This document shows, piece after piece, positions 1 through 64,000 of a stretch of 64,000 nt of DNA. The position numbers were made by a program, and so were the translations under genes. The stretch covers positions 558,001 through 622,000 of the forward strand of contig NZ_JACIJE010000001.1 of the NCBI RefSeq assembly GCF_014199195.1, read 5' to 3'. The notes under the pieces are model-generated. The model searched no databases. It was not told where the DNA came from and worked only from the letters and a program-made list of their open reading frames with translations. Position 1 is the first letter of the stretch. Every line of letters starts with the position of its first letter. The stretch is from Neoroseomonas alkaliterrae (GTDB lineage Bacteria; Pseudomonadota; Alphaproteobacteria; Acetobacterales; Acetobacteraceae).

Positions 1-346
1 GCCTGTCCACGCCCCGGCCCGCCCGCCCGCCGGCTTCGGGCGGTCCGCGAATACAGTTGTCATGGCGCCGAATTCAATCATGCATGGGACAAGTCATAAT
101 AGAAATCGTGCCCCCATACTTGCCGAATAAAGGCCCGGCGCGCCAGTCACGCCCCAGTCGTGCCGTGCTCCGTGCCGAGGCTGTGCCGGGGTGGAGTTGC
201 ATCCCGCCCCATTCTGCTGCATGGAGCAGCCGCCGGCAGCCTCCGTGCTGCCACAATCACTTGCCCAGCATTGGCCGGGCGGATCGCGCCATCGGCGCAT
301 CCTTTCCGTCCACCTCGTGCAGACCGAACCGCCCAGGAGTGTCCCC
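1..346. other. Left-edge non-coding region
   Basis: No supportable gene. Near the left edge (23-43) there is a hairpin with 7-bp arms CCGCCCG/CGGGCGG around a 7-nt loop, possibly the tail of a gene outside the window. Positions about 50-125 are clearly more AT-rich than the surroundings and probably hold the promoter of the RlpA-like gene, but no convincing hexamer pair stands out. Confidence 0.4.
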
Positions 347-856
347 ATGGGGTTCCCCCGCCACGCCTGCCGCCGTTCCGAGGCGCCCGCGCCGCGCCCG
401 GCCCGGCGCGCGCCCCGTGCCGCCGCGGGCGGCGCGCTGATCGCCGTCTGCCTGCTCGCCACCGCCTGCGCCCAGCCGGCCGAGGAGGCCGCCGCCGCGC
501 CGCCCGCCGCCGCGCCCGCCGCCTCGGCCCTGCGGCCCGCCGGCGGCGTGCAGACCGGCATCGCCTCCTTCTACGGGCCGCGCTTCACCGGCCGGCGCAT
601 GGCCAATGGCCAACCCTTCGACCCGCATTCGGACACCATCGCCCATCGCAACCTGCCCTTCGGGACGGTGGTGCGGGTGACCAACCTCGAGAACGGCCGC
701 AGCGCGACCGCCCGGGTGCTCGACCGCGGGCCCTGGATCCGCGGCCGCATCGTGGATGTCAGCCCGCGCATCGCGCGCGACCTCGACATGGTCCGCAGCG
801 GCATCGCTCGGGTGGAGGTGGTGCCGCTGGTCGAGGTGGCCGAGGCGGCCGACTGA
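347..856 (+). CDS. rlpA: Septal ring lytic transglycosylase RlpA-family lipoprotein
   Basis: 169-residue exported protein with a double-psi beta-barrel (DPBB) domain at about residues 70-160, including the conserved stretches GIASFYG and VLDRGPW that carry the RlpA active-site Asp. Residues 1-41 form a long basic, Ala-rich leader ending in a lipobox (LATAC, Cys41), so it is probably an outer-membrane lipoprotein acting on peptidoglycan. The ATG at 347 was chosen because AGGAG lies 7 nt upstream; the frame is open further upstream, but that part is not RlpA-like. There is no C-terminal SPOR domain, unlike E. coli RlpA, so it is a short RlpA form. The family assignment is firm; enzymatic activity is inferred. 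Confidence 0.88.
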   Translation: MGFPRHACRRSEAPAPRPARRAPRAAAGGALIAVCLLATACAQPAEEAAAAPPAAAPAASALRPAGGVQTGIASFYGPRFTGRRMANGQPFDPHSDTIAHRNLPFGTVVRVTNLENGRSATARVLDRGPWIRGRIVDVSPRIARDLDMVRSGIARVEVVPLVEVAEAAD

Positions 857-997
857 CGGGCGGCAGCCGTCCGCTCCTGGCGAGGATCGGGCTTCGGTTC
901 CGCGCCCCTCGCCCCGCGAGGCCGGCGGCCCCGTTCGGCGAGGCCCCGGGCGAAGCCGCGGCGCGCCGGGATGACGCCCCGCCGCGCGGCCGGCGCC

Positions 998-1738
998 CTA
1001 CTCCCTGTCCTCGGGCCCGAGCACCTCGGCGACCGGGCCGTCGGCGGTGATGCGCCCGCCCTCGAGCCGGATCGCCCGCGTGCACCATTTGCGCACCACG
1101 GCCATGTCGTGCGTCGCGATCAGCAGGATCTGCGCCCCGGTCACGAGCTGCGCCAGGCGTTCCGAGGCGCGTGCCATGAACTCGGCGTCCCCGGCGAGGA
1201 ACCATTCGTCCATCAGCAGGATCTCGGGCGTCATCGCCGTCGCCATGGCGAAGGACAGCCGCACGTTCATCCCCGCCGAATAGCCGCGGATCGGCACGTC
1301 GAGGAAATCCCCGAGCCCCGCGAAGCCCGCCACCTCCTCGGCCAGCGCGCGGCCCTCGGCCTCGGTCATGCCGCGATAGAGGGCGCGCAGCACCACATTC
1401 TCGCGCCCCGTCAGCAGCGGGTCCATCCCGGCCGCGGGGTCGATCAGGGAGCCGATCTCCCCCTCCACGCGCAGCCGCCCGGCCACGGGCTCATAGACCC
1501 CGGCGACGGTGCGCAGCAGGGTCGTCTTTCCCGCCCCGTTCGGCCCGACCAGCGCGACGCGCTCCCCGTCGCGGATGGAGAAGGTGAGCTCGCGCAGCGC
1601 CGCGACGACGACGCGGTTGTCGGTGTCGGTCTTCAGCCGCAGCCCCGAGGAGGCGAGGATGCGCTGCTTCAGCGAGCGCGCATTGTGGTGGTAGAGCGGG
1701 AACTCGATGGCGAGTCCCGCCGCCTCGATCAGCGCCAT
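998..1738 (-). CDS. ABC transporter ATP-binding protein, polysaccharide/O-antigen export type (Wzt/TagH-like)
   Basis: 246-residue ATPase. Walker A GPNGAGKT is at residues 65-72, the signature is the variant YSAGM at about 153-157 instead of LSGGQ, and Walker B ILLMDE is at 173-178, followed by the switch His (ATHDM). The YSAGM signature and the N-terminal YHHNARSLK stretch are typical of Wzt, KpsT and TagH ATPases that energise export of lipid-linked polysaccharide. The C-terminal carbohydrate-binding domain of long Wzt proteins is absent. The matching permease starts upstream on the same strand with a 4-bp gap, so the two form an exporter. No glycosyltransferases lie nearby, so the exported glycan is unknown. 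Confidence 0.9.
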   Translation of the reverse strand: MALIEAAGLAIEFPLYHHNARSLKQRILASSGLRLKTDTDNRVVVAALRELTFSIRDGERVALVGPNGAGKTTLLRTVAGVYEPVAGRLRVEGEIGSLIDPAAGMDPLLTGRENVVLRALYRGMTEAEGRALAEEVAGFAGLGDFLDVPIRGYSAGMNVRLSFAMATAMTPEILLMDEWFLAGDAEFMARASERLAQLVTGAQILLIATHDMAVVRKWCTRAIRLEGGRITADGPVAEVLGPEDRE

Positions 1739-1742
1739 CGCC

Positions 1743-2576
1743 CTAGACCCAGAAGGCGATGCGCCCGCGGAAGCGGACGAAGAAGGCCCAGGCCGCGGCC
1801 ACCAGAAGCCCGGTCCAGGCGAGGGCGGCGAGCCAGACGGCGAGCCCGCCGGTCTTGCCCATGATCGGGGCGCGCACCGCCTCCATGACCGCGAAGAACG
1901 GGTTGAGCGGCAGGAACGGCTCCCAGTGCCCGACCATGTCGGGCTTCCAGATCACCGCCGAGACGAAGAAGGCCACCTGCATCAGCGAGCCGACGATGGG
2001 CGGGATGTCGCGGAAGCGGGCGCAGACCATGCCGAGCAGGATCGCCGCCGCGAAGCCGCCGACCGCCAGCAGCAGGAAGCCCGGTATGGCGAGCAGCGCC
2101 GTCCAGCTCAGCGGCGTGCCGAAGATGAAGAACACCACCAGGATCAGCGGCAGGTTGTGGGCGGCCATCAGCGCGTTGCGGATGACCACGCGCATGGCAT
2201 GGACCGAATAGGGCAGCGGCATCTGCCGGATCACGCCCTCGGCCGAGGTCAGGCTGGTCGTCGCGTCGGTCACCATGGCCGAGAGCACGTTCCACACGAT
2301 CAGGCTGACCGAGAGCCAGGGCAGGTAGTCGGTGGGGTCGATGCGGAACAGCTTGGCATAGAGGAAGCCGAGCGCCCCGAGCATGACCGCGGTGGAGAGC
2401 GTCAGCCAGAAGGGACCGAGCACCGAGCCCCGGTAGCGGTGCGTGATGTCGCTGCGCGCCAGCGCCCAGGCGAGGCGCCAGCGCGCGAGGCCGCCGGCGA
2501 GATCCTCGATCGCGCGTTCGCGCCGCCGCGGCGTGGCGGCGTCGAAGTCATGGACATGGGCGGTGGCGTCGCGCAT
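1743..2576 (-). CDS. ABC-2 type permease for polysaccharide export (Wzm/TagG-like)
   Basis: 277-residue integral membrane protein. A cytoplasmic N-terminus with the amphipathic motif DITHRYRGSVLGPFW (about residues 42-56), characteristic of Wzm/KpsM/TagG permeases, is followed by about six hydrophobic segments. It is the first gene of a two-gene operon; its stop is 4 bp before the ATPase start. The two proteins would assemble as a homodimeric permease with two ATPases and move an undecaprenyl-linked glycan to the periplasmic face of the inner membrane. Substrate not deducible. Confidence 0.9.
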   Translation of the reverse strand: MRDATAHVHDFDAATPRRRERAIEDLAGGLARWRLAWALARSDITHRYRGSVLGPFWLTLSTAVMLGALGFLYAKLFRIDPTDYLPWLSVSLIVWNVLSAMVTDATTSLTSAEGVIRQMPLPYSVHAMRVVIRNALMAAHNLPLILVVFFIFGTPLSWTALLAIPGFLLLAVGGFAAAILLGMVCARFRDIPPIVGSLMQVAFFVSAVIWKPDMVGHWEPFLPLNPFFAVMEAVRAPIMGKTGGLAVWLAALAWTGLLVAAAWAFFVRFRGRIAFWV

Positions 2577-2621
2577 CGGCGCGGGCTTCTACACGCTGCC
2601 CGCGCGCGCAGGAAGGGCGGG

Positions 2622-3152
2622 CTACTTCCCGCCGCGCGCGTCGATCGGCCCGCCGTAGCCGCCGCCGACGCCGACCGGCGCCGCGCCGCCCGCGCGGGAG
2701 AGGCGGATGCGGTCGGTCTGGGTGATGACCACGCGCTCGCCCACCGTCAGGCCGAGTTCGTTCGTCTGCACCACGGCGCGGGTCTGGCCGGTGTCGTCGC
2801 GGATGATGAACTCGACGGCGTTGCCGCGCGTCACCCCTTCCTCGATCGCCGCGCCGGCGATGCCGCCCGCGAGCGCGCCGACCACGCCGCCCACGGTGCG
2901 CGCGCGCCAGTCGCCGCCGATGGTCGAGCCGACGAGGCCGCCCGCCACCGCGCCCGTGCCCGCGCCGATGCCGCTGCGCGTGCCGCTGACCGCGACCGGG
3001 CGCATGCCCACGATGGTGCCGTAGGAAACATAGCCCGAGGTGCCGAGGGCGTAGCGGTCCACCGTGGTGTTGGTCGCGGGCGCGCAGGCCACGAGCCCGC
3101 CGCCCAGGGCGATGACGGCGGCGAGCGGTGCGAGGCGGCGGGCTTGGAACAT
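2622..3152 (-). CDS. Glycine-zipper 2TM outer-membrane lipoprotein (SlyB/Pcp-like)
   Basis: 176-residue lipoprotein. The leader ends in lipobox LVAC (Cys24). A Gly-rich double segment at about residues 60-110 (SGIGAGTGAVAGGLVG then VGALAGGIAGAAIE) matches the Rick_17kDa/glycine-zipper family related to SlyB, PcpY and the rickettsial 17-kDa antigen. The ATG at 3152 is preceded by AGGGAG; the open frame continues further upstream to 3554, but that part overlaps the divergent promoter region and is not homologous. The role is probably outer-membrane integrity; function in this organism is inferred. Confidence 0.85.
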   Translation of the reverse strand: MFQARRLAPLAAVIALGGGLVACAPATNTTVDRYALGTSGYVSYGTIVGMRPVAVSGTRSGIGAGTGAVAGGLVGSTIGGDWRARTVGGVVGALAGGIAGAAIEEGVTRGNAVEFIIRDDTGQTRAVVQTNELGLTVGERVVITQTDRIRLSRAGGAAPVGVGGGYGGPIDARGGK

Positions 3153-3453
3153 CGTCGGAAACTCCCTGATCGGAGGCGGCGGTCGGAGGGGCGGCATCTT
3201 CGGTTCGCCGCGCTCCGGCCACAATATGGTGCGCTGCTGCGTCATCTGGCACCGGCGGCGGATGCGGACCCACCACATGATGCGTGAGCGCCGCAATGCT
3301 TGACCCGGCGCCGGAGCCTGGCCTACGCAACCTTTCAGACCAGTGGCGTTCACGCCCGCGTGCGGGCCTGCCCGGGACGGCCGGAGGGGGATTTCCGGCG
3401 ATCCCGACTGTGGGGCGGCCCGTGCGACGGGACCGGAATGGAGAGCAGGGGGA
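3153..3453. other. Divergent intergenic region
   Basis: 301 bp between the divergent glycine-zipper lipoprotein and lytic transglycosylase genes; no gene seen. A possible forward sigma-70-type promoter is TTGACC (3300-3305), 17 bp, CTACGC (3323-3328). A small hairpin GCCCGC-GT-GCGGGC occupies 3354-3367. Both are weak calls. Confidence 0.3.
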
Positions 3454-4770
3454 ATGACCGGAACTCCGAGCCGCGGCGCGCGCGCACTCATGGCCGTGGC
3501 GCTGCTGGCGATGCTCGCCGCCTGCGCCGACAGCGGCCAGCGCAGCGCGGCCAACTCGCCCTTCTACAACCGGCCCGACAGCACCGCCCCGCCCGGCCCT
3601 CCCCACGACCCCTGGGGCCCCTGGATCCGCGACGCCTCGCGCCGCTTCGACATCCCCGAACTCTGGATCCGCGAGGTGATGCGCCAGGAGAGCGGCGGCC
3701 GGCCCAACGCCACCTCCCATGCCGGCGCGATGGGGCTGATGCAGGTCATGCCCGGCACCTATCGCGAGCTGCGGGAGCGCTACGGCCTCGGCCCCGATCC
3801 GTATCATCCCTATGACAGCATCCAGGCCGGCACCGCCTATCTGCGCGAGATGTACGAGCTCTACGGCAGCCCGGCCTTCCTCGCCGCCTACAATGCCGGC
3901 CCGCGGCGGCTCGAGGACTACCTTTGGGGCGGGCGCGGCCTGCCGAACGAGACGCGCAACTACGTCGCGCGCATCGCCCCGCGCATCGCCGGGGCCGCGC
4001 CGAACCGCCGCGCCCCGCCGGAAGTCTATGCCGCCGCCGATATCGGGCACTACATCCCGCCCGGACCGCGCCCGATGACGGGCGGCACCGCGGTCGCGCT
4101 CGCCGCGCAGCGCGCCGCCCCGCCGCCGGTGCAGGTCGCCGCCGCCCCGCCGCCGCCGCCCGTGGCGCCGCGGACGCAGGTGGCGAGCCTCACCCCGGTC
4201 CCGCTGCCCGCGCCGCCCGCCGCCCCGGTCCACATGACCGGCGTGGAGAACCCGACGCTGACCGCCTCGGCCCGCGCCGCGCTGGCCGAGGCCGCCCGGC
4301 AGTCCGAGATCGAGCGCGCCGAGCAGCAGCAGGCCGAGACCGCCGCCCAGCGCGTCGCCGTCGCGGCACTCGACCCGCCGGAGCGCCGCGCCCCGGCCGC
4401 CGCGCCGCTCGGCCGCTTCGGCCTGGTGGGCTCGGCGCGCGCCAGCACGCTGCCGGCGGCGCCGGTGCCGCCACCCGCGCCGCGCGGCGCCCCGCCGCCC
4501 GCGCCCGCCGCCGCCGCCCCCGCGGGCGGCGCGCAATGGGCGGTGCAGGTGGGCGCCTTCTCCTCCGAGAACCTGGCCCGCACCTCGGCCAACCAGGCGC
4601 GGGAGGTGGTGGCCACGCTCGGCTCGCGCACCAGCGTGACGCCGGTGCGCCAGGGCAACACGACGCTCTACCGGGCGCGCGTGACCGGCCTGACCCGCAG
4701 CGCCGCCGAGCAGGCCTGCAACCGGCTGCGCGCCCGCGGCGCCTGCACGGTGGTCGCGCCGGGCGCCTGA
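3454..4770 (+). CDS. Lytic transglycosylase lipoprotein with C-terminal SPOR domain
   Basis: 438-residue lipoprotein: leader with lipobox LAAC (Cys24), an SLT/lysozyme-like domain at about residues 55-190 with catalytic Glu79 in RQESGG and the family motif GLMQVMPGTY, a long Ala/Pro-rich linker (about 195-355), and a SPOR domain over the last 80 residues (starting QWAVQVGAFSS). It should cleave peptidoglycan glycan strands, with SPOR directing it to denuded glycan at the septum. Start at 3454 is chosen for the preceding AGGGGG; a longer frame from 3343 lacks family similarity. Catalytic domain and SPOR calls are firm. Confidence 0.92.
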   Translation: MTGTPSRGARALMAVALLAMLAACADSGQRSAANSPFYNRPDSTAPPGPPHDPWGPWIRDASRRFDIPELWIREVMRQESGGRPNATSHAGAMGLMQVMPGTYRELRERYGLGPDPYHPYDSIQAGTAYLREMYELYGSPAFLAAYNAGPRRLEDYLWGGRGLPNETRNYVARIAPRIAGAAPNRRAPPEVYAAADIGHYIPPGPRPMTGGTAVALAAQRAAPPPVQVAAAPPPPPVAPRTQVASLTPVPLPAPPAAPVHMTGVENPTLTASARAALAEAARQSEIERAEQQQAETAAQRVAVAALDPPERRAPAAAPLGRFGLVGSARASTLPAAPVPPPAPRGAPPPAPAAAAPAGGAQWAVQVGAFSSENLARTSANQAREVVATLGSRTSVTPVRQGNTTLYRARVTGLTRSAAEQACNRLRARGACTVVAPGA

Positions 4771-4981
4771 GACAGACGCGGGCCGCCGGCAGCGCGGCCC
4801 CGCCGGAGCATGCCAGGGGACGCGCGGCGCCGTGCCGCGCGTCCTCGCGTTTCGGGGCGCGCCGCGCCGGTCCCGCGGGAGGGATGCGCAGCCGCCTCCC
4901 TCCCGGCGCGGGGCTCGCCCCCTTGCCGTGCCGTTCCCCGGAGGCCACCCTGCCGCCCTCTTTGCCGGAGGAACGTCCATC

Positions 4982-7120
4982 ATGCCCGCCGAAGGCGGCC
5001 ACGCACCCAGCATGCCCCCCGCGACGGGCTTCGCCGCCCTCGACGCCATGGTCAGGCCCCGCTCCGTCGCCGTCATCGGCGCCTCGGACGACGCCACGCG
5101 CATCGGCGGGCGGCCGATCGCCTACATGCTGCGCCAGGGATTCCAGGGCGCCATCCTGCCCGTGAACCCGAACCGGCCGACGGTCCAGGGCCTCCCGGCC
5201 CATGCCTCCGTCGCCGCGCTGCCGCAGGTGCCGGACGTGGCCATCGTGGCGGTGCCGGGGGAGGCCGCGGTGCAGGCGGTGGACGATCTGGGTGCGAAGG
5301 GCTGCCGCGCGGCCATCGTCTTCACCGCCGGCTTCGCCGAGGTGGACGAGGCCGGCCAGGCCGCGCAGGACCGCATGGTGGCCGCCGCGCGCCGGCACGG
5401 GATGCGCGTCCTGGGGCCGAACTGCCTCGGCCTGTTCAACGCGGCGGTGAATTTCTACCCGATGTTCTCCCTGTCCTTCGAACAGGGCTGGCCGCTGCCG
5501 GGCAATATCGGCATCGCCTCGCAATCGGGGGCTTATGGCACGCATGTCTTCGCCGTCTCCCGCGCGCGGGGGATCGGCACGCCGGTCTGCGTGACCACCG
5601 GCAATGAGAGCGATGTCTCCCTCGGAGAGGTGATCGGCTGGATGGCGCAGGCGTCAGAGGTCGAGGTGATCTGCGCCTATGCGGAAGGGATCCGCGAGAG
5701 CGCGCGCTTCACCGCCGCCCTCGACCTCGCGCGGCGCAACCGCAAGCCGGTGGTGATGATGAAGGTCGGCCGCTCGGAGCTCGGCGGCCATGCGGCGAAG
5801 TCCCACACCGCCTCCATCGCCGGCGACGACGCCGTCACCCAGGCGGTGCTGGACGAATTCGGCGTGGTGCGCGCGAACACCACCGAGCAGATGCTCGACA
5901 TCGCCTATGCCGCGACGAAGCGCATCTACCCGGTGCGCAACAGCATGGGCGTCATCACCGTCTCGGGCGGCGCGGGCGTGCTGATCTCGGACGCGGCGGA
6001 GGCGATGGGCGTGCCCATGCCGCCGATGCCGGAGGCGGCGCAGGCGCATCTGAAATCCCTGATCTCCTTCTGCGCGCCGCGCAATCCGGTGGACTGCACC
6101 GCGCAGGCGGTGAACCAGACGGAGCTGTTCCCGCAATTCCTGGAAACCACGGCCGAGGCCGGCGGCTACGGCTCGATGCTGGTGTTCCTGACGCAGACCG
6201 GCGGCTCGACCACCATGGCGCCGAAGCTGCGGCCTTACCTCAAGCAGGCGCGGGAGAGGTTCCCCGACCGGCTCTGGGTGCTCTCGGCCATCGCCCCGCC
6301 CGACAAGGTGAAGGCCTATGAGGAGGACGGCTTCCTGGTCTTCGAGGACCCGACGCGCGCGGTCGCGGCCATCGAGGCCATGGGCCGCTTCGGCGCCGCC
6401 TTCGCCGCGCCGCCGTCCGAGGAGATCGTGGTCCCGCCGGTGCGCCTGCCCGCGACCACGCCGAGCGAGGCCGAGGGCAAGCGCATCCTCGCCGCGGCCG
6501 GCGTGCCCGCGGTGCCGGAGAAGGCGTGCGCCTCCGCCGAGGAGGCGGTCGCCGCGGCGGAAGCCTTCGGCTACCCGGTGGTGGCAAAAATCCTCTCGCC
6601 TGACATCCTGCACAAGAGCGAGATCGGCGGCGTCATCCTCGACCTCGCCGATGCGGCTGCCGTGCGGGAGGCGCACGCCACGCTGCTGCAGCGCGCCGCC
6701 GAACGCGCGCCGGGCGCGCGCATCGAGGGCGTGCTGATCGCGAAGCAAATCAAGGGCGCGGTGGAGATGGCGCTCGGCATCGCGCGCGACCCGGTCTTCG
6801 GCCCGGTGGCGATGGTCGGCCTCGGCGGCGTGTTCATCGAGATCCTGAAGGACGTGTCCTTCCGCCGCTGCCCCTTCGGCGAGGCCGAGGCGGAGCGGAT
6901 GATCCGCTCGCTCAAGGGCTTCCCGCTGCTCGACGGCGCGCGCGGGCGGCCCAAGGCGGATGTGAAGGCGCTGGCCGGCGCGCTCGCCGCGCTGTCGCGC
7001 TTCGCCGCCGGCGCGGGGGACCGCCTGTTGTCGGTGGACGTGAACCCGCTGCTGGTTCTGCCCGAAGGCCAGGGCGCCTTCGCCGCGGATGCCGTGATCG
7101 AGGTGGAGGAAACGACGTGA
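4982..7120 (+). CDS. ADP-forming acyl-CoA (acetate-CoA ligase type) synthetase
   Basis: 712-residue fused alpha-beta enzyme of the acetate-CoA ligase (ADP-forming) family. The N-terminal CoA-binding Rossmann domain contains SVAVIGASDD; the middle ligase-CoA domain carries the phosphorylated His275 in the SHTASIAG motif; the C-terminal half is an ATP-grasp domain (about residues 490-712, GVPAVPEKACAS onward). It interconverts carboxylate, CoA and ATP with acyl-CoA, ADP and phosphate. ATG 4982 follows GGAGG by 10 nt. It is the first gene of a catabolic operon and overlaps the next gene by 4 bp, so it probably activates the substrate degraded by the downstream enzymes. Confidence 0.9.
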   Translation: MPAEGGHAPSMPPATGFAALDAMVRPRSVAVIGASDDATRIGGRPIAYMLRQGFQGAILPVNPNRPTVQGLPAHASVAALPQVPDVAIVAVPGEAAVQAVDDLGAKGCRAAIVFTAGFAEVDEAGQAAQDRMVAAARRHGMRVLGPNCLGLFNAAVNFYPMFSLSFEQGWPLPGNIGIASQSGAYGTHVFAVSRARGIGTPVCVTTGNESDVSLGEVIGWMAQASEVEVICAYAEGIRESARFTAALDLARRNRKPVVMMKVGRSELGGHAAKSHTASIAGDDAVTQAVLDEFGVVRANTTEQMLDIAYAATKRIYPVRNSMGVITVSGGAGVLISDAAEAMGVPMPPMPEAAQAHLKSLISFCAPRNPVDCTAQAVNQTELFPQFLETTAEAGGYGSMLVFLTQTGGSTTMAPKLRPYLKQARERFPDRLWVLSAIAPPDKVKAYEEDGFLVFEDPTRAVAAIEAMGRFGAAFAAPPSEEIVVPPVRLPATTPSEAEGKRILAAAGVPAVPEKACASAEEAVAAAEAFGYPVVAKILSPDILHKSEIGGVILDLADAAAVREAHATLLQRAAERAPGARIEGVLIAKQIKGAVEMALGIARDPVFGPVAMVGLGGVFIEILKDVSFRRCPFGEAEAERMIRSLKGFPLLDGARGRPKADVKALAGALAALSRFAAGAGDRLLSVDVNPLLVLPEGQGAFAADAVIEVEETT

Positions 7121-7974
7121 CCATCAACTACGAGCACCTGCTCAACTACCCGATCCCGGAGATCCGCCAGACCATCCGCTGGCAGGACACCGCGCTCTAC
7201 AATTTCTCGATCGGCCTCGGGCAGGACCCGATGGACCAGAAGCAGCTCGATTTTCTCTACGAGCCGCGGCTGAAGGCCATGCCCTCCATGGCGGTGGTGC
7301 TCGGCTATCCGGGCTTCTGGCTGCGCAACCCGGACACGGGCGTGGACTGGACGCAGGTGCTCCATGGCGAGCAGTCCGTCATCCTGCACAGGCCGCTGCC
7401 GGCGGAAGGCGAGATCATCGGCCGCTCGCGCATCAGCGCCATCGTGGACCGCGGGCCCGGCAAGGGCGCGCTGCTCTACAACGAGCGCGTCGTGCTGGAT
7501 GCGAAGACGGGCGAGAGGCTCGCGACGCTGGAAGGCACCACCTTCGCGCGCGGCGACGGCGGCTTCGGCGGCCCCTCCGGCCCGGTGAAGAAGCCGCACC
7601 CCGAGCCCGAGCGCGCGCCGGACATCACGCTCGACCTCGCGACGCGGCCGGAGCAGGCGATCGTCTATCGCCTCAACGGCGACCACAACCCGCTGCACAT
7701 CGACCCGGAGGTGGCGGCCAAGGCCGGCTTCCGGCAGCCGATCCTGCACGGCCTCTGCACCTTCGGCGTGGTCTGCCACGCGCTGATGAAGGCGCTGTGC
7801 GGCTATGATCCGGCGCGCTTCGGGCGGATGGACCTGCGCTTCTCCTCCCCCGTCTATCCGGGCGAGACCATCCGCACCGAGATATGGCACGAGGAAGGGG
7901 GCGCGGCCTTCCGCGCCCGCGTCGTGGAGCGCGACAAGGTCGTAGTCAGCAACGGCCTGTTCCGTCACCCGTAA
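7117..7974 (+). CDS. MaoC-family enoyl-CoA hydratase
   Basis: 285-residue double hot-dog protein. The C-terminal half has the hydratase-2 motif YRLNGDHNPLHIDPEVA (about residues 186-202) with the catalytic Asp and His, followed by PILHGLCTFG. It starts with GTG overlapping the ligase stop codon (GTGA), indicating translational coupling. Family members hydrate trans-2-enoyl-CoA to (R)-3-hydroxyacyl-CoA, including side-chain intermediates of sterols and bile acids. The specific substrate here cannot be deduced. No dehydrogenase for the product lies in the cluster. Confidence 0.9.
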   Translation: MTINYEHLLNYPIPEIRQTIRWQDTALYNFSIGLGQDPMDQKQLDFLYEPRLKAMPSMAVVLGYPGFWLRNPDTGVDWTQVLHGEQSVILHRPLPAEGEIIGRSRISAIVDRGPGKGALLYNERVVLDAKTGERLATLEGTTFARGDGGFGGPSGPVKKPHPEPERAPDITLDLATRPEQAIVYRLNGDHNPLHIDPEVAAKAGFRQPILHGLCTFGVVCHALMKALCGYDPARFGRMDLRFSSPVYPGETIRTEIWHEEGGAAFRARVVERDKVVVSNGLFRHP

Positions 7975-7989
7975 GGACGAGAGAGCAAC

Positions 7990-8670
7990 GTGATCAACAA
8001 GATCGTGCAGTCCATGGCCGATGCCATGGCGGGCATCAAGGACGGCTCCACCGTGCTGATCGGCGGCTTCGGCGCGGTCGGCCAGCCGGACCAGCTCATC
8101 GAGGCGCTGATCGAGCAGGGGGCGAAGGACCTCACCTGTGTGGCCAACAATGCGGGCACGGGGCGGCAGGGCCTGGCGCGGCTGATGGAGCTCGGCCGCG
8201 TGCGGAAGATCATCTGCTCCTTCCCGCGCAGCGCCGGCTCCGTCGTGTTCGAGGAACTCTACCGCGCCGGGAAGATCGAGCTGGAGATCGTGCCGCAGGG
8301 CACCATGGCCGAGCGCATGCGCGCCGCGGGCGCGGGCGTGCCGGCCTTCTTCACCGCCACCTCGGTCGGCACCATCCTCGCGCACGGCAAGGAGCACCGC
8401 GAGTTCCAGGGGCGCACCTATGTGATGGAGCACGCGCTCAAGGGCGATGTCGCGCTCATCGAGGCGTGGGAGGGCGACCGCTGGGGCAACCTGACCTACC
8501 GGGCGTCGGGGCGGAACTTCAATCCGGTGATGGCGATGGCGGCGGACCTGACCATCGCGCAGGTGATGCATGTGCGCGAACTGGGCGAGCTCGTGCCCGA
8601 GAACGTGCACACGCCGGGCATCTTCGTGAACCGCGTGATCCATGTGGATCGCGGCCCGGCCTGGGCGTAA
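7990..8670 (+). CDS. CoA-transferase subunit A (3-oxoacid/3-oxoadipate CoA-transferase family)
   Basis: 226-residue family I CoA-transferase alpha subunit: VLIGGFGAVGQPDQLIEAL near the N-terminus is the conserved Gly-rich CoA-binding stretch, and GRTYVMEHALKGDVALI is typical of PcaI/ScoA. GTG start at 7990 follows GAGAGAG. The beta subunit follows 26 bp downstream. Together they transfer CoA between succinyl-CoA (or another donor) and a 3-oxo acid, suggesting that the pathway passes through a 3-oxoacyl or dicarboxylic intermediate. Confidence 0.9.
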   Translation: MINKIVQSMADAMAGIKDGSTVLIGGFGAVGQPDQLIEALIEQGAKDLTCVANNAGTGRQGLARLMELGRVRKIICSFPRSAGSVVFEELYRAGKIELEIVPQGTMAERMRAAGAGVPAFFTATSVGTILAHGKEHREFQGRTYVMEHALKGDVALIEAWEGDRWGNLTYRASGRNFNPVMAMAADLTIAQVMHVRELGELVPENVHTPGIFVNRVIHVDRGPAWA

Positions 8671-8696
8671 CCCTTAGGGCGCGAGAGGAGAGAGCA

Positions 8697-9338
8697 ATGC
8701 AGGGCTTCGACCGCAAGGGCATGGCCGCGCGCCTGGCGCAGGACATCCCGGAAGGCTGGGTGGTGAACCTCGGCATCGGCATCCCGACCATGGTCGGCGA
8801 CTACGTGCCGCTTGACCGCGAGGTGATCTTCCATTCCGAGAACGGCATCCTCGGCATGGGCCCCGCCCCGGCGCCGGACAAGGTGGACCCGTGGCTGGTG
8901 AACGCGGGCAAGCAGCCGGTGACGCTGCGCCCGGGCGGGTCCTACTGCCACCATGCGGATTCCTTCGCGATGATCCGCGGCGGGCACATCGACCTCTGCG
9001 TCCTCGGCGCCTTCGAGGTCGCGCAGAACGGCGACATCGCCAATTGGGCGACCAGCGAGAACGACAGCGCACCGGCCGTCGGCGGGGCGATGGACCTCGG
9101 CGCGGGGGCGAAGCGGCTCTGGGTCATCATGGAGCACACCACCAAGGACGGCCGCCCGAAGCTGGTCGAGAAGTGCGCCTATCCGCTGACGACGCCGGGC
9201 GCGGTCAAGCGCGTCTACACCAATCTCGGCGTCTTCGAGATCGTCCCCGGCAAGGGGTTCGTGGTCGTGGACCTCGCCCCCGGCGTCACGCTCGAGCAGG
9301 CCCAGGCCGTCACCGGCGCGCCGCTGCACACCCAGTGA
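8697..9338 (+). CDS. CoA-transferase subunit B (3-oxoacid/3-oxoadipate CoA-transferase family)
   Basis: 213-residue beta subunit. The catalytic Glu is in the SENGILGMGP motif at about residues 46-55, which forms the glutamyl-CoA thioester in this family; GIGIPTMVGDYV precedes it. ATG 8697 follows AGAGGAGAGAG. The same frame is open far upstream through subunit A, but that part is a shadow. It pairs with the preceding subunit A. Confidence 0.92.
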   Translation: MQGFDRKGMAARLAQDIPEGWVVNLGIGIPTMVGDYVPLDREVIFHSENGILGMGPAPAPDKVDPWLVNAGKQPVTLRPGGSYCHHADSFAMIRGGHIDLCVLGAFEVAQNGDIANWATSENDSAPAVGGAMDLGAGAKRLWVIMEHTTKDGRPKLVEKCAYPLTTPGAVKRVYTNLGVFEIVPGKGFVVVDLAPGVTLEQAQAVTGAPLHTQ

Positions 9339-9390
9339 ACCGCTGCGCCTCGCCGGCGGCGGGGCGCCCAGACAGAGAAGGGAGGGGGCG

Positions 9391-9412
9391 CGGGGGAGGT
9401 TCTCCTCCCCCG
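9391..9412. terminator. Stem-loop between CoA-transferase and acyl-CoA dehydrogenase genes
   Basis: Perfect 9-bp arms CGGGGGAGG/CCTCCCCCG around TTCT, 14 bp before the next start codon. No U-tract follows, so it may be an attenuating or mRNA-protecting hairpin rather than a true terminator. Confidence 0.4.
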
Positions 9413-9425
9413 GTTCCTCGATGAG

Positions 9426-10493
9426 ATGAGCCAGGCACTCGACGACCGATCCGAATCCATCCGCATGATCCGCGACAGCGCGGGCGCCGTTGCCCCGCGC
9501 GGCGGCGACACCAAGCGCGTGCGCGCGCTGCGTTTCCAGAACCCCGGCTACGACAAGGCGGTGCTGGCCCAGATGGGCGAGCTCGGCTGGATCGGCCTCG
9601 CCGTGCCGGAGGCGGCCGGCGGCGCCGGCCTCGGCATGAGCGAGGCGGTGGCGCTGGCCGAGGAGGTTGCGGGCGGCCTCGCGCCCGAGCCGCTGATCCC
9701 GGCGATGCTCTCCGCGCGGCTGCTCGCGGCCGCCGAGGCGCCGCAACTCGGCGCGGTGCTGGCGGGAACCTCGCTGCTCCTGACCGCCTGGCAGGAGAAG
9801 GCGGACAGCCTCGCCGTGCCCGCGACGCCGGACGGGCCGCGCTCCTTCCTGCCCATGGCCGGCGGTGCGGAGGGCTTCCTCGTGCCGGTGCGCGAGGGCA
9901 ACCGCATCGCGCTGCACCTGCATCCGGCCGAGGGCGCGGACCTCGTGCTCGAGAAGACGATGGATGGCGGGCATGTCGGCACGCTGCGCCCGAACGCCGC
10001 GCGCATGACGCGCATCGGCGACGACATCGGCGCGGTGCTGGAGCAGGCGCTGGACGAGGCGGCGCTGCTGACCGCGGGCGCGATGCTCGGGCTGATGGAG
10101 CGCGCCTTCGACCTCACGCTCGGCTATCTCAGGACGCGCCAGCAGTTCGGCCGCGTCATCGGCACCTTCCAGGCGCTGCAGCATCGCGCGGCGGATCTGA
10201 AGATCCACATCGCGCTGACGCGCGCGGCGGTGGAGAGCGCCGCGGCGGCGCTCGATTCCGGCGCGGCGGGCGCGGCGCGCCAGGCGGCGGTCTCCAAGGC
10301 CAAGCACCGCGCGGTGGAATCGGGAATGTTCGTGCTGCGCCAATCCATCCAGCTCCATGGCGGCATCGGCTACACGGACGAATACGATGTCGGGCTCTAT
10401 CTGCGGCGCGGCATGGTGCTGATGAACCAGTTCGGCTCGGCGACGCTGCACCGGCGCCGCTTCATGGCCCTCGAGCCGGAGGATGTGGAATGA
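9426..10493 (+). CDS. Acyl-CoA dehydrogenase, small-subunit type
   Basis: 355-residue flavoprotein with a short N-terminal domain (GWIGLAVPEAAGGAGLG), a degenerate middle beta-domain, and a conserved C-terminal helical domain (TRQQFGRVIGTFQALQHR; then QLHGGIGYTDEYDVGLYLRR near the end). It resembles the shorter partner of heteromeric acyl-CoA dehydrogenases such as PimD or the mycobacterial FadE pairs. The second, 390-residue dehydrogenase two genes downstream is the likely partner, implying an alpha2beta2 enzyme on a bulky or dicarboxylic acyl-CoA (inference). The stop overlaps the enoyl-CoA hydratase start (ATGA). Confidence 0.88.
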   Translation: MSQALDDRSESIRMIRDSAGAVAPRGGDTKRVRALRFQNPGYDKAVLAQMGELGWIGLAVPEAAGGAGLGMSEAVALAEEVAGGLAPEPLIPAMLSARLLAAAEAPQLGAVLAGTSLLLTAWQEKADSLAVPATPDGPRSFLPMAGGAEGFLVPVREGNRIALHLHPAEGADLVLEKTMDGGHVGTLRPNAARMTRIGDDIGAVLEQALDEAALLTAGAMLGLMERAFDLTLGYLRTRQQFGRVIGTFQALQHRAADLKIHIALTRAAVESAAAALDSGAAGAARQAAVSKAKHRAVESGMFVLRQSIQLHGGIGYTDEYDVGLYLRRGMVLMNQFGSATLHRRRFMALEPEDVE

Positions 10494-11257
10494 GCGAGAC
10501 CGCGCGCGTCCACGAGGCGATGGACGGCAACGTCCTCGTCCTCACCATCGACTATCCCTCGCGCAAGAACGCAATCGGCCCCGGCGTGCGCCAGGCGCTG
10601 GAGGAGGCGATCGAGCGCGCGCACGAGGACCGCGCGGTCCGCGCCATCGTCGTGACCGGCGCGGGCGGCACCTTCTGCGCGGGCGGCGACATCTCGAACA
10701 TGAATGTCGGCACGGCGCTGGACGGGCGCGAGCGGATGCGCCGCACGCACCGGCTGGTGCGGCTGATGGCGCGCGGCGCGAAGCCGCTGGTCGCGGCCGT
10801 GGAAGGCTGGGCGGCGGGGGCCGGCATGGCGGTGGCCTGCGCCTGCGACAGCATCGTCGCGGCCGAGGATGCGCGCTTCGTCGCGGGCTTCCACAAGATC
10901 GGGCTGATGTCCGACATGGGCCTGCCCTATTTCCTGCCCCGCCGCGTGGGCGTGGGCCGCGCGCGGCGCATCCTGTTCTACCATGAGGTCGTGGGCGCGC
11001 CGGAAGGCGAGAGGATCGGCCTTGTGGATTTCCTCGCCCCGCCGGGCAAGGCGCTGGAGGTGGCGATGGAGAAGGCGCGCTTCCTCGCCGCCGAGGCTGC
11101 GGGGCCGATCGAGCTGACGAAGAAGATCCTGTCGGAGGGGCTGGACGATGCGCTTGCCGACGAGGCGACCTTCCAGGGTCTGCTGTTCACCACCGCCGAC
11201 TTCCAGGAAGGCCGCGCCGCCTTCCTCGAGAAGCGCAAGCCCAGATTCGGAGGCTGA
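10490..11257 (+). CDS. Enoyl-CoA hydratase/isomerase (crotonase family)
   Basis: 255-residue crotonase-fold protein. The oxyanion-hole motif GAGGTFCAGGDI lies at about residues 56-67 and the second one, AVEGWAAGAGMAVA, at about 103-116. A Glu at the usual hydratase position is not obvious: the segment reads VAGFHKIGLMSDMG, so isomerase, hydratase or hydrolase activity are all possible. Start overlaps the preceding dehydrogenase by 4 bp. Likely acts in beta-oxidation of the same substrate. Confidence 0.88.
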   Translation: MSETARVHEAMDGNVLVLTIDYPSRKNAIGPGVRQALEEAIERAHEDRAVRAIVVTGAGGTFCAGGDISNMNVGTALDGRERMRRTHRLVRLMARGAKPLVAAVEGWAAGAGMAVACACDSIVAAEDARFVAGFHKIGLMSDMGLPYFLPRRVGVGRARRILFYHEVVGAPEGERIGLVDFLAPPGKALEVAMEKARFLAAEAAGPIELTKKILSEGLDDALADEATFQGLLFTTADFQEGRAAFLEKRKPRFGG

Positions 11258-11260
11258 TCC

Positions 11261-12433
11261 ATGGCCGTGAGCATCCCGCCGCGGGAGACGACCGACCTCA
11301 ACCAGATGGAGGACGAGGCGTTCCGCCTGCATGTCCGCGCCTGGATCGAGGCCAACTATCCGCCGGAACTCCGCAACCCGCCCAAGCGCCTGCATTGGGA
11401 GGAGAACAAGGTCTGGTACTTCAAGCTGGCCGAGAAGGGCTGGCTCTGCCCGGGCTGGCCGCGCCAGTTCGGCGGCCTCGGCCTCAGCCCCGCGAAGCAG
11501 ATCATCTTCACCGAGGAGATCGAGCGCCACGGCTGCGCGCGCACCAACGACCACGGCATCGTCATGGTCGGCCCGCTGCTCATCAACCACGGCACGCCGG
11601 AGCAGCAGGAATACTTCCTGCCCAAGATCCTCTCCGGCGAGCACATCTGGTGCCAGGGCTATTCGGAACCCAATGCGGGCTCGGACCTCGCGGCGCTGCG
11701 CACGGAAGCGGTGCTCGACGGCGACCACTACATCGTCAACGGCCAGAAGATCTGGACCACGCTGGCGATGGACGCCAATTGGTGCTTCCTGCTGGTGCGC
11801 ACCGACAAGAACGCGAAGAAGCAGGAGGGCATCTCCTTCCTGCTGGTGGACATGGCGACGCCGGGCATCACGGTGAAGCCAATCATCAACCTCGAATACC
11901 ACGACGAGTTCTGCGAAGTGTTCTTCGACAACGTCCGCGTGCCGGCGAAGAACCTGGTGGGCACGCCGAACCGAGGCTGGGACATGGCGAAGGCGCTGCT
12001 GTCCTTCGAGCGCATCTACCTCGGCTCCCCGCGCCTGTCCGCCTATGCCTTCACGCGGCTGCGCCAGCTCGCCGAACGCATGGGCGTGTGGGAGGATGCG
12101 GCCTTCCAGGAGACCTACGGGCGGCTGCGGCTCGACCTCGAGGACCTGAAGTCGCTCTATGGCGCCTTCGTGGACAAGCTGCGCCGCGGCGAGACGCTGG
12201 GGCCGGACGTCTCCATGCTCAAGGTGTTCCAGACCGAACTCTTCCAGCGCATCACCGACACCATGCTGGAGATCGCGGGCGAGAACGCCGGGCTGCTGGA
12301 GCCGATGGAAGGCAACCGCAACCTCAACCCGACGGGGCTCTACATCCAGGCGCGGCCGGCGACGATCTATGGCGGGTCGAACGAGATCCAGCGCAACATC
12401 CTCGCCAAGAACGTGCTCGGGCTGCCGGGATGA
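11261..12433 (+). CDS. Acyl-CoA dehydrogenase, large-subunit type
   Basis: 390-residue full-length acyl-CoA dehydrogenase: N-terminal helices (GWLCPGWPRQFGGLGLSP), middle beta-barrel (WCQGYSEPNAGSDLAALRT; GQKIWTT), and C-terminal IYGGSNEIQRNILAKNVLG. In medium-chain enzymes the catalytic Glu sits in YEG of this last motif; here the position is Gly (YGG), as in heteromeric FadE/PimC-like subunits whose base lies elsewhere. It starts 3 bp after the hydratase stop and is the last gene of the operon, followed by a 10-bp hairpin at 12442. Confidence 0.92.
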   Translation: MAVSIPPRETTDLNQMEDEAFRLHVRAWIEANYPPELRNPPKRLHWEENKVWYFKLAEKGWLCPGWPRQFGGLGLSPAKQIIFTEEIERHGCARTNDHGIVMVGPLLINHGTPEQQEYFLPKILSGEHIWCQGYSEPNAGSDLAALRTEAVLDGDHYIVNGQKIWTTLAMDANWCFLLVRTDKNAKKQEGISFLLVDMATPGITVKPIINLEYHDEFCEVFFDNVRVPAKNLVGTPNRGWDMAKALLSFERIYLGSPRLSAYAFTRLRQLAERMGVWEDAAFQETYGRLRLDLEDLKSLYGAFVDKLRRGETLGPDVSMLKVFQTELFQRITDTMLEIAGENAGLLEPMEGNRNLNPTGLYIQARPATIYGGSNEIQRNILAKNVLGLPG

Positions 12434-12441
12434 ACAGGCGG

Positions 12442-12467
12442 CGGCGCCGCGCGGTTCCGCGGCGCCG
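12442..12467. terminator. GC-rich terminator-like hairpin after the acyl-CoA operon
   Basis: Perfect 10-bp inverted repeat CGGCGCCGCG/CGCGGCGCCG with a 6-nt loop, 8 bp after the acyl-CoA dehydrogenase stop. A run of T is missing, so termination is inferred from position and stability only. Confidence 0.5.
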
Positions 12468-12490
12468 TGCGTTGACCCCGCGGGCGCGCC

Positions 12491-12531
12491 GGGGAACCAT
12501 CGCGCGCCTTCCTCACCGCGATGGGTTCCCC
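12491..12531 (+). promoter_or_regulatory. Leader hairpin directly upstream of amidase start
   Basis: Arms GGGGAACCATCGCG (12491-12504) and CGCGATGGGTTCCCC (12517-12531) form 14 base pairs with one bulged G around a 12-nt loop. The 3' arm ends 2 nt before the amidase ATG and no Shine-Dalgarno sequence is present, so the structure probably controls translation or is an operator. TTGACC at 12472-12477 could be the -35 element. Confidence 0.5.
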
Positions 12532-12533
12532 GC

Positions 12534-13928
12534 ATGACCGACCTCTGGCGCCTGCCCGCCACCGACCTCGCCCGCCGCATCCGCGCGAAGAAGGTCTCCG
12601 CCACCGAGGCGGCGCGCGACGCGCTGGCGCGCCTCGATGCCGCCAATCCGCGCATCAACGCCGTGGTGGACCACCGGCCGGAGGATGTGCTCGCGCAGGC
12701 GGCGGCGGTGGATGCCGCCATCGCGCGGGGGGAGGATCCCGGCCCGCTCGCCGGCGTTCCGGTCACCATCAAGGTGAATGCCGACCAGCAGGGCTACGCC
12801 ACGACCAACGGCCTTCGGCTGCAGAAGGACCTGATCGCGCAGCAGGACAGCCCGGTCGTGGCCAACCTGCGCAAGGCCGGCGCGGTGATCCTCGGCCGCA
12901 CCAACACGCCTGCCTTCTCGCTGCGCTGGTTCACCCGCAACGGGCTGCACGGGCACACGAAGAACCCCCGTGATCCGTCCATCACGCCTGGCGGCTCCTC
13001 CGGCGGCGCGGCGGCGGCGGTGGCGGCGGGCATCGGCGCCATCGGCCACGGCACGGATATCGGCGGCTCGATCCGCTACCCCGCCTATGCCTGCGGCGTG
13101 CACGGGCTGCGCCCCACCCTCGGCCGCATTCCCGCCTGGAACGCCTCGGGGCCCGAGCGTCACATCGGCGGGCAGATCATGGCCGTCTCCGGCCCCATCG
13201 CGCGGACCATCGCCGATCTGCGCCTGGGCCTTGCCGCCATGGCCGCGCGCGACATCCGCGACCCCTGGTGGGCGGGCGTGCCGCTCGAGGGGCCGCCCGC
13301 CCCGAAGCGCGCCGCGCTGTGCATCGCCCCCGAGGGCATGGCGCTGCAGCCCGCGGTCGAGGCGGCGCTGCGCGACACCGCGAAGCGCCTCGAAGCCGCC
13401 GGCTGGACGGTGGAGGAAGCCGAGGCGCCCCCGCTGCGCGAGCCTGCCGCGCTGCAGGCGATGCTGTGGCTCGCGGAATCGCGGCGCGGGCTGAACGCGG
13501 CGCTGCACAAGGAGGCCGACCCCGATGCCTCCTTCGTGTTCGCAGAGATGGAGGCGCTCTGTCCGCAGCCGGACCTCAACGCCTTCATGGACGGGCTGCA
13601 GAAGCGCGCGACCTTCCTGCGCCAGTGGATGGAGTTCTTCGAGCGCTTTCCCGTCGCGATCACGCCCGTCTCCGGCGAGCTGCCCTTCCGCGACCAGGAG
13701 GATGTCGAGAGCCCCGAGGCCTTCCGTCGCATCATGGCGGCGCAGCTCACGCAGGTGGGGCTGCCGCTGATGGGCCTGCCGGGGCTTGCGGTGGCGACCG
13801 GGATGGTGGGCACCGTGCCGGTCGGCGTGCAGCTCGTCGCCGGCCGCTACCGGGAGGATCTGCTGCTCGCCGCGGGCGAGGCGATCGAGGCGGCGGGCGT
13901 GCCGCCCGCGCCGGTGGATCCTGCCTGA
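12534..13928 (+). CDS. Amidase-signature family amidase
   Basis: 464-residue amidase-signature enzyme with the Ser-cisSer-Lys triad visible: Lys80 in VPVTIK, Ser155 in GGSSGGAAA, and the nucleophile Ser179 in DIGGSIRYPA. Full length for the family. It hydrolyses a carboxamide; the substrate is not deducible. It is not in the upstream operon: a terminator-like hairpin and a strong leader hairpin separate them. ATG 12534 is chosen because the family N-terminus (LWRLPATDLARRIRAKKVSA) begins there; the frame extends further upstream without homology. Confidence 0.9.
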   Translation: MTDLWRLPATDLARRIRAKKVSATEAARDALARLDAANPRINAVVDHRPEDVLAQAAAVDAAIARGEDPGPLAGVPVTIKVNADQQGYATTNGLRLQKDLIAQQDSPVVANLRKAGAVILGRTNTPAFSLRWFTRNGLHGHTKNPRDPSITPGGSSGGAAAAVAAGIGAIGHGTDIGGSIRYPAYACGVHGLRPTLGRIPAWNASGPERHIGGQIMAVSGPIARTIADLRLGLAAMAARDIRDPWWAGVPLEGPPAPKRAALCIAPEGMALQPAVEAALRDTAKRLEAAGWTVEEAEAPPLREPAALQAMLWLAESRRGLNAALHKEADPDASFVFAEMEALCPQPDLNAFMDGLQKRATFLRQWMEFFERFPVAITPVSGELPFRDQEDVESPEAFRRIMAAQLTQVGLPLMGLPGLAVATGMVGTVPVGVQLVAGRYREDLLLAAGEAIEAAGVPPAPVDPA

Positions 13929-14126
13929 CGGGGGGCGGGTTCGAACGCGGCCCGAGGGGGGCGCGGCCGCGACCTGCGCCAGGGGAACCCGCCAGCCGAT
14001 CAGGACGGATCCCGCGGCCAACACCCGATCAGGGGCGGTGACCGCGGCATCGTGCATCGGCCTTCGCCTGCGGCACGGCCGCGCCCGCTGCCCACCGGCG
14101 AAGGGCGCGCCCGTCGGCTGGCCGCA

Positions 14127-14924
14127 TCACTCCCGGCGGATCGGCGGCACGCTGCCGCGCGGCGCCTGGCCATAGCCGAGCGGTGGCCCACCGGTCCCTG
14201 GCGGAGGCTGTCCATAGCCGGGCGGCGGCTGGCCATGGCCCGGCGGATACCCGCCCGGCGGCGGCCCCTGCCAGCCCTGGGGCGGCGGTGGCTGCTGCCA
14301 GCCCTGGGCAGGCGGCGGTTGCCATTGCGGCGGCTGCTGCGGCGGCCAGGCGCCGGGCTGCTGCCATTGCGGCTGCTGCTGCCAGCCCTGCTGCGGCACG
14401 CCCTGCTGCTGCCATTGCGGTCCGCCCATCCCGCCCAGAGGGTCGGGGCCGAAGCGGTTCGGCCCCGGCGTGCCGCGCAGGAAGCCGGTCTCGACGATCA
14501 GCCAGATGGCGAAGCCCAGCAGCGCGATGCCGAGGACGACGATGAAGATGACGGAGGCGCCCGCCCCCGCCGCGCCGCCCGAGATGCCGACCACGGCCGA
14601 GAGCCCCATCAGGAAGGCGGCGCCGATGCTGGTCAGGTAGAAGGCGCCGATCCACCAGCCGGTACGGTCGCGGTCGTGCAGGCGCTTGATGGAGCCCGCC
14701 AGGCTCGGCCAGATGGACAGCACCGAGACGATGGTGCCGATCGGCCCCACCTGCGCGTTCACGTCCGCGGGCACCGCATCGGCGCCGAGCGGCGGCGCGA
14801 GCCCGAGCGCGGAATCGAGGATGTTCGCCACGATCGCCGCCGCGAAGAGCGGCAGGATGTAGCCGAGCCAGAAGGTCTTGCGTCCGATGCGGCCGCGGAA
14901 GCTGAGCCATTGCCCGAACGTCAT
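14127..14924 (-). CDS. DUF805 membrane protein with Gln/Pro/Gly-rich tail
   Basis: 265 residues. Residues 1-150 are a DUF805 domain: FRGRIGRKTFWLGY at the start, about four transmembrane helices, and RLHDRDRTGWW in the second loop, the family hallmark. After residue 165 comes a 100-residue low-complexity tail of Trp/Gln/Pro/Gly with recurring QPPPGYGQ- and QPPQWQP-type units, probably cytoplasmic and disordered. DUF805 has no established function. The tail is unusual in length. Transcribed divergently from the small lipoprotein gene at 15091. Confidence 0.85.
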   Translation of the reverse strand: MTFGQWLSFRGRIGRKTFWLGYILPLFAAAIVANILDSALGLAPPLGADAVPADVNAQVGPIGTIVSVLSIWPSLAGSIKRLHDRDRTGWWIGAFYLTSIGAAFLMGLSAVVGISGGAAGAGASVIFIVVLGIALLGFAIWLIVETGFLRGTPGPNRFGPDPLGGMGGPQWQQQGVPQQGWQQQPQWQQPGAWPPQQPPQWQPPPAQGWQQPPPPQGWQGPPPGGYPPGHGQPPPGYGQPPPGTGGPPLGYGQAPRGSVPPIRRE

Positions 14925-15090
14925 CGCCTCGATCTCCTGGCCCCCGGAAGTGCTTCACAGCACCATGCGACGGGGCGGGCTTGCAAGCCCGCGGCCGCTT
15001 GTCCGGCCGAGTTTCGTTGCATAACGTCGCGGCGTCGAAACACGGGCACGCCCCCGGCGGCGCGCCTGACGTCCAGGGGGACCGCATCGC

Positions 15091-15477
15091 ATGCTCCGTC
15101 GCAAGCTACTTGCCGCGCTCGCCGTATCCGGCGCGGCGGCCGTCTCGGCCTGCGCGCCGCAGACCGTCTATGTGCCGCAGCCCGTCGCAGTGGCACCCGC
15201 ACCGGTCTGCGACACGCGCTTCCAGGTGGTGAACAACTCCTCCCGCACGGTGCTGACGCTGCAGTACAGCCATGCGAGCCTCGCGAACTGGGGCGTGGAC
15301 CAGCTCGGCCAGAACGTGCTGCGGCCCGGCCAGGTGTGGAACGCGCGCGCGGCGAACACCGGCCTCTACGATTTCCGCATCACCTGGCTCGGCGGCGGTG
15401 CGGCGGAGCTGCGCCGCGTGGACATCTGCCGCGCCAGCCAGATCGTGGTCACGAACTCCGGCATGTTCGCGCGCTGA
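15091..15477 (+). CDS. Small lipoprotein of unknown function
   Basis: 128 residues: signal peptide with lipobox SAC (Cys21), then a short VYVPQPVAVAPAPV stretch and a compact beta-rich domain of about 90 residues (VVNNSSRTVLTLQYS, WNARAANTGLYDFRITWLGG) with two Cys (Cys39 and Cys116 region) that could form a disulfide. Resembles small periplasmic domains found in alphaproteobacteria, but I do not recognise a named family. It is followed by a clear Rho-independent terminator at 15507. Confidence 0.75.
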   Translation: MLRRKLLAALAVSGAAAVSACAPQTVYVPQPVAVAPAPVCDTRFQVVNNSSRTVLTLQYSHASLANWGVDQLGQNVLRPGQVWNARAANTGLYDFRITWLGGGAAELRRVDICRASQIVVTNSGMFAR

Positions 15478-15506
15478 TCCGCTCGCGGCCGGCGCCGCGC
15501 CGCGAT

Positions 15507-15540
15507 AGCCTCCCCGGCCTGACCGTCGGGGAGGCTTTTT
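15507..15540 (+). terminator. Rho-independent terminator whose 3' arm carries the next gene's Shine-Dalgarno
   Basis: Perfect 10-bp arms AGCCTCCCCG (15507-15516) and CGGGGAGGCT (15527-15536) around a 10-nt loop, followed by TTTTT: a textbook intrinsic terminator for the lipoprotein gene. The downstream ATG at 15542 has its only SD (GGGGAGG, 15528-15534) inside the 3' arm, so the same hairpin would mask the ribosome-binding site in any read-through transcript. Confidence 0.82.
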
Positions 15541-15541
15541 C

Positions 15542-16015
15542 ATGCCGGAGGAACGCCTGGGCATCCTGGAGCAGCGGCGCATCGAGGCCGCCTTCGCCAA
15601 GGGCATCTACGAGGAGATGAAGGCCGAGCTCGGCGAGGCGCGGGCCAAGGCCATCCTCTCCCGCGCCGTCGTCAAGCTGGCGAAGCAGACGGCGGCGGAG
15701 ATGGCGAAGGAGGCACCGGGCGGCGAGGGCACGCTCGAGCACTTCATCGCCCTGCAGCCGCTCTGGACCAAGGGCGATGCCCTCAGCATCGAGACGCTGC
15801 GCAAGGACGCGCGGCACTACGACTTCAACGTCACGCGCTGCCGCTATGCCGAGATGTATCGCGAGATGGGCCTCGCCGATCTCGGCGCCGTGCTCTCCTG
15901 CAACCGCGACGGCGCCTTCTGCGAGGGCTACCACCCGAAGCTGAAGCTCGAGCGCAGCCAGACCATCATGGGCGGCGCCACGCATTGCGACTTCCGCTAC
16001 ACGATGGAGGAGTAG
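15542..16015 (+). CDS. L-2-amino-thiazoline-4-carboxylate (ATC) hydrolase family protein
   Basis: 157 residues, matching the ATC_hydrolase family in length and pattern: GILEQRRIEAAFAKGIYEEM at the start, DFNVTRCRYAEMYREMG in the middle, and CNRDGAFCEGY with DFRYTMEE at the end. In Pseudomonas the founding member opens the thiazoline ring during cysteine synthesis from ATC; many homologues are uncharacterised. Conserved Cys and His (RCRY, CNRD, THCDFRY) are present. It is followed 5 bp later by a methyltransferase. Its SD is embedded in the preceding terminator. Confidence 0.82.
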   Translation: MPEERLGILEQRRIEAAFAKGIYEEMKAELGEARAKAILSRAVVKLAKQTAAEMAKEAPGGEGTLEHFIALQPLWTKGDALSIETLRKDARHYDFNVTRCRYAEMYREMGLADLGAVLSCNRDGAFCEGYHPKLKLERSQTIMGGATHCDFRYTMEE

Positions 16016-16020
16016 CCCGC

Positions 16021-16818
16021 GTGTCCGGCTACGTCGCGACGCTGCCCGAGGCCTATGAGCGCAGCATGGGCCGCTGGAGCCGGCTGCTCGCGGCGCGGCT
16101 GCTCGACGTGCTGGACCTGCCGCGCGGCGCGGCAGTGCTCGATGCCGGCTGCGGCACCGGCGCGCTCGCGGAAGCGGTCGCGGCGCGCGACCCCGCCGCG
16201 CGCATCACCGGGGTGGATGTCAGCGAGCCCTTCCTCGCCGCCGCGCGCGCCCGCGTGCCGGGTGCGACCTTCCGTCAAGGCGACCTTGTGCGGCTCGCCG
16301 AACCCGATGCGGCCCATGACGCGGCGATCTCACTGCTCGTGCTGCAATTCGTCGCCGACCGCACGGCCGCCGTGGCCGAGATGGCGCGCGTCACGCGCCC
16401 GGGCGGGCTCGTCGCGGCGGCGATGTGGGATTTCGTCGGCGGCTTTCCCTTCCTGCGCGCCTTCGCCGACGGCATCGCCGCGACCGAGCCCGACGGCGAG
16501 GCGTTCCGCGCGCGCTATCTCGGCGATTCCGTCGGCTCGCCGGGGCGCCTTTCGGCCCTGCTGGAAGGCGCGGGCCTCGAAGGGGTGGCGGAACGCGACC
16601 TCGCCATCCGCCAGGATTTCGCGGATTTCGACGACCTCTGGCAGCCCTGGCTGACCGGACAGGGCATCGCCGGCGCCTACATCGCCGCGCTCGACGAGGC
16701 CCGCCGCGCGCGCGTCGAGGCGCTGACCCGCCGCGCCTATCTCGCCGGCGCGCCCGACGGCCCGCGTTCCTTCGTCGCGGTGGCGCGCCTCGCGACCGGC
16801 CGCGTGCCGCGGCATTGA
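16021..16818 (+). CDS. Class I SAM-dependent methyltransferase
   Basis: 265 residues with Methyltransf_11-type motif I VLDAGCGTGALAEAV (about residues 39-53), GVDVSEPFLAAAR for motif II and ARVTRPGGLVAAAMWD for the post-motif region, as in UbiE-like small-molecule methyltransferases. GTG 16021 is preceded by GGAGGAG at 16006-16012, which overlaps the end of the ATC-hydrolase gene, so the two are cotranscribed. Substrate unknown. Confidence 0.88.
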   Translation: MSGYVATLPEAYERSMGRWSRLLAARLLDVLDLPRGAAVLDAGCGTGALAEAVAARDPAARITGVDVSEPFLAAARARVPGATFRQGDLVRLAEPDAAHDAAISLLVLQFVADRTAAVAEMARVTRPGGLVAAAMWDFVGGFPFLRAFADGIAATEPDGEAFRARYLGDSVGSPGRLSALLEGAGLEGVAERDLAIRQDFADFDDLWQPWLTGQGIAGAYIAALDEARRARVEALTRRAYLAGAPDGPRSFVAVARLATGRVPRH

Positions 16819-16956
16819 TGCGCGGCGCGGTTCGCGCCACGCTCGCCACCGCCCGAGGGAGCCCCGCATGACCCGACGCCACAGCCCCGCCGCCGCACCG
16901 GCGCCCCCTGCCCGGGGCGCGGCGGCGCGGCGCACCGCACAGGCCGCGCGCCACGC

Positions 16957-18108
16957 ATGCGGATAGCCGCACTCGACTTCCTCGGCGTCAATGTCACGCC
17001 CAGGACCAACTGGTGCTTCCTGCTGGTCCGCACCGAATGCGGGCGCACCGGTCTCGGCGAATGCACGCTGGCCGACCAGGAAGCGCTGCTCGGCGCCGAG
17101 GCGGCGCGGCTCGGCGCGGCGGTGGCGGGGCGGGATGCGCGCGAGCGCAACCGCCTCGCGCGCTTGCTGCCGCACGCGCCGGGCGGGCTCGTCGCCCATG
17201 CCGTGCTCTCGGCCTTCGAGCAGGCGCTGTGGGATCTCGCGGGGCAGGAGGCGGGGCGGCCCGTCCATGCGCTGCTCGGCGGCGCGCTGCGCGATGCGGT
17301 GCCGCTCTACGCGAACATCAATCGCGGCGCGAACCCGCGCACGCCGGAAGGCTTCGCCGCCGCGGCGCGGCGTGCCGTGGCCGAGGGCTTCGCCGCCGTC
17401 AAGCTCGCCCCCTTCGAGCCGCTGGTCTGGGAGGACGCCGCCGATCCCGCCCAGCGCGCGGCCTATGAGCGGGGCCTCGCGCGCATCGCCGCGGTGCGCG
17501 AGGCGGTCGGGCCCGCGGTGGATGTGATGGTGGACGCGCATTGGCGCTTCTCCGCCGGCGGGGCGGCGCGGCTCGTGCGCGATGTCACGCCCTTCGGCCT
17601 GTTCTGGCTGGAATGCCCGGTGGCCGAGGCGAACCACGCCGCGCTCCGCCGCATCCGGTCCCTGGCGAATGAGCGCGGGATGCGGCTCGCGGGTGCCGAG
17701 ACGCTCGCCGGCCTCGGCGCCTATCGCGCCGTGATCGAGGCCGGCTGCTACGACGTGCTGATGCCCGACATCAAATACGCCGGCGGGCACGACGAGATCC
17801 GCCGCATCGCCGCGCTGGCGCAGACCGCGGGCATCGAGATCGCGCCGCACAACCCGACCGGGCCGGTCTGCCACGCCCATTCGGTGCATCTCTGCGCGAC
17901 GCTGCCGAACCTGCTGCCGCTCGAGGTGCAGTTCGGCGAGACCGGGCGCTTCTTCACCCTCGTCAGCGGGGAGGATCTGCGCTTCGTCCAGGGCGCGGCG
18001 CGGCTGCCGGCAGCACCCGGCCTCGGCGTCGCGCTCGACGAGGCCGCCGCGCGCCTCGCGCCCTGGCAGGAGATGCCGGTCCCCTGGCTGGATCCGCGGC
18101 TGGGCTGA
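16957..18108 (+). CDS. Mandelate racemase/muconate lactonizing enzyme family protein
   Basis: 383-residue enolase-superfamily enzyme. N-terminal capping domain, then a barrel with the base AVKLAPF (Lys about residue 149), metal ligands in VDVMVDAHW (Asp), LECPVAE (Glu) and AGAETLAG (Glu), and the C-terminal catalytic His in APHNPTGPV. The last motif resembles sugar-acid dehydratases such as galactonate dehydratase, so an acid-sugar dehydratase is the best guess; the exact substrate is open. The DMT transporter that follows overlaps by one base (TGATG). Confidence 0.87.
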   Translation: MRIAALDFLGVNVTPRTNWCFLLVRTECGRTGLGECTLADQEALLGAEAARLGAAVAGRDARERNRLARLLPHAPGGLVAHAVLSAFEQALWDLAGQEAGRPVHALLGGALRDAVPLYANINRGANPRTPEGFAAAARRAVAEGFAAVKLAPFEPLVWEDAADPAQRAAYERGLARIAAVREAVGPAVDVMVDAHWRFSAGGAARLVRDVTPFGLFWLECPVAEANHAALRRIRSLANERGMRLAGAETLAGLGAYRAVIEAGCYDVLMPDIKYAGGHDEIRRIAALAQTAGIEIAPHNPTGPVCHAHSVHLCATLPNLLPLEVQFGETGRFFTLVSGEDLRFVQGAARLPAAPGLGVALDEAAARLAPWQEMPVPWLDPRLG

Positions 18109-19013
18109 TGCCGGTCTGGGTCGCCGCGACGCTGCTCGCCGGGCTGTTCCAGACCTGGCGCACCGCGCTCCAGCAGCGGCTGCGCGGGCAGATGTCGGTC
18201 AATGCGGCGGCGGTGGTGCGCTACCTCTACGGCGTGCCGGTCGGCGTACTGCTGGTCGCGCTCTATCTCGCGCTGGTCGGCGGCAGCCTCTCGGCACCCA
18301 CGGGGATGTATCTGCTCTACTGCGCGCTGGGCGGGCTGGGGCAGATCATCGGCACCAACCTGCTGATCATGTCCTTCGCGCAGCGCGGATTCGCGGTCGG
18401 CACCGCCTATTCCAAGACCGAGGCGGTGCAGGCCGCGCTGATCGCCCTGGTCTTCCTCGGCGAGGGCTTCGGCGCGCTCGCCTGGCTCGGCATCGCAGTC
18501 TCGGTCGGGGGCACGCTCTATCTCTCGCTGGCCGGGCGCGTCTCCTCGCTGCGGGAGGCGGCGGCGGCGACGCGCCAGCCCTCGGCGCTCTACGGCCTTG
18601 GCGCCGGGCTTGCCTTCGCGCTCTGCGCCATCGCCATCCGCGCCGCGACGGCGGAACTCGACGGCCCGGACGCGACGCTGCGCGCGCTCGAGACGCTGGT
18701 TGTCATCAACGCCATGCAGACGCTGATGCAGGGGTCGTGGCTGGCGGCGCGCGAGCCGGCCTCGGTGCCGATGCTGTTCCGCAGCTGGCGGTCCTCGGCG
18801 CAGGTGGGTGCGCTCTCCGCGCTCGGCTCGGCCTGCTGGTTCACGGGCTTCGCCCATGCGCCGGTCGCGCTGGTACGCGCGGTGGGGCAGGTGGAGATCC
18901 TGTTCACGCTGCTGTTCAGCCGCTTCTTCCTGAAGGAACGGATGAAGCGCTCGGACGTGGCCGGTGCGCTGGTGGTGGTGTCGGGCGTGGTGCTGGTGCT
19001 GCTGGGGCGGTGA
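18108..19013 (+). CDS. DMT-superfamily transporter (EamA-type)
   Basis: 301 residues with ten predicted hydrophobic segments in two repeats, consistent with EamA-domain drug/metabolite exporters. The first half ends with VGTAYSKTEAVQAALIALVFLGE and the second with LVRAVGQVEILFTLLFSRFFLKE, matching the duplicated EamA signature. Coupled to the upstream enolase-superfamily gene by a one-base overlap, suggesting transport of a related metabolite. Convergent with the haem locus. Confidence 0.88.
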   Translation: MPVWVAATLLAGLFQTWRTALQQRLRGQMSVNAAAVVRYLYGVPVGVLLVALYLALVGGSLSAPTGMYLLYCALGGLGQIIGTNLLIMSFAQRGFAVGTAYSKTEAVQAALIALVFLGEGFGALAWLGIAVSVGGTLYLSLAGRVSSLREAAAATRQPSALYGLGAGLAFALCAIAIRAATAELDGPDATLRALETLVVINAMQTLMQGSWLAAREPASVPMLFRSWRSSAQVGALSALGSACWFTGFAHAPVALVRAVGQVEILFTLLFSRFFLKERMKRSDVAGALVVVSGVVLVLLGR

Positions 19014-19098
19014 GGCCCGCGGCGCGCGGGCATGGCCGGATACGGCGTCCTTCACGGCCGCCGGGCATCGCCCGCCGGCATCGCGGGCCGCCACCAAG

Positions 19099-19132
19099 CC
19101 GACGCCGCGCTTGCGGCGGCACGAGGCGTCGG
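19099..19132. terminator. Hairpin between convergent genes
   Basis: Arms CCGACGCC and GGCGTCGG with an inner GCCGC/GCGGC pairing lie between the stop codons of the DMT transporter (+) and hmuV (-). Could serve as a bidirectional terminator; no T-tract. The rest of the 200-bp gap shows nothing. Confidence 0.35.
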
Positions 19133-19213
19133 ACTGTCGCCTAGTGGCATGGAGGCTCGCGGAGGCCCTGCCGTTTCCGCGCGCCCTCCGGCCGCAGCGG
19201 CTGAGCGCGTGCA

Positions 19214-19984
19214 TCAACAGCACTCCGCATAGCGCGGCAGGATCCCGCCCTGCTCGACCCGGAAGCCGATCCCATAGACACCTTCCAGCACCGGCGCGGT
19301 GAGAACGCGCCCCGGCGCATCGCAGGCGACGAGCCGGCCCTCCGCCAGCACGGCGATGCGGTCGGCGACGAAGGCGGCCTCGTTCAGGTCGTGCAGCACC
19401 ACCATCACCGCGAGGCCGCCGGCGGCGAGGCGACGCACCAGGGCAAGCAGCGCCGCCGCGTGCCGCGCATCGAGGCTCGCCGTCGGCTCGTCCAGCAGCA
19501 GCGCCGCCGGGCGCGGCGCGCCGTCGAGCTGCGCGAGCGCGCGCGCGATCTGCACGCGCTGCCGCTCGCCACCCGACAGCGTGGCATAGGCCCGGCCGGC
19601 GAGATGCGCCACGCCCGCCGCGGCCAGCGCGCGCTCCACCGCCGCGGCATCGCGCGCGGCCTCCGGCGTGCCATGCCAGGGCAGCCGCCCGAGCCCCGCC
19701 ACATCGGCCGCGCGCATCGGGAAGGCGAGCGCGACATGTTGGCTGACCACCGCGCGCCGCCGCGCGAGCGCCAGGGGATGCCAGGCCGCGAGCGCGCGCC
19801 CCTCGCAGGCCACGCGCCCGGCCGCGGGTGCCGCCTCGCCGGCCATCAGCCGCAGCAGCGTGGACTTGCCCGCCCCATTCGGCCCGACCACCGCCACCAC
19901 CTCCCCCGGCGCGAGGGCGAGCGAGACATCGGCGAGCAGCGCGCGCCGGCCGGCGCGGAAGGTCGCGCCCTCGGCTGCGATCAC
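19214..19984 (-). CDS. hmuV: Haemin ABC transporter ATP-binding protein
   Basis: 256-residue ABC ATPase: Walker A GPNGAGKS, signature TLSGGERQRV, Walker B LLLDEPTASLD, and the HmuV-typical SQHVALAFPMRAADV Q-loop region. Powers haem import from periplasm to cytoplasm with HmuU and HmuT. The GTG at 19984 gives a GTGA overlap with the hmuU stop; a longer GTG start at 20014 adds ten Ala/Gly residues and cannot be excluded. Last gene of the haem operon. Confidence 0.92.
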   Translation of the reverse strand: MIAAEGATFRAGRRALLADVSLALAPGEVVAVVGPNGAGKSTLLRLMAGEAAPAAGRVACEGRALAAWHPLALARRRAVVSQHVALAFPMRAADVAGLGRLPWHGTPEAARDAAAVERALAAAGVAHLAGRAYATLSGGERQRVQIARALAQLDGAPRPAALLLDEPTASLDARHAAALLALVRRLAAGGLAVMVVLHDLNEAAFVADRIAVLAEGRLVACDAPGRVLTAPVLEGVYGIGFRVEQGGILPRYAECC

Positions 19985-21051
19985 GCGCCCGCCCCCCGCC
20001 GCCGCAGCAGCCACAGGAAGAAGGGTGCGCCGAGCAGCGCCGTGACCACGCCCACCGGCAGTTCCGCCGGCGCGGCGAGGCTGCGCGCCGCAAGATCCGC
20101 AAGGACCAGCAGCGCGCCGCCCAGCAGCGCCGCTCCCGGCAGCACAAGCCGGTGATCCGCCCCGAAGCCGAGCCGCACCAGATGCGGCACCACCAGCCCC
20201 ACGAACCCGATCAGCCCGGTGAAGGCCACCCCCGCCGCCACCGCGACGGCCGCCAGCACCACGGCGAGGCGTTTGACCGCCTCCACCCGCACGCCGAGAT
20301 GGAAGGCCTCCGCCTCGCCCAGCAGCAGCGCGTTCAGCGGCCGCGCCAGCGCGCAGAGCAGCAGCAATGGCACGCCCACCAGCGCCAGCACCACCGGCAG
20401 CTGCGCCCAGCGCGCGCCGGCGAGGCTGCCCAGCGTCCAGAAGGTGATGTCGCGCACCTGCCGGTCATCGGCCATGAACACCAGCACCCCGGTCAGCGCG
20501 CCCGCGAGCGCGTTGACCGCGACACCCGCGAGCAGCAGTGTCGCCACCGAAGCCACGCCGCCGACCGTGCCGAGCCGAGCCATCAGCAGCGTCGCCAGCA
20601 GCCCGCCCGCGAAGGCCGCGAGCGGCAGCAGCCACAGCCCGACGAGTCCGGCCGCCGCGCCGAAGAGGCTGCCGCCGAGCACGATGGCCGCCACCGCCGC
20701 CAGCGCCGCCCCGGCCGAGACACCGATCAGCCCGGGATCGGCGAGGGGGTTGCGGAACAGTCCCTGCATGGCCGCCCCCGCGGCGCCGAGCCCCGCGCCG
20801 ATCAGCGCGGCCATCAGCACGCGCGGCGCCCGCACCACGCCGAGCACCGCCGCATCGCGCGCATGTTCCGCCGGCAGCGGCGCGAGGCCCAGCGCGTCGG
20901 CCAGCGTCGCGAACAGCCCAGCGGCCGAGATGCGCGCGGGCCCCAGCAGCACGCCCGCCAGCATCGCGCCCGCGAGCACCAGCAGCCCGAGCGGCAGCAG
21001 GGCGAGCGCGCGCCTCTCGCGCGGGAGCGGAGCGGCGAGGCTCGCGCTCAT
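19981..21051 (-). CDS. hmuU: Haemin ABC transporter permease (FecCD family)
   Basis: 356 residues with about nine to ten transmembrane helices and FecCD/BtuC signature stretches (GAAMQGLFRNPLADPGLIG; FTGLIGFVGLVVPHLVRL). Forms the haem channel in the inner membrane with HmuV. ATG 21051 overlaps the hmuT stop (ATGA) and its stop overlaps the hmuV start, so hmuTUV are translationally coupled. Confidence 0.94.
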   Translation of the reverse strand: MSASLAAPLPRERRALALLPLGLLVLAGAMLAGVLLGPARISAAGLFATLADALGLAPLPAEHARDAAVLGVVRAPRVLMAALIGAGLGAAGAAMQGLFRNPLADPGLIGVSAGAALAAVAAIVLGGSLFGAAAGLVGLWLLPLAAFAGGLLATLLMARLGTVGGVASVATLLLAGVAVNALAGALTGVLVFMADDRQVRDITFWTLGSLAGARWAQLPVVLALVGVPLLLLCALARPLNALLLGEAEAFHLGVRVEAVKRLAVVLAAVAVAAGVAFTGLIGFVGLVVPHLVRLGFGADHRLVLPGAALLGGALLVLADLAARSLAAPAELPVGVVTALLGAPFFLWLLRRRGAGA

Positions 21052-21926
21052 GTCCAGGCCCGCGCGGGCAGGTCGGGCAGCGTCGCGCCCGGATGCAGCA
21101 GGCGCGCGAGATCTCGCCGCGCATGCGCCGCGCGCGGCCCGAAGCCGAGGAGGTAGGATCCGTCCATGCCGACCACGCGCCGGCTGCGCGCCAGCGGCGT
21201 GACCGCGAAGGCGGGCAGCCGCAGCAAGGCGTCGGGCCCGCCCGCCTCCTCGATCACATGGGCCATCATCACCGCCGCCTCGGGCGCGAGCGCGGCCGCC
21301 GCCTCGGCCGAGAGGGGGCGATAGCCGTCGAAGCCGCGCACCACGTTCACCGCGCCGGCCGTGCGCAGCATGGCATCGGCGTGGGTGCGCCCGCCCGCGA
21401 CCAGCGGCGCGCCGCGCGCGGCCGAGAGCACGAAGATCGCGCGCACCGGCGGCAGCGCCGCGACCGGCGCATCGAGGGCGCGCCAGTCGTCCAGCACCGC
21501 CCCGGCGAGCGGCGCGCCGTCGAGCCCCAGCGCCGCGGCGACATCGCGCACGCGCCGCGCGATCCCGGGCCCGTCCTGCGCCTCGGGCACGACATGCAGC
21601 GGCGCGCCCGCGGCCCGCAGCACCTCGATCGCCTGCGGCGGCCCGGCATCCGACGAGAGCAGGATCAGGTCGGCCCCGAGCGAGAGCAGGCCCTCCGGCG
21701 CGAGGGCGCGGAAATAGCCCACCTTGGGCAGCGCGCGCGCGGCGGCAGGAAAGAGGCTCGTGCTGTCCGTCGCGACCACCCGCGCGCCGGCGCCGAGGGC
21801 GAAGACCGTCTCCGTCACCGCCCCGCCGACCGAGACGATGCGCGCGGGCCCCGCCATATCCGAGCGCGCGGGGCGCAGCGGCAGCGTGGCGGCGAGCGCG
21901 GCGAGCGCGCGGCGGGGCAGCATCAT
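21048..21926 (-). CDS. hmuT: Haemin ABC transporter periplasmic substrate-binding protein
   Basis: 292 residues: short signal peptide (RRALAALAATLPLRPARS), then a class III binding-protein fold with ARIVSVGGAVTETVFALGAG and KVGYFRALAPEGLLSLGADLIL, the HmuT/BtuF pattern. Binds haem released by the outer-membrane receptor and delivers it to HmuUV. Start overlaps the hemS stop (ATGA-type). The two adjacent ATG codons at 21926 and 21923 are both possible starts. Confidence 0.92.
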   Translation of the reverse strand: MMLPRRALAALAATLPLRPARSDMAGPARIVSVGGAVTETVFALGAGARVVATDSTSLFPAAARALPKVGYFRALAPEGLLSLGADLILLSSDAGPPQAIEVLRAAGAPLHVVPEAQDGPGIARRVRDVAAALGLDGAPLAGAVLDDWRALDAPVAALPPVRAIFVLSAARGAPLVAGGRTHADAMLRTAGAVNVVRGFDGYRPLSAEAAAALAPEAAVMMAHVIEEAGGPDALLRLPAFAVTPLARSRRVVGMDGSYLLGFGPRAAHARRDLARLLHPGATLPDLPARAWT

Positions 21927-22960
21927 GCCGCCGCCTCGCGCGTCCGCGCGTGGCTTTCGGCGATGCGGGCGGCGATGGCGCGCCAGTCCGCGCGCTCGGG
22001 CTTGCCGGGCTTGCGCGCGCCGAAGATCAGCGCGACCACCTCGCCCGCCGCGTCCAGCAGCTCGATCGAGGTGACGGCGCCGTCCTCGGTGGGCTTCACG
22101 ATCCGCCAGGCGGAGGCGACGCCGGCCTGGCGCAGATGCAGGTTGAAGTCGGGATCGAGCACGTTGAACCAGCCGGGGATGTCCACCAGCCGCTTGACCG
22201 GCCCGGTATGGATCTGGATGGCCGAGCGGTTGCCGACGAAGATCATCACCGGCATCTCCGCCTGCGCGGCGAGGCGCAGCGCATCCGCCCCGGCCTCGGG
22301 CGCGAGTTCGAGCGCGAGATCCTCCCCCGCGAGACGGAAGGCCTGGCGGCGCGAGGCCTCGTGCCGGCGCAGCATGGGGAAGAAGTCGTGGGTGTCGCGC
22401 AGCGCCAGCCAGTCGCTGCGCAGGGCGGCGGCATCCACCGCCTTCTCGGCCGCGGCCGGGCCCGGGGCGGGCGGCGCCTCGGGCGGCGGCGCGGCGGCCT
22501 CGGCGGTGAAGTCGGCGATGATGCGCGCCCAGCCATCGGCATCGGTGCCCTCGGTCGCGAAGACCTTGAGGGCGGCGATGCCCTCGCTGTCGAAGACCTG
22601 GATCGAGGGGCGCTCGCCGCCCAGCGCGTAGGCATGCGCCCAGCGGCCGGGGAACAGGCGAAGGTCGATGTCCGGGCCGAGCACCAGGATGTGGCCGGGG
22701 CCGGAGGAGACATCTTCGAAGCGCCCCTTGCGCTCATGGACCGCATGCTCGTTGCGGGTCAGCGCCATAATGCGGCCGGCCGCCGGCATGGCCGCGATCA
22801 GCCGCGCCCAGTCCGGGCGCAGCGGCGTGGCCGGGCCGGTGGCGCCGGAGGCGACGAGCGCGGCCTCGGTCACGCCCAGGCGTTCGGCGGCGTCGCGCGC
22901 GCGCAGCGGCTTGCCGGCCTCGCTGGTCAGCGCGGCATAGCGGTCGGCGATGGATGGCAT
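21923..22960 (-). CDS. hmuS: Haemin-degrading factor HemS/HmuS family
   Basis: 345 residues with the tandem HemS fold: two related halves, each with a VSSGPGHILVLG/MIFVGNRSAIQIHTGPV-type strand pair; the first half contains ALTRNEHAVHERKG, the second KRLVDIPGWFNVLDPDFNLHLR. Family members bind cytoplasmic haem and either chaperone or degrade it. GGGGAG precedes the ATG. Located between tonB and hmuT in the operon. Confidence 0.92.
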   Translation of the reverse strand: MPSIADRYAALTSEAGKPLRARDAAERLGVTEAALVASGATGPATPLRPDWARLIAAMPAAGRIMALTRNEHAVHERKGRFEDVSSGPGHILVLGPDIDLRLFPGRWAHAYALGGERPSIQVFDSEGIAALKVFATEGTDADGWARIIADFTAEAAAPPPEAPPAPGPAAAEKAVDAAALRSDWLALRDTHDFFPMLRRHEASRRQAFRLAGEDLALELAPEAGADALRLAAQAEMPVMIFVGNRSAIQIHTGPVKRLVDIPGWFNVLDPDFNLHLRQAGVASAWRIVKPTEDGAVTSIELLDAAGEVVALIFGARKPGKPERADWRAIAARIAESHARTREAAA

Positions 22961-22978
22961 GGGTGATGGCTCCCCTGG

Positions 22979-23983
22979 TCAGTCGAGGCGGAAATGGACG
23001 GGCACCTCGACCCAGGCGGGCACGGGGCGCCCGCCGGTGCGGGCGGGTTCGAAGGCCCAGCGGCGCACGGCGGCGACCGCCGCCGCGTCGAGCAGCGCAT
23101 GGCCGGAGGAGCGCCAGATGCGCGTCTCCTGCGTCTCGCCCTCCGGCGAGACGAGCGCGCGCACCAGCACCGTCCCGGTCAGGCCGAGATCGAGGGCGCG
23201 GGGCGGGTATTCGGGCGGGCGCGGCGGGCGGCGGTAGCGCGGCGCGGTGACGAGGATCGGCGCCTCCTGCGCCGCCGCCGCGAGCACGGCGGGCGCGCCA
23301 GGCGCGCCGGCGGAAGCGGGCTGCAGGGCCGGGGCGGCCGGCCGGGAGGGCGCGGCCGAGGCGGCGCTGCGCGCGGTCTGGCGGGGCGCGGGATCGGGGC
23401 GGTGCTGCGGTGCGGGCGGGCTCGCGGCGGCCTCGCGCGGCGCGGGGGGTGGCGGTTCGGCGGCTGGCGCGGGCGGCAGCGGCAGGGCGGCGTCCGCGCG
23501 CGCGTCCGGCGCCGCCGCCAGGGCGGGTTCCGCCGCTGCCGTGGCCGCTTCGGCGGACTCGGATGCGCGCGCGGCGTCGGCTTCGGCGTTCTCCGCTGCG
23601 TCGCCCCCCGGCGCGGGCGTGGCGGGCGCAACCGGCGGTTCGGGCAGGGAAGCGGTGGGTGCTTGCGCACGCTCATCCGCGACAGGGGTGGGGTCGGGGG
23701 CGGCCGTCTCCGGCGCAGAATCCTCCCCGGGCGCTTGCGGGGCCGGGGCGGATTCGGCCCTCGCCTCCTCCGGCGCGGCACCGGGCGCGGGCGCGAAGGC
23801 GAGCGTGACCGCCACCGCCTCCGTCCCGGCCGGGGCCGGGGCGCCCGCGCTCCGGTCGAGGACCAGCGCCCCGGCCACCGCCGCATGCAGCATCGCCGAG
23901 GCCGCCACGGCCGCGCGCCGGGCGCCGGCCGCGCGCGGGGCGGGCGCCATCGGCTCACGCAGGCAGGGGGCGGCCGCGGGCAT
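22979..23983 (-). CDS. tonB: TonB energy transducer for haem uptake
   Basis: 334 residues: a single N-terminal membrane anchor (about residues 25-43), a long Ala/Pro/Glu-rich periplasmic linker (about 50-240), and a C-terminal TonB domain of 80 residues (PEYPPRALDLGLTGTVLVRA ... AVAAVRRWAFEPAR). No exbB/exbD is in the window, so it must use proton-motive partners encoded elsewhere. Its gene lies between the receptor and hemS, which indicates a dedicated role in haem transport. Confidence 0.9.
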   Translation of the reverse strand: MPAAAPCLREPMAPAPRAAGARRAAVAASAMLHAAVAGALVLDRSAGAPAPAGTEAVAVTLAFAPAPGAAPEEARAESAPAPQAPGEDSAPETAAPDPTPVADERAQAPTASLPEPPVAPATPAPGGDAAENAEADAARASESAEAATAAAEPALAAAPDARADAALPLPPAPAAEPPPPAPREAAASPPAPQHRPDPAPRQTARSAASAAPSRPAAPALQPASAGAPGAPAVLAAAAQEAPILVTAPRYRRPPRPPEYPPRALDLGLTGTVLVRALVSPEGETQETRIWRSSGHALLDAAAVAAVRRWAFEPARTGGRPVPAWVEVPVHFRLD

Positions 23984-23986
23984 CGC

Positions 23987-26017
23987 TCAGAAGGTGAGGG
24001 TGACCGAGCCGCGCACGTTGCGCCCCGTCTCGTAGAAGGGCGGGGCCGGGTTCGCGTTCCAGGTCGAGCGGCGATAGGCGTGGTCGAACACGTTGTCCAC
24101 GCCGATGTCGAAGCGCAGATTCTGCGCGAAGGCCGGCCGCCAGGAGGCGTAGAGGTCGAGGATGCCGTAGCCCGAGGTCTCCCGCGCCAGGCCGGGGATG
24201 TTGGTCGGGTTGCGGTCCTGCGCGGCCACGAGCTGCCAGCGCGCGCCCACCGTCACCCCGTCATCGAGGAACCGGTAGCCGCCCGAGAGCGTCATGCGAT
24301 GCGCGGGCACCGAGGCGAGCGGCTGGTTGTCGGTCAGGTTGTCCCCGCGAAGGGCGGTGGCCGAGAGACCGGCGAACCAGGTGCCGGCGTCGTACTGGAT
24401 CTCGGCCTCGACGCCGCGGATGCGCGCGTCGCGCACGTTCCGCGATTCGGTGGTGCGGGCGAAGACGAGCTGCTCGATGAAGTCGTCGATGCGGTTCTCG
24501 AAGGCGGTGATGCGCGCGCGCAGGCGGTCACCGGTGCGGAGCACGTCGCCGAAGCGGATGTTCAGCCCCGCCTCGAGGTTGCGCGAGGTCTCGGGCCGGA
24601 GGTTGGGGTTGGGCACGAAGCTGTTGCCAGGGAAGTGCTGGCCGGAGACGTAGAGCTCGGTCAGCGAGGGCGAGCGGAAGGCCTCGGAATAGGCGATGTA
24701 GGGTTCGAGCCAGGGCAGCACCTGGTAGGCGAGGCTGACGCGCGGCGAGAGCCGGTCGGCGTTGCGCTCGTTGGTGTTGCCGTCGGCGGACTGGCGGAAG
24801 CTGTCATGGCGCAGCGCGCCGGTCAGCGTGAATCCGGCGAAGGCGATCTGGTCCTGGATGAACAAGGCCGCGACCTCCTGGTGGGCGTTCGGGAACTGCC
24901 CGCGCGGGCGGCCGTTCTGCGTGCCTTCCTGCTCGTCGCGGTAGAACTCGCCGCCGATGGTCAGGGTGTGGCGGTCCCAGCCGAACAGCGCGAAGCGGCT
25001 GGTGTTCTGCACGTCGATGCCGGTGGTGGTCAGCTCGGTGGTGTCGCGCGCGCGCGTGCCGGTCTGGCGCCGCTCATCGAGGCGGATGTGGTTGCGGTAG
25101 AGCACCACCTGCGGATTGAGCAGCGGCATCGAGGGGTCCGAATAGGACCAGCGGAGGGTGTAGACCTCCTGCTCGGTGTCGCGGTCGGTGATCGAGGTGG
25201 TGGTGGCGGTATTGGCCGCGATCGGGATGACGTGGCTGTCGCGGAAGACGATCGCCGAGAGGTCGAGCAGGTGGAATCCCGGCCGCCACTGCATCCGCGC
25301 GAGGCCGCTGAGGATGTTGTCCGCGGTGAAGGGGATGGTATTGCCCGCCCCGTCCGTGAGATTGCGGTTGGAGAAGCCGCCGAGCGCGCCGAGCACGGCG
25401 ACATCGCCCGCCCGCGCCGCGACGGCGCCCGCGCCGCGCCACATCCCGCCCTGCGTCTGGTAGCCGCCGCGCAGGAAGCCGCCGAACTCGAAGGGCAGCT
25501 CGGCGCCTTCGGGGCGGGGGCGGATCAGGTCGTCGGGTTCGAGGGTGCGCAGCGCGATCACGCCGCCGATCGCGCCCGAGCCGTAGAGCGTCGAGCCCGG
25601 GCCGCGCAGCACATCCACTTGGCGCAGCAATTCGGGGTCCACGAAGACGCGCCCGCGATGCCCGGCGTTGAAGTTGTTGCGCGCGCCGTCGAGGCGGAAC
25701 ACCACGCGCTCCCCGCCCAGGCCGCGGATCAGCGGCTCGACGGCCGTGGTGCGCGGCGCGCCCGAGATCTCCACGCCCGGAACGTCGCGCATCATCTCCG
25801 CGACCGAGCGCGCATCGCGTTCGCGGATCTCCTCGCGCCGGATGACGGAAACAGGGGCCGCGCCCTCGCCCGCGACCATCGGCGTGCGGGTCCCGGTAGC
25901 GGTGACGGCATCGAGCGGCGTCGCCGCGGATGGGGAGGGGGTTGCGGCCTGCTGCGCGGCGGCCGGCGCGGCGGCGATGAGGGCGAGCGCGGTGGCGAGG
26001 AGATGTCGCGAGTCCAT
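23987..26017 (-). CDS. TonB-dependent haem/haemoglobin receptor
   Basis: 676-residue outer-membrane receptor: signal peptide with cleavage near AAAQQ, plug domain at about residues 35-160 (PVSVIRREEIRERDARSVAE; VDVLRGPGSTLYGSGAIGG), then a 22-strand barrel ending in an aromatic residue (VTLTF). It contains the haem-receptor-type stretch NPNLRPETSRNLEAGLNIRF. Its place in an operon with hemP, hemS and hmuTUV supports haem or haemoglobin as ligand. Confidence 0.93.
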   Translation of the reverse strand: MDSRHLLATALALIAAAPAAAQQAATPSPSAATPLDAVTATGTRTPMVAGEGAAPVSVIRREEIRERDARSVAEMMRDVPGVEISGAPRTTAVEPLIRGLGGERVVFRLDGARNNFNAGHRGRVFVDPELLRQVDVLRGPGSTLYGSGAIGGVIALRTLEPDDLIRPRPEGAELPFEFGGFLRGGYQTQGGMWRGAGAVAARAGDVAVLGALGGFSNRNLTDGAGNTIPFTADNILSGLARMQWRPGFHLLDLSAIVFRDSHVIPIAANTATTTSITDRDTEQEVYTLRWSYSDPSMPLLNPQVVLYRNHIRLDERRQTGTRARDTTELTTTGIDVQNTSRFALFGWDRHTLTIGGEFYRDEQEGTQNGRPRGQFPNAHQEVAALFIQDQIAFAGFTLTGALRHDSFRQSADGNTNERNADRLSPRVSLAYQVLPWLEPYIAYSEAFRSPSLTELYVSGQHFPGNSFVPNPNLRPETSRNLEAGLNIRFGDVLRTGDRLRARITAFENRIDDFIEQLVFARTTESRNVRDARIRGVEAEIQYDAGTWFAGLSATALRGDNLTDNQPLASVPAHRMTLSGGYRFLDDGVTVGARWQLVAAQDRNPTNIPGLARETSGYGILDLYASWRPAFAQNLRFDIGVDNVFDHAYRRSTWNANPAPPFYETGRNVRGSVTLTF

Positions 26018-26110
26018 GGGCTGTCCGGTCCTTTGGGACGGGGCCTGTGGCTGGCTCGCATGCGGATCGGGCGATCCGTGGCTGGCTGGCGCGGCGGCGC
26101 GTCGGTGGGG

Positions 26111-26347
26111 CTATTTGGTGAGGATGAGCTTGTCGTTGGCGGTCAGGCGAAGGCGATAGGCGGCCCCGGCGTGAAGGATCGTGACCTCCCGCGTGGTGCG
26201 GAACAGCTCCTCGCTGCGCAGCACGGCGTCGGGCCGCGGCGGGTCGCCGGGCCTGCCCGGCGCGATCATGCCGTCCGACGGCCGGGCCTGGCCGCCGGCG
26301 CCGGTCTGCACGATGCCGTCCGATGGTCCGCCGCTGCGCTGCTGCAC
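26111..26347 (-). CDS. hemP: Haemin uptake protein HemP
   Basis: 78 residues; the last 35 match HemP/HmuP closely (SEELFRTTREVTILHAGAAY then RLRLTANDKLILTK). HemP is a small RNA- or DNA-associated activator of haem-receptor expression in several proteobacteria. The GTG at 26347 is preferred because AAGGAG lies 10 nt upstream; a shorter ATG start at 26269 lacks an SD. The N-terminus contains a short in-frame duplication, PSDGI and PSDGM 15 residues apart, with 11 identical bases. First gene of the haem operon. Confidence 0.8.
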   Translation of the reverse strand: MQQRSGGPSDGIVQTGAGGQARPSDGMIAPGRPGDPPRPDAVLRSEELFRTTREVTILHAGAAYRLRLTANDKLILTK

Positions 26348-26682
26348 GGGCGCGTCTCTCCTTCTGCCGTTCGGGGCCGCGATCGGCGGCCCGGAAGCCG
26401 GGGGCGATGCGGGGACCGCCCGCCGGATGCGCGGGGCATAACGCAATTGAGAGGCATTCGCAATAGGGTGCAGAACGCTGCCGCGCCGCGGCCGGCCGGC
26501 AACCCGCGCGGCGCCCTCCGGACCGCGGCGACCCATTGGGGGTGCGGAATCGCGCCGTGCTGTCCGCGGCGCGGCCGTCCCGAACCGCGCCGTCCGGCGC
26601 CGGCCGATGCTGGCGAGAAACGGGCCGACCGGCCGCGTGTGGCGCCGGGGCCGCGGACGACGACCGGCCTCCGCCCCGCCCG
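26348..26682. other. Upstream region of the haem operon
   Basis: 335 bp without a supportable gene. It contains the candidate Fur box at 26443-26461 in a locally AT-richer stretch (26430-26470), presumably the hemP promoter. The remainder is GC-rich and featureless. Confidence 0.4.
26443..26461 (-). promoter_or_regulatory. Candidate Fur box of the haem operon
   Basis: On the minus strand the 19-mer GCGAATGCCTCTCAATTGC matches the classical 19-bp Fur consensus at about 10 positions, including the AATG and TCA core triplets. It lies about 95 bp upstream of the chosen hemP start in the only AT-rich patch of the region, where iron-dependent control is expected. Confidence 0.45.
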
Positions 26683-26844
26683 TCAGGCCTTCGCCGCCAC
26701 GGGCCGCAGGCGCCGCTTGCGCGCGGCCGGGCGGCGGGGGGCGGGGCGGTCGGCCGGCTTCGCGGCGGCTGCGGCCTTCAGCGCGGCGAGATCGGGCAGG
26801 CGCAGGAGCGTGGTGCGCAGGAGCAGGTCTCGGCGGATGGACAT
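26683..26844 (-). CDS. Small basic hypothetical protein
   Basis: 53 residues from ATG 26844: MSIRRDLLLRTTLLRLPDLA followed by an Ala/Lys/Arg/Pro-rich tail with about 15 basic residues. No family recognised. The preceding AT-rich stretch (26880-26945) could be its promoter. No clear SD. Could also be a non-coding frame. Confidence 0.3.
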   Translation of the reverse strand: MSIRRDLLLRTTLLRLPDLAALKAAAAAKPADRPAPRRPAARKRRLRPVAAKA

Positions 26845-27181
26845 CTCGGCGGGTTCCGAAGGCGAGTCGCGGCAGGCAGGGTGTTGAACCCGGAAGTCGT
26901 GGCAAATGAAGGGCTTCACGGCGAAATCTCGGTGACACGACGAGCATGGCCCGCGCCGCGCGGCGCGCGGCGGCGCGGGGCCGACGATATGGGCGCGCGC
27001 CCCGCGACGCGGAGGCGGTTTCCGGGCATGGCTGCCGACCGGCTGGCGCGGGTCGCGGCGCGTGCCGGGCGGCGCCTGCTCGCGCCGGGCGAAGGCTGCA
27101 GCCCCGCGCCTGCCGACATCGCGCGCGGGGCGCTGGCGCCGGTGCGGGCCGGGCCCCGCAACGGCCATGCCCCGCCGGGCG
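26845..27181. other. Intergenic region without recognisable gene
   Basis: 337 bp. Positions 26880-26945 are AT-richer and may hold a minus-strand promoter for the small ORF ending at 26683. The rest is GC-rich with no supported gene or repeat. Confidence 0.35.
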
Positions 27182-27811
27182 TCAGCCCGCGGCCTGGGCC
27201 GTGCCCTGCCGCGCCGCCTCGGCCCGGATGGCGGCCATGGCCTCGCCGCGGAAGCGGATGCCGGAGACCGGCACCGGCAGCCCCGCCTCGCCCAGCGCGC
27301 GCATCACCCAGGTGTTGCAGGTGAAGCCCAGCGTGTAGGGCAGGCGGGAGGGCACCAGCAGCCAGCGGCCGGAGGGCGATGCCGCAGGCGGCGGGCCGGC
27401 GATCTGGCCCGCGACGAAGCCGAGGATCGCGGCGGTGCCCCCGGCAGGCAGGCGCAGCGCCACACTCTCCTCCGCGCCGGGGGGCGTGGCGGCCCACAGG
27501 ATGCGGAAGGAGACCACCGCCGGCCCGCCGGCAAGCGCGCCGAGCGCCTCGGCCGAGCCGGGGCGGTCGGCCCGCATCCAGGCCTCGAGGCCGAAGCCGA
27601 GGGCGAGGCCCGCCGCACCCGGCGCCTCGGCCAGGGCGGGGGAAAGCGGCCCCTCGCGCAGCGCGGCGGCGGGCAGGCAGAGATCCGTGTGCCACGCCTC
27701 GGCGGCGATGATCGCGGATTCGGCCGAGAGGGCCGGCGACGGCCCGGCCGGCGGGGCGGCGCCACCGCAGGCCGCGATCGGAAGGGCGAGGGCGGCGCGG
27801 CGCGGCGGCAT
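27182..27811 (-). CDS. DUF2459 (TIGR02117-like) lipoprotein
   Basis: 209 residues: leader ending in a lipobox (IAAC, Cys15), then DUF2459 hallmarks: AEAWHTDLCLPAAAL near the start and FTCNTWVMRALGEAGLPVP near the end, comparable to the YNCNTWV segment of this family. Conserved His and Cys suggest a papain-like or NlpC-like arrangement, but no activity has been established. Transcribed divergently from the Lrp gene. Confidence 0.75.
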   Translation of the reverse strand: MPPRRAALALPIAACGGAAPPAGPSPALSAESAIIAAEAWHTDLCLPAAALREGPLSPALAEAPGAAGLALGFGLEAWMRADRPGSAEALGALAGGPAVVSFRILWAATPPGAEESVALRLPAGGTAAILGFVAGQIAGPPPAASPSGRWLLVPSRLPYTLGFTCNTWVMRALGEAGLPVPVSGIRFRGEAMAAIRAEAARQGTAQAAG

Positions 27812-27938
27812 GGTGGCAGGCCATCACGCGGCCCGGCCTGCTGTCCAGTCTCGCAGGGGGGGCATGGCGCGCTGCGGGCGGCGGCGCCGGGAAGGGAAGG
27901 CGAATGGGGCATTGCGGCATGGCGATGAATCCATCTCG

Positions 27939-27953
27939 GAGAACATGGTTCTC
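27939..27953. promoter_or_regulatory. Inverted repeat upstream of the Lrp-family gene
   Basis: GAGAAC-ATG-GTTCTC, perfect 6-bp arms with a 3-nt centre, 74 bp before the Lrp start, next to an AT-rich stretch (27965-28000) likely to be the promoter. Lrp/AsnC regulators commonly bind such 15-bp palindromes near their own gene; binding here is inferred. Confidence 0.35.
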
Positions 27954-28026
27954 TCGAGGGGCCGAAATATTGCAAGTGAAAGATTATCTTGCTATCGGCA
28001 GGCCGAATCCAGCCAGGACATCGCCC

Positions 28027-28497
28027 ATGAGCCGTGACTACGAGCCTGACGCCACCGACCGCGCGATCCTGCGCATGATCCAGCGCGATGCCTCGGTGTC
28101 GCTCGCCGAGATCGCGAAGGAGGTCGGCCTCACCCCCACCCCCTGCTGGAAGCGCATCCGGCGCATGGAGCAGGAGGGGGTGATCATCGGCCGCGTGGCG
28201 CTCCTGGACCCGGAGCGTGTGGGGCTCGGCGTCTCGGTCTTCGTGGCGATCGAGACGGGCGACCATTCCGCCGCCTGGATCGAGGCCTTCGCCGGGACGG
28301 TGGCGAGGATGCCGCAGATCGTGGAGTGCTGGCGCCTGGGCGGCGACGTGGACTACCTGCTGCGGGTGGTGGTGCCGGACATGGCGGCCTTCGACGCCTT
28401 CTATCGTCGCCTGACGGCGGAAGTGCCGAGCCTGCGCAAGGTGACCTCCCGCTTCGCCATGGAACGGGTCAAGAGCACCACGGCCTTGCCGATCTGA
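28027..28497 (+). CDS. Lrp/AsnC-family transcriptional regulator
   Basis: 156 residues: N-terminal helix-turn-helix (DATDRAILRMIQRDASVSLA; EVGLTPTPCWKRIRRMEQEG) and C-terminal RAM ligand-binding domain with VVECWRLGGDVDYLLRVVVP-like stretch. The residues CWKRIRRME in the recognition helix follow the usual Lrp pattern. ATG 28027 has AGGA about 10 nt upstream. Likely an amino-acid-responsive local or global regulator; the divergent DUF2459 gene and itself are candidate targets. Confidence 0.93.
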   Translation: MSRDYEPDATDRAILRMIQRDASVSLAEIAKEVGLTPTPCWKRIRRMEQEGVIIGRVALLDPERVGLGVSVFVAIETGDHSAAWIEAFAGTVARMPQIVECWRLGGDVDYLLRVVVPDMAAFDAFYRRLTAEVPSLRKVTSRFAMERVKSTTALPI

Positions 28498-28887
28498 CCG
28501 CCGCCGGGCGCGGGATCGCGTTGCGCCCGCCGACCAATGGCCCCCTTCCCGCGCCCCATGCCGGCGGGCGACGGGTGGCAGCATCGCCCCGCCGGCGTGG
28601 CCTCCGGCGCCGGCCGGTGCCCGGCCATGGGGCGGGTATCCGCGCGAAGGGTCCAACTCTGCCGGGCCGCCGCCGCGCAGGCGCGCGACCACCCTCCCCG
28701 CGCGGCGGATGTCAGGAAATCTTACACTATTCCGAACACGGTCCGAATGCGCGGACCGAAGGCGAGGAAATCCCTGCGCCCGATGCGATGGAACGGAGTT
28801 TGCTCGACAACGCCGCAAGTGGTTCCAGTGCGCGGCCTTGCCCGCGGGAACGCACGCGCAGGGCACTTCGCGCCGGAGACGAACGGG
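28498..28887. other. Intergenic region upstream of PEP-CTERM-like gene
   Basis: 390 bp with no supported gene although one forward frame stays open through it. An AT-richer patch at 28708-28740 (including TACACT at 28723 and two CCGAA copies) is the likely promoter of the secreted protein. No sigma-54 -24/-12 element was found. Confidence 0.35.
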
Positions 28888-29475
28888 ATGGTCAAGTGGA
28901 TGCGCGCCGCGGGCGCGGCGCTTCTGGCCCTGGGGCTGGCGCTCGCCGCGCCGCGGGCGGCGGATGCGGCCCTCGTCGAGGTCACCTTCAACGCCTCCGG
29001 GCTGTGGGAGCTGGAGCCCGGCACCGTGCCGCCGCCCACCCCGCCCTTCGGCACCGATCCCAACCCGGTGCTGACCGGCACCGCGCTGCTCGACAACGCG
29101 CGGAGCGGCGAGGACGCGCTGCTTGCCTTCTCGATGGTCACCGGGGGCAAGACCTGGTCGCTCGCTTCGGGGCTGCTCTTCTTCTCGGTCGAGTTCGCGG
29201 GTGACGGGTCGGTGCGCGACCTCTTCATCGGCCTCGGCGGGGCGGACGGGTTCCTCATCCTCGGCGGCGAGGCCGGGTCGCGGATCGGCGCCACCCTCTC
29301 GCTGGCGCAGATGGCGGGCGGGGTCGGGCAGGGCATGGTCACGCTGTCCTGCAACGACTGCCTGCTGATCGAATCCCGCGTCCTGCCGGTGCCGACCCCC
29401 GCCGCCCTCGCGCTGTTCGGCATGGGCCTGATCGGGCTCGGCGCGGCGCGGCGGCTCGTCCGCCGCGCGGCCTGA
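28888..29475 (+). CDS. Secreted protein with PEP-CTERM-like sorting signal
   Basis: 195 residues: Sec signal peptide (cleavage near AADAA, residue 30), a beta-rich body of about 135 residues with two Cys close together (CNDC), and a C-terminal tripartite tail of VPTPAALALFGMGL, a short hydrophobic helix and RRLVRRAA. This is the PEP-CTERM layout with Thr replacing Glu in the PEP motif, a variant seen in several alphaproteobacteria. No exosortase gene is in the window. The body is not a family I recognise. Confidence 0.75.
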   Translation: MVKWMRAAGAALLALGLALAAPRAADAALVEVTFNASGLWELEPGTVPPPTPPFGTDPNPVLTGTALLDNARSGEDALLAFSMVTGGKTWSLASGLLFFSVEFAGDGSVRDLFIGLGGADGFLILGGEAGSRIGATLSLAQMAGGVGQGMVTLSCNDCLLIESRVLPVPTPAALALFGMGLIGLGAARRLVRRAA

Positions 29476-29547
29476 GGCGCCCCGGCCGGCCCGGCGCCCG
29501 CGCCCGCCCTGTTGTCGGCCCGGAAGGCGAAGGGCTACAAGGGCTTC

Positions 29548-30216
29548 GTGCCCGCGCCGCTGATCGCCCCCTCGCTGCTCGCCGCCGACTTCGCCCGCCT
29601 CGGCGAGGAGGTCGAAGCCATCGCCGCGGCCGGCGCCGACTGGCTGCATCTCGACATCATGGACGGGCACTTCGTGCCCAACATCTCCTTCGGCCCGGGG
29701 CTGGTGAAGGCGCTGCGCGGCCGCGCGCGCATCCCCTTCGACGTGCACCTGATGATCGCCCCGGCCGACCCCTACCTCGCGGCCTTCGCCGAGGCCGGGG
29801 CGGACCTCATCTCGCTGCACCCCGAGGCGGGGCCGCATCTGCACCGTTCGCTCCAGACCATCCGCGCGCTGGGCAAGAAGGCGGGCGTGGTGCTGAACCC
29901 CGCGACGCCGGTCGAGGCCGTGGCGCATGTCCTCGACCTCGTGGACCTGATCCTGGTGATGTCGGTGAACCCCGGCTTCGGCGGGCAGTCCTTCATCGAG
30001 AGCCAGCTGCCGAAGATCGCGACGCTGCGGCGGATGATCGAGGCCGCCGGCCGGCCGATCCACCTGCAGGTGGATGGCGGCGTGACGGAGGCGACCGCGC
30101 CGCGCTGCATCGAGGCCGGGGCCGATGTGCTGGTCGCCGGCACCGCGGTGTTCGGCCGCAAGGACTATGCCGCAGCCATCGCCGCGCTGCGCGGCCCGCG
30201 CAGGGCGGCGGCATGA
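29548..30216 (+). CDS. rpe: Ribulose-phosphate 3-epimerase
   Basis: 222-residue TIM barrel of the pentose phosphate pathway and Calvin-type cycles, interconverting ribulose 5-phosphate and xylulose 5-phosphate. Diagnostic motifs: [52 protein letters not shown] and LQVDGGV. The GTG at 29548 was chosen as start (AAGGG just upstream, length like E. coli Rpe); a TTG at 29512 would add 12 residues. The stop overlaps the heparinase-family start (ATGA). Confidence 0.95.
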
Positions 30217-31874
30217 TCGGCATCCTGCGCGGCGCCCGGCAGAGGCTCGCGCGGCTCAAGCCGGTGCGCGTGCCGGAGGCGCCCTCCCGCGCCTTCCGCG
30301 ACCTCTGGCCGGGCGATGCCGCGCGCGGCGCGCGCCTGCTGCGCGGGGAGTTCGAGACGCTCGGCACCGCCCGCCCGCTGCGCCCCGGCCTGCCGGGGGC
30401 GGAAGGCTGGGACCGCGCCTCGGGCAGCCCCGCTTGGCGCGCCGCGGCGCACGGCTTCGCCTGGATGCGCGACCTGCGCGCCCTCGGCACCGATGCCGCG
30501 CGGCTGCACGCCCGCGCGCTGACCGACGACTGGCTCGCCCGCGGCGCCGAGGAGGCGACGGCGGACGCGCCGGAGGTGATGGGCGCTCGGCTCTCCGCCT
30601 GGCTCGGCCACTGGGATTTCTTCGCCGCCACCGCCGAGGATTCCTTCCGCCGCGCGGTGATGACGCGCATGGCCCAGGATGCGCGCGACCTCTCCGCCGC
30701 CCTGCCGGCCGAGGCCGAGCACCGCGGCGCGCTGGCCGCGCTCAAGGGCGCCATGGCGGCGGCGATCGCGCTGGAGGAGGACGCCTATCTCCAGCGCGCC
30801 GCCCGTTTCCTGCCCGCCGAGATCGAGCGCCAGTTCCACCCCGATGGCGGGCATGTGGAACGCTCCCCCGCCATGCAGCTTCTGGCGCTGCAGGACCTGA
30901 TCGAGATCCGCAACCTGCTGCACGGCGCGGGCGTGGAGCCGCCGCCGCATCTGGCCGCCGTGCTCGACCGCGCCGCCCCGGCGCTCAGGCTGTTCCGCCA
31001 CGGCGATGGCGGCCTCGCGCTGTTCAACGGCACGCGGGAGGAGGCCTCCGCGCTGATCGACCTGGTGCTGACCCAGGGCCAGGCGCGCGGGCGGGCGCCG
31101 CTCGACCTGCCCGAGACCGGCTTCCAGCGCATGCAGGCCGGGCGGACGCTGATCATCGCCGATACCGGCGCCCCGCCCGCCGCGCGCCCCGGCGCCGGCG
31201 GGGAGGGCGGGCTGCCGGCGGGGGCGGACCGCTTCGCCCATGCCGGGACGCTGGCCTTCGAGATGTCGGTCGGGCGCGACCGCATGATCGTGAACTGCGG
31301 CGCCGCCCCGGCCGCCGAGGAGGCGTGGCGCGACGCGCTGCGCGCCACCGCGGCGCATTCGACGCTGGTGCTCTCGGACACCAACTCGGCCGAGCTGCGC
31401 CAGGAAGGGCTCGGGCGGCGGCCGGAGCAGGTGGAGGTGGCGCGCCACGAAGCCGGCGGCGCGCAATGGGTCGAGGCGAGCCACGACGGCTGGCGCCGCG
31501 GCTTCGGCGCGGTGCATCGCCGCCGGCTCTACCTCGCGGAATCGGGCGACGACCTGCGCGGGGAGGATGCGGTCGAACTGCCGGCCGATGCGCCGGTGCC
31601 GGCCTTCGCGGTGCGCTTCCATCTGCACCCTTCGGTCTCCGCCTCGCTGGTGCAGGACGAGAGCGCGGCGCTGCTGCGCCTGCCCTCGGGCATCGGCTGG
31701 CGGATCCGCGCCAAGGGCGCGCGGCTCAGCCTCGAGGAGAGCGTCTATGTCGGCGCGGAGCCGCGGCGCTCGACCCAGGTGGTGCTGCAGGCCGAGGAGG
31801 GCGCGACCGCGGTGCTGTGGGCCGTCACCCGCGTCTCCATGCCCGCGCCCGGTGGCGCGGCGAGCGGGGAGTAG
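30213..31874 (+). CDS. Heparinase II/III family protein
   Basis: 553 residues. The N-terminal half is an alpha-helical toroid ([33 protein letters not shown] is the conserved heparinase-II/III stretch at about residues 210-222), and the C-terminal half a beta-sheet domain starting near [20 protein letters not shown]. Homologues sit in alphaproteobacterial genomes next to rpe or purH and are thought to act on uronic-acid-containing glycans; cytoplasmic location is suggested by the absence of a signal peptide. Activity is inferred. Confidence 0.9.
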
Positions 31875-31895
31875 CGGGCGCCCGCGCCCGCGCGC

Positions 31896-33143
31896 ATGAA
31901 CCGCAAGGCGATCGCCTGGGCCAGTTTCGACTGGGCGAACAGCGCCTTTCCCACGGTCGTCTCCACCTTCGTCATCGCCGCCTATTTCAGCCAGGGCGTC
32001 GCGCCCGATCCGGCGACCGGCCAGGCGCAATGGGGCTGGATGCAGACCGTCGCGGCGCTGGCGATCGCCGTGCTCTCGCCGCTGCTCGGCGCGGTGGCGG
32101 ACCATGGCGGGCAGCGGCGCCTGCTGCTGCTGCTCTGCATCCTCGCCACCGCGCTCTTCACCGGCCTCGGCTGGTATGCCGAGCCCGACCCGTCCTGGAC
32201 GCTGTGGCTGCTGGTCTGCGTCGGCCTCGCGACCGTGGCCTTCGAACTGGGCACGGTGTTCTACAACGCCATGCTGCCCGAGGTGACGACGCAGGAGCAC
32301 ATGGGGCGCGTCTCGGGTCTCGCCTGGGGGCTCGGTTATGCGGGCGGGCTCGTCTGCCTCGCCATCGCGCTGGTGCTGCTGGTGCAGCCGGATCCCTCCC
32401 CCTTCGGCCTCGACCGCGCGGCGAGCGAGCATGTGCGCGCGGTGGCCCTTCTCGTCGCGTTCTGGACGCTGCTGTTCGGCTGGCCGGTGCTGGTCTTCGT
32501 CCCCGACAGGCCGGGCGAGCGGCTGCCGCTCGGCCTCGCCGTCACCACCTGCATCGCCGAGACGCTCTCCCTGCTGCGCGGCCTGCCGCGGCGGCGGGAC
32601 ATGATGCGCTTCCTGATCGCACGGCTGTTCTACACGGACGGGCTGAACACCCTCTTCGCCTTCGGCGCCATCTATGCCGCGGGCGTGCACGGCATGGGCT
32701 TCGAGGAGATCCTGCTGTTCGGCATCGCGCTGAACGTCACCGCGGGCATCGGCGCGGCGGCCTTCGGGATGGTCGAGGACCGCATGGGCTCGAAGCGGAC
32801 GGCGATGGTCGCGCTGGTGGCGATGATCCTGGTCGGCGCGGCGCTGCTCACGACCGACAGCAAGGCGGTGTTCTGGGGCCTGGCGATGACGCTCGGCATC
32901 TTCATGGGGCCGGCGCAGGCGGCCTCGCGCACGCTGATGGCGCGCATGGCGCCGGAGGGGCAGGGCGCGGCGCATTTCGGGCTCTTCGCCCTGTCGGGGC
33001 GCATCACCGGCTTCATGGGCCCGGCGGTGCTGGCGGCGGTGACGACGGCGACCGGAAGCCAGCGCGCGGGGATGGCGACGGTGCTGGTGTTCCTCGCCCT
33101 GGGTGCCGCAATCCTGGCGACGGTGAGGCCAGTGCGGGGCTAG
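31896..33143 (+). CDS. MFS transporter, UMF1/Atg22-like family
   Basis: 415 residues with 12 predicted transmembrane helices. The N-terminal AWASFDWANSAFPTVVSTFV and LPEVTTQEHMGRVSGLAWGLGYAGG are characteristic of the UMF1 (Atg22-like) MFS family. Starts 21 bp after the heparinase-family gene on the same strand, so probably cotranscribed. Yeast Atg22 exports amino acids from vacuoles; bacterial substrates are unknown. Confidence 0.9.
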   Translation: MNRKAIAWASFDWANSAFPTVVSTFVIAAYFSQGVAPDPATGQAQWGWMQTVAALAIAVLSPLLGAVADHGGQRRLLLLLCILATALFTGLGWYAEPDPSWTLWLLVCVGLATVAFELGTVFYNAMLPEVTTQEHMGRVSGLAWGLGYAGGLVCLAIALVLLVQPDPSPFGLDRAASEHVRAVALLVAFWTLLFGWPVLVFVPDRPGERLPLGLAVTTCIAETLSLLRGLPRRRDMMRFLIARLFYTDGLNTLFAFGAIYAAGVHGMGFEEILLFGIALNVTAGIGAAAFGMVEDRMGSKRTAMVALVAMILVGAALLTTDSKAVFWGLAMTLGIFMGPAQAASRTLMARMAPEGQGAAHFGLFALSGRITGFMGPAVLAAVTTATGSQRAGMATVLVFLALGAAILATVRPVRG

Positions 33144-33165
33144 AGGCCCGCCTGCCCGGCCGCAT

Positions 33166-33798
33166 TCAGCGGTCCCGCTGGCCGAGCGCCCACTCGCCGC
33201 CATCGGAGGGGCGCAGCGCCTCGAACAACGCGGTGACGGCGGTGTAGTCGCGGTAGCCGCAGCGCGCGACCGGGGCCGCGGCCACCGTGTCGAAGCGGCC
33301 ATCCTTGAGGAAGGCATCGTTGATGTGCACGCCGACCACCTGGCCCACGACGAGCCAGCCTTCGAGCGCCCGTCCCTCGATGTCCTCGAAGCGCAGGGAA
33401 TGCACGAGGCGGCATTCCAGCGAGGCGGGGGAGGCGGCGACGCGCGGCGCCTTCACCATCCGGCAGGGCGCCATCTCGAGCCCCGCCACCTCGAACTCGT
33501 TCACGCCTTCGGGCAGCAGGCCGGAGGTGAGGTTCATCGCCTCGAACAGGTCGCGCGAACAGAGGTTGAAGACGAACTCGCCGGTCGCGATGGCGTTCGC
33601 CGCGCTGTGCTTCATCGTCTCGGTCGTGAACATCAGCATCGGCGGGCGCGAGAGCGCGGCGTTGAAGAAGGAATAGGGCGCGAGGTTCGGCCGCCCCTGC
33701 GCATCCACCGTCGAGATCCAGCCGATCGGCCGCGGCGCGACGATCGCCTTGAAGGGGTCGTGCGGCAGGCCGTGGCCGTTGCGCGGTTCGTAGAACAT
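33166..33798 (-). CDS. Flavin reductase family protein
   Basis: 210 residues with the FMN-binding split-barrel pattern: KAIVAPRPIGWISTVDAQGR, NLAPYSFFNAALSRPPMLMF, and FVFNLCSRDLFEAMN. These NAD(P)H:FMN oxidoreductase-like proteins supply reduced flavin or act as stand-alone reductases. No partner monooxygenase lies adjacent. Transcribed alone; convergent with the MFS gene. Confidence 0.9.
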   Translation of the reverse strand: MFYEPRNGHGLPHDPFKAIVAPRPIGWISTVDAQGRPNLAPYSFFNAALSRPPMLMFTTETMKHSAANAIATGEFVFNLCSRDLFEAMNLTSGLLPEGVNEFEVAGLEMAPCRMVKAPRVAASPASLECRLVHSLRFEDIEGRALEGWLVVGQVVGVHINDAFLKDGRFDTVAAAPVARCGYRDYTAVTALFEALRPSDGGEWALGQRDR

Positions 33799-34104
33799 CC
33801 TCGGGACCTCTCCGGTACGTGCGCGCCATCAGGCCACCGGCGGCGGCGCGGGCCAAGGGCGGGTGCCGAGGGCGTGCGCCTCGCCGGGCGGCCGCGGGCC
33901 GATGCCTGGCGGCCGGCGTGCGATGTGCTGTCCGCCGGGCACGCGCCTGCGATCTCGCGCGCGGCCCCCGCCAGCCCCGCGCGCGATGCCGGTCCTGACC
34001 GGCAGTTTCCCGGTGGCCCGCCGCGCCGCCAGCCGCGCGCGCGATGCCATCGGGCGCGAGGTCACATCCTTCGCCCGCGCGTCATCAGGCCGCCTCGCCG
34101 GCCG
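33799..34104. other. Intergenic region with small hairpin
   Basis: 306 bp between the flavin reductase start and the PhzF stop. No gene supported. A short palindrome TGCCGGTC-CT-GACCGGCA at 33987-34004 could form a cruciform or a weak terminator for PhzF. Confidence 0.35.
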
Positions 34105-34998
34105 TCACAGCAGCGCCTCGCCGCGCAGCACCGGCACGCAGGCGCCGCCCACGCGGGCGCGGATGCCCTCGGGCGTGCGCCGTGCGGTGGCGTGCAGCAG
34201 GCTCGGCCGGCCCATCTCCACGCCCTGGGCGATCCGCCAGGCGCCCTCGCTGCCGCCATCGAGATGCAGCAGGAAGCCGGCGAGCGGCGTCGCGGCGGAG
34301 CCCGTCGCCGCATCCTCCCAGGTGCCGCTCAGCGGCGAGAACATCCGCGCGCGCAGGCCCGTGCCGTCGCGGCAATAGAGGTAGAGCGAGAGGCTGCCGC
34401 AGGTCTCCTGCGGATGGGCCGCGACGGCGCGGCGGAAGGCGGCGAGGTCGGGTGCGGCGGCGGCGAGGCCCGCCGCGCTCACCTCCGTCAGCAGGCGGTG
34501 GTTGCCGCCGTCGGCGGCGAGCGTCGGAAGATGGCGCGCGGTCAGCACCTCCGTGGCCGGGATGCCGGCGCAGGCGGCGGCGACCTCGGGCGGCAGCGTC
34601 GCGCCGATGGCAAGCGGCTGCGGGGCGGCGACCTCGGCGCCGGTCACGCGGTCCTCGGCGTCGCGCAGCAGCGCGACCTCGACGATGCCGGCGGGTTCCT
34701 CGAACAGGTAGGCGCGCGGGCGCGCCTCGTCCTCGCGGGCCAGCACAAAGGCGGTGCCGACATTCGGGTGCCCGGCGAAGGCCATCTCGGCGACGCGGTT
34801 GAAGATGCGCACGCGCGCGCTGTGGTGCGGGCTTTCGGGCGGCAGGACGAAGGTGGTCTCGCTGAGGTTGAACTCGGCGGCCAGCGCCTGCATCTCGGCC
34901 ACGCTCAGCCCGCGCGCATCGGGAAAGACGGCGAGCTGGTTGCCGCCGAAGCGGCGGTCGGTGAACACGTCCACGGTGACGAAGCGGAATGCGCGCAT
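34105..34998 (-). CDS. PhzF-family isomerase
   Basis: 297 residues of the PhzF/DapF-like fold: VDVFTDRRFGGNQLAVFPDA at the start, catalytic Glu47 in NLSETTFVLP, and MAFAGHPNVGTAFVL. PhzF isomerises trans-2,3-dihydro-3-hydroxyanthranilate in phenazine synthesis, but no other phz gene is near, so this is probably a stand-alone member of unknown substrate. Divergently transcribed from the repeat protein at 35195. Confidence 0.9.
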   Translation of the reverse strand: MRAFRFVTVDVFTDRRFGGNQLAVFPDARGLSVAEMQALAAEFNLSETTFVLPPESPHHSARVRIFNRVAEMAFAGHPNVGTAFVLAREDEARPRAYLFEEPAGIVEVALLRDAEDRVTGAEVAAPQPLAIGATLPPEVAAACAGIPATEVLTARHLPTLAADGGNHRLLTEVSAAGLAAAAPDLAAFRRAVAAHPQETCGSLSLYLYCRDGTGLRARMFSPLSGTWEDAATGSAATPLAGFLLHLDGGSEGAWRIAQGVEMGRPSLLHATARRTPEGIRARVGGACVPVLRGEALL

Positions 34999-35194
34999 GG
35001 CAGGGCCCCCGGCCGCCGCGGCGGGCGAGGCCCGCCCGACGGCGCCGGCGCGATCCTGCCCCCCGCCCCGCCGCGCGTGAAGGGGGCGGGGCGGGTGTGA
35101 AGCATCTCATGCCGCGCGCATCGTCCCCCTTGCGGCGCGGCGGCTCGCGGCGTGACAATCGTGCCGCCGGGCGAACCGAAGGAGGGCGCGACCC

Positions 35195-35794
35195 ATGACG
35201 GAGGAGACGGCCGACCGCAAGGGTTGCGCTGGCGATGCGGATGCCGCGGCCGGGCCGAGGCTGGGCCGGCGCCTCGTGATGCTGCGCCTCTCGGCGGGCG
35301 CGGCGGCGGTGGCCACGGCCGCGCCCGCGGCGCAGGCCATCGAGCCGACGCCCGTTCAGTACCGGACCGGCATCACTGACGCCGACCCGAGCGACGGGCC
35401 GGGCTATGGCCGCGGCGGCTATCGCGGCCGGCCGCGCACCGGCATCACCGATGCGGACCCGAGCGACGGGCCGGGCTACGGCCGCGGCGGCTATCGCGGG
35501 CGACCCTATACCGGCATCACCGATTCCGATCCGTCGGACGGCGCCAACCAGGGCCGTGGCGGCTATCGCCCACCGGTCCGGCAGGGACGGCCCTATACCG
35601 GGATCAACGATGGCGATCCGCATGACCCCTCCGGCTACGGCACGGGGTGGCGGCAGCGCGGCGCGCCCTATACCGGCATCAGCGATTCCGACCCGACCGA
35701 TGGCGCCGGGCGCGGCCGCGGCGGATACCGCCCGCGCAACGTGACCGACAGCGACCCCTACGACGCGCCGGGGCGCGGCCGCGGCTGGCGCTGA
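35195..35794 (+). CDS. Exported tandem-repeat protein, D/G/R-rich (candidate modification substrate)
   Basis: 199 residues. Residues 1-48 are a leader with a twin-Arg-like stretch (GRRLVMLRLSAG) and an Ala-rich core ending AAQA. Residues 57-199 hold six imperfect repeats of 17-29 residues with consensus Y/R-TGITDSDPSDG-x-GRGGYRGRP; repeats 1 and 2 (residues 57-80 and 81-104) are identical in protein. Every unit keeps D-x-D-P-x-D followed by a Gly/Arg segment. A strong SD (AAGGAGGG) precedes ATG 35195. The Cupin_4 oxygenase gene starts 25 bp downstream, same strand. I do not recognise a characterised family; function is unknown. Confidence 0.82.
   Translation: MTEETADRKGCAGDADAAAGPRLGRRLVMLRLSAGAAAVATAAPAAQAIEPTPVQYRTGITDADPSDGPGYGRGGYRGRPRTGITDADPSDGPGYGRGGYRGRPYTGITDSDPSDGANQGRGGYRPPVRQGRPYTGINDGDPHDPSGYGTGWRQRGAPYTGISDSDPTDGAGRGRGGYRPRNVTDSDPYDAPGRGRGWR
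35363..35791 (+). repeat. Six in-frame tandem repeats inside the D/G/R-rich protein
   Basis: Repeat starts at about 35363, 35435, 35507, 35594, 35669 and 35738. The first two are exactly 72 bp apart and encode identical 24-residue units with synonymous base differences, showing that selection, not only recent duplication, keeps the protein repeat. Later units vary in length by insertions after the Gly/Arg segment. Confidence 0.9.
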
Positions 35795-35819
35795 GCGCCC
35801 CCTAGGCGGACAGGAGCGG

Positions 35820-36998
35820 ATGAGCACGACACTCGTGGAAGAAGCCTGGGCGCTCGCCTTCGGGACGCTCCCGCTGGAGGACGGCCTCGCGATGCGCGAG
35901 GGCAGCGCGTGGCGGCTGATGCCGGGCAACGACCCCGGCCGCTATGCCGGGCTGCTCTCGGTCGCCGACATCGACGCCTTCCTGCGCAGCGATGCCGCGC
36001 GCACGCCGCGCGTCTCCATGGCCGATGGCGGGCGCAAGGGCAGTGCCGCCGTGCCGGTCGAGGACTACATCGAGGAAGGCGGCGACAGGGTGGACCTGCC
36101 CGCGCTGTTCGCCTGCCACGATGCGGGCGCGAGCCTCGTCATCTCGCAGTTCCACGAGCTGCATCCGCCGCTCGCGCGCTTCTGCCGCGGGCTGGAGAAG
36201 GCCTTCCTGCACGCGGTGCAGGCCAACATCTACCTCACGCCGCCGGGCGCGCAGGGCTTCCGCGTGCATTTCGACACCCACGACGTGCTGGTGCTGCAGG
36301 TCTCGGGCCGCAAGTCCTGGCGCGTCTGGGACGCCATCCCCTATCCCGCGCCGACGCGGCACACGCCCTGGTCCAATGCCTTCGCGCCGGAGGGCGAGCC
36401 GCATGAGCTGGTGATGGCGCCGGGCGATGCGCTCTACCTCCCGCGCGGCGTGCTGCACGAGGCGATGGTGCAGGCGGGCGAGGAGCCCTCGCTGCACATC
36501 ACCGTGGGCTTCCTCGAACCCGGGCTCGGCGAGATGCTGCGCAACGCCATCGCCGAGCTGGAGGCCGAGGAGCCGGCGCTGCGCGCCGCCATGCCGACCT
36601 GGCGCCTCGCCGAGCCGCGGGGAATGGAGGCGGTGCAGGCGCGCCTTTCCGCCGCGCTCGCCGCGCTCGGCAGGCCGGGCCTCGCGGACCGGATGGCGGT
36701 GGCCGCGCTGGACCGCCTGGCGCGCGATCGCATGGCGCTGCCCGCCCGCTCGCTGCACACGCCCCCGCCCGGCCCCGAGGACAGGCTGCGGCTGTCGGAG
36801 ACGATGCACCACAGCCTCGTGCCCCTTCCCGGCGGCGGCGCGTCGCTGCGCTGGTATGGCGGCGTCGAGAAGGTGACGGAGGCCGAGCTCGCCTGGCTGG
36901 TGGCGCTGGAGGAGGGCGCGACGGCGGCCGAACTCGGCGAGGGCGCGCTGGCATTCTGCCGCCGCCTCGCCGCCGCGGGGCTGCTCGAGCGCGCCTGA
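35820..36998 (+). CDS. Cupin_4 (RoxA/FIH-like) 2-oxoglutarate/Fe(II) oxygenase
   Basis: 392 residues of the JmjC-like Cupin_4 family. The iron triad is visible: His150 and Asp152 in VHFDTHDVLVLQ and His213 in YLPRGVLHEA; Lys165 in SGRKSW is placed like the 2-oxoglutarate ligand region of RoxA/YcfD. A winged-helix-like C-terminal half (about residues 235-392) follows. RoxA hydroxylates Arg in ribosomal protein L16, and FIH-type relatives hydroxylate Asp or Asn. Gene order and 25-bp spacing make the upstream Asp/Arg-rich repeat protein its likely substrate (inference). Confidence 0.88.
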   Translation: MSTTLVEEAWALAFGTLPLEDGLAMREGSAWRLMPGNDPGRYAGLLSVADIDAFLRSDAARTPRVSMADGGRKGSAAVPVEDYIEEGGDRVDLPALFACHDAGASLVISQFHELHPPLARFCRGLEKAFLHAVQANIYLTPPGAQGFRVHFDTHDVLVLQVSGRKSWRVWDAIPYPAPTRHTPWSNAFAPEGEPHELVMAPGDALYLPRGVLHEAMVQAGEEPSLHITVGFLEPGLGEMLRNAIAELEAEEPALRAAMPTWRLAEPRGMEAVQARLSAALAALGRPGLADRMAVAALDRLARDRMALPARSLHTPPPGPEDRLRLSETMHHSLVPLPGGGASLRWYGGVEKVTEAELAWLVALEEGATAAELGEGALAFCRRLAAAGLLERA

Positions 36999-37083
36999 GC
37001 GCGCCTTCCGCCCACCGATCGCGTGCGTGGGGCGCGCCGGGCGCGAAACCCGATCTGGTGCCCGGCCCCCTCGCGCGCCGCGC

Positions 37084-37407
37084 TCAGGCGGGCGCGGTGA
37101 TGGTCTGCAGCACCGCGAAGCCTTCGAACTGCGGCGGGCCGAGCGTGGTGGGCTTCGACACCGCGCCCGCGCCGGCATGGGCGCGGCGGAACTGCTCGGA
37201 GCGCGTCCAGGCCTCGAAGGCCTCGCGCGAGGCCCAGAAGCTGGTCGAGGCATAGAGGATGTGGTCCTCCGCCTGCGGCCCCTTGAGCAGATGGAAGGCG
37301 AGGAAGCCTTCCACCTCGTGCAGGTGGCTCTCGCGGGTCAGCCAGGCCTGCTCGAAGCGTTCGGCCTCGGCGGGGATGACGCGGAAGCGGTTGGTGGCGA
37401 CGAACAT
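37084..37407 (-). CDS. Antibiotic biosynthesis monooxygenase (ABM/HmoA-like) protein
   Basis: 107 residues forming a single ferredoxin-like ABM domain: FVATNRFRVIPAEAERFEQA, EGFLAFHLLKGP and STSFWASREAFEAWTRSEQF. This pattern matches HmoA/IsdG-like proteins that can degrade haem, but the catalytic residues cannot be confirmed by eye. ATG 37407 has AAGGAGAGG just upstream; the frame is open to 37611 without homology. Confidence 0.85.
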   Translation of the reverse strand: MFVATNRFRVIPAEAERFEQAWLTRESHLHEVEGFLAFHLLKGPQAEDHILYASTSFWASREAFEAWTRSEQFRRAHAGAGAVSKPTTLGPPQFEGFAVLQTITAPA

Positions 37408-37428
37408 CGGCCTCTCCTTCAGGCGCGC

Positions 37429-37508
37429 GGGGCTGGTGGGGCGGCCGCGCGCGGAACCAGATCCAGATGCCCTGCGGACGAAGGTCGATCCTGTGTCCGC
37501 AGGGAATC
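37429..37508. repeat. Dispersed extragenic palindrome, copy A (hairpin plus tail)
   Basis: 37466-37508 is a hairpin with perfect 10-bp arms CCCTGCGGAC/GTCCGCAGGG framed by GATGCC and GGAATC. It is joined to a 36-bp tail (37429-37464) that recurs, exactly and inverted, at 52297-52332. Lies between the stop of the MetE-like gene (37515) and the start of the ABM gene. Confidence 0.8.
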
Positions 37509-37514
37509 TGGCGG

Positions 37515-38555
37515 TCAGCCGCCGAGTTCGCGCCGCACGATCGCCGCGCCCTCGGCGAGCGCGCGCAGCTTCGCGAAGGCGCGATCCCGCGGCAGGTATT
37601 TCATGCCGCAATCGGGCGCGGGCACGATGCGCGCGGGCGGCAGCACCTCGAGGCCGGCGCGGATGCGCGCGGCGACATCCTGCGGCGTCTCGACCTCGGG
37701 CGAGGCGAGGTCGAGCACGCCGAGCATCACGGTCTTGCCCGGCAGCTCGCGCAGGATGGCGAGGTCGAGCCGCGGCTGCGCCGCCTCGATCGAGATCTGC
37801 GTCGCGGCGGTGGCGGCGAGTTCGGGCAGGAAGGAGTAGCCGCTCGGCTTCTCGTCCACCATCGCCGCATAGCCGAAGCAGAGATGCACCACCGTGGTGC
37901 CCGCGATGCCCTCGAGCGCGCGGTTGATGGCGGGGATGGCGTAGCGGCGCGCCTCCTCGGGGAAGGCCTGCATCCAGGGCTCGTCGAGCTGGATCACGTC
38001 GGCGCCGGCGGCCTTGAGGTCGCGGATCTCGGCGTTCAGCGCCGCGGCGAAATCCATCGCGAGCTCGGCATCGTCGCCATAGGCCTCGTTCTTCGCCTGC
38101 CGCGTCATGGTGAAGGGGCCAGGCAGCGTGATCTTCAGCGGCCGGTCGGTATTGGCGCGCGCGAAGGCGAGGTCGCGCAGCTCCACCGGCCGCGTGCGGC
38201 GGATGCGGCCGGTGACGCGCGGCACGATGGTGGGCTTGCCGGTGCGGCCGACGACCTCCGCCGGGCGGTCGCGGTCGATGCCCTCGAGCGCATTGGCGAA
38301 GTGGTTGGAGTAGCTCTCGCGGCGGATCTCGCCATCGGTGATGATGTCGATGCCGGCGCGCTCCATGTCGCGCATGGCGAGCAGCGTCGCGTCGTCCTGC
38401 GCCTGCTGCAGGTGCGGCTCGGCCACGCGCCAGATCTCCGGCGCGCGCACGCGCGGCACGGAGCGGCCGCGCAGCGCATCGTGGTCCACGAGCCAGGCGG
38501 GCTGCGGATAGCTGCCGACGACGGTGGTGGGAAGGATGGGCAGGGGCTGCGTCAT
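37515..38555 (-). CDS. MetE-like cobalamin-independent methionine synthase family protein
   Basis: 346 residues corresponding to the C-terminal catalytic half of MetE. Conserved features: TTVVGSYPQPAWL at the start, ITLPGPFTMTRQAKNEAYGD, IQLDEPWMQAF, zinc-ligand motif HLCFGY (His and Cys) and PDCGMKYL (Cys). The N-terminal MetE domain is absent, as in core-MetE or MetE-like methyltransferases that use a different methyl donor. Start at 38555 chosen on family length. Followed downstream by palindrome copy A. Confidence 0.88.
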   Translation of the reverse strand: MTQPLPILPTTVVGSYPQPAWLVDHDALRGRSVPRVRAPEIWRVAEPHLQQAQDDATLLAMRDMERAGIDIITDGEIRRESYSNHFANALEGIDRDRPAEVVGRTGKPTIVPRVTGRIRRTRPVELRDLAFARANTDRPLKITLPGPFTMTRQAKNEAYGDDAELAMDFAAALNAEIRDLKAAGADVIQLDEPWMQAFPEEARRYAIPAINRALEGIAGTTVVHLCFGYAAMVDEKPSGYSFLPELAATAATQISIEAAQPRLDLAILRELPGKTVMLGVLDLASPEVETPQDVAARIRAGLEVLPPARIVPAPDCGMKYLPRDRAFAKLRALAEGAAIVRRELGG

Positions 38556-38666
38556 GGGGGAGAGCCTAGGCGTCAGATCCCGCGGATTGAAGCGGCGGCG
38601 TGGCAACGGGACATGCCAGCGGCCTTGACGGCCAAGCCGGGGGCATGGCGCTGCCCGGCGGAGGCG

Positions 38667-38711
38667 TCATGCCAGCGCGCGAAGGGTCTGACTTCTCGCC
38701 CCCTGGCATGA
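38667..38711. repeat. Extragenic palindrome, copy D
   Basis: Outer arms TCATGCCAG (38667-38675) and CTGGCATGA (38703-38711) are perfect; the centre GCGAAGGGTCTGACTTCTCGC forms a second short stem. Shares CCAGCGYGYGAAGGGTYTGAC with the hairpin at 52338-52378. Located between the MetE-like and RraA-like genes. Confidence 0.65.
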
Positions 38712-38723
38712 TCGGGATCCGCT

Positions 38724-39431
38724 CTAGCGCCCGCGCTCCTTCCGCCACGCCTCGAAGAGCGGGCGGTTGGACGGGTCGGTCATGGGATAGAGGCCGCGGA
38801 TCGTGTGCCCGGCGGCGACGCGCTCCTGCACGAAATCCTCGAACACGGTCTGCTCGAAGGCTTCCTCGGCCACCTCGTCGGCGATGTGGGCGGGGATGCA
38901 GACCACGCCCTCGCCGTCGCCCACCATGATGTCGCCCGGATGCACGCCCACGCCCGCGCAGGCGATGGGCACGTCGAGGTCCACGCAATGATGGTGGATG
39001 AGGTTGGTCGGCGCCGAGGGCCGCGCGTGATAGGCCGGCCAGCCCATGCGCGCGATCTCCGGGCTGTCGCGGAAGCCGCCATCGGTGACCGCGCCCGCCA
39101 CGCCGCGCGCCTTCAGCCGCGAGATCAGGATGCCCCCCGCGCTCGCCGCGCGCGCATCGCCGCGGCTGTCGATGACGAAGACGGCGCCGGGCGGGCATTC
39201 CTCCACGCCCCGGCGCTGCGGATGCGACGGATCCTTGAACACGTCCAGCACGTCGAGATCCTCGCGCGCCGGGATGGTGCGCAGCGTGTAGGCCGGCCCG
39301 ACCATCGTCGGCGCGCCGGGATCGAGCGGCCGGAGCGCCAGGAAGACGTTGCGGAAGCCCCGCTTGAACAGCACCGTGGTCAGGGTCGCGGTCGAAACCT
39401 GGGCGAGCTTCGCCCGCGTGGCGTCCTTCAT
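38724..39431 (-). CDS. RraA-family protein (HMG/CHA aldolase-like)
   Basis: 235 residues with the RraA/MenG-like fold: STATLTTVLFKRG near the start, VAGAVTDGGFRDSPEIARM (conserved Arg-Asp) and GDIMVGDGEGVVCIPAHIADEV. The family includes RNase E inhibitor RraA and 4-hydroxy-4-methyl-2-oxoglutarate/CHA aldolases; the Arg-Asp pair and divalent-metal site favour an aldolase-type enzyme. Substrate not deducible. Divergent from the LOG-family gene. Confidence 0.88.
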   Translation of the reverse strand: MKDATRAKLAQVSTATLTTVLFKRGFRNVFLALRPLDPGAPTMVGPAYTLRTIPAREDLDVLDVFKDPSHPQRRGVEECPPGAVFVIDSRGDARAASAGGILISRLKARGVAGAVTDGGFRDSPEIARMGWPAYHARPSAPTNLIHHHCVDLDVPIACAGVGVHPGDIMVGDGEGVVCIPAHIADEVAEEAFEQTVFEDFVQERVAAGHTIRGLYPMTDPSNRPLFEAWRKERGR

Positions 39432-39547
39432 CGTGTCCTCATCCGCTGCGTTCGGCAGGCCGTGTGCCCTGCGCTAGGATCGCGCCCGGCGGATGCGGCG
39501 ACAAGCCGGAAACCGGAACGACAACGCCAGGACACGGAAAAGCACGG

Positions 39548-40444
39548 ATGCCCGACAACGGCGCGCAGAAGAACTCCCGCTCCTACCTCCTCGCCGTCGA
39601 GGACCAGCAGTTCCTGCTGCGCGACGAGATGCGCCCCTTCCGCTTCGGCATGGAATACGCCAAGGCCGAGCTGGCGCTGCGCGACTGGGGCGTGCGCTCC
39701 ACCGTGGTGGTGTTCGGCTCCGCCCGCATCCCGAGCCCCGAGCAGGCCGAGGCGCTGGCCGCCGCGGCGCGGACCCCGGCCGAGAAGGAGGCCGCGCGCA
39801 TCGCGGCCGAGCGATCGCGCCTCTACGAGGATGCGCGCGCCTTCGCGCGCATCGTCTCGCTGCGCGGCGGCGCGCTCGCCGTCACCGGCGCGCCGCGCGA
39901 CAACGTCATCGCCACCGGCGGCGGCCCGGGCATCATGGAAGCGGCGAACCGCGGCGCGGCCGAGGCCGGCGCGCCCTCCATCGGCTTCAACATCACCCTC
40001 CCGCACGAGCAGAACCCCAATGCCTGGTCCACGCCGGCGCTGACCTTCCGCTTCCACTACTTCGCGATGCGCAAGATGCACCTCGCCATGCGCGCCAATG
40101 CGCTCGCGGTCTTTCCCGGCGGCTTCGGCACCTTCGACGAGCTGTTCGAGCTGCTGACGCTCGTGCAGACGCAGAAGGCGACGCCGCGGCCGATCGTGCT
40201 GTTCGGCCGGCGCTTCTGGGAGAAGGCGGTGGATTTCCGCCTGCTGGTGGAGGAGGGGATGATCGACGAGGCCGATCTCGGCCTGTTCGAGATCGTGGAC
40301 AGCCCGGAGGAAGCCTGGGCGAGCCTCGTGCGGCGGGGCCTCGAGGCCGCGCCGGCGCCGCCGGTGCCCGAGCAGCCGCGGGTGCCGCTGCGCGCGCGCC
40401 GCCGCCCCCGGGACGAGCAGATGAAGCCGCCGGGCAAGTCCTGA
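39548..40444 (+). CDS. LOG-family protein (TIGR00730-type, nucleotide 5'-monophosphate phosphoribohydrolase-like)
   Basis: 298 residues. The LOG motif FPGGFGTFDELFE (PGGxGTxxE) lies at about residues 182-194, after VIATGGGPGIMEAANRGA. Members release adenine or cytokinin bases from nucleoside monophosphates, and many were formerly misnamed lysine decarboxylases. A basic, Pro-rich C-terminal tail (PLRARRRPRDEQMK) is outside the domain. ATG 39548 fits the family N-terminus. Confidence 0.9.
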   Translation: MPDNGAQKNSRSYLLAVEDQQFLLRDEMRPFRFGMEYAKAELALRDWGVRSTVVVFGSARIPSPEQAEALAAAARTPAEKEAARIAAERSRLYEDARAFARIVSLRGGALAVTGAPRDNVIATGGGPGIMEAANRGAAEAGAPSIGFNITLPHEQNPNAWSTPALTFRFHYFAMRKMHLAMRANALAVFPGGFGTFDELFELLTLVQTQKATPRPIVLFGRRFWEKAVDFRLLVEEGMIDEADLGLFEIVDSPEEAWASLVRRGLEAAPAPPVPEQPRVPLRARRRPRDEQMKPPGKS

Positions 40445-40552
40445 GGGCGGCCGGGCGGGGGCGATCCCTTCGCGCGGCGGTCCTTGGCGCGCCGTCCGGG
40501 AGTGCGGGCGGAGAAGGATGCCCCGCGGATGCTCGCGGTCCCGGATCCGCGT

Positions 40553-41185
40553 TCAGCCCTCGGGCAGGCAGGCCGCCGCCAGCAGCGCGAAGGCGCGCGC
40601 GCGGTGGCTGATGCGGTGCTTCCGCGCCGGATCCATCTCGCCGAAGGTTTCCGTGCCGCCATCGGGGACGAACATCGGGTCGTAGCCGAAGCCGCGGTCC
40701 CCGCGCGGCGGCCAGACCCAGTGGCCGAGGGCGCGGCCCTTGAAGGCTTCCACATGCCCGTCGGGCCAGGCGAGCACCAGGGCGCAGGTGAACCAGGCGG
40801 TGCGGTCCTCGAAATCCTTCGCGGCGTCCATCACCTTGCGCATGGCGTCGCGGTAGTCCCGCGTGCCGTCGGGCTGCATCGCCCAGTCGGCGGTGCGCAC
40901 GCCCGGCGCGCCGCCGAGCGCCGCGACCGAGAAGCCGGAATCATCGGCCAGCGCCGGCAGGCCGGAGGCGCGCGCCGCGGCCACCGCCTTGATGCGCGCA
41001 TTGCCGAGGAAGCTCTCCTCCGTCTCCTCGGGTTCGGGAAGGCCGAGCTCGCCGGCGCTGACGGTGGTGATGCCGTGCGGGGCGAGCAGGGCCGCGACCT
41101 CCCGCAGCTTGCCCGCATTGTGGGTGGCGATGACGATGCGCTCGCCGCGCGCAAGGCGGCGATGCCCGCCGGCCCTCTCGTTCAT
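40553..41185 (-). CDS. rdgB: RdgB/HAM1-family non-canonical purine NTP pyrophosphatase
   Basis: 210 residues: [18 protein letters not shown] at the start (SHR/T-x-N-K motif), [19 protein letters not shown], and [12 protein letters not shown]. Hydrolyses dITP, XTP and ITP to keep them out of nucleic acids. Start at 41185 begins just before the basic [10 protein letters not shown]. Follows rph on the same strand after an 84-bp gap with a hairpin. Confidence 0.95.
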
Positions 41186-41239
41186 CGCTTCCTGCCCATC
41201 GCTACGATTCCCCGGTGCCAAAGAAGGTTGAGGGGGGCA

Positions 41240-41267
41240 TGGGGGGAGAAGTTCCCTTCTCTCCCCA
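41240..41267 (-). terminator. Hairpin after rph
   Basis: Arms TGGGGGGAGAAG (41240-41251) and CTTCTCTCCCCA (41256-41267) pair over 12 bp with one G.T wobble around TTCC, 3 bp beyond the rph stop. No U-tract on the minus strand, so it may stabilise or attenuate rather than terminate before rdgB. Confidence 0.4.
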
Positions 41268-41269
41268 TT

Positions 41270-41986
41270 CTACAACCCCACCGCCTCGCGCTGCCTCGCG
41301 AAGAGTTCCGCTGTGCCCTTCCGCGCCAGCGCGAGAAGCGCCAGCAGTTCGGCGTCGGTGAAGGGCGCACCCTCCGCCGTGCCCTGCACCTCGACGATGC
41401 CGCCCGCGCCCGTCAGCACGAAATTCGCGTCCGCATCCGCCTTGCTGTCCTCGGCGTAGTCGAGGTCGAGCACCGGCGTGCCTTCCCACACGCCGCAGGA
41501 GACCGCCGCCACCTGGTCGCGCAGCGGGTTGCGGGAGAGGATGTTCATCCGCCGGCAATGCTCGAAGGCGAGGTGCAGCGCCACCCAGGCCCCGGTGATG
41601 GAGGCGCAGCGCGTGCCGCCATCGGCGGTGAGCACGTCGCAGTCGATCAGCACCGACATCTCGCCCATCGCCTTCATGTCGGTCACCGCGCGCAGGGAGC
41701 GGCCGATCAGGCGCTGGATCTCCTGCGTGCGGCCGGACTGCTTGCCGCGGGCGGCCTCGCGCTCGCCGCGGGTGTGGGTGGCGCGGGGCAGCATGCCGTA
41801 TTCGGCGGTCACCCAGCCCTGGCCCTGGCCGCGCAGGAAGGGCGGCACCTTGCCCTCCACGCTGGCGGTGCAGAGCACCTCCGTCTGGCCCATGCGGATC
41901 AGGCAGGAGCCCTCGGCATGGCGCGCGAAGCCGGGTTCGAGGCTGACAGGGCGAAGGGCGTCGGCGGCGCGGCCGGATGGGCGCAT
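41270..41986 (-). CDS. rph: Ribonuclease PH
   Basis: 238 residues, full length. Motifs: [53 protein letters not shown] (phosphate-binding Arg), and [18 protein letters not shown]. Phosphorolytic trimming of tRNA 3' ends. Divergent from hrcA with a 122-bp gap that contains the hrcA promoter candidate. rph, rdgB and hrcA are commonly neighbours in alphaproteobacteria. Confidence 0.96.
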
Positions 41987-42052
41987 GGGCTCTGTTCCTT
42001 GGCGAAGGCCGCGGAAAATGGCCGCGCGGCGCCGCCCCGTCCAGCCCCGGCG

Positions 42053-42081
42053 TTGACGCGCGCGGGGCGGCTACCTAGCCT
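42053..42081 (+). promoter_or_regulatory. Candidate hrcA promoter
   Basis: TTGACG (42053-42058), 17-bp spacer, TAGCCT (42076-42081), 27 bp before the hrcA ATG. No CIRCE inverted repeat (TTAGCACTC-N9-GAGTGCTAA) is visible near it, so autoregulation by HrcA through CIRCE is not supported here. Confidence 0.35.
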
Positions 42082-42108
42082 TTGGGACAACCCGCAATCC
42101 GCCGAGAG

Positions 42109-43182
42109 ATGGGACCCACGCCCAAGCTCCCTCCCGGCCCGGCCGGGGCGACCCTGGCGGGCCTCGACAACCGCAGCGCGCTGATCCTCCGCGAGCTGGT
42201 GGAGACCTATGTCGAGACGGGGGAGCCGGTCGGCTCGCGCACCCTCTCGCGCCGCCTGCCGCTCGGGCTCTCCCCCGCGACCATCCGCAATGCCATGGCG
42301 GATCTCGAGGACGCCGGGCTGCTCTACGCGCCGCACACCTCGGCCGGGCGGCTGCCGACCGAGCGCGGCCTGCGCCTGTTCGTGGACGGGCTGCTCGAGT
42401 TCGGCGCCCTGGGCGAGGAGGAGCGCGACGCCATCGCCGCGCGCTGCGCCGCCTCCGGCCGGTCGTTGCAGGAGACGCTGGGCGAGGCGGGGCAGATGCT
42501 CTCGGGCCTCGCCGGCGCGGCGGGGCTGGTGGTGGCCCCGACCTCCGACGGGGCGCTGCGCCATATCGAGTTCGTCGCCCTCGGCCCCGGCCGGGCGCTG
42601 GTGGTGCTGGTCCATGACGACGGCCAGGTGGAGAACCGCGTCATCGAGGTGCCGCCCGGGCTGCCGCCCTCGGCGCTGCAGCAGGCCTCGAACTACCTCA
42701 ACGCCCGGCTGGCGGGGCGCACGATCGACGAGGCGCGCGGCGTGATCGCCGCCGAGATCGCGGCCAACCGCACCGCACTCGATGCGCTGACGCAGCAGGT
42801 GATCGAGGCGGGCCTCGGCACCTGGACCGGCGGGCAGGGCGGCTCGCTGATCGTGCGCGGCCAGGCCAGGCTGCTCGAGACCATCGACCAGGCCGCCCGG
42901 GTGCAGGAGATCAAGCGCCTGTTCGAGCGGCTGGAGCAGCAGGAGACGATGCTGCGCCTGCTCGACCTCGCCCAGCGGGGCGAGGGGGTGCAGATCTTCA
43001 TCGGGGCCGAGAGCGGCCTGTTCGACAGCGCCGGCCTGTCCATGGTGGTCGCCCCCTTCCGCAACGGCCAGGAACGCATCGTCGGCGCCATCGGCGTGAT
43101 CGGCCCGACGCGCATCAACTACGGCAAGGTGATCCCGGTCGTGGACTACACGGCGCGGGTGATCGGGCGGCTGCTGGGCTAG
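42109..43182 (+). CDS. hrcA: Heat-inducible transcriptional repressor HrcA
   Basis: 357 residues: N-terminal winged helix (LDNRSALILRELVETYVETG; LPLGLSPATIRNAMADLEDA, then HTSAGRLPTERGLRLFVDGL), dimerisation and GAF-like effector domain, and C-terminal NYGKVIPVVDYTARVI. Represses chaperone operons by binding CIRCE. ATG 42109 (GAGAG upstream) is preferred over a TTG at 42082. The usual neighbour grpE is not present; a small membrane-protein ORF follows. Confidence 0.95.
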   Translation: MGPTPKLPPGPAGATLAGLDNRSALILRELVETYVETGEPVGSRTLSRRLPLGLSPATIRNAMADLEDAGLLYAPHTSAGRLPTERGLRLFVDGLLEFGALGEEERDAIAARCAASGRSLQETLGEAGQMLSGLAGAAGLVVAPTSDGALRHIEFVALGPGRALVVLVHDDGQVENRVIEVPPGLPPSALQQASNYLNARLAGRTIDEARGVIAAEIAANRTALDALTQQVIEAGLGTWTGGQGGSLIVRGQARLLETIDQAARVQEIKRLFERLEQQETMLRLLDLAQRGEGVQIFIGAESGLFDSAGLSMVVAPFRNGQERIVGAIGVIGPTRINYGKVIPVVDYTARVIGRLLG

Positions 43183-43345
43183 GACCGGGCCGCGCATCCC
43201 CGCGCGCCGCGCTGTCTCCGAAATGCCACAAGCCGGCGCGGATCGCGCGCCCGCATGCCCTCGCCTGCATCAGACGCTTGGCAGACACGGATGCGTGAAT
43301 CCAGCATCGGGGTGTTTCGGATCGCGCCGGGGGGGGCGACGAGGC

Positions 43346-43525
43346 ATGAACCGACAGGACGACCGGCCGGTCGTGGCCGGCCAGGCACCATCGTTATGGG
43401 ACATCCGGCACCTGCAGGCCGATGACGGGCGGCCGCTCGACGCCGCGGGCGGGATTCTCGCCGGCATCGGCCTCTCGCTGCCGGCCTGGATCATCGCCGC
43501 GGCGGTGCTGCACGGCCTGCCGTAG
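43346..43525 (+). CDS. Small single-span membrane protein
   Basis: 59 residues from ATG 43346: a charged N-terminal half (NRQDDRPVVAGQAPSLWDIR) and one C-terminal transmembrane helix (GGILAGIGLSLPAWIIAAAV). GACGAGG lies just upstream as a weak SD. No family recognised. The 163 bp between hrcA and this gene is featureless apart from a run of G at 43330. Confidence 0.5.
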   Translation: MNRQDDRPVVAGQAPSLWDIRHLQADDGRPLDAAGGILAGIGLSLPAWIIAAAVLHGLP

Positions 43526-43639
43526 GGCAGGGCCCGATCAGGCAGGCTCACCCGGTCGGGTGAGGATGCCTGCTCGAACCACGGGCCTGAGCCGCGCGCC
43601 TGGGCAAGCGGCAGCGGCCCATGGGGTGCGAGCGGCGCC

Positions 43640-44536
43640 TCAGCCGCCCTCGCGCGCGGGGGCGGGCTCGGGCGAGGCCGCGTCGCGCGGGCGCGGCTGC
43701 TGCATCATCGCCCCCGTCATCGGGATGAAATAGACGCCGACATCCTTGCGGCTGCGCACCCGGCCGTCCGCGTCCTTGGTGTAGATGTAGAGGAACTGGC
43801 CGCGCCGGAAGGGCTGGCCGATGGGGATGACCATCCGCCCGCCGGGCTTGAGCTGCTGGATCAGCGCCGGCGGCACGTATTGGGCGGCGCAGGTCACGAT
43901 GATGACGTCGAAGCCGCCCTGCACCTCGGGCCAGCCGAAGAAGCCGTCGCCGACGCGGGTCTCGACATTGTTCAGCCCGAGCGGCGCGAAGATGCGCTGC
44001 ACGGCGGTGCCGAGCGGGTTGATGATCTCGACCGAATACTGCCTCGCCACGATGCGCGACAGCCACGCCGCCTGGAAGCCCGAGCCGGTGCCGATCTCGA
44101 GTGCGACATGCTCCGGCTTCGCCTGGCAGGCCTGGGTCATGTAGGCCTGCCCGAGATAGTCCGACAGCGCCGAGCCGTAGCCGATGCCCCAGGGCTTCGG
44201 ATCGGCTTCGTAGGCGTTCGCCGCGCCGTTCGACCGGCCTTCGTAGTTCCAGTGGAAGTATTCGCGCGGCAGCGCCTCGAAGCCGCGGACCACCGCAGGG
44301 TCGGCCTGGCCGAAGCGTTGGTTCAGATAGGCCTCGATCCGCCGCACCGCCGTCGCCTTGCGTGCCTGGATGGCGGCGAAGGCCTGTTCGGTGATGGTCG
44401 TGGCGCGGCCCGAGGCCTGCATCGCGGCAAGGTAGGCCTCGCGATTCCAGGCGCCCGCGCCCTGCGCGCGCAGCGCGGGCGGCGCGGCCAGCGCGGCCAG
44501 CGCACCGAGCAGGAGGGGGCGGCGGTCGAGCATCAT
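43640..44536 (-). CDS. Exported protein-L-isoaspartate O-methyltransferase family protein
   Basis: 298 residues. The C-terminal 200 residues are a PCMT domain: HVALEIGTGSGFQAAWLSRIV (SAM motif I), VETRVGDGFFGWPEVQGGFDVIIVTCAA, LIQQLKPGGRMVIPIG. The first 30 residues are an unusual signal peptide, LDRRPLLLGALAALAAPPALRAQ, with an Arg-Arg pair; ordinary PCMT is cytoplasmic. Starts by ATGA overlap with the stop of the spermidine-synthase-like gene, so the two act together. Target unknown. Confidence 0.85.
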   Translation of the reverse strand: MMLDRRPLLLGALAALAAPPALRAQGAGAWNREAYLAAMQASGRATTITEQAFAAIQARKATAVRRIEAYLNQRFGQADPAVVRGFEALPREYFHWNYEGRSNGAANAYEADPKPWGIGYGSALSDYLGQAYMTQACQAKPEHVALEIGTGSGFQAAWLSRIVARQYSVEIINPLGTAVQRIFAPLGLNNVETRVGDGFFGWPEVQGGFDVIIVTCAAQYVPPALIQQLKPGGRMVIPIGQPFRRGQFLYIYTKDADGRVRSRKDVGVYFIPMTGAMMQQPRPRDAASPEPAPAREGG

Positions 44537-46908
44537 GGTCGTTTTCCCGGCCAGGCGATGAGCGCTGCAGCGTAACAACACATTCCCGCCGCCAGAAGCC
44601 AGGACAATCCCGCGCCGTGGCCGAGAAGATTGGCGAGCGGCGTGGCGACGACGGAGAAGGCCCCGTTCAGCGCCCAGGCCCAGGGCAGCAGCCCCGCCCC
44701 CTCCTGCTGGAAGCGGTCGAGGCCGAGCGGGAACGGGAAACCCAGCGCGAGCGAGATCGGCGCCAGCGCCAGCACCAGCAGCGCCGCGCGCAGCGCCCAG
44801 GGCCAGTCGAGCGCCGCCAGCACCGCCCCGCGCACGCCGAGCAGCGCGAGCGCCGAGCAGCCCAGCGCCACCAGCACCGCCAGGCCCAGGGCGCGCCCCG
44901 GCGCGCGCACCCGCCCCGCCCACATCGCGCCCAGCCCCGAGAAGACGAGCATCGTCGTCAGCACCAGCGCGAAGCCCGAGGTGCGGTCGCCGAGCAGCAG
45001 CGCCGCATGCTCGATGAAGGCGATCTCGATCAGCAGGAAGCCGAGGCCGAGGGCGGGGAAATAGACCAGCGCCCGGCCCAGCACCGGCACCGGCACCCTG
45101 AGCGCGCCGCGCGCGGCCAGCGGCAGCAGCGAGACCACGAGCGCGAGCAGGATCGCCTGCGCCAGCACCGCCACATTCACGAGCAGCCCGATCTCCTGCT
45201 GCGGCAGGATCTCGATGCGCGCGAGTGCCGCGCCGAGCGAGGGCAGCCGCACCAGCGGCGAGAGCCAGGGCCGGTCCGCCGTCACCGGGGAGCGGTCGAA
45301 GGCGTCCGCGGGCGGCGTGCCGGCCAGCACCAGCGCCGCCTCCCGCGCCACCGCGTCCTGCGCCTCTCCGCCCTGGTCCACGGTGTCGCTCTCCAGCGAG
45401 ACGGGCGGCAGGTCGTTCCACACCTCGCGCCCTTCCGCCGCGAGGCCCGGCGCGTAGGAGAGGTCGAAGGAGCGTTCATCCGCGAAGGCGGCAAGCCGCT
45501 CCACGCGCGCCGCGTCGAAGGGCTCGCGCGCGATCAGCACGCGCAGGTTCCAGGCGCTGCGGATCACCGCGACATGGCGCTCGGGCTCGGCCGCGCCGGC
45601 CAGGCGCAGCGCCTCGCGCGCCGTGGCGAGCACGCGCACCGCATAGACCGGCAGTTCGCGGATGCCGATCGGCACCGAGACCATCCCGCCGGGCTCGAGC
45701 CGGGCGAGGAAGCCCGCCAGCGCCTCGGCCGTGTAGGCGGTGCGGTTCTGCTCGTCGGCGCCGAGGAAATCCCCCGCGATGTCCACGAGGTCGTAGCGCC
45801 CCGTCGCGGTCAGCGGATGCGCCGCGGCGATGCGGACCCGCGGATCCGGCGCCGGCGCCGGCGAGGGGCCGAGCCCGTGCGTGAGCGCGCGGCGGATCAC
45901 CGGCTCGGGCTCGATGACCGTGACCCGCGCCGCGCCGAGCGCGAGCGCCTCCGCCGCCCGGAACCCGCCCGCCGAGCCGAGCGCGAGCACGCGCGGCGCG
46001 TCGATCAGCACATAGGGCGCGGCATCGAGCGCGGCGCGCGCATGCGCCGCCTCCGGCTGCCCCATCGGCAGGGCGGCGATGCGCGCCCCGTCGCGATAGA
46101 GCCCGAAGCTGCGCGGCGGCGCCGGCAGGCCCATGGTGCCGGCATTGTTCGAGACGTCGGTGTCGAGGCGCTCGGTGAAGTTGTCGAGCAGCAGATAGAC
46201 GCCGCGCGGGGAGAGCACCTCGGCCACCACGCGGCTCTCGGGCACGTTGAGCGGCGCGTAGATGGGCTTGAACTCGTTCACCCGCGGCGCGGCGAGCGCG
46301 AGCACCGCCGCCTCGGTCGCCGCCAGCACCAGGAGCGCGGCGAGGCGCCAGGCCGTCCCGCCCGAGATCATCGCCGCCACCGCGAGCAGCGGCAGAAGTG
46401 CGGGCACCAGCGCGAAGGGATGCAGCACGAACATCAGCCCGAGCGCGAGCACCGCCCCCGTGCCTGCGCCGAGCAGGTCATAGCCATAGACCCGCCCCAC
46501 CTCGCCCGCATGCACGACGAAGTTGAGCGACACCGCGAGGCCGGCGAGGAAGAAGAAGGGGAACAGCGCGGCGTAGTAGAGCGCGATGTTCCACAACTGC
46601 GCCCCGGCGGTGGCGGGGTTCTGCAGTTCCAGCGGATTGAACCCGTTCAGCGTGACGCCGATCCAGCCCAGGCCGCCCGCCGCCAGCATCACCACCGGCA
46701 GCAGCGGCAGCAGCCAGCGCGCATGGCGCAGGAAGACCGCGCGCCCGATCACCATCACCACGCCAGATACGGCGAAGCCCGTCATGGCGATGGAAATGAC
46801 CCAGTAGCCATACTCGGACCACGAGGCGACGGCGAAGAAGCGCGTCAGCGCGATCTCCACGCCGACCGCCGCGCCGGCGATGAGGAACAGCGGGACCAGC
46901 GAATGCAT
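44533..46908 (-). CDS. Polytopic membrane protein with spermidine-synthase-like domain
   Basis: 791 residues: six or seven transmembrane helices (residues 1-220), a soluble spermidine/spermine-synthase-type Rossmann domain (about 290-520; VLALGSAGGFRAAEALALGA and VTVIEPEPVIRRAL correspond to SAM/dcSAM motifs I and II), then seven more helices to the C-terminus. The usual active-site Asp of true spermidine synthases is not evident. Starts one base from the hydrolase stop (TGATG) and is coupled to the PCMT gene. Related fused proteins are uncharacterised. Confidence 0.82.
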   Translation of the reverse strand: MHSLVPLFLIAGAAVGVEIALTRFFAVASWSEYGYWVISIAMTGFAVSGVVMVIGRAVFLRHARWLLPLLPVVMLAAGGLGWIGVTLNGFNPLELQNPATAGAQLWNIALYYAALFPFFFLAGLAVSLNFVVHAGEVGRVYGYDLLGAGTGAVLALGLMFVLHPFALVPALLPLLAVAAMISGGTAWRLAALLVLAATEAAVLALAAPRVNEFKPIYAPLNVPESRVVAEVLSPRGVYLLLDNFTERLDTDVSNNAGTMGLPAPPRSFGLYRDGARIAALPMGQPEAAHARAALDAAPYVLIDAPRVLALGSAGGFRAAEALALGAARVTVIEPEPVIRRALTHGLGPSPAPAPDPRVRIAAAHPLTATGRYDLVDIAGDFLGADEQNRTAYTAEALAGFLARLEPGGMVSVPIGIRELPVYAVRVLATAREALRLAGAAEPERHVAVIRSAWNLRVLIAREPFDAARVERLAAFADERSFDLSYAPGLAAEGREVWNDLPPVSLESDTVDQGGEAQDAVAREAALVLAGTPPADAFDRSPVTADRPWLSPLVRLPSLGAALARIEILPQQEIGLLVNVAVLAQAILLALVVSLLPLAARGALRVPVPVLGRALVYFPALGLGFLLIEIAFIEHAALLLGDRTSGFALVLTTMLVFSGLGAMWAGRVRAPGRALGLAVLVALGCSALALLGVRGAVLAALDWPWALRAALLVLALAPISLALGFPFPLGLDRFQQEGAGLLPWAWALNGAFSVVATPLANLLGHGAGLSWLLAAGMCCYAAALIAWPGKRP

Positions 46909-47921
46909 CAGGCCCAGGCCGCGCGGCGCGAGAGGAACTCCTCCACGGACGCATTGAAGCGCGCGGCCTCGTCCACGAACAGGGCATGGCCCGCGCCTTC
47001 GAAGACCTCGACCATCGGCTGCGGATGGCGCTGCGCCACCGCCTCCGCCTGGCCGCGCAGCCGAGGCGTCACGGCGTAGTAGAGCGGGCGCCGCACGGCA
47101 TAGAGGCTGTCCCGCCAGAACTCCCGCGGCCGCGGATAGGAGAGCAGGCGGATCGAGGCCTCCACCGGCATCCGCTGCGCCTCCCGCGCGATGCCGTCGA
47201 GATAGGCCGCGTCCTGCGGCGTGCGGTACATCGCCGCGACGAAGCCGCGCACCGTCGCATCGCGCCGCTGCCGCAGGTTCTGGAAGAAGCGCGAGGGGCG
47301 CGGCGGCGGCGGCGTGCCCTCGCCCACCGAATTGTCGATCAGCACCAGCCCCGCGATCCGCCCATCCCCGGCCATGTCCGCATAGGACAGGACATCCAGC
47401 ACGCCGAGCGACCACCCCGCCAGGACCACGCGCCCGCCACCGAGATGGGCCAGCAGGTCGCGCACATCCTGGCCGCGCCGGGTCGGCTCGTAGCCGTCGC
47501 GCGGCACCTCACTCTGCCCCTGCCCGCGCGGATCGAGCGCCACCACCCGCCAGCGCCGCGCCAAGGCCGCGATCTGCGGCGCGAAGATGCGCCCCGGCAT
47601 GCACCAGCCCGGCACGAACACCACCACCCGGCCCGACCCGGCCTCCAGATACCGCAGCCGCACGCCATCGCTCGTCCGGAACCAGCGCGCGACCTCGGCG
47701 GCACGCAAGGCGGGCGCGGCGAGGGCGCAGGCGGCGGTGATCAGGGCGAGGCGGCGCGGGATGGGGGATGGCGCGACGCGGGAGGGCTCTGCCCTCCCGC
47801 ACCCTCCCGCCAAGGGCCGAAAGGCCCTTGGAACCCAATCCCCGGTGTCCAGAGGCCTTTCGGCCTCTGGCGGGGGGTGCAGGGGGGCGGCGCCCCCCTG
47901 CGTCACGCCCTTCCCCGTCAC
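46908..47921 (-). CDS. Alpha/beta hydrolase, exported; N-terminus overlaps a palindrome cluster
   Basis: Alpha/beta hydrolase body from about residue 75 (VRLRYLEAGSGRVVVFVPGW) with nucleophile Ser in LAGWSLGVLDVLS, and conserved HALFVDEAARF (His) near the end. A signal peptide (RRLALITAACALAAPALRA) occurs at about residues 55-73, but no ATG or GTG lies close to it. The only GTG is at 47921, overlapping the recR stop by 4 bp, so residues 1-50 are encoded by the palindrome cluster at 47779-47901. A TTG at 47813 is the alternative. Operon partner of the spermidine-synthase-like gene. Confidence 0.78.
   Translation of the reverse strand: MTGKGVTQGGAAPLHPPPEAERPLDTGDWVPRAFRPLAGGCGRAEPSRVAPSPIPRRLALITAACALAAPALRAAEVARWFRTSDGVRLRYLEAGSGRVVVFVPGWCMPGRIFAPQIAALARRWRVVALDPRGQGQSEVPRDGYEPTRRGQDVRDLLAHLGGGRVVLAGWSLGVLDVLSYADMAGDGRIAGLVLIDNSVGEGTPPPPRPSRFFQNLRQRRDATVRGFVAAMYRTPQDAAYLDGIAREAQRMPVEASIRLLSYPRPREFWRDSLYAVRRPLYYAVTPRLRGQAEAVAQRHPQPMVEVFEGAGHALFVDEAARFNASVEEFLSRRAAWA
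47779..47901. repeat. Cluster of four extragenic hairpins (cluster 1)
   Basis: Four perfect palindromes in 123 bp: 47779-47799 (CGGGAGGGC arms, TCT loop), 47810-47831 (CCAAGGGCC arms, GAAA tetraloop), 47849-47870 (CCAGAGGCC arms, TTTC loop, GAAA on the other strand) and 47879-47901 (GCAGGGGGGC arms, GGC loop). The second is repeated exactly inverted at 54658-54679. A REP-like array inserted between recR and the hydrolase body. Confidence 0.85.
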
Positions 47922-48514
47922 AGCGGCCGCCGCGCCTTGAACGCCGCTGCCAGCGTGCCGTCGTCGAGCACGTCGAGCGCGCCGCCGATGGGCACGCCCT
48001 GGGCCAGGCGGGTGACGGTGGTGCCGGTCGGTTTCAGGCGGTCGGTCAGGTAGTGGGCGGTGGTGGCGCCGTCCACGGTGGCGGGGAGCGCGAGGATCAC
48101 TTCCTCGATGCCGTCCTCCTCGATCCGGCGCAGCAGCGGCGCGATGGAGAGATCCTCCGGGCCTGTGCCGCCGAGGGCCGAGAGCAGCCCGCCGAGCACA
48201 TGGTAGGTGCCGCGATGCGCGTGGGCGCGTTCCAGAGCCCAGAGATCCGCCACGCCTTCGACCACGCAGACGAGCCGCCGGTCGCGATGGGCGTCGCGGC
48301 AGATGCCGCAGGGCGAGGCGGTGTCGAGGTTGCCGCAGGTCTCGCAGGGCCGCACCGCTTCCGCGGCGTGCTGCAGCGCCTCGGCGAGCGGCAGCATGCG
48401 GCCTGCCGGGTCCATCAGCATCTTCAGCACGGCGCGCCGCGCGCTGCGCCGGCCGAGGCCGGGCAGGCGCGAGAGCAGCCCGATCAGGTGCTCGATGGGA
48501 TCGTTGGCGATCAT
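47918..48514 (-). CDS. recR: Recombination protein RecR
   Basis: 198 residues, full length: HhH start (PIEHLIGLLSRLPGLGRRSA), zinc finger CETCGNLDTASPCGICRD, and Toprim domain with VVEGVADLWALERA. Works with RecF and RecO in gap repair. Last conserved gene of the ffs-dnaX-ybaB-recR block. Its stop overlaps the GTG of the hydrolase ORF. Confidence 0.96.
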   Translation of the reverse strand: MIANDPIEHLIGLLSRLPGLGRRSARRAVLKMLMDPAGRMLPLAEALQHAAEAVRPCETCGNLDTASPCGICRDAHRDRRLVCVVEGVADLWALERAHAHRGTYHVLGGLLSALGGTGPEDLSIAPLLRRIEEDGIEEVILALPATVDGATTAHYLTDRLKPTGTTVTRLAQGVPIGGALDVLDDGTLAAAFKARRPL

Positions 48515-48528
48515 CCCCGCGGCGGGGC

Positions 48529-48852
48529 TCAGAACGGCAGCTTCATCCCCGGCGGCAGGGAGATGCCGGCGGTGGCCTTCTGCATCTCCTCGGCCATGGT
48601 GGCCTCCACCTTCTGCTTCGCGTCCGCATGGGCGGCGACGAGCAGGTCCTCCAGCACCTCGCGCTCGTCCGCGTTCATCAGGGAGGGGTCGATGGTCACG
48701 CGGCGCAGGTCGCCCTTGCCGGTCAGGCGCACCTTGACCATGCCGCCGCCGGAGGCGCCCTCCACCTCGGTCGCTTCCAGCTTCGCCTGCATCTCCTGCA
48801 TCCGCGCCTGCATCTGCTGCGCCTGCTTGAGCATGTTGCCGAGGTTCTTCAT
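48529..48852 (-). CDS. ybaB: YbaB/EbfC nucleoid-associated protein
   Basis: 107 residues: [20 protein letters not shown] coiled start, [20 protein letters not shown] core and [19 protein letters not shown]. Full length for the DNA-binding YbaB family. Lies between dnaX and recR as in many proteobacteria. The long frame upstream is an antisense-like extension and not part of the gene. Confidence 0.95.
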
Positions 48853-48869
48853 TGCGTCGTCAGCCTCAT

Positions 48870-50789
48870 TCAGTCGTCGGAAGGGGGTTCGTCGTCGTGA
48901 TCCCACGCCGATTCCGCCTCGGGCGGGGCGAAGTCGCGCGCCTCGGGGTCGTCGGGTTCGGCGGTGGCGGCGGCGGGGGTGAGCGGCAGGCCGTAATCGT
49001 CGGCGCCGGCATCGCGCACCGCCTCGATCGTCGCGCCCGGAAAGGCGGCGAGGATGGCCTGCACCAGCGGATGGCCGCGCGCGGCCTCGCGCCGGTCGGT
49101 CTCGGCGCTGCGGCCCTGTTCGGCGAGCGTCGGCTCGCCCTCCTCGTTGCTGACGGTGACGGTCCAGCGCGCGCCGGTGCGTTCGGCCAGCAGCGCGCTG
49201 AGTTGCGCGGCGAGGTCGCGCGGGGCCGAGGGGCGCGGGCGGATCTCGACACGCCCGGGCGAGACGCGCACGGGATGGACGTCGTGCAGCAGATGCGCGT
49301 GCAGCAGCGGCTTCACGCCGGAGGCGAGCGCCACCACCTCGCGCCATTCGCGCGGCTGCGGCGCGGCCGGGGCGGCGGCCGGCGCGGCGGAGGCGACGGC
49401 GCCGCCGCCCGCCATGGCGCGCAGCCCGGAACCGCCGCCGGCGGGCGCGGGGCGCGGCGCGGCCTCGCCGCCGCCGTCCTGCGTCAGCCGCTTCACGATC
49501 TCGCCCGGCGTCGGCAGGTCGGCCACATGCGCGAGGCGGATCAGCACCATCTCGGCCGCCGCGCGCCGGTCCACGCCTTCCTGCTGCACCTCGGCGATGC
49601 CCTTGAGCAGCATCTGCCAGGCGCGGCCGAGCACCGGCACCGAAAGCCGCATCGCCAGCGCCGCGCCGCGCGTGCGTTCCGCCTCCGGCAGCGACAGGTC
49701 GTCCTTGAGCGCGGGCGCGGCGCGGAAGCGCGTCAGCAGATGCGTCAGTTCCGCGAGGTCCTGCAGCACGCTCAGCGGATCCGCGCCCACCTCGTGCGTG
49801 CGGTCGAGGATGGCGAGCGCGGCGGCGATATCCCCGCCCATCACCGCCTCCATCAGGTCGAAGACCATGAAGCGGTCGGCGAGGCCGAGCATGTCGCGCA
49901 CGCCCTCGGCCGTGACCTTGCCCCCGCCCGCGAGCCCGATCGCCTGATCCAGCAGCGAGAGCCCGTCGCGCACCGAGCCGTCCGCCGCGCGCGCGACCAT
50001 GCCGAGCGCCTCGGGCTCGGCCTCGACCGCCTCCTTCTTCGCGATGCGGGCGAAATGCGCGCGCAGCATCTCGACCGGCACGCGGCGCAGCGAGAAGACC
50101 TGGCAGCGGCTGCGGATGGTGACCGGCACCTTGCGCAGCTCCGTCGTCGCCAGGATGAAGGTGACCGAGGGCGGCGGTTCCTCCAGCGACTTCAGCAGCG
50201 CGTTGAAGGCCTGGTCGGTCAGCATGTGGACCTCGTCCAGGATGAACACCTTCTGGCGTCCCTGGGCGGGGCGGAAGCGCAGGGCTTCCCTCAGTTCCCG
50301 GACATCGTCGATGCCACGGTTGGAGGCGGCGTCCATCTCCACCACGTCCGGGTGGCGGTCGGCCAGGATCGCCTTGCATTCGGGGCAGACGCCGCAGGGG
50401 TCGGCGGTGGGGCCGCCGGTGCCGTCGGGGCCGATGCAGTTCAGCGCGCGGGCGATGATGCGCGCGGTGGTGGTCTTGCCCACGCCGCGCACGCCGGTCA
50501 GCAGGAAGGCGTGATGCACGCGGCCCTGCGCGAAGGCGTTGCGCAGGGTGCGGACCAGGGCTTCCTGGCCGATCAGGTCGTCGAAATGCGTCGGGCGGTA
50601 TTTGCGCGCCAGGACCCGGTAGGGGCCGGACGGCGCGGCGACCGCCTTGGGCGCGGGCGGCGGGGCGGCGGCCGGCGCGGGCTCCCCGAACAGGCCCGGG
50701 CCTTCGGGCGGCGGGGGCTCGGGCAGGCCGTCCTCGGGCGCCGCGTCGGTCTCGTGCGATGCGGGGGAGCCGAGAAGGTCGGAAGCCAT
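48870..50789 (-). CDS. dnaX: DNA polymerase III subunit gamma/tau
   Basis: 639 residues: [20 protein letters not shown], Walker [10 protein letters not shown], zinc site [30 protein letters not shown] (Walker B, sensor), then domain III and an Ala/Pro-rich linker with a C-terminal tau domain. Clamp loader core of the replisome. Clear family match across the whole ATPase part. No programmed-frameshift signal was identified by eye. Confidence 0.96.
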
Positions 50790-50840
50790 GCTGTCCCTGG
50801 GGCGGCGCGGCCGCTCCGGGCCGGGGTGGCGAGACGGGGT

Positions 50841-50936
50841 GGAAGGCCGGCAAGCGACCCGGGCGAGAACCCGTTACGGCTGCTTCCTTCCGGACCTGAC
50901 CGGGTTGGCGGGGAGCCCGTCCGCCGCCGACCTTCC
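50841..50936 (-). ncRNA. ffs: Signal recognition particle RNA, small bacterial type (4.5S)
   Basis: On the minus strand the conserved SRP tip GGTCAGGTCCGGAAGGAAGC is present (the + strand reads its complement at 50877-50900). The ends pair: 5' GGAAGGTCGGC (from 50936) with 3' GCCGGCCTTCC (to 50841), giving a 96-nt hairpin of the normal size. Located just upstream of dnaX on the same strand, as in many alphaproteobacteria. Confidence 0.93.
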
Positions 50937-50942
50937 AAGGGC

Positions 50943-50973
50943 ATCATATCATGCGCGGCACCCCGCGCGCCAA
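50943..50973 (-). promoter_or_regulatory. Promoter of ffs
   Basis: TATGAT at 50943-50948 (minus strand) lies 6 nt before the RNA 5' end and is a good -10. TTGGCG at 50968-50973, 19 bp upstream, is a possible -35. The -10 is the only AT-rich stretch in the interval. Confidence 0.55.
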
Positions 50974-51055
50974 TGGGGGGTGGCACCCGGCGCGGCGCGG
51001 GCCGCGGGCACCCCCGATGGACGGGCGCGGGGCCGCGTGGCAGGGTCCGCGGCCC

Positions 51056-51979
51056 ATGCTGTCCATCCCCGCCAGCCGTCCCAACGCCTATACCTGCAGC
51101 CCGCTCGACCGCGCCGCCGACCGGCGGGAGGATGCCGGCTTCATCGCCGCCGCGCTGACCCACCCGGACACGCTCTTCGTCCCCGTCTGGCGGGCGCGCA
51201 GCCTGATGAAGGGCGTCGCGGAGGGGCACCCGGAAGCCGTGCTGCTGACCGGCGAGGCCGCCGAGGCGGTGCGCATGGCCGACGGCCCCTGGGCCTTCCT
51301 CGGCCTGTGGGAGGGCCGCCCGGTCTTCGCGGTGGATTGCTCCCACGCCGACGACCCGCTGCCGCTGCTGCCCGAGGGCATGGGCGCCTTCACCGACCTC
51401 CGCCAGGTCGCGGGGCTGCTGCCGCCGGGCGAGGCGGCGGTGCTCGCCCATGCCCGCGGCCTGATGCACTGGCGCGTGAAGCACCGCTTCTGCGGCGTCT
51501 GCGGCAGCCGCTGCGAGCCGCGCTCCGCCGGGCATGTCATGGTCTGCCAGGGTTGCGGCGCGCAGCACTTCCCGCGCACCGACCCCGCCGTGATCATGCT
51601 GGTGGTGCGCGAGGACGCCTGCCTGCTCGGCCATTCGCACCGCTTCCCCAACGTGACCATGTATTCGACGCTGGCCGGCTTCGTGGAACCGGGCGAGAGC
51701 CTGGAGGAGGCGGTGCGGCGGGAGGTGATGGAGGAAGCCGGCATCGCCGTCGGGCGTGTGCAGTATCACTCCTCCCAGCCCTGGCCCTTCCCCTCCTCCA
51801 TCATGCTCGGCTTTCACGCCGAGGCGCTGTCGGAGGAGATCCGGATAGACCCCGAGGAACTCAAGGATGCGCGCTGGTTCACGCGGGCCCAGATCCGCGA
51901 CCACCAGGCGCTCGGCTTCTCCCTGCCGCGCGCCGATTCGATCGCGCGCCGGCTGATCGAGGACTGGCTGCACGCATGA
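51056..51979 (+). CDS. nudC: NAD(+) diphosphatase NudC (deNADding-type Nudix hydrolase)
   Basis: 307 residues: N-terminal NUDIX-like domain, four-Cys zinc ribbon (CGVCGSRC ... CQGCG) at about residues 144-173, and the Nudix box GFVEPGESLEEAVRREVMEE followed by AGI. The motif SQPWPFPSSIMLGF is the SQPWPFPxS signature of NADH diphosphatases. Cleaves NADH or NAD caps to NMN and AMP. Start ATG 51056 chosen on family length; an ATG at 51017 is possible. Stop overlaps the small lipoprotein gene (ATGA). Confidence 0.93.
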   Translation: MLSIPASRPNAYTCSPLDRAADRREDAGFIAAALTHPDTLFVPVWRARSLMKGVAEGHPEAVLLTGEAAEAVRMADGPWAFLGLWEGRPVFAVDCSHADDPLPLLPEGMGAFTDLRQVAGLLPPGEAAVLAHARGLMHWRVKHRFCGVCGSRCEPRSAGHVMVCQGCGAQHFPRTDPAVIMLVVREDACLLGHSHRFPNVTMYSTLAGFVEPGESLEEAVRREVMEEAGIAVGRVQYHSSQPWPFPSSIMLGFHAEALSEEIRIDPEELKDARWFTRAQIRDHQALGFSLPRADSIARRLIEDWLHA

Positions 51980-52278
51980 TCCGCTCCCTCGCCCTCCTCG
52001 CCGCCATCGCCCTCGCCGCCTGCGAACAGGGCGGGGTGTGGGACAGCCTGCCGCGCGACGACAGCCCGGACGGGCGCGCCTGCCGCGAGGAGGCGGCCCG
52101 CGACCCCGAGGTGCGCCGCATCGCCAGCGCCCAGACGGGCGGGGTCAATCCCACGCAGGATGCGCGGGTGCGCCAGGAACTGATGGACGCGCTGCCGCGC
52201 GCCTGGAACGCCTGCATGCTGCGGCGCGGCGCGGCGCCGGCCGGCGGCGTCGAGCCGCTGCGCCGCCGCACCTTCTGA
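51976..52278 (+). CDS. Small lipoprotein of unknown function
   Basis: 100 residues: lipobox LAAC (Cys16), then a polar helical region (DDSPDGRACREEAARDPEVR ... ARVRQELMDALPRAWNACML) with two further Cys. No family recognised. ATG overlaps the nudC stop. Its TGA stop codon is the first three bases of extragenic palindrome copy C. Confidence 0.75.
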   Translation: MIRSLALLAAIALAACEQGGVWDSLPRDDSPDGRACREEAARDPEVRRIASAQTGGVNPTQDARVRQELMDALPRAWNACMLRRGAAPAGGVEPLRRRTF

Positions 52279-52332
52279 TACCCTGCGGGCAAAGCAGGAT
52301 CTGGTTCCGCGCGCGGCCGCCCCACCAGCCCC
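52276..52332. repeat. Extragenic palindrome, copy C (left arm plus 36-bp tail)
   Basis: TGATACCCTGCGGGCAAAG starts exactly at the stop codon of the preceding lipoprotein gene; the right arm is deleted and the left arm runs into the 36-bp tail (52297-52332), which is the exact inverse of 37429-37464. A truncated relative of copies A and B. Confidence 0.75.
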
Positions 52333-52337
52333 GCGCC

Positions 52338-52378
52338 ATACCAGCGTGTGAAGGGTTTGACCTTTCCCCCGCTGGAAT
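52338..52378. repeat. Extragenic palindrome adjacent to copy C
   Basis: Arms ATACCAGCG (52338-52346) and CGCTGGAAT (52370-52378) with inner AAGG (52351) and CCTT (52361) pairing. Centre is related to copy D at 38667. The remaining bases up to the DUF2244 stop at 52469 are GC-rich and featureless. Confidence 0.6.
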
Positions 52379-52468
52379 CAGGCGCGGCGCGCGCGGCTTC
52401 GGCCGCCCTCCGCCCGGGACCAGCCTTCCTTCCCGCGGTCGCATCCCCGGGCCTTGCGCCCGGCGGCA

Positions 52469-52978
52469 TCAGCCCGCGCGCAGTTGCGGATTGTCGAAAT
52501 CCGGCCGGCGCGCGGCGGCCAGCGCCTCGGCCAGCGCGCGGCGCAGCGCCGCCTTCTCCTCCGCCGTCAGGTGGCGGCCGATCTCCACGCTGCGGCCGCG
52601 GCTTTCCAGCAGCAGCACGCCGGCATGGGCCGGATTCTCCTGGTGCACCGCGCGCGCCCAGTAGGGGTCGAGGCCGATCTCCTCCCGCCGCCCGCGCGCA
52701 TCGGTGCGCGTGATGCTGAGGCGCCCCGGCGTCAGCATCACCACCTCGACCGTCCGGGCCGAGCGCCGCGCATGCAGCGCCACCAGCGCCAGCACGAAGC
52801 CGACCTCGAGGCCCAGGATCGGCAGCACCGGCCAAGCCCCGAGCACCAGGAACAGCAGCGCGACCACCCCCCCGGCCAGGCCGAGCAGCCCCGCCAGCAC
52901 CCGGAAGGCGCGGGGCGTGAGCGACCGCGGCGGGGTGCAGACGGCCTGGAACAGGACGGGCTCGGCTGGGGCTGCCAT
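52469..52978 (-). CDS. DUF2244 membrane protein
   Basis: 169 residues: two adjacent transmembrane helices (about residues 22-66, GLLGLAGGVVALLFLVLGAW and VLPILGLEVGFVLALVALHA), then a soluble domain with PYWARAVHQENPA and GRSVEIGRHLTAEEK. Matches DUF2244, a family typical of alphaproteobacteria beside cytochrome c oxidase or nth genes. Function unknown. Divergent from nth. Confidence 0.9.
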   Translation of the reverse strand: MAAPAEPVLFQAVCTPPRSLTPRAFRVLAGLLGLAGGVVALLFLVLGAWPVLPILGLEVGFVLALVALHARRSARTVEVVMLTPGRLSITRTDARGRREEIGLDPYWARAVHQENPAHAGVLLLESRGRSVEIGRHLTAEEKAALRRALAEALAAARRPDFDNPQLRAG

Positions 52979-53017
52979 CGCCGCCGAACATAGGCCAGGA
53001 TCGCGCCGAGACCAGCC

Positions 53018-53734
53018 ATGCCATCCGCCAAGACCCGCCCGCCCAGGCCCGACCACGGCTCGGCCCGCACCCCGCGCCGCGCCCGGCTGATGCCGCCCGC
53101 CCAGGCCGAGGCCTTCATCCGCGCCCTCGCCACCGCCAACCCGGCGCCGCAGACCGAGCTGATCTACCACGACCCCTTCACCCTGCTGGTCGCCGTGGTC
53201 CTTTCCGCGCAGACGACGGATGCGGCGGTGAACCGCTGCACCCCCGCCCTCTTCGCCGCCGCGCCCACGCCCGCCGCCATGGCCGCGCTGGGGGCCGAGG
53301 GCATCGGCCCCTACATCCGCTCCATCGGGCTGTGGCAGGCCAAGGCGCGGAACGTCGCGGCCCTCTCGCGCGAACTGGTCGAGAAGCACGGCGGCGCCGT
53401 GCCGGCCGACCGCGAGGCGCTGGAAGCCCTGCCCGGCGTCGGCCGCAAGACCGCCAATGTCGTGCTCAACGTCGCCTTCGGGCAGTCCACCATGGCGGTG
53501 GACACGCACATCTTCCGCCTGGGCAACCGCTGCGGCCTCGCGCCCGGCAAGACGCCGCGCGAGGTGGAGGAGCGCCTCGTCAAGCGCTGCCCGCCCGAGC
53601 TGCTGCGCGACGCGCATCACTGGCTGATCCTGCACGGGCGCTACGTGTGCAAGGCGCGCGCGCCGGAATGCTGGCGCTGCGTCGCGCGCGCCTTCTGCAA
53701 CTACCGCGACAAGGTGCTAGCCCCGCCCGCGTGA
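53018..53734 (+). CDS. nth: Endonuclease III
   Basis: 238 residues: HhH-GPD fold with EALPGVGRKTANVVLNVAFG (catalytic Lys in GRKTA), catalytic Asp in MAVDTHIFRL, and the [4Fe-4S] motif C-x6-C-x2-C-x5-C in the segment beginning CKARAPECWRC. Base-excision repair glycosylase/AP lyase for oxidised pyrimidines. Start ATG 53018; a basic 22-residue N-terminal extension precedes the domain. Confidence 0.96.
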   Translation: MPSAKTRPPRPDHGSARTPRRARLMPPAQAEAFIRALATANPAPQTELIYHDPFTLLVAVVLSAQTTDAAVNRCTPALFAAAPTPAAMAALGAEGIGPYIRSIGLWQAKARNVAALSRELVEKHGGAVPADREALEALPGVGRKTANVVLNVAFGQSTMAVDTHIFRLGNRCGLAPGKTPREVEERLVKRCPPELLRDAHHWLILHGRYVCKARAPECWRCVARAFCNYRDKVLAPPA

Positions 53735-53742
53735 TGCAGGCA

Positions 53743-53805
53743 GGCGGCCGCGCTCGGAACCGAATCCTTGCGGACGAAGGCCGATCCTTTGTCCGCAGGG
53801 TATCA
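53743..53805. repeat. Extragenic palindrome, copy B (hairpin plus tail)
   Basis: Hairpin 53762-53805: GCGGAC-G-AAGG paired with CCTT-T-GTCCGC around CCGAT, framed by GAATCC and GGGTATCA. A diverged copy of the tail (GCGGCCGCGCTCGGAACC) occupies 53743-53761. The last TCA (53803-53805) is the complement of the devA stop codon. Lies between the convergent nth and devA genes. Confidence 0.8.
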
Positions 53806-54489
53806 GGCCCCCGCCTCCTCCACGATGCGGCCATCCTCCATCGCCACCACCCGGTCGGCGATGTCGAGGATGCGCGGGTCGTGCGTGACCATCAGGATCG
53901 GCGTGCCGCGGGACTTCGCCATGTCGCGCAGCAGATGCGCGACCTCCGCGCCCGAGACCTTGTCGAGCGCGGCCGTCGGCTCGTCCGCCAGCACGAGGCC
54001 GGGGCACGCGACCAGCGCGCGCGCGATCGCCACGCGCTGCCGCTGCCCGCCCGAAAGTCGCGCCGGCGGCTTGTCCTCGTGCCCCTCGAGCCCGACAGCG
54101 GCGAGCATCTCGCCCGCCCGGCGCAGCCTCTCGCGCTCGGGCATCGCCGCCTCGATCTCGAGCGCCATCGCGACATTCTGCCGCGCGGTGAGGAAGCCGA
54201 GCAGGTTGTGGTTCTGGAAGATGAAGCCGATCGAACGACGCAGCCGCACGCGCTCGCGCTCGGACGCGCCCATCAACTCCCGCCCGAGCACGCGGCAGGA
54301 TCCCTCCTGCATCGCCCGCAAGGCACCGATCAGCGTCAGCAGCGTGGTCTTGCCCGAACCCGAAGGGCCGGTCAGCAACACCACCTCGCCCGCACGCACA
54401 TGCAACGCCACGTCCCGCAGGACAGGCCGCCGCAACTCACCCTCGCCATACGCATAGCCGAGGCCGGAAATGCGGATGGGGTCGGTCAT
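53803..54489 (-). CDS. devA: ABC exporter ATP-binding protein, DevA-like
   Basis: 228 residues: Walker A GPSGSGKT, LSGGQRQRVAIARAL signature, Walker B VLADEPTAALD; the pattern GFIFQNHNLLGFLTARQNVA matches DevA/MacB/LolD-type ATPases of the heterocyst DevBCA exporter family. Start at 54489 (MTDPIRI); an open N-terminal extension to 54606 is encoded by the palindromes of cluster 2 and is not family sequence. Its stop TGA lies in palindrome copy B. Works with DevB and DevC. Confidence 0.92.
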   Translation of the reverse strand: MTDPIRISGLGYAYGEGELRRPVLRDVALHVRAGEVVLLTGPSGSGKTTLLTLIGALRAMQEGSCRVLGRELMGASERERVRLRRSIGFIFQNHNLLGFLTARQNVAMALEIEAAMPERERLRRAGEMLAAVGLEGHEDKPPARLSGGQRQRVAIARALVACPGLVLADEPTAALDKVSGAEVAHLLRDMAKSRGTPILMVTHDPRILDIADRVVAMEDGRIVEEAGA

Positions 54490-54501
54490 GGCGCGGCTCG
54501 C

Positions 54502-54714
54502 GGAGAGGGGCTTCGCCCCCCTCCGGACCTCCCCCCACCGGAGGCCGAAGGGCCTCTGGAAACCACGGATTGGGCGGCGGGACGGAGGGGCGTGGAACGA
54601 CCGCATGGCACAGCGCGCGCGCGGTGCCCCTCCGTCCTGCCGCCCAAGTATCGGGTTCCAAGGGCCTTTCGGCCCTTGGCGGGTGGGGTCCGGGGAGGGC
54701 AGTGCCCTCCCCGG
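54502..54714. repeat. Cluster of five extragenic hairpins (cluster 2)
   Basis: In 213 bp between devC and devA: 54502-54524 (GGAGAGGGGC arm, one mismatch), 54538-54559 (CCGGAGGCC arm, GAAG loop), a long-range 21-bp inverted repeat 54571-54591/54626-54646 with one mismatch and a 34-nt loop, 54658-54679 (CCAAGGGCC arms, TTTC loop) and 54690-54714 (CCGGGGAGGGC arms, AGT loop). The fourth is the exact inverse of 47810-47831. It interrupts the exporter operon. Confidence 0.85.
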
Positions 54715-54736
54715 AAGCCGCGCGCGCCGACCCGCA

Positions 54737-56005
54737 TCAGAACATGTCCGCCGGGCTGGCGTCGCGCAGTTTGCGCATGGCGAGCAGGCCTGCGGCGGCG
54801 CACATGCCGAAGATCAGCGCGAAGACCATGGCGGCGCGTTCGAGGGTCATGGAGAGCGGCAGGAAGGTCGCCCCTGCCACCACGTCGTAGAGCCAGACGC
54901 AGAGTGCCGCCCCTGGCAGGAAGCCGATCACGGCGAGGATCAGCGCCGCGGCCATCACCACGCGGGAGAGGTAGCCGTTGGAGTAGCCGATCGCCTTCAG
55001 CGTCGCGTATTCGCGCAGGTGGTTGGCGATGTCGCTGAACAGGATCTGGTAGACGATCACCATGCCCACGATCAGCCCCATCACCGAGCCGAAGGCGAAG
55101 ATGAAGCCGATGGGCGTCGCCGTCTCCCAGTAGTGGCGTTCGTGGGCGACGAGTTCGGCGTGCGTCAGCACCGTCACGTCGGGCGGCAGGATCTCGCGCA
55201 GGCGGGCCTGGGCGGCGGCGATGTCGGCGCCGGGGTGCAGGCGGATGGCGACGAGGTCGGTGTTGCTCGCCTGGCGTTCGCGCACCATGCGGCGGAAGTT
55301 CACCTCGCTCATCACGAGGTTGCCGTCGGCCCCGAAGGAGGGGCCGATGGAGACGAGGCCCACCACCTCCACCATGCGGTTGCCGACCTGCACCTCGAAG
55401 GGGCCGCGCTCGGCGAAGAGGCGCGCGACATCCCCGAATTCGGGGCGCGAGCGGAGGTCGAAGCCGACCGCGTCCACGCGCCGCAGGGCGGGCGCGAAGG
55501 CGGCGAGCCCTTCGAAGCTCATTGCCCCGGCCTCGACGTCGAAGCCGATCATCTGGATGGCGCGGCGGGATCCGTCCTCCGGGTTCCGCCAGGTGGATTG
55601 CGCGAGATAGACGGGCACCGCCTGCGCCACCTCGGGCAGCGCGAGCGCCTGGTGGGCGCGCGCGCGCGGCAGCGGCTCGGGTCGGAAGGAGGCGGTGGTC
55701 AGCGGGTTCATCAGGAAGAGTTCCGCCTCCATCGCCGCGAGCAGGCGCGTCGCGCTGTCGAACAGCGCCGAGCGGAAGCCGAGCTGCATGAACACCAGCA
55801 CCGCGGCGAACATCACCCCGGCCATGGCCGAGAACAGGCGCGCGCGCTCGGCCCGCAACTGCCGCCAGGCGAGGCGGGCGGGCAGCAGCGCCCAGGCGAG
55901 CGGGCCCGGCCCGCTGCGCCGCGGCGGCGGTTCCTGCGCCGGGGTTGCCTCGCCCGTGTTCTCGGGCGCCCAGGGCAGCAGCCCCGCCTTCGTCACCGCG
56001 TTCAT
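54737..56005 (-). CDS. devC: ABC exporter permease, DevC-like
   Basis: 422 residues of the DevC/MacB FtsX-like permease type: one N-terminal helix, a large periplasmic domain (about residues 70-270), then three C-terminal helices. Features include RLFSAMAGVMFAAVLVFMQL near the start and ATLKAIGYSNGYLSRVVMAA in the C-terminal coupling region. Starts by ATG overlap with the end of devB. Exports a lipid or peptide across the outer envelope together with DevB and an outer-membrane channel. Confidence 0.93.
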   Translation of the reverse strand: MNAVTKAGLLPWAPENTGEATPAQEPPPRRSGPGPLAWALLPARLAWRQLRAERARLFSAMAGVMFAAVLVFMQLGFRSALFDSATRLLAAMEAELFLMNPLTTASFRPEPLPRARAHQALALPEVAQAVPVYLAQSTWRNPEDGSRRAIQMIGFDVEAGAMSFEGLAAFAPALRRVDAVGFDLRSRPEFGDVARLFAERGPFEVQVGNRMVEVVGLVSIGPSFGADGNLVMSEVNFRRMVRERQASNTDLVAIRLHPGADIAAAQARLREILPPDVTVLTHAELVAHERHYWETATPIGFIFAFGSVMGLIVGMVIVYQILFSDIANHLREYATLKAIGYSNGYLSRVVMAAALILAVIGFLPGAALCVWLYDVVAGATFLPLSMTLERAAMVFALIFGMCAAAGLLAMRKLRDASPADMF

Positions 56006-57042
56006 GGCCGGATCGCCACCTGCACCTGCATGTTGGAGCGCCGGCGCAGCGCCTCGCTGCCCGCCTCGTCGAGGGACAAACGCACCTCGACCGTCCGGCT
56101 ATCCACCGCCGCGACGGGATCGGTGTTGGCCTGGGTCTGGCGGCGCACGGTCCAGCCGATCTCGCGCACCGTCGCGGCGAAGCGGCGGCCCTCGCCCGGC
56201 ACCAGCACCTCGGCCTGGGCGCCGGGGCGCAGGCGGGGCAGGTCGGTCTCGTAGACATCGGCCACCACGTCCATGCGCGTCAGGTCCGCGATCTCGAGAA
56301 GCCCCTCGCTGCCGACCTGGTCGCCGGGCCGGGCCATGATGCGCAGGATGGTGCCGGCGAAGGGCGCGCGCACGCGCGAGAGGGCGGCATCCGCCTCGGC
56401 CTTGGCGAGCGCGGCCTCCGCCGCGGCGAGCCGCGCCTCGGCGAGCGCGATGTCCTCGGGGCGCGAGGTGAGCAGGCTGTCGAGTTCCGCCTCCGCCTGG
56501 CGGCGCTCGGCGGCGAGGCGGAGGGCGGTGGCGCGCGCGCGGTCGGCCGCGGCCACGGCGCCGGCGCCGGTCGGCACCAGGCGGTCGGCGCGCTCGGCCT
56601 CGCGCTGCGCGAGATCCTCCTGCGCGGCGAGGGCGGCGATGCGCGCGCGCTGCGCCGCGATCTCGGAGGGCCGCGCGGCGGCTCGGATGCGCGCGAGGCT
56701 GGCGCGTGCCTCGGCCACCGCCGCGCGCGCCTGCGCCACCGCGGCATCCTTCTGCGGCGCATCGGCGAATTCGGCGAGCAGCGCGCCCTCGGCCACCGTC
56801 TCGCCCTCGGTCACGAGGAGGCGGTCGAGGCGCGTCACCGCCATCCCGCCAGGCTGGTTGAGGGTGCGGATGCGCGAGGCGGGCTCGACGCGGCCGAGCG
56901 CGCCGACGCCGACCGGCCCGGCGGGCTGCGCGGCCGCCGGAGCGGGCGCGCGCTCGGCGCCGCCATGGGTCAGGGCGGCATAGCCGCCGCCCAGCACGCC
57001 GAGCACCATGAGGCCGAGCGACAGGCGCAGCCGGCGCGTCAC
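56002..57042 (-). CDS. devB: HlyD/DevB-family periplasmic adaptor subunit
   Basis: 346 residues: N-terminal membrane anchor (LRLSLGLMVLGVLGGGYAAL), a lipoyl/barrel pair split by a long coiled coil rich in Ala/Arg/Glu (about residues 100-215), and a C-terminal beta-barrel with RMDVVADVYETDLPRLRPGA. GTG at 57042 overlaps the TetR stop. Bridges DevC to a TolC-type channel. Confidence 0.92.
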   Translation of the reverse strand: MTRRLRLSLGLMVLGVLGGGYAALTHGGAERAPAPAAAQPAGPVGVGALGRVEPASRIRTLNQPGGMAVTRLDRLLVTEGETVAEGALLAEFADAPQKDAAVAQARAAVAEARASLARIRAAARPSEIAAQRARIAALAAQEDLAQREAERADRLVPTGAGAVAAADRARATALRLAAERRQAEAELDSLLTSRPEDIALAEARLAAAEAALAKAEADAALSRVRAPFAGTILRIMARPGDQVGSEGLLEIADLTRMDVVADVYETDLPRLRPGAQAEVLVPGEGRRFAATVREIGWTVRRQTQANTDPVAAVDSRTVEVRLSLDEAGSEALRRRSNMQVQVAIRP

Positions 57043-57611
57043 GGCGCGGCCTCCAGCAGCGCCTCGAGCGTCGCGCGCAGCGCCGCGCGCTCGGCCTCGG
57101 TGTGGTGGTAGAGGCCGAAGACATGGGCCATGAACAGCCCGTCCGTGGAGGTCAGGATCGCCAGCGCCGCGCCTGCCGGGGTGCCGTCGGCCAGCAGTTG
57201 CGCCTTGATGCGCGACGTCACCGCGCGCATCGGGTCGAGCAGCGCCGGGTCGTGGTGGAAGGCCGCGAGGCAGACGGCGGCGGTGCGGTCCAGCGGCTCG
57301 CTGCCGGGCGAGGTCTCCTCCTCGCCGAAGGCCCAGGCGATCATGGCGCGGGCGACCCGGCCGCGCCCCTCGGGCTGGCGGGCCACGCAGCCGTCGAAAC
57401 TCTCCGCCATGAAGGCCGCGAGGCGGTCGAGCATCCCGCCGATCAGCGCCTCCTTGGAGGCGAAGTGGTAGAGCAGCCCGCCCTTGGAGACGCCGGCCTC
57501 GCGCGCCGCGGATTCGAGCGTCAGGCCGTTCACGCCACGCGCCTGCACGATGCGCTCGGCCGCGTCGAGGATGCGGGTGCGGACATCGGGGGGCGGGGCG
57601 GGGGCGTCCAT
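57039..57611 (-). CDS. TetR-family repressor of the DevBCA exporter
   Basis: 190 residues: N-terminal HTH (RILDAAERIVQARGVNGLTL; SAAREAGVSKGGLLYHFASKEALI), C-terminal ligand domain. First gene of the tetR-devB-devC-devA operon and coupled to devB by GTGA overlap. A 20-bp perfect palindrome sits between -35 and -10 of its promoter, so autorepression of the whole operon is the likely mode. ATG 57611 is chosen; an ATG at 57623 lies within the -10 element. Confidence 0.92.
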   Translation of the reverse strand: MDAPAPPPDVRTRILDAAERIVQARGVNGLTLESAAREAGVSKGGLLYHFASKEALIGGMLDRLAAFMAESFDGCVARQPEGRGRVARAMIAWAFGEEETSPGSEPLDRTAAVCLAAFHHDPALLDPMRAVTSRIKAQLLADGTPAGAALAILTSTDGLFMAHVFGLYHHTEAERAALRATLEALLEAAP

Positions 57612-57620
57612 GGCGGCGCG

Positions 57621-57649
57621 CATATGTACCGTCCGGACGGTACAGTCAA
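57621..57649 (-). promoter_or_regulatory. Promoter and TetR operator of the exporter operon
   Basis: -35 TTGACT (57649-57644), 17-bp spacer, -10 CATATG (57626-57621), minus strand. The palindrome TGTACCGTCC plus its exact complement (57625-57644) fills the spacer and touches both hexamers. Predicted start of transcription is about 57614, three bases before the chosen ATG, so the transcript would be nearly leaderless. Confidence 0.75.
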
Positions 57650-57780
57650 TGTTCCGGTGGCGCGCCGGACCCTCGCGGGCGGGCAGATGGCGGCGTGCGG
57701 GGGCAGGCCCGCGGGATCGGCGGACTCCAGGCGGCTGGAACGTGCTCTAGTCTGGCGACGGAACAACCCGGAGGAACGCC

Positions 57781-58755
57781 ATGTCCGACGCCATCGGCCG
57801 CCGCGCCGCGCTGCTGGCCGCGCCCGCCCTGCTCGCCGCCACGGGCGCGCAGGCCCAGCCCTGGCAGGGCCGGACCATGCGCTTCGTGGTGGGTTTCGCC
57901 GCCGGCGGCGCGAACGACATCATGGCGCGGCTGCTCGCGCAGAAACTCTCCGAGCGCCTCGGCGGGGCCAGCATCATCGTCGAGAACCGGCCCGGCGGCA
58001 GCACCATCGTCGCCGCCGACCACGTCGCGCGCGCCGCGCCGGACGGCACGACCTTCTTCTACACCTCGCCCTCGACGCTGCTTGCCATCCTGGTCAACCG
58101 GACCACCGCGCTCGATCCGCTGCAGGCCTTCGCGCCCGTCTTCCTCGCGCAGAACGCGCCGCTCGCGCTGATCAGCAGGCCGGATTTCCCGGCGCGCACG
58201 GTGCCCGAGTTCCTCGCGCTCGCGCGCGAGCGGCAGGGGCGGCTGACCGTCTCGCATCCCGGCACCGGCGCGATCAACCACCTCGCGATGATCCTGCTGA
58301 TGCGGCGGACCGGCATCGAGGTCACCTTCGTGCCCTATACCGGCAACCAGCCCTCCATCACCGCGCTGATGCGGGGCGAGGTGGACGTGGCGCATGACGG
58401 GCTCTTCACCCCGCGCGCGCAACTCCAGGCGGGCACGCTGCGCGCCATCGCGGTGACGAGCGCCGAGCGCGTCGCCGCCTGGCCCGACGTGCCCAGCTTC
58501 GCCGAGACGGTGCCGGGCTATGCCGTGAGTTTCTGGGGCGGGCTGCTCGCGCCGCGCGGCACGCCGGAGCCGCTGCTCGACCGGCTGAACGCCGAGCTCA
58601 ACGCCGTCATCCGCGAGCCCGACATCATCGAGCGGATCCGCGGCTTCGGCGCGGTGCCGGCCGGCGGCGACCGCGCCGCCTATGCCCGCGTGCTGGAGGA
58701 GGACTGGGCGCGCTGGGGCCAGGTGGTGCGGGAGAACGACATCCGCCCGGGCTGA
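57781..58755 (+). CDS. Bug-family tripartite tricarboxylate transporter solute-binding protein
   Basis: 324 residues: signal peptide (AALLAAPALLAATGAQA), then the Bug/TctC pattern: GRTMRFVVGFAAGGANDIMAR, IIVENRPGGSTIVAADHVAR, TPRAQLQAGTLRAIAVTSAE and WGGLLAPRGTP. GGAGGA precedes the ATG. Binds a carboxylated solute in the periplasm; TctA/TctB membrane subunits are not in the window. Divergent from the TetR operon. Confidence 0.94.
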   Translation: MSDAIGRRAALLAAPALLAATGAQAQPWQGRTMRFVVGFAAGGANDIMARLLAQKLSERLGGASIIVENRPGGSTIVAADHVARAAPDGTTFFYTSPSTLLAILVNRTTALDPLQAFAPVFLAQNAPLALISRPDFPARTVPEFLALARERQGRLTVSHPGTGAINHLAMILLMRRTGIEVTFVPYTGNQPSITALMRGEVDVAHDGLFTPRAQLQAGTLRAIAVTSAERVAAWPDVPSFAETVPGYAVSFWGGLLAPRGTPEPLLDRLNAELNAVIREPDIIERIRGFGAVPAGGDRAAYARVLEEDWARWGQVVRENDIRPG

Positions 58756-60429
58756 CTACAGCCCGAGCATTCCGGCCGCCTCGGCCACCGCCGCCTCCAG
58801 CGCGCCCTCGGCGAAGGGCGAGACGAGCCCCGCCGAGGCGACCAGCCCCTGGAAGGGCATGGACCCGCCGCGCCCGCACAGCGCGACATAGGCGTCGAGC
58901 GCCGCGCGCGCGTCGCGCCGCGACCACACCCAGAACTGCAGCGCGACGCACAGCGCCAGCGTGTAGTCGATGTAGTAGAAGGGCGAGGTGTAGATGTGCT
59001 GCTTCGCCTGCCAGCGGCCGCCCTTCGCGGGATACGCAAGGTCGCCGTAGTCCGTCCAGGGCATGTAGAGCCGCTCGAGCCTCTGCCACATGGCGTGGCG
59101 TTCGGCGGGGCTCGCCTCGGGGTTGGCGTGGACCTCGTGCTGGAAATGGTCCACGCAGACGCCATAGGGCAGGAAGGCGAGCGCGTTCGTCAGGTGCATC
59201 CGCCGGTAGCGCTCGGCCGCATCCTCGCCCACCAGCAGCCCCATATGCGGGTGCGTGAGGTATTCGAGGGCCATGGAGTGGATCTCGGCAGCCTCCATGG
59301 TCGGCCAGAGATAGTCCACGCCGGGAAGGTGGCGGCTTTCCCAGCACTGGAAGGCGTGGCCCATCTCGTGCGTGAAGACGCCGATGTCGCCGTGCGTGCC
59401 GTTGAAGTTGGCGAAGATGAAGGGCGCGCCCGCATTCGGGAAGGCGGTGCAGAAGCCGCCGCCCGCCTTGCCCGGCCGGTTCTTCAGGTCGAGGAAACCG
59501 CCCTGCCGCATCGTGGCGTAGAAGGAGGCGAGGCGCGAATCCATGCGCGCGAACATCTCCTGCGCGGCCGCCACCAGCGTCTCGTGATCGCCGGCGGGCC
59601 TCGGGTTGCCGGCGGGGTCGATCAGCGCCTCGTCCCAGAACATCAGCCGGTCCCAGCCATGCGTGGCGCGGCGCCGTTCGAGGATGCGCGCGACCAGCGG
59701 CGTGACGTGCCGCGCCACCGCCTCGCGATAGCGCGCGACCTCCGCCGGGCCGTAGTCGAGCCGCCGCATCCGGCGATAGGCCATCGGCGTGAAGGTGGCG
59801 TCGCCCAGCTTGCGCGCCATGCCCGTGCGCAGCCGCACCAGCGCGTCGTAGATCGCGTCCAGCTCCTCGCCATGGGCGGCGAACCAGGCCCAGCGCGCGG
59901 CCTCGGCCTCGTGGCGCAGCGCGCGGTCGGGATCCTCGGCGAAGGGCGCGAGGCCCGCGAGATTCACCTCCCGCCCGCGCACCGTCACGCGCGCGCGGGC
60001 CAGCAGCTTCGTGTAGCGGGCGGCGAGGCGGCTCTCCTCCTCGGTGTCGGCGGCGATGACGGGGTCGAAGGCGGTGATGTCGGTCTGCCACAGCGCGAGC
60101 GCATGCGCGCCGGCGAGCGCCGCGAGCCCCGCGCGGTCCGGTTCGGCCAGCAGCCGCCGCTTCAGCGCCGTCTCGTGCGTCGCGGCCTCGGGCGCGAGCG
60201 CATCGGCGTATTCGCGATCGGCCACCGCGGCGGGGTCCGTCGTGTCCTGTGCGAAGCGCAGATGCACCAGCGCCGACCACGTCTCCCAGTCGCGCCGCGC
60301 GGCGTCCCAGGCCGCGAGCGCGCCCGCGCGGTCGCCGGCATCGAGCCGCGCCGCCACCGCCGCATGCGCGGCCGCGAGCGACTCCCTGTCCGGGCGCGGC
60401 GCTGCGATGTCGGCGAAGCGAAGGGTCAT
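58756..60429 (-). CDS. pepF: M3-family oligoendopeptidase (PepF clade)
   Basis: 557 residues. Zinc motif HEMGH (His354, Glu355, His358) in VFTHEMGHAFQC, with a downstream Glu ligand segment MEAAEIHSMALEYL, typical of M3B peptidases. Cytoplasmic, no signal peptide. Degrades oligopeptides. Stop lies one base from the Bug gene's stop (convergent). Confidence 0.93.
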   Translation of the reverse strand: MTLRFADIAAPRPDRESLAAAHAAVAARLDAGDRAGALAAWDAARRDWETWSALVHLRFAQDTTDPAAVADREYADALAPEAATHETALKRRLLAEPDRAGLAALAGAHALALWQTDITAFDPVIAADTEEESRLAARYTKLLARARVTVRGREVNLAGLAPFAEDPDRALRHEAEAARWAWFAAHGEELDAIYDALVRLRTGMARKLGDATFTPMAYRRMRRLDYGPAEVARYREAVARHVTPLVARILERRRATHGWDRLMFWDEALIDPAGNPRPAGDHETLVAAAQEMFARMDSRLASFYATMRQGGFLDLKNRPGKAGGGFCTAFPNAGAPFIFANFNGTHGDIGVFTHEMGHAFQCWESRHLPGVDYLWPTMEAAEIHSMALEYLTHPHMGLLVGEDAAERYRRMHLTNALAFLPYGVCVDHFQHEVHANPEASPAERHAMWQRLERLYMPWTDYGDLAYPAKGGRWQAKQHIYTSPFYYIDYTLALCVALQFWVWSRRDARAALDAYVALCGRGGSMPFQGLVASAGLVSPFAEGALEAAVAEAAGMLGL

Positions 60430-60599
60430 GGCGGCATCTATCCGGTGATGCGCCCACCTCGCGCGACCGCGCGCGCAGCGTCAAGCGCGCGCATGCCGCG
60501 CGGTGTCGGGCGCGCCGATGGCGCACTTTGTCAGGCGCGCCGATGGCGCGACGCGCCGCCGCGCGGCAGAGTGCCGCCGCGAAGACCGCGGAGCCCGCC

Positions 60600-61301
60600 A
60601 TGCCACGCCTGATGTCCACGCTCGCCCTCGCGGGGCTGCTGCGCGAATCCGCCTCCGCGCTCGAGGCCGCGCTGGGCGCTCCGGTGCGGATGGACCCCGC
60701 CCCCACCAAGGCGCTGGAGGCGCGCATCCGCGAGGGCGAGCGCGCCGACGCCGCAGTGCTGACGGCCGAATCCGTCGCCGCCCTCGTCGCCGATGCGGTG
60801 CTCGATGGCCGAACGGCGCGGCCGCTCGCGCATTCGCGCATCGGCCTCGCGGTGAAGGCCGGGGCGACGCACCCGGATATCGGCAGCGTCGAGGCCCTGC
60901 GCCGCCTGCTGCTGGAGGTGCCCTCGCTCTGCTACTCGCGCGCCGGCGCATCCGGCATCTTCTTCGCCGGGCTGATCGAGCGCCTGGGCATCGCGGCCGA
61001 GGTGAACGCCAAGGCCCTGGTGATCCCGCAGGGCTTCACGGCGGAACGGCTCGTCGCCGGGGAGGCCGCGATCGCCATCCAGCAGGTCAGCGAACTGATG
61101 GAGGTGCCCGGCATCGAGGTGGTCGGGCCGCTGCCCGAGGGCGCGCAGACCATCGCCGTCTTCGCGGGCGCCGCCTTCCTGGGCGCGGCGGAGGGCGCCG
61201 CGCTGCTCGATGCGGTGGCGCGGCTGTGCACGCCGGAGCGGCTCGCGGCGAAGGGGCTGGAGGCGCCCCACGGCGCGGAAGGGCTCCCGCGATGGCGATG
61301 A
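60600..61301 (+). CDS. ModA-like periplasmic-binding-fold protein
   Basis: 233 residues with the binding-protein fold of ModA/molybdate-type proteins: STLALAGLLRESASALEAAL, ADAAVLTAESVAALVADAVL, ARPLAHSRIGLAVKAGATHP and AEVNAKALVIPQGFTAERLV. No signal peptide is visible, and no permease or ATPase lies nearby, so a cytoplasmic binding or sensing role is possible. Start at ATG 60600; no good SD. Confidence 0.75.
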   Translation: MPRLMSTLALAGLLRESASALEAALGAPVRMDPAPTKALEARIREGERADAAVLTAESVAALVADAVLDGRTARPLAHSRIGLAVKAGATHPDIGSVEALRRLLLEVPSLCYSRAGASGIFFAGLIERLGIAAEVNAKALVIPQGFTAERLVAGEAAIAIQQVSELMEVPGIEVVGPLPEGAQTIAVFAGAAFLGAAEGAALLDAVARLCTPERLAAKGLEAPHGAEGLPRWR

Positions 61302-61328
61302 CAGGCGCGGCGCGGCGAGGGCGCTTCC

Positions 61329-61372
61329 GATGCCAGCCGGGCAAAGGGTTGTCCTTTGCCCGCTCGGTATCA
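61329..61372. repeat. Extragenic palindrome, copy E
   Basis: Perfect 10-bp arms CGGGCAAAGG (61338-61347) and CCTTTGCCCG (61353-61362) around GTTGT, framed by GATGCC and GGTATCA. Between convergent genes (ModA-like + and L,D-transpeptidase -). Shares the GGTATCA end and CAAAGG core with copies A-C. Confidence 0.8.
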
Positions 61373-61419
61373 GCCCATGGTCCCGCGCGTGGTCGCCACG
61401 CCAGCGCCGCCCGCCGGCA

Positions 61420-62823
61420 TCACGCCTCCGCCGTGCCGAGCCGCTGCATCAGCCCGGCGTCGCGCGCGTAGAAGTCCGGGCGGAACTGGATCGTCCCGTC
61501 ATCGTCGAGGAAGGCGGTGTGGTAGGTGACGAAGACCGGCACCGGGCGCGGCAGCCTGGTGCGGATCGTGCTGCCATCCGCGATCTTCTCGTCGATCGCC
61601 TCGATCGGCTGGCGCATGAGCAGCGCCGCCAGCTCGCGCGGGTTCTCGACGCGGATGCACCCGCGGCTCATCTGCCGGTTGCCGCGGCTGAAGACGAAGC
61701 GGTCCGGCGTGTCGTGCAGATAGACATCGAAGGGGTTCGGCATGTCGAACAGGATGTAGCCGAGCCCCGCCGTGGGCCCGGGCAGCTGCTCGACCTCGCC
61801 ATTGGGGCGCATGACCATGTTGTTGCGCGCGAGGTAGTCGGGGTCGCGCGCGATGCGCGGCAGGATCTCCGCCTCGACGATGTCCCGCGGCACGATCCAG
61901 GGCGGGTTGAAGAAGCTCGCCTCGATCAGCGCGTCGAATTCCGGGCTCTGGTTGCGCTCGTTCACCTCGCCGACCACGACGCGCGTGGTGAAGACCGGCT
62001 CCCCGCCGCGATAGAACACCAGCCGCTGGTTCGGGATGTTCACCCACACGCGCTCGGGCGGCAGGCGGCGCGGCAGCCAGCGCTCCCGCTCCATGTTCAC
62101 CTTGAGGCTGCGGATCCGCTCCGCCGCCGCCGCGGCCGCCGCGCGCCCCACCGCTGGGCGGCGCGGGGCGAGCAGCATCGCCCGCAGCGCGAGGTAGGTC
62201 GGCGTCTGCGGCGCCAGCGCCTCGATCCCCTCGGCCGGGTCGGGGCGCCAGAGCGCGTCGTGCAGCGCCTCGGCCACGTCCACCGTGCCGGGCTGCAGCG
62301 CCTCGAAGGGCTTCCGCCGCCCGGGGGGCACGGCGCCATGCGCCAGCGCGTCGGCATAGGAGAGCGCGGCGCCGGTCAGCAGGATCTCGCGCCGCAAGGG
62401 CGAGAAGGTCTCGATCCTGCGGAGCTGCGGGGCGTGGAAGGCCTCGGGGTCGAGCCCGTGGGCGCCGGCGCGCAGCACCGTCTCGACCACGGCCTGGGCC
62501 TCCGCCTCGCGGCTGGCCCAGACCGGCCGGTAGCCCCGCCGCCCGTAGAAGCGCCGCAGCGCGTCGAGGTCGAGCGCCTTGCCGCCGACGCGGATCTCCC
62601 GCGCGCCTTCCAGGATATGGGCCAGTTCGCCATCGTTGCGCGGCGCCAGCACTGCGGGCGCCGGGCGCGGCGGAGGCGCCCCGGCGCAGGCGCCGAGCCC
62701 GAGCGTCGCGCCCAGCGCGGCGGCGCCTTGCAGCAGCGCACGGCGCCGCGGCGCGGGGGATGCGTCCGGCGCGCCCACCCCCCGGCCTTCCGCCCCCGTC
62801 GCGTCACCCCGCCCGCTCACCAC
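61420..62823 (-). CDS. L,D-transpeptidase, YcbB/LdtD-like
   Basis: 467 residues: leader with AAALGATLGLGACAG (lipobox-like Cys near residue 47), a peptidoglycan-binding-like region (GRRGYRPVWASREAEAQAVV), scaffold domain, and YkuD catalytic domain with MSRGCIRVENPRELA containing the active-site Cys and preceding YLHDTPDRFVFSRGNRQMSRG. Makes 3-3 cross-links in peptidoglycan. The adjacent GTG codons at 62823/62820 follow AAGGAGAGGA and were preferred; the frame is open to 62976. Confidence 0.9.
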   Translation of the reverse strand: MVSGRGDATGAEGRGVGAPDASPAPRRRALLQGAAALGATLGLGACAGAPPPRPAPAVLAPRNDGELAHILEGAREIRVGGKALDLDALRRFYGRRGYRPVWASREAEAQAVVETVLRAGAHGLDPEAFHAPQLRRIETFSPLRREILLTGAALSYADALAHGAVPPGRRKPFEALQPGTVDVAEALHDALWRPDPAEGIEALAPQTPTYLALRAMLLAPRRPAVGRAAAAAAAERIRSLKVNMERERWLPRRLPPERVWVNIPNQRLVFYRGGEPVFTTRVVVGEVNERNQSPEFDALIEASFFNPPWIVPRDIVEAEILPRIARDPDYLARNNMVMRPNGEVEQLPGPTAGLGYILFDMPNPFDVYLHDTPDRFVFSRGNRQMSRGCIRVENPRELAALLMRQPIEAIDEKIADGSTIRTRLPRPVPVFVTYHTAFLDDDGTIQFRPDFYARDAGLMQRLGTAEA

Positions 62824-62959
62824 GTCCTCTCCTTGAAACCCCGCGGCCTTGGCGAAAGGCCGTTTGACACACATGTGAGAATCTCGCTTCACTTTGCATG
62901 TGTCCATGCACGACCGACGTCCCTGTATGGCGATGCAAGACACGATGGAGATGATCAAG

Positions 62960-63136
62960 ATGCGCGCTGGTTCCAAGATGACCTCCCGCCCCGGGCTGCG
63001 CCGGCCGTCCGCCGTGTTCGCCCTGCTGGCCCCCCTCCTGCTGCTCGCCGCGACGGCCTGCGCGCCGGAGCCGCCGCCGCCGGCGCCCGCCCCGGTCGCG
63101 CCGGCCCCGGCCCCGGTGCCCCCCGCGCGCGGCTGA
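62960..63136 (+). CDS. Small Pro-rich lipoprotein
   Basis: About 58 residues: basic start, hydrophobic LLAPLLLLAATAC (lipobox Cys), then a 22-residue Pro/Ala tail (PEPPPPAPAPVAPAPAP). Resembles the entericidin-type or generic short lipoproteins with only a Pro-rich mature part. ATG 62960 has GGAG about 9 nt upstream; longer starts back to 62894 exist. TTGACA at 62864-62869 could be its -35. Confidence 0.5.
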   Translation: MRAGSKMTSRPGLRRPSAVFALLAPLLLLAATACAPEPPPPAPAPVAPAPAPVPPARG

Positions 63137-63323
63137 CCCTGATCAGGCGGCGGGGCATGCCCCGCCGCCGCCAGCCCTGCGCGTCGTCCGCGTCGCGGAC
63201 GAGCAGCCCGCCGTCACCGCGCGGGTAACGTCGTCTTGCGCGCCGGGGCGCGCGGACGCCTCGATGCGAGACCGATCCCATCGAGCCGGGCGGCCAAGCG
63301 CCGCACCAACCTTGCTCTGCTTG

Positions 63324-64000
63324 TCAGCCCTGTCTCAGCCGCCGGGCGATGACCTTGCCGGAGACCGGCACGATCAGGTCGTAATGGTCGGCCTGGGTCA
63401 CATCCAGGATCTGCCGGGGCCTGTAGGCGACGACATTGGTCCCGCCGCGATGGCGCAGGCTGTCATAGACGATGCCTGACCGCCCTGAGGCCCGCACCGT
63501 TTCCCCGAAGGCCTGCGAGGCGGCGTAGCTCGCCGGCGCGTAGAGGTCGGGCCGGCTGTCCCGCGCGCCGCGGAGATCGACATGATCCGCCCCGGCCAGG
63601 CGGCAGGTGTAGCAGCGGAAGGTGCGGCGGGCCTCGGTCATGGCGCGCGCCACCGCCTCGCGGCGGAGGTGGTGCGCCACCTCGGCGATCGCCGTGGTCA
63701 GGGCCGCTGCCGCATACCAGGCGCCGAGCCCGGGGCCGTTGAAGCGGCCGCCGCCCGGGGCGGCGTGCAGGAAGGCGGCCATGACCACGCTGGCATTCGG
63801 CCGGCCGAAGACCCAGTCCTCGCGCGGCAGCCGCGCCAGGCGCTCCGCGACCAGGCGGTCATTCGTCCAGCCCTCGAGCTCCATCACCGCCGCGAGGTCC
63901 TCCGCGCTCGCCACGCGCTCGAAGGCGGAGACGGGCGGGAAGCGCGAGGGGATGAGCCGCCAGGCGGGCGACGGCGCCGCGGTGCCGCGCTCCCCGCTCA
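63324..64000 (-). CDS. RES-domain protein (NAD-phosphorylase toxin-like), 5' end outside window
   Basis: Runs off the right edge; the frame is open to 64000 and its upstream part reads WRLIPSRFPPVSAFERVAS, the usual RES N-terminus, so a GTG at 63914 is internal. Conserved stretches: GGRFNGPGLGAWYAAAALTT with the RES-type Arg, and SLRHRGGTNVVAYRPRQILD. RES toxins deplete NAD+ and are normally paired with an upstream Xre/MbcA-type antitoxin, which would lie beyond the window. The 187-bp gap to its left is GC-rich without features. Confidence 0.85.
   Translation of the reverse strand, partial: SGERGTAAPSPAWRLIPSRFPPVSAFERVASAEDLAAVMELEGWTNDRLVAERLARLPREDWVFGRPNASVVMAAFLHAAPGGGRFNGPGLGAWYAAAALTTAIAEVAHHLRREAVARAMTEARRTFRCYTCRLAGADHVDLRGARDSRPDLYAPASYAASQAFGETVRASGRSGIVYDSLRHRGGTNVVAYRPRQILDVTQADHYDLIVPVSGKVIARRLRQG

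Follow-up and report, generated by a model that had tools for sequence, protein, structure and literature searches.

A repeat-protein gene and a JmjC_2 oxygenase gene form a conserved pair in Neoroseomonas alkaliterrae and related bacteria: a probable substrate-modifier system

The window analysed here is a stretch of 64,000 nucleotides of the Neoroseomonas alkaliterrae genome (contig NZ_JACIJE010000001.1). Two adjacent genes on the same strand, separated by 25 bp, are present in it as the first-pass annotation had described; the upstream gene encodes a repeat protein and the downstream gene an Fe(II)/2-oxoglutarate oxygenase. Their features are listed in Table 1. A convergent gene follows (37084-37611, reverse strand), which matches a model of the heme-degrading protein HmuQ with 134.7 bits against a cut-off of 130.

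Table 1. Features of the two genes in the window
Feature	Position	Strand	Source
Repeat-protein gene, putative multicore substrate, 199 aa	35195..35794	+	ORF list
N-terminus with RR signal-like stretch GRRLVMLRLSAGAAAVATAAPAAQA, residues 1-48	35195..35338	+	sequence
Repeat unit 1, core TDADPSDGPGYGR	35375..35413	+	sequence
Repeat unit 2, core TDADPSDGPGYGR	35447..35485	+	sequence
Repeat unit 3, core TDSDPSDGANQGR	35519..35557	+	sequence
Repeat unit 4, core NDGDPHDPSGYG, then T, without Arg	35606..35641	+	sequence
Repeat unit 5, core SDSDPTDGAGRGR	35681..35719	+	sequence
Repeat unit 6, core TDSDPYDAPGRGR	35744..35782	+	sequence
JmjC_2 (PF08007) Fe(II)/2-oxoglutarate oxygenase, putative modifier, 392 aa	35820..36998	+	ORF list, profile match
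JmjC_2 domain, residues 119-236	36174..36527	+	Pfam profile match
H150 and D152 of the iron triad	36267..36275	+	alignment, sequence
K165, aligned with Lys of NO66	36312..36314	+	alignment, sequence
H213 of the iron triad	36456..36458	+	alignment, sequence

The repeat protein contains six units that follow the pattern [TSN]-D-x-D-P-x-D-x-x-[GN]-x-G-R. Six D-x-D-P-x-D motifs, each followed by a Gly/Arg segment, had been proposed; a motif count on the 199-aa sequence gave all six motifs, but the Arg of the G-R-G segment is not found in every unit, the fourth (NDGDPHDPSGYGTG) being devoid of it. The number of motifs is far above chance: 5000 shuffles of the protein yielded 4914 sequences with no D-x-D-P-x-D motif, 85 with one and one with two. 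No family was found above cut-off in a profile search of Pfam and NCBIfam; the best match, Propeller (PF06462, E = 0.042), lay below its own cut-off and was rejected. The chain is predicted to be disordered, with a mean pLDDT of 47.8 in a structure prediction from the single sequence, a kind of model that is often poor. Putative export was assigned from one feature, the RR (Tat-like) signal-like N-terminus ending in AQA. If this is a Tat signal, the absence of an adjacent exporter gene is accounted for.

The oxygenase was matched to PF08007 in the Pfam profile search with E = 2.7e-26 and 92 bits (cut-off 22). The iron triad His150/Asp152/His213, previously read as intact, was borne out: all three residues, together with Lys165, are invariant across 18 aligned oxygenase sequences. 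Lys165 aligns with a Lys of NO66; in NO66 and MINA53 this residue is the 2-oxoglutarate ligand. An AlphaFold2 model of the enzyme (mean pLDDT 85.5) was compared with solved structures; the nearest folds were those of NO66 and MINA53, matched over the whole length. The description of the enzyme as RoxA- or FIH-like had to be dropped. By bit score NO66 (80.7) and MINA53 (73.5) are nearer than RoxA/YcfD, the L16 arginyl hydroxylase (36.0), and they lead by fold as well; the score against the Cupin_8 (FIH-type) profile (24.5 bits) falls below its cut-off of 27.4, which places the protein outside the FIH type. A second JmjC_2 protein (C2:275061) is encoded in the same genome (G000) on another contig. 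In plasmid records, 25 Streptomyces matches were found (33-37% identity over about half of the query).

Within the genus, matches to the repeat protein were found in 29 of the 34 other genomes. Among the 35 genomes that include the present one, 29 carry both an oxygenase orthologue and repeats, five carry neither and one carries repeats only (Fisher 2e-5). One genome counted among the 29 (G008) has its orthologue split in two at the end of a contig. The genomes lacking a repeat match and an orthologue are G006, G014, G017, G026 and G034, the last of which has a 49-residue piece of the orthologue at a contig end; in the genome with repeats only (G005), one of the repeat genes is the last on a contig end, the contig being 4 kb long. 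A lower-scoring JmjC_2 match, resembling the second protein of G000, is present in all five repeat-less genomes, and this protein therefore does not track the repeats.

At 26 of 30 loci (29 from the genus and one from another family), the oxygenase gene is preceded by one to three repeat ORFs, and at several the end of the repeat ORF overlaps the oxygenase start. Three of the four misses have a repeat gene on another contig; the fourth, L061, is a fragment at the edge of a contig. Three loci from Roseomonas MAGs (L126, L132 and L136) show an oxygenase gene without a repeat neighbour, with the repeat gene on another contig (L069, L071 and L073). Additional repeat genes are scattered apart from the oxygenase, which suggests one enzyme with several substrates. 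In two genomes of the genus, a solitary repeat gene is followed by a same-strand gene for a large protein (L063, 2840-5596, reverse strand; L081, 6411-9395, forward strand); RTX/serralysin C-terminal matches were obtained for the L063 copy.

A scan of named genomes was carried out with one genome per species, and the best 80 of 207 confirmed oxygenase relatives were taken. The loci came from Neoroseomonas, Plastoroseomonas, Falsiroseomonas, Roseococcus, Rubritepida, Rhodovarius, Caldovatus, Sabulicella, Phreatobacter MAGs and others. With a repeat ORF defined as one with three or more units, a level reached by 0 of 10,939 shuffled ORFs, one to three same-strand upstream repeat ORFs were present at 72 of the 80 loci; these are not 72 independent events, since many loci are from close relatives (same-genus contigs, near-identical pairs such as L191/L192 and two contigs of one MAG). 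The nearest gap ranged from -7 to 1060 bp, and at nine of these loci the repeat ORF overlaps the oxygenase start by 4-7 bp. No repeat ORF was found downstream or on the opposite strand in flanks of up to 6 kb at the 80 loci. The remaining eight genomes all contain repeat matches, seven of them away from the oxygenase; at the eighth (L188, evidently the same genome as G008, as the two give identical matches) the repeat sequence lies immediately upstream, interrupted by a stop.

In a survey of the class (385 genomes), 53 genomes matched the enzyme profile. Thirteen matches in 12 genomes scored at least 285 bits, a clade boundary that was set after the score gap had been seen, and the other 47 scored at most 157. 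The repeat profile (A3) matched 11 genomes, all among the 12 with a clade oxygenase, and none of the other 373 (Fisher 2e-20); this zero may hide divergent repeats elsewhere, because the profile had been built from ORFs beside the oxygenase, partly in the same genomes, at most 17 candidates per genome were scored and adjacent repeat ORFs were missed in the phylum survey below. Twelve of the 13 high-scoring matches adjoin a repeat gene, one of them atypical (L090). In the exception, genome G236, which has a clade oxygenase, no repeat gene was detected in the 6-kb contig or in the genome. A survey of the phylum (398 genomes) gave eight matches above 285 bits, four of them new and from one family. 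Beside each of the four lie one to three short, divergently transcribed repeat ORFs; the repeat profile matched none of these adjacent ORFs, only a scattered one in G577, and hence undercounts repeats. The repeat gene is upstream in most cases, downstream in G049 and G265 and divergent in G577, G602, G702 and G706: the partnership of oxygenase and repeat gene persists while the arrangement varies. In the genome-neighbourhood check proposed with the first-pass annotation, where rare co-occurrence was to count against a pair, homologues of both genes co-occurred with very few exceptions. The pairing is real and old.

The linkage is confined to one clade of oxygenases. Other JmjC_2 loci had no repeat ORF neighbour (0 of 18, drawn from the 47 lower-scoring matches, within 1.5 kb on each side), and neither had the second JmjC_2 locus of the present genome. 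For a tree of 94 proteins, 96 clade ORFs were thinned to 66 by shared k-mers and all 28 others were kept; the 96 had been picked by score, so a few without an adjacent repeat gene are included. The 66 high-scoring oxygenases and one long-branch sequence (L245) are split from the other 27 by a 100/100 branch, with a bootstrap that had not settled. L245 itself (2749-3102, reverse strand, genome G725) is a 155-bit JmjC_2 protein encoded directly downstream of a small Nif11-leader ORF (PF07862, E = 7.9e-10) and may represent another JmjC_2 enzyme beside a RiPP-type precursor. At eight loci of Falsiroseomonas and related bacteria (L144, L145, L146, L147, L151, L152, L156 and L189), a second, distant JmjC_2 paralogue is encoded no more than 6 kb upstream of the clade enzyme; this paralogue groups with the C2:275061 protein.

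Neighbouring genes were clustered at 41 chosen loci. The oxygenases and the repeat genes were the most widely shared clusters; the next, which we take to be a TctC-like protein, reached 12 loci. An operon with a transporter or protease was rejected, no further cluster exceeding 12 of the 41 loci. A link to iron or haem through the HmuQ-like gene was also discarded, as this gene is in no neighbour cluster of four or more loci beside that of the query.

Conservation of the units was analysed in 126 unique repeat ORFs, with counts conditional on the anchor motifs. For units anchored on G-x-G-R and required to have two or more of the three Asp residues, D1 was retained in 577 of 577, D3 in 576, P4 in 564 and D6 in 576; for units anchored on D-x-D-x-x-D, R12 was retained in 559 of 586, G9 in 580 and G11 in 584. 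Codons at the invariant sites are mixed (D1, 370 GAC and 216 GAT; R12, six Arg codons), and this synonymous variation indicates selection at the protein level. The mature region consists of 26.6% Gly, 15.1% Arg and 14.3% Asp, with Lys at 0.1%, Glu at 0.1%, His at 0.3% and Cys at 0.0%. An RR pair occurs at most 70 aa ahead of the first unit in 122 of the 126 ORFs, and a lipobox-like Cys (loose pattern) in 36. A longer spacer, of the form T-D-x-D-x-G-x-x-x-D-P-x-G-x-G-R-G, also occurs in more distant families; two unit logos were prepared (440 and 29 units), with 11 units of unusual spacing set aside. A shared L-x-D-x-[DEQ]-I-like motif was seen ahead of the RR in repeat proteins from several families, at L241-L244, L246, L076, L088, L089, L224, L225 and L239 and is a candidate recognition site for the oxygenase.

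We consider it likely that the two genes form a maturation system in which a dedicated NO66/MINA-like hydroxylase modifies the repeat units before Tat export. The repeat protein would be made in the cytoplasm with its Tat-like signal and disordered Gly/Arg/Asp-rich T-D-x-D-P-x-D-x-x-G-x-G-R-G repeats. It would be bound there, where Fe(II) and 2-oxoglutarate are available, by the oxygenase, which would use Fe(II), O2 and 2-oxoglutarate to hydroxylate one invariant side chain per unit, probably at C-beta. The modified protein would then pass through Tat to the periplasm, and paralogues with a lipobox-like Cys may become membrane-tethered. A single oxygenase may act on several repeat proteins, both adjacent and scattered ones. 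The exported product would most likely be a multivalent polymer that binds metals or surfaces; that its clustered hydroxy-Asp residues bind metal, or that it has a structural role in the envelope, is a guess at its function.

JmjC hydroxylases in general act at C-beta of His, Arg or Asn/Asp, and His is the residue that the nearest solved relatives are known to modify. Since His is nearly absent from the mature repeats, the residue specificity of the present enzyme must differ from that of NO66 and MINA53, which leaves the invariant Asp or Arg as the target. Asp is the preferred candidate, held with about equal measures of confidence and doubt. Hydroxylation of the Arg in the G-R-G segment, in the manner of RoxA on L16 and with the system otherwise unchanged, is a possible but rather doubtful alternative. 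It is consistent with the retention of R12 through six synonymous codons and with the scarcity of Lys, from which it follows that Arg is not merely a charge. Against it, units without one Asp (2 of 577) are rarer than units without Arg (27 of 586), NO66 is a closer relative than YcfD, and the adjacent precursor gene in G361 (L090, 2799-3191, reverse strand) keeps D-x-D-P-x-D with no Arg in its repeats. This precursor would be useful for telling Asp from Arg modification.

It appears very unlikely that the oxygenase hydroxylates a ribosomal protein, as NO66 and RoxA do, and is adjacent to the repeat gene through shared regulation. Its nearest solved relatives are indeed ribosomal oxygenases of the same whole-length fold, and the L16 site of RoxA lies in a Gly/Lys-rich loop. 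The second JmjC_2 protein and its low-scoring counterparts in the five repeat-less genomes, however, leave a JmjC_2 protein free for a ribosomal role regardless. Shared regulation also fits poorly with a linkage limited to one clade yet spread over several families in upstream, downstream and divergent layouts, and with genomes that lack an adjacent repeat gene and still have repeats. Least probable of all is a calcium-binding or structural envelope protein that folds via D-x-D-P-x-D with the oxygenase as a non-catalytic, chaperone-like binder: the Asp-rich spacing does resemble Ca2+-binding loops, but such a binder would not need the triad and Lys165 that are invariant in 18 of 18 sequences.

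The proposed two-gene maturation system was compared with known ones. NO66 (RIOX1) and MINA53 (RIOX2) are histidyl hydroxylases, whereas the window oxygenase, at about 22% identity, is bacterial and tied to a nearly His-free, putatively exported repeat protein. The known substrate of RoxA/YcfD is ribosomal protein L16 (PMC6006756). In biphenomycin-type RiPP clusters, JmjC or cupin-like hydroxylases (BipG, BpmG and PbsQ) act on peptidyl Orn (PMC12707348, PMC12257519). These resemble the present pair in that such a hydroxylase acts on a ribosomal precursor peptide, and differ in the Orn target and in having several further enzymes in the cluster (MNIO, arginase and B12-rSAM), in place of a single enzyme and a repeat protein with a Tat-like signal. 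Bufferins are exported metallophores; their precursors carry a secretion signal and are modified by the iron oxygenase MNIO, and a sizeable share of the precursor genes is not located beside that of the enzyme (PMC12452194). The present pair falls outside the bufferins, which are defined by an MNIO enzyme and a Cys-containing precursor and use Cys-based chemistry and a Sec signal; here the enzyme is JmjC_2 and the mature region is practically free of Cys.

By linkage and co-occurrence, a ribosomal precursor is encoded together with a dedicated modifying enzyme, as is usual for RiPPs, and the two may work like a RiPP precursor-modifier pair, a likeness seen at the level of the genome. For eukaryotic PF08007 proteins fused to an RRE, the bacterial homologues that are closest have been placed in RiPP-like contexts (PMC12710340), in passages that do not name this system. 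The matches listed in the open-licence literature contain no account of this gene pair, which is a weak form of absence. The arrangement of precursor and iron oxygenase is known; the enzyme clade, the substrate family and the Tat-like signal are new here.

Hydroxylation of ribosomes is the activity for which JmjC_2 enzymes are best known. If the proposed reading is true, the JmjC_2 fold has been recruited to mature secreted proteins, and an orphan group of oxygenases would have a ready substrate. The pair would also offer a simple, genetically encoded two-gene route to multiply hydroxylated peptides. Tentatively, and with somewhat more doubt than confidence, we suggest that Alphaproteobacteria may export a new class of ribosomally made hydroxylated polymers, in which the NO66-like oxygenase would place several beta-hydroxyaspartates (or beta-hydroxyarginines) per chain on the disordered D-x-D-P-x-D / G-x-G-R-G repeats; Tat would deliver them to the envelope, where the clusters of hydroxylated Asp would bind a metal, for example Fe(III) or Ca2+.
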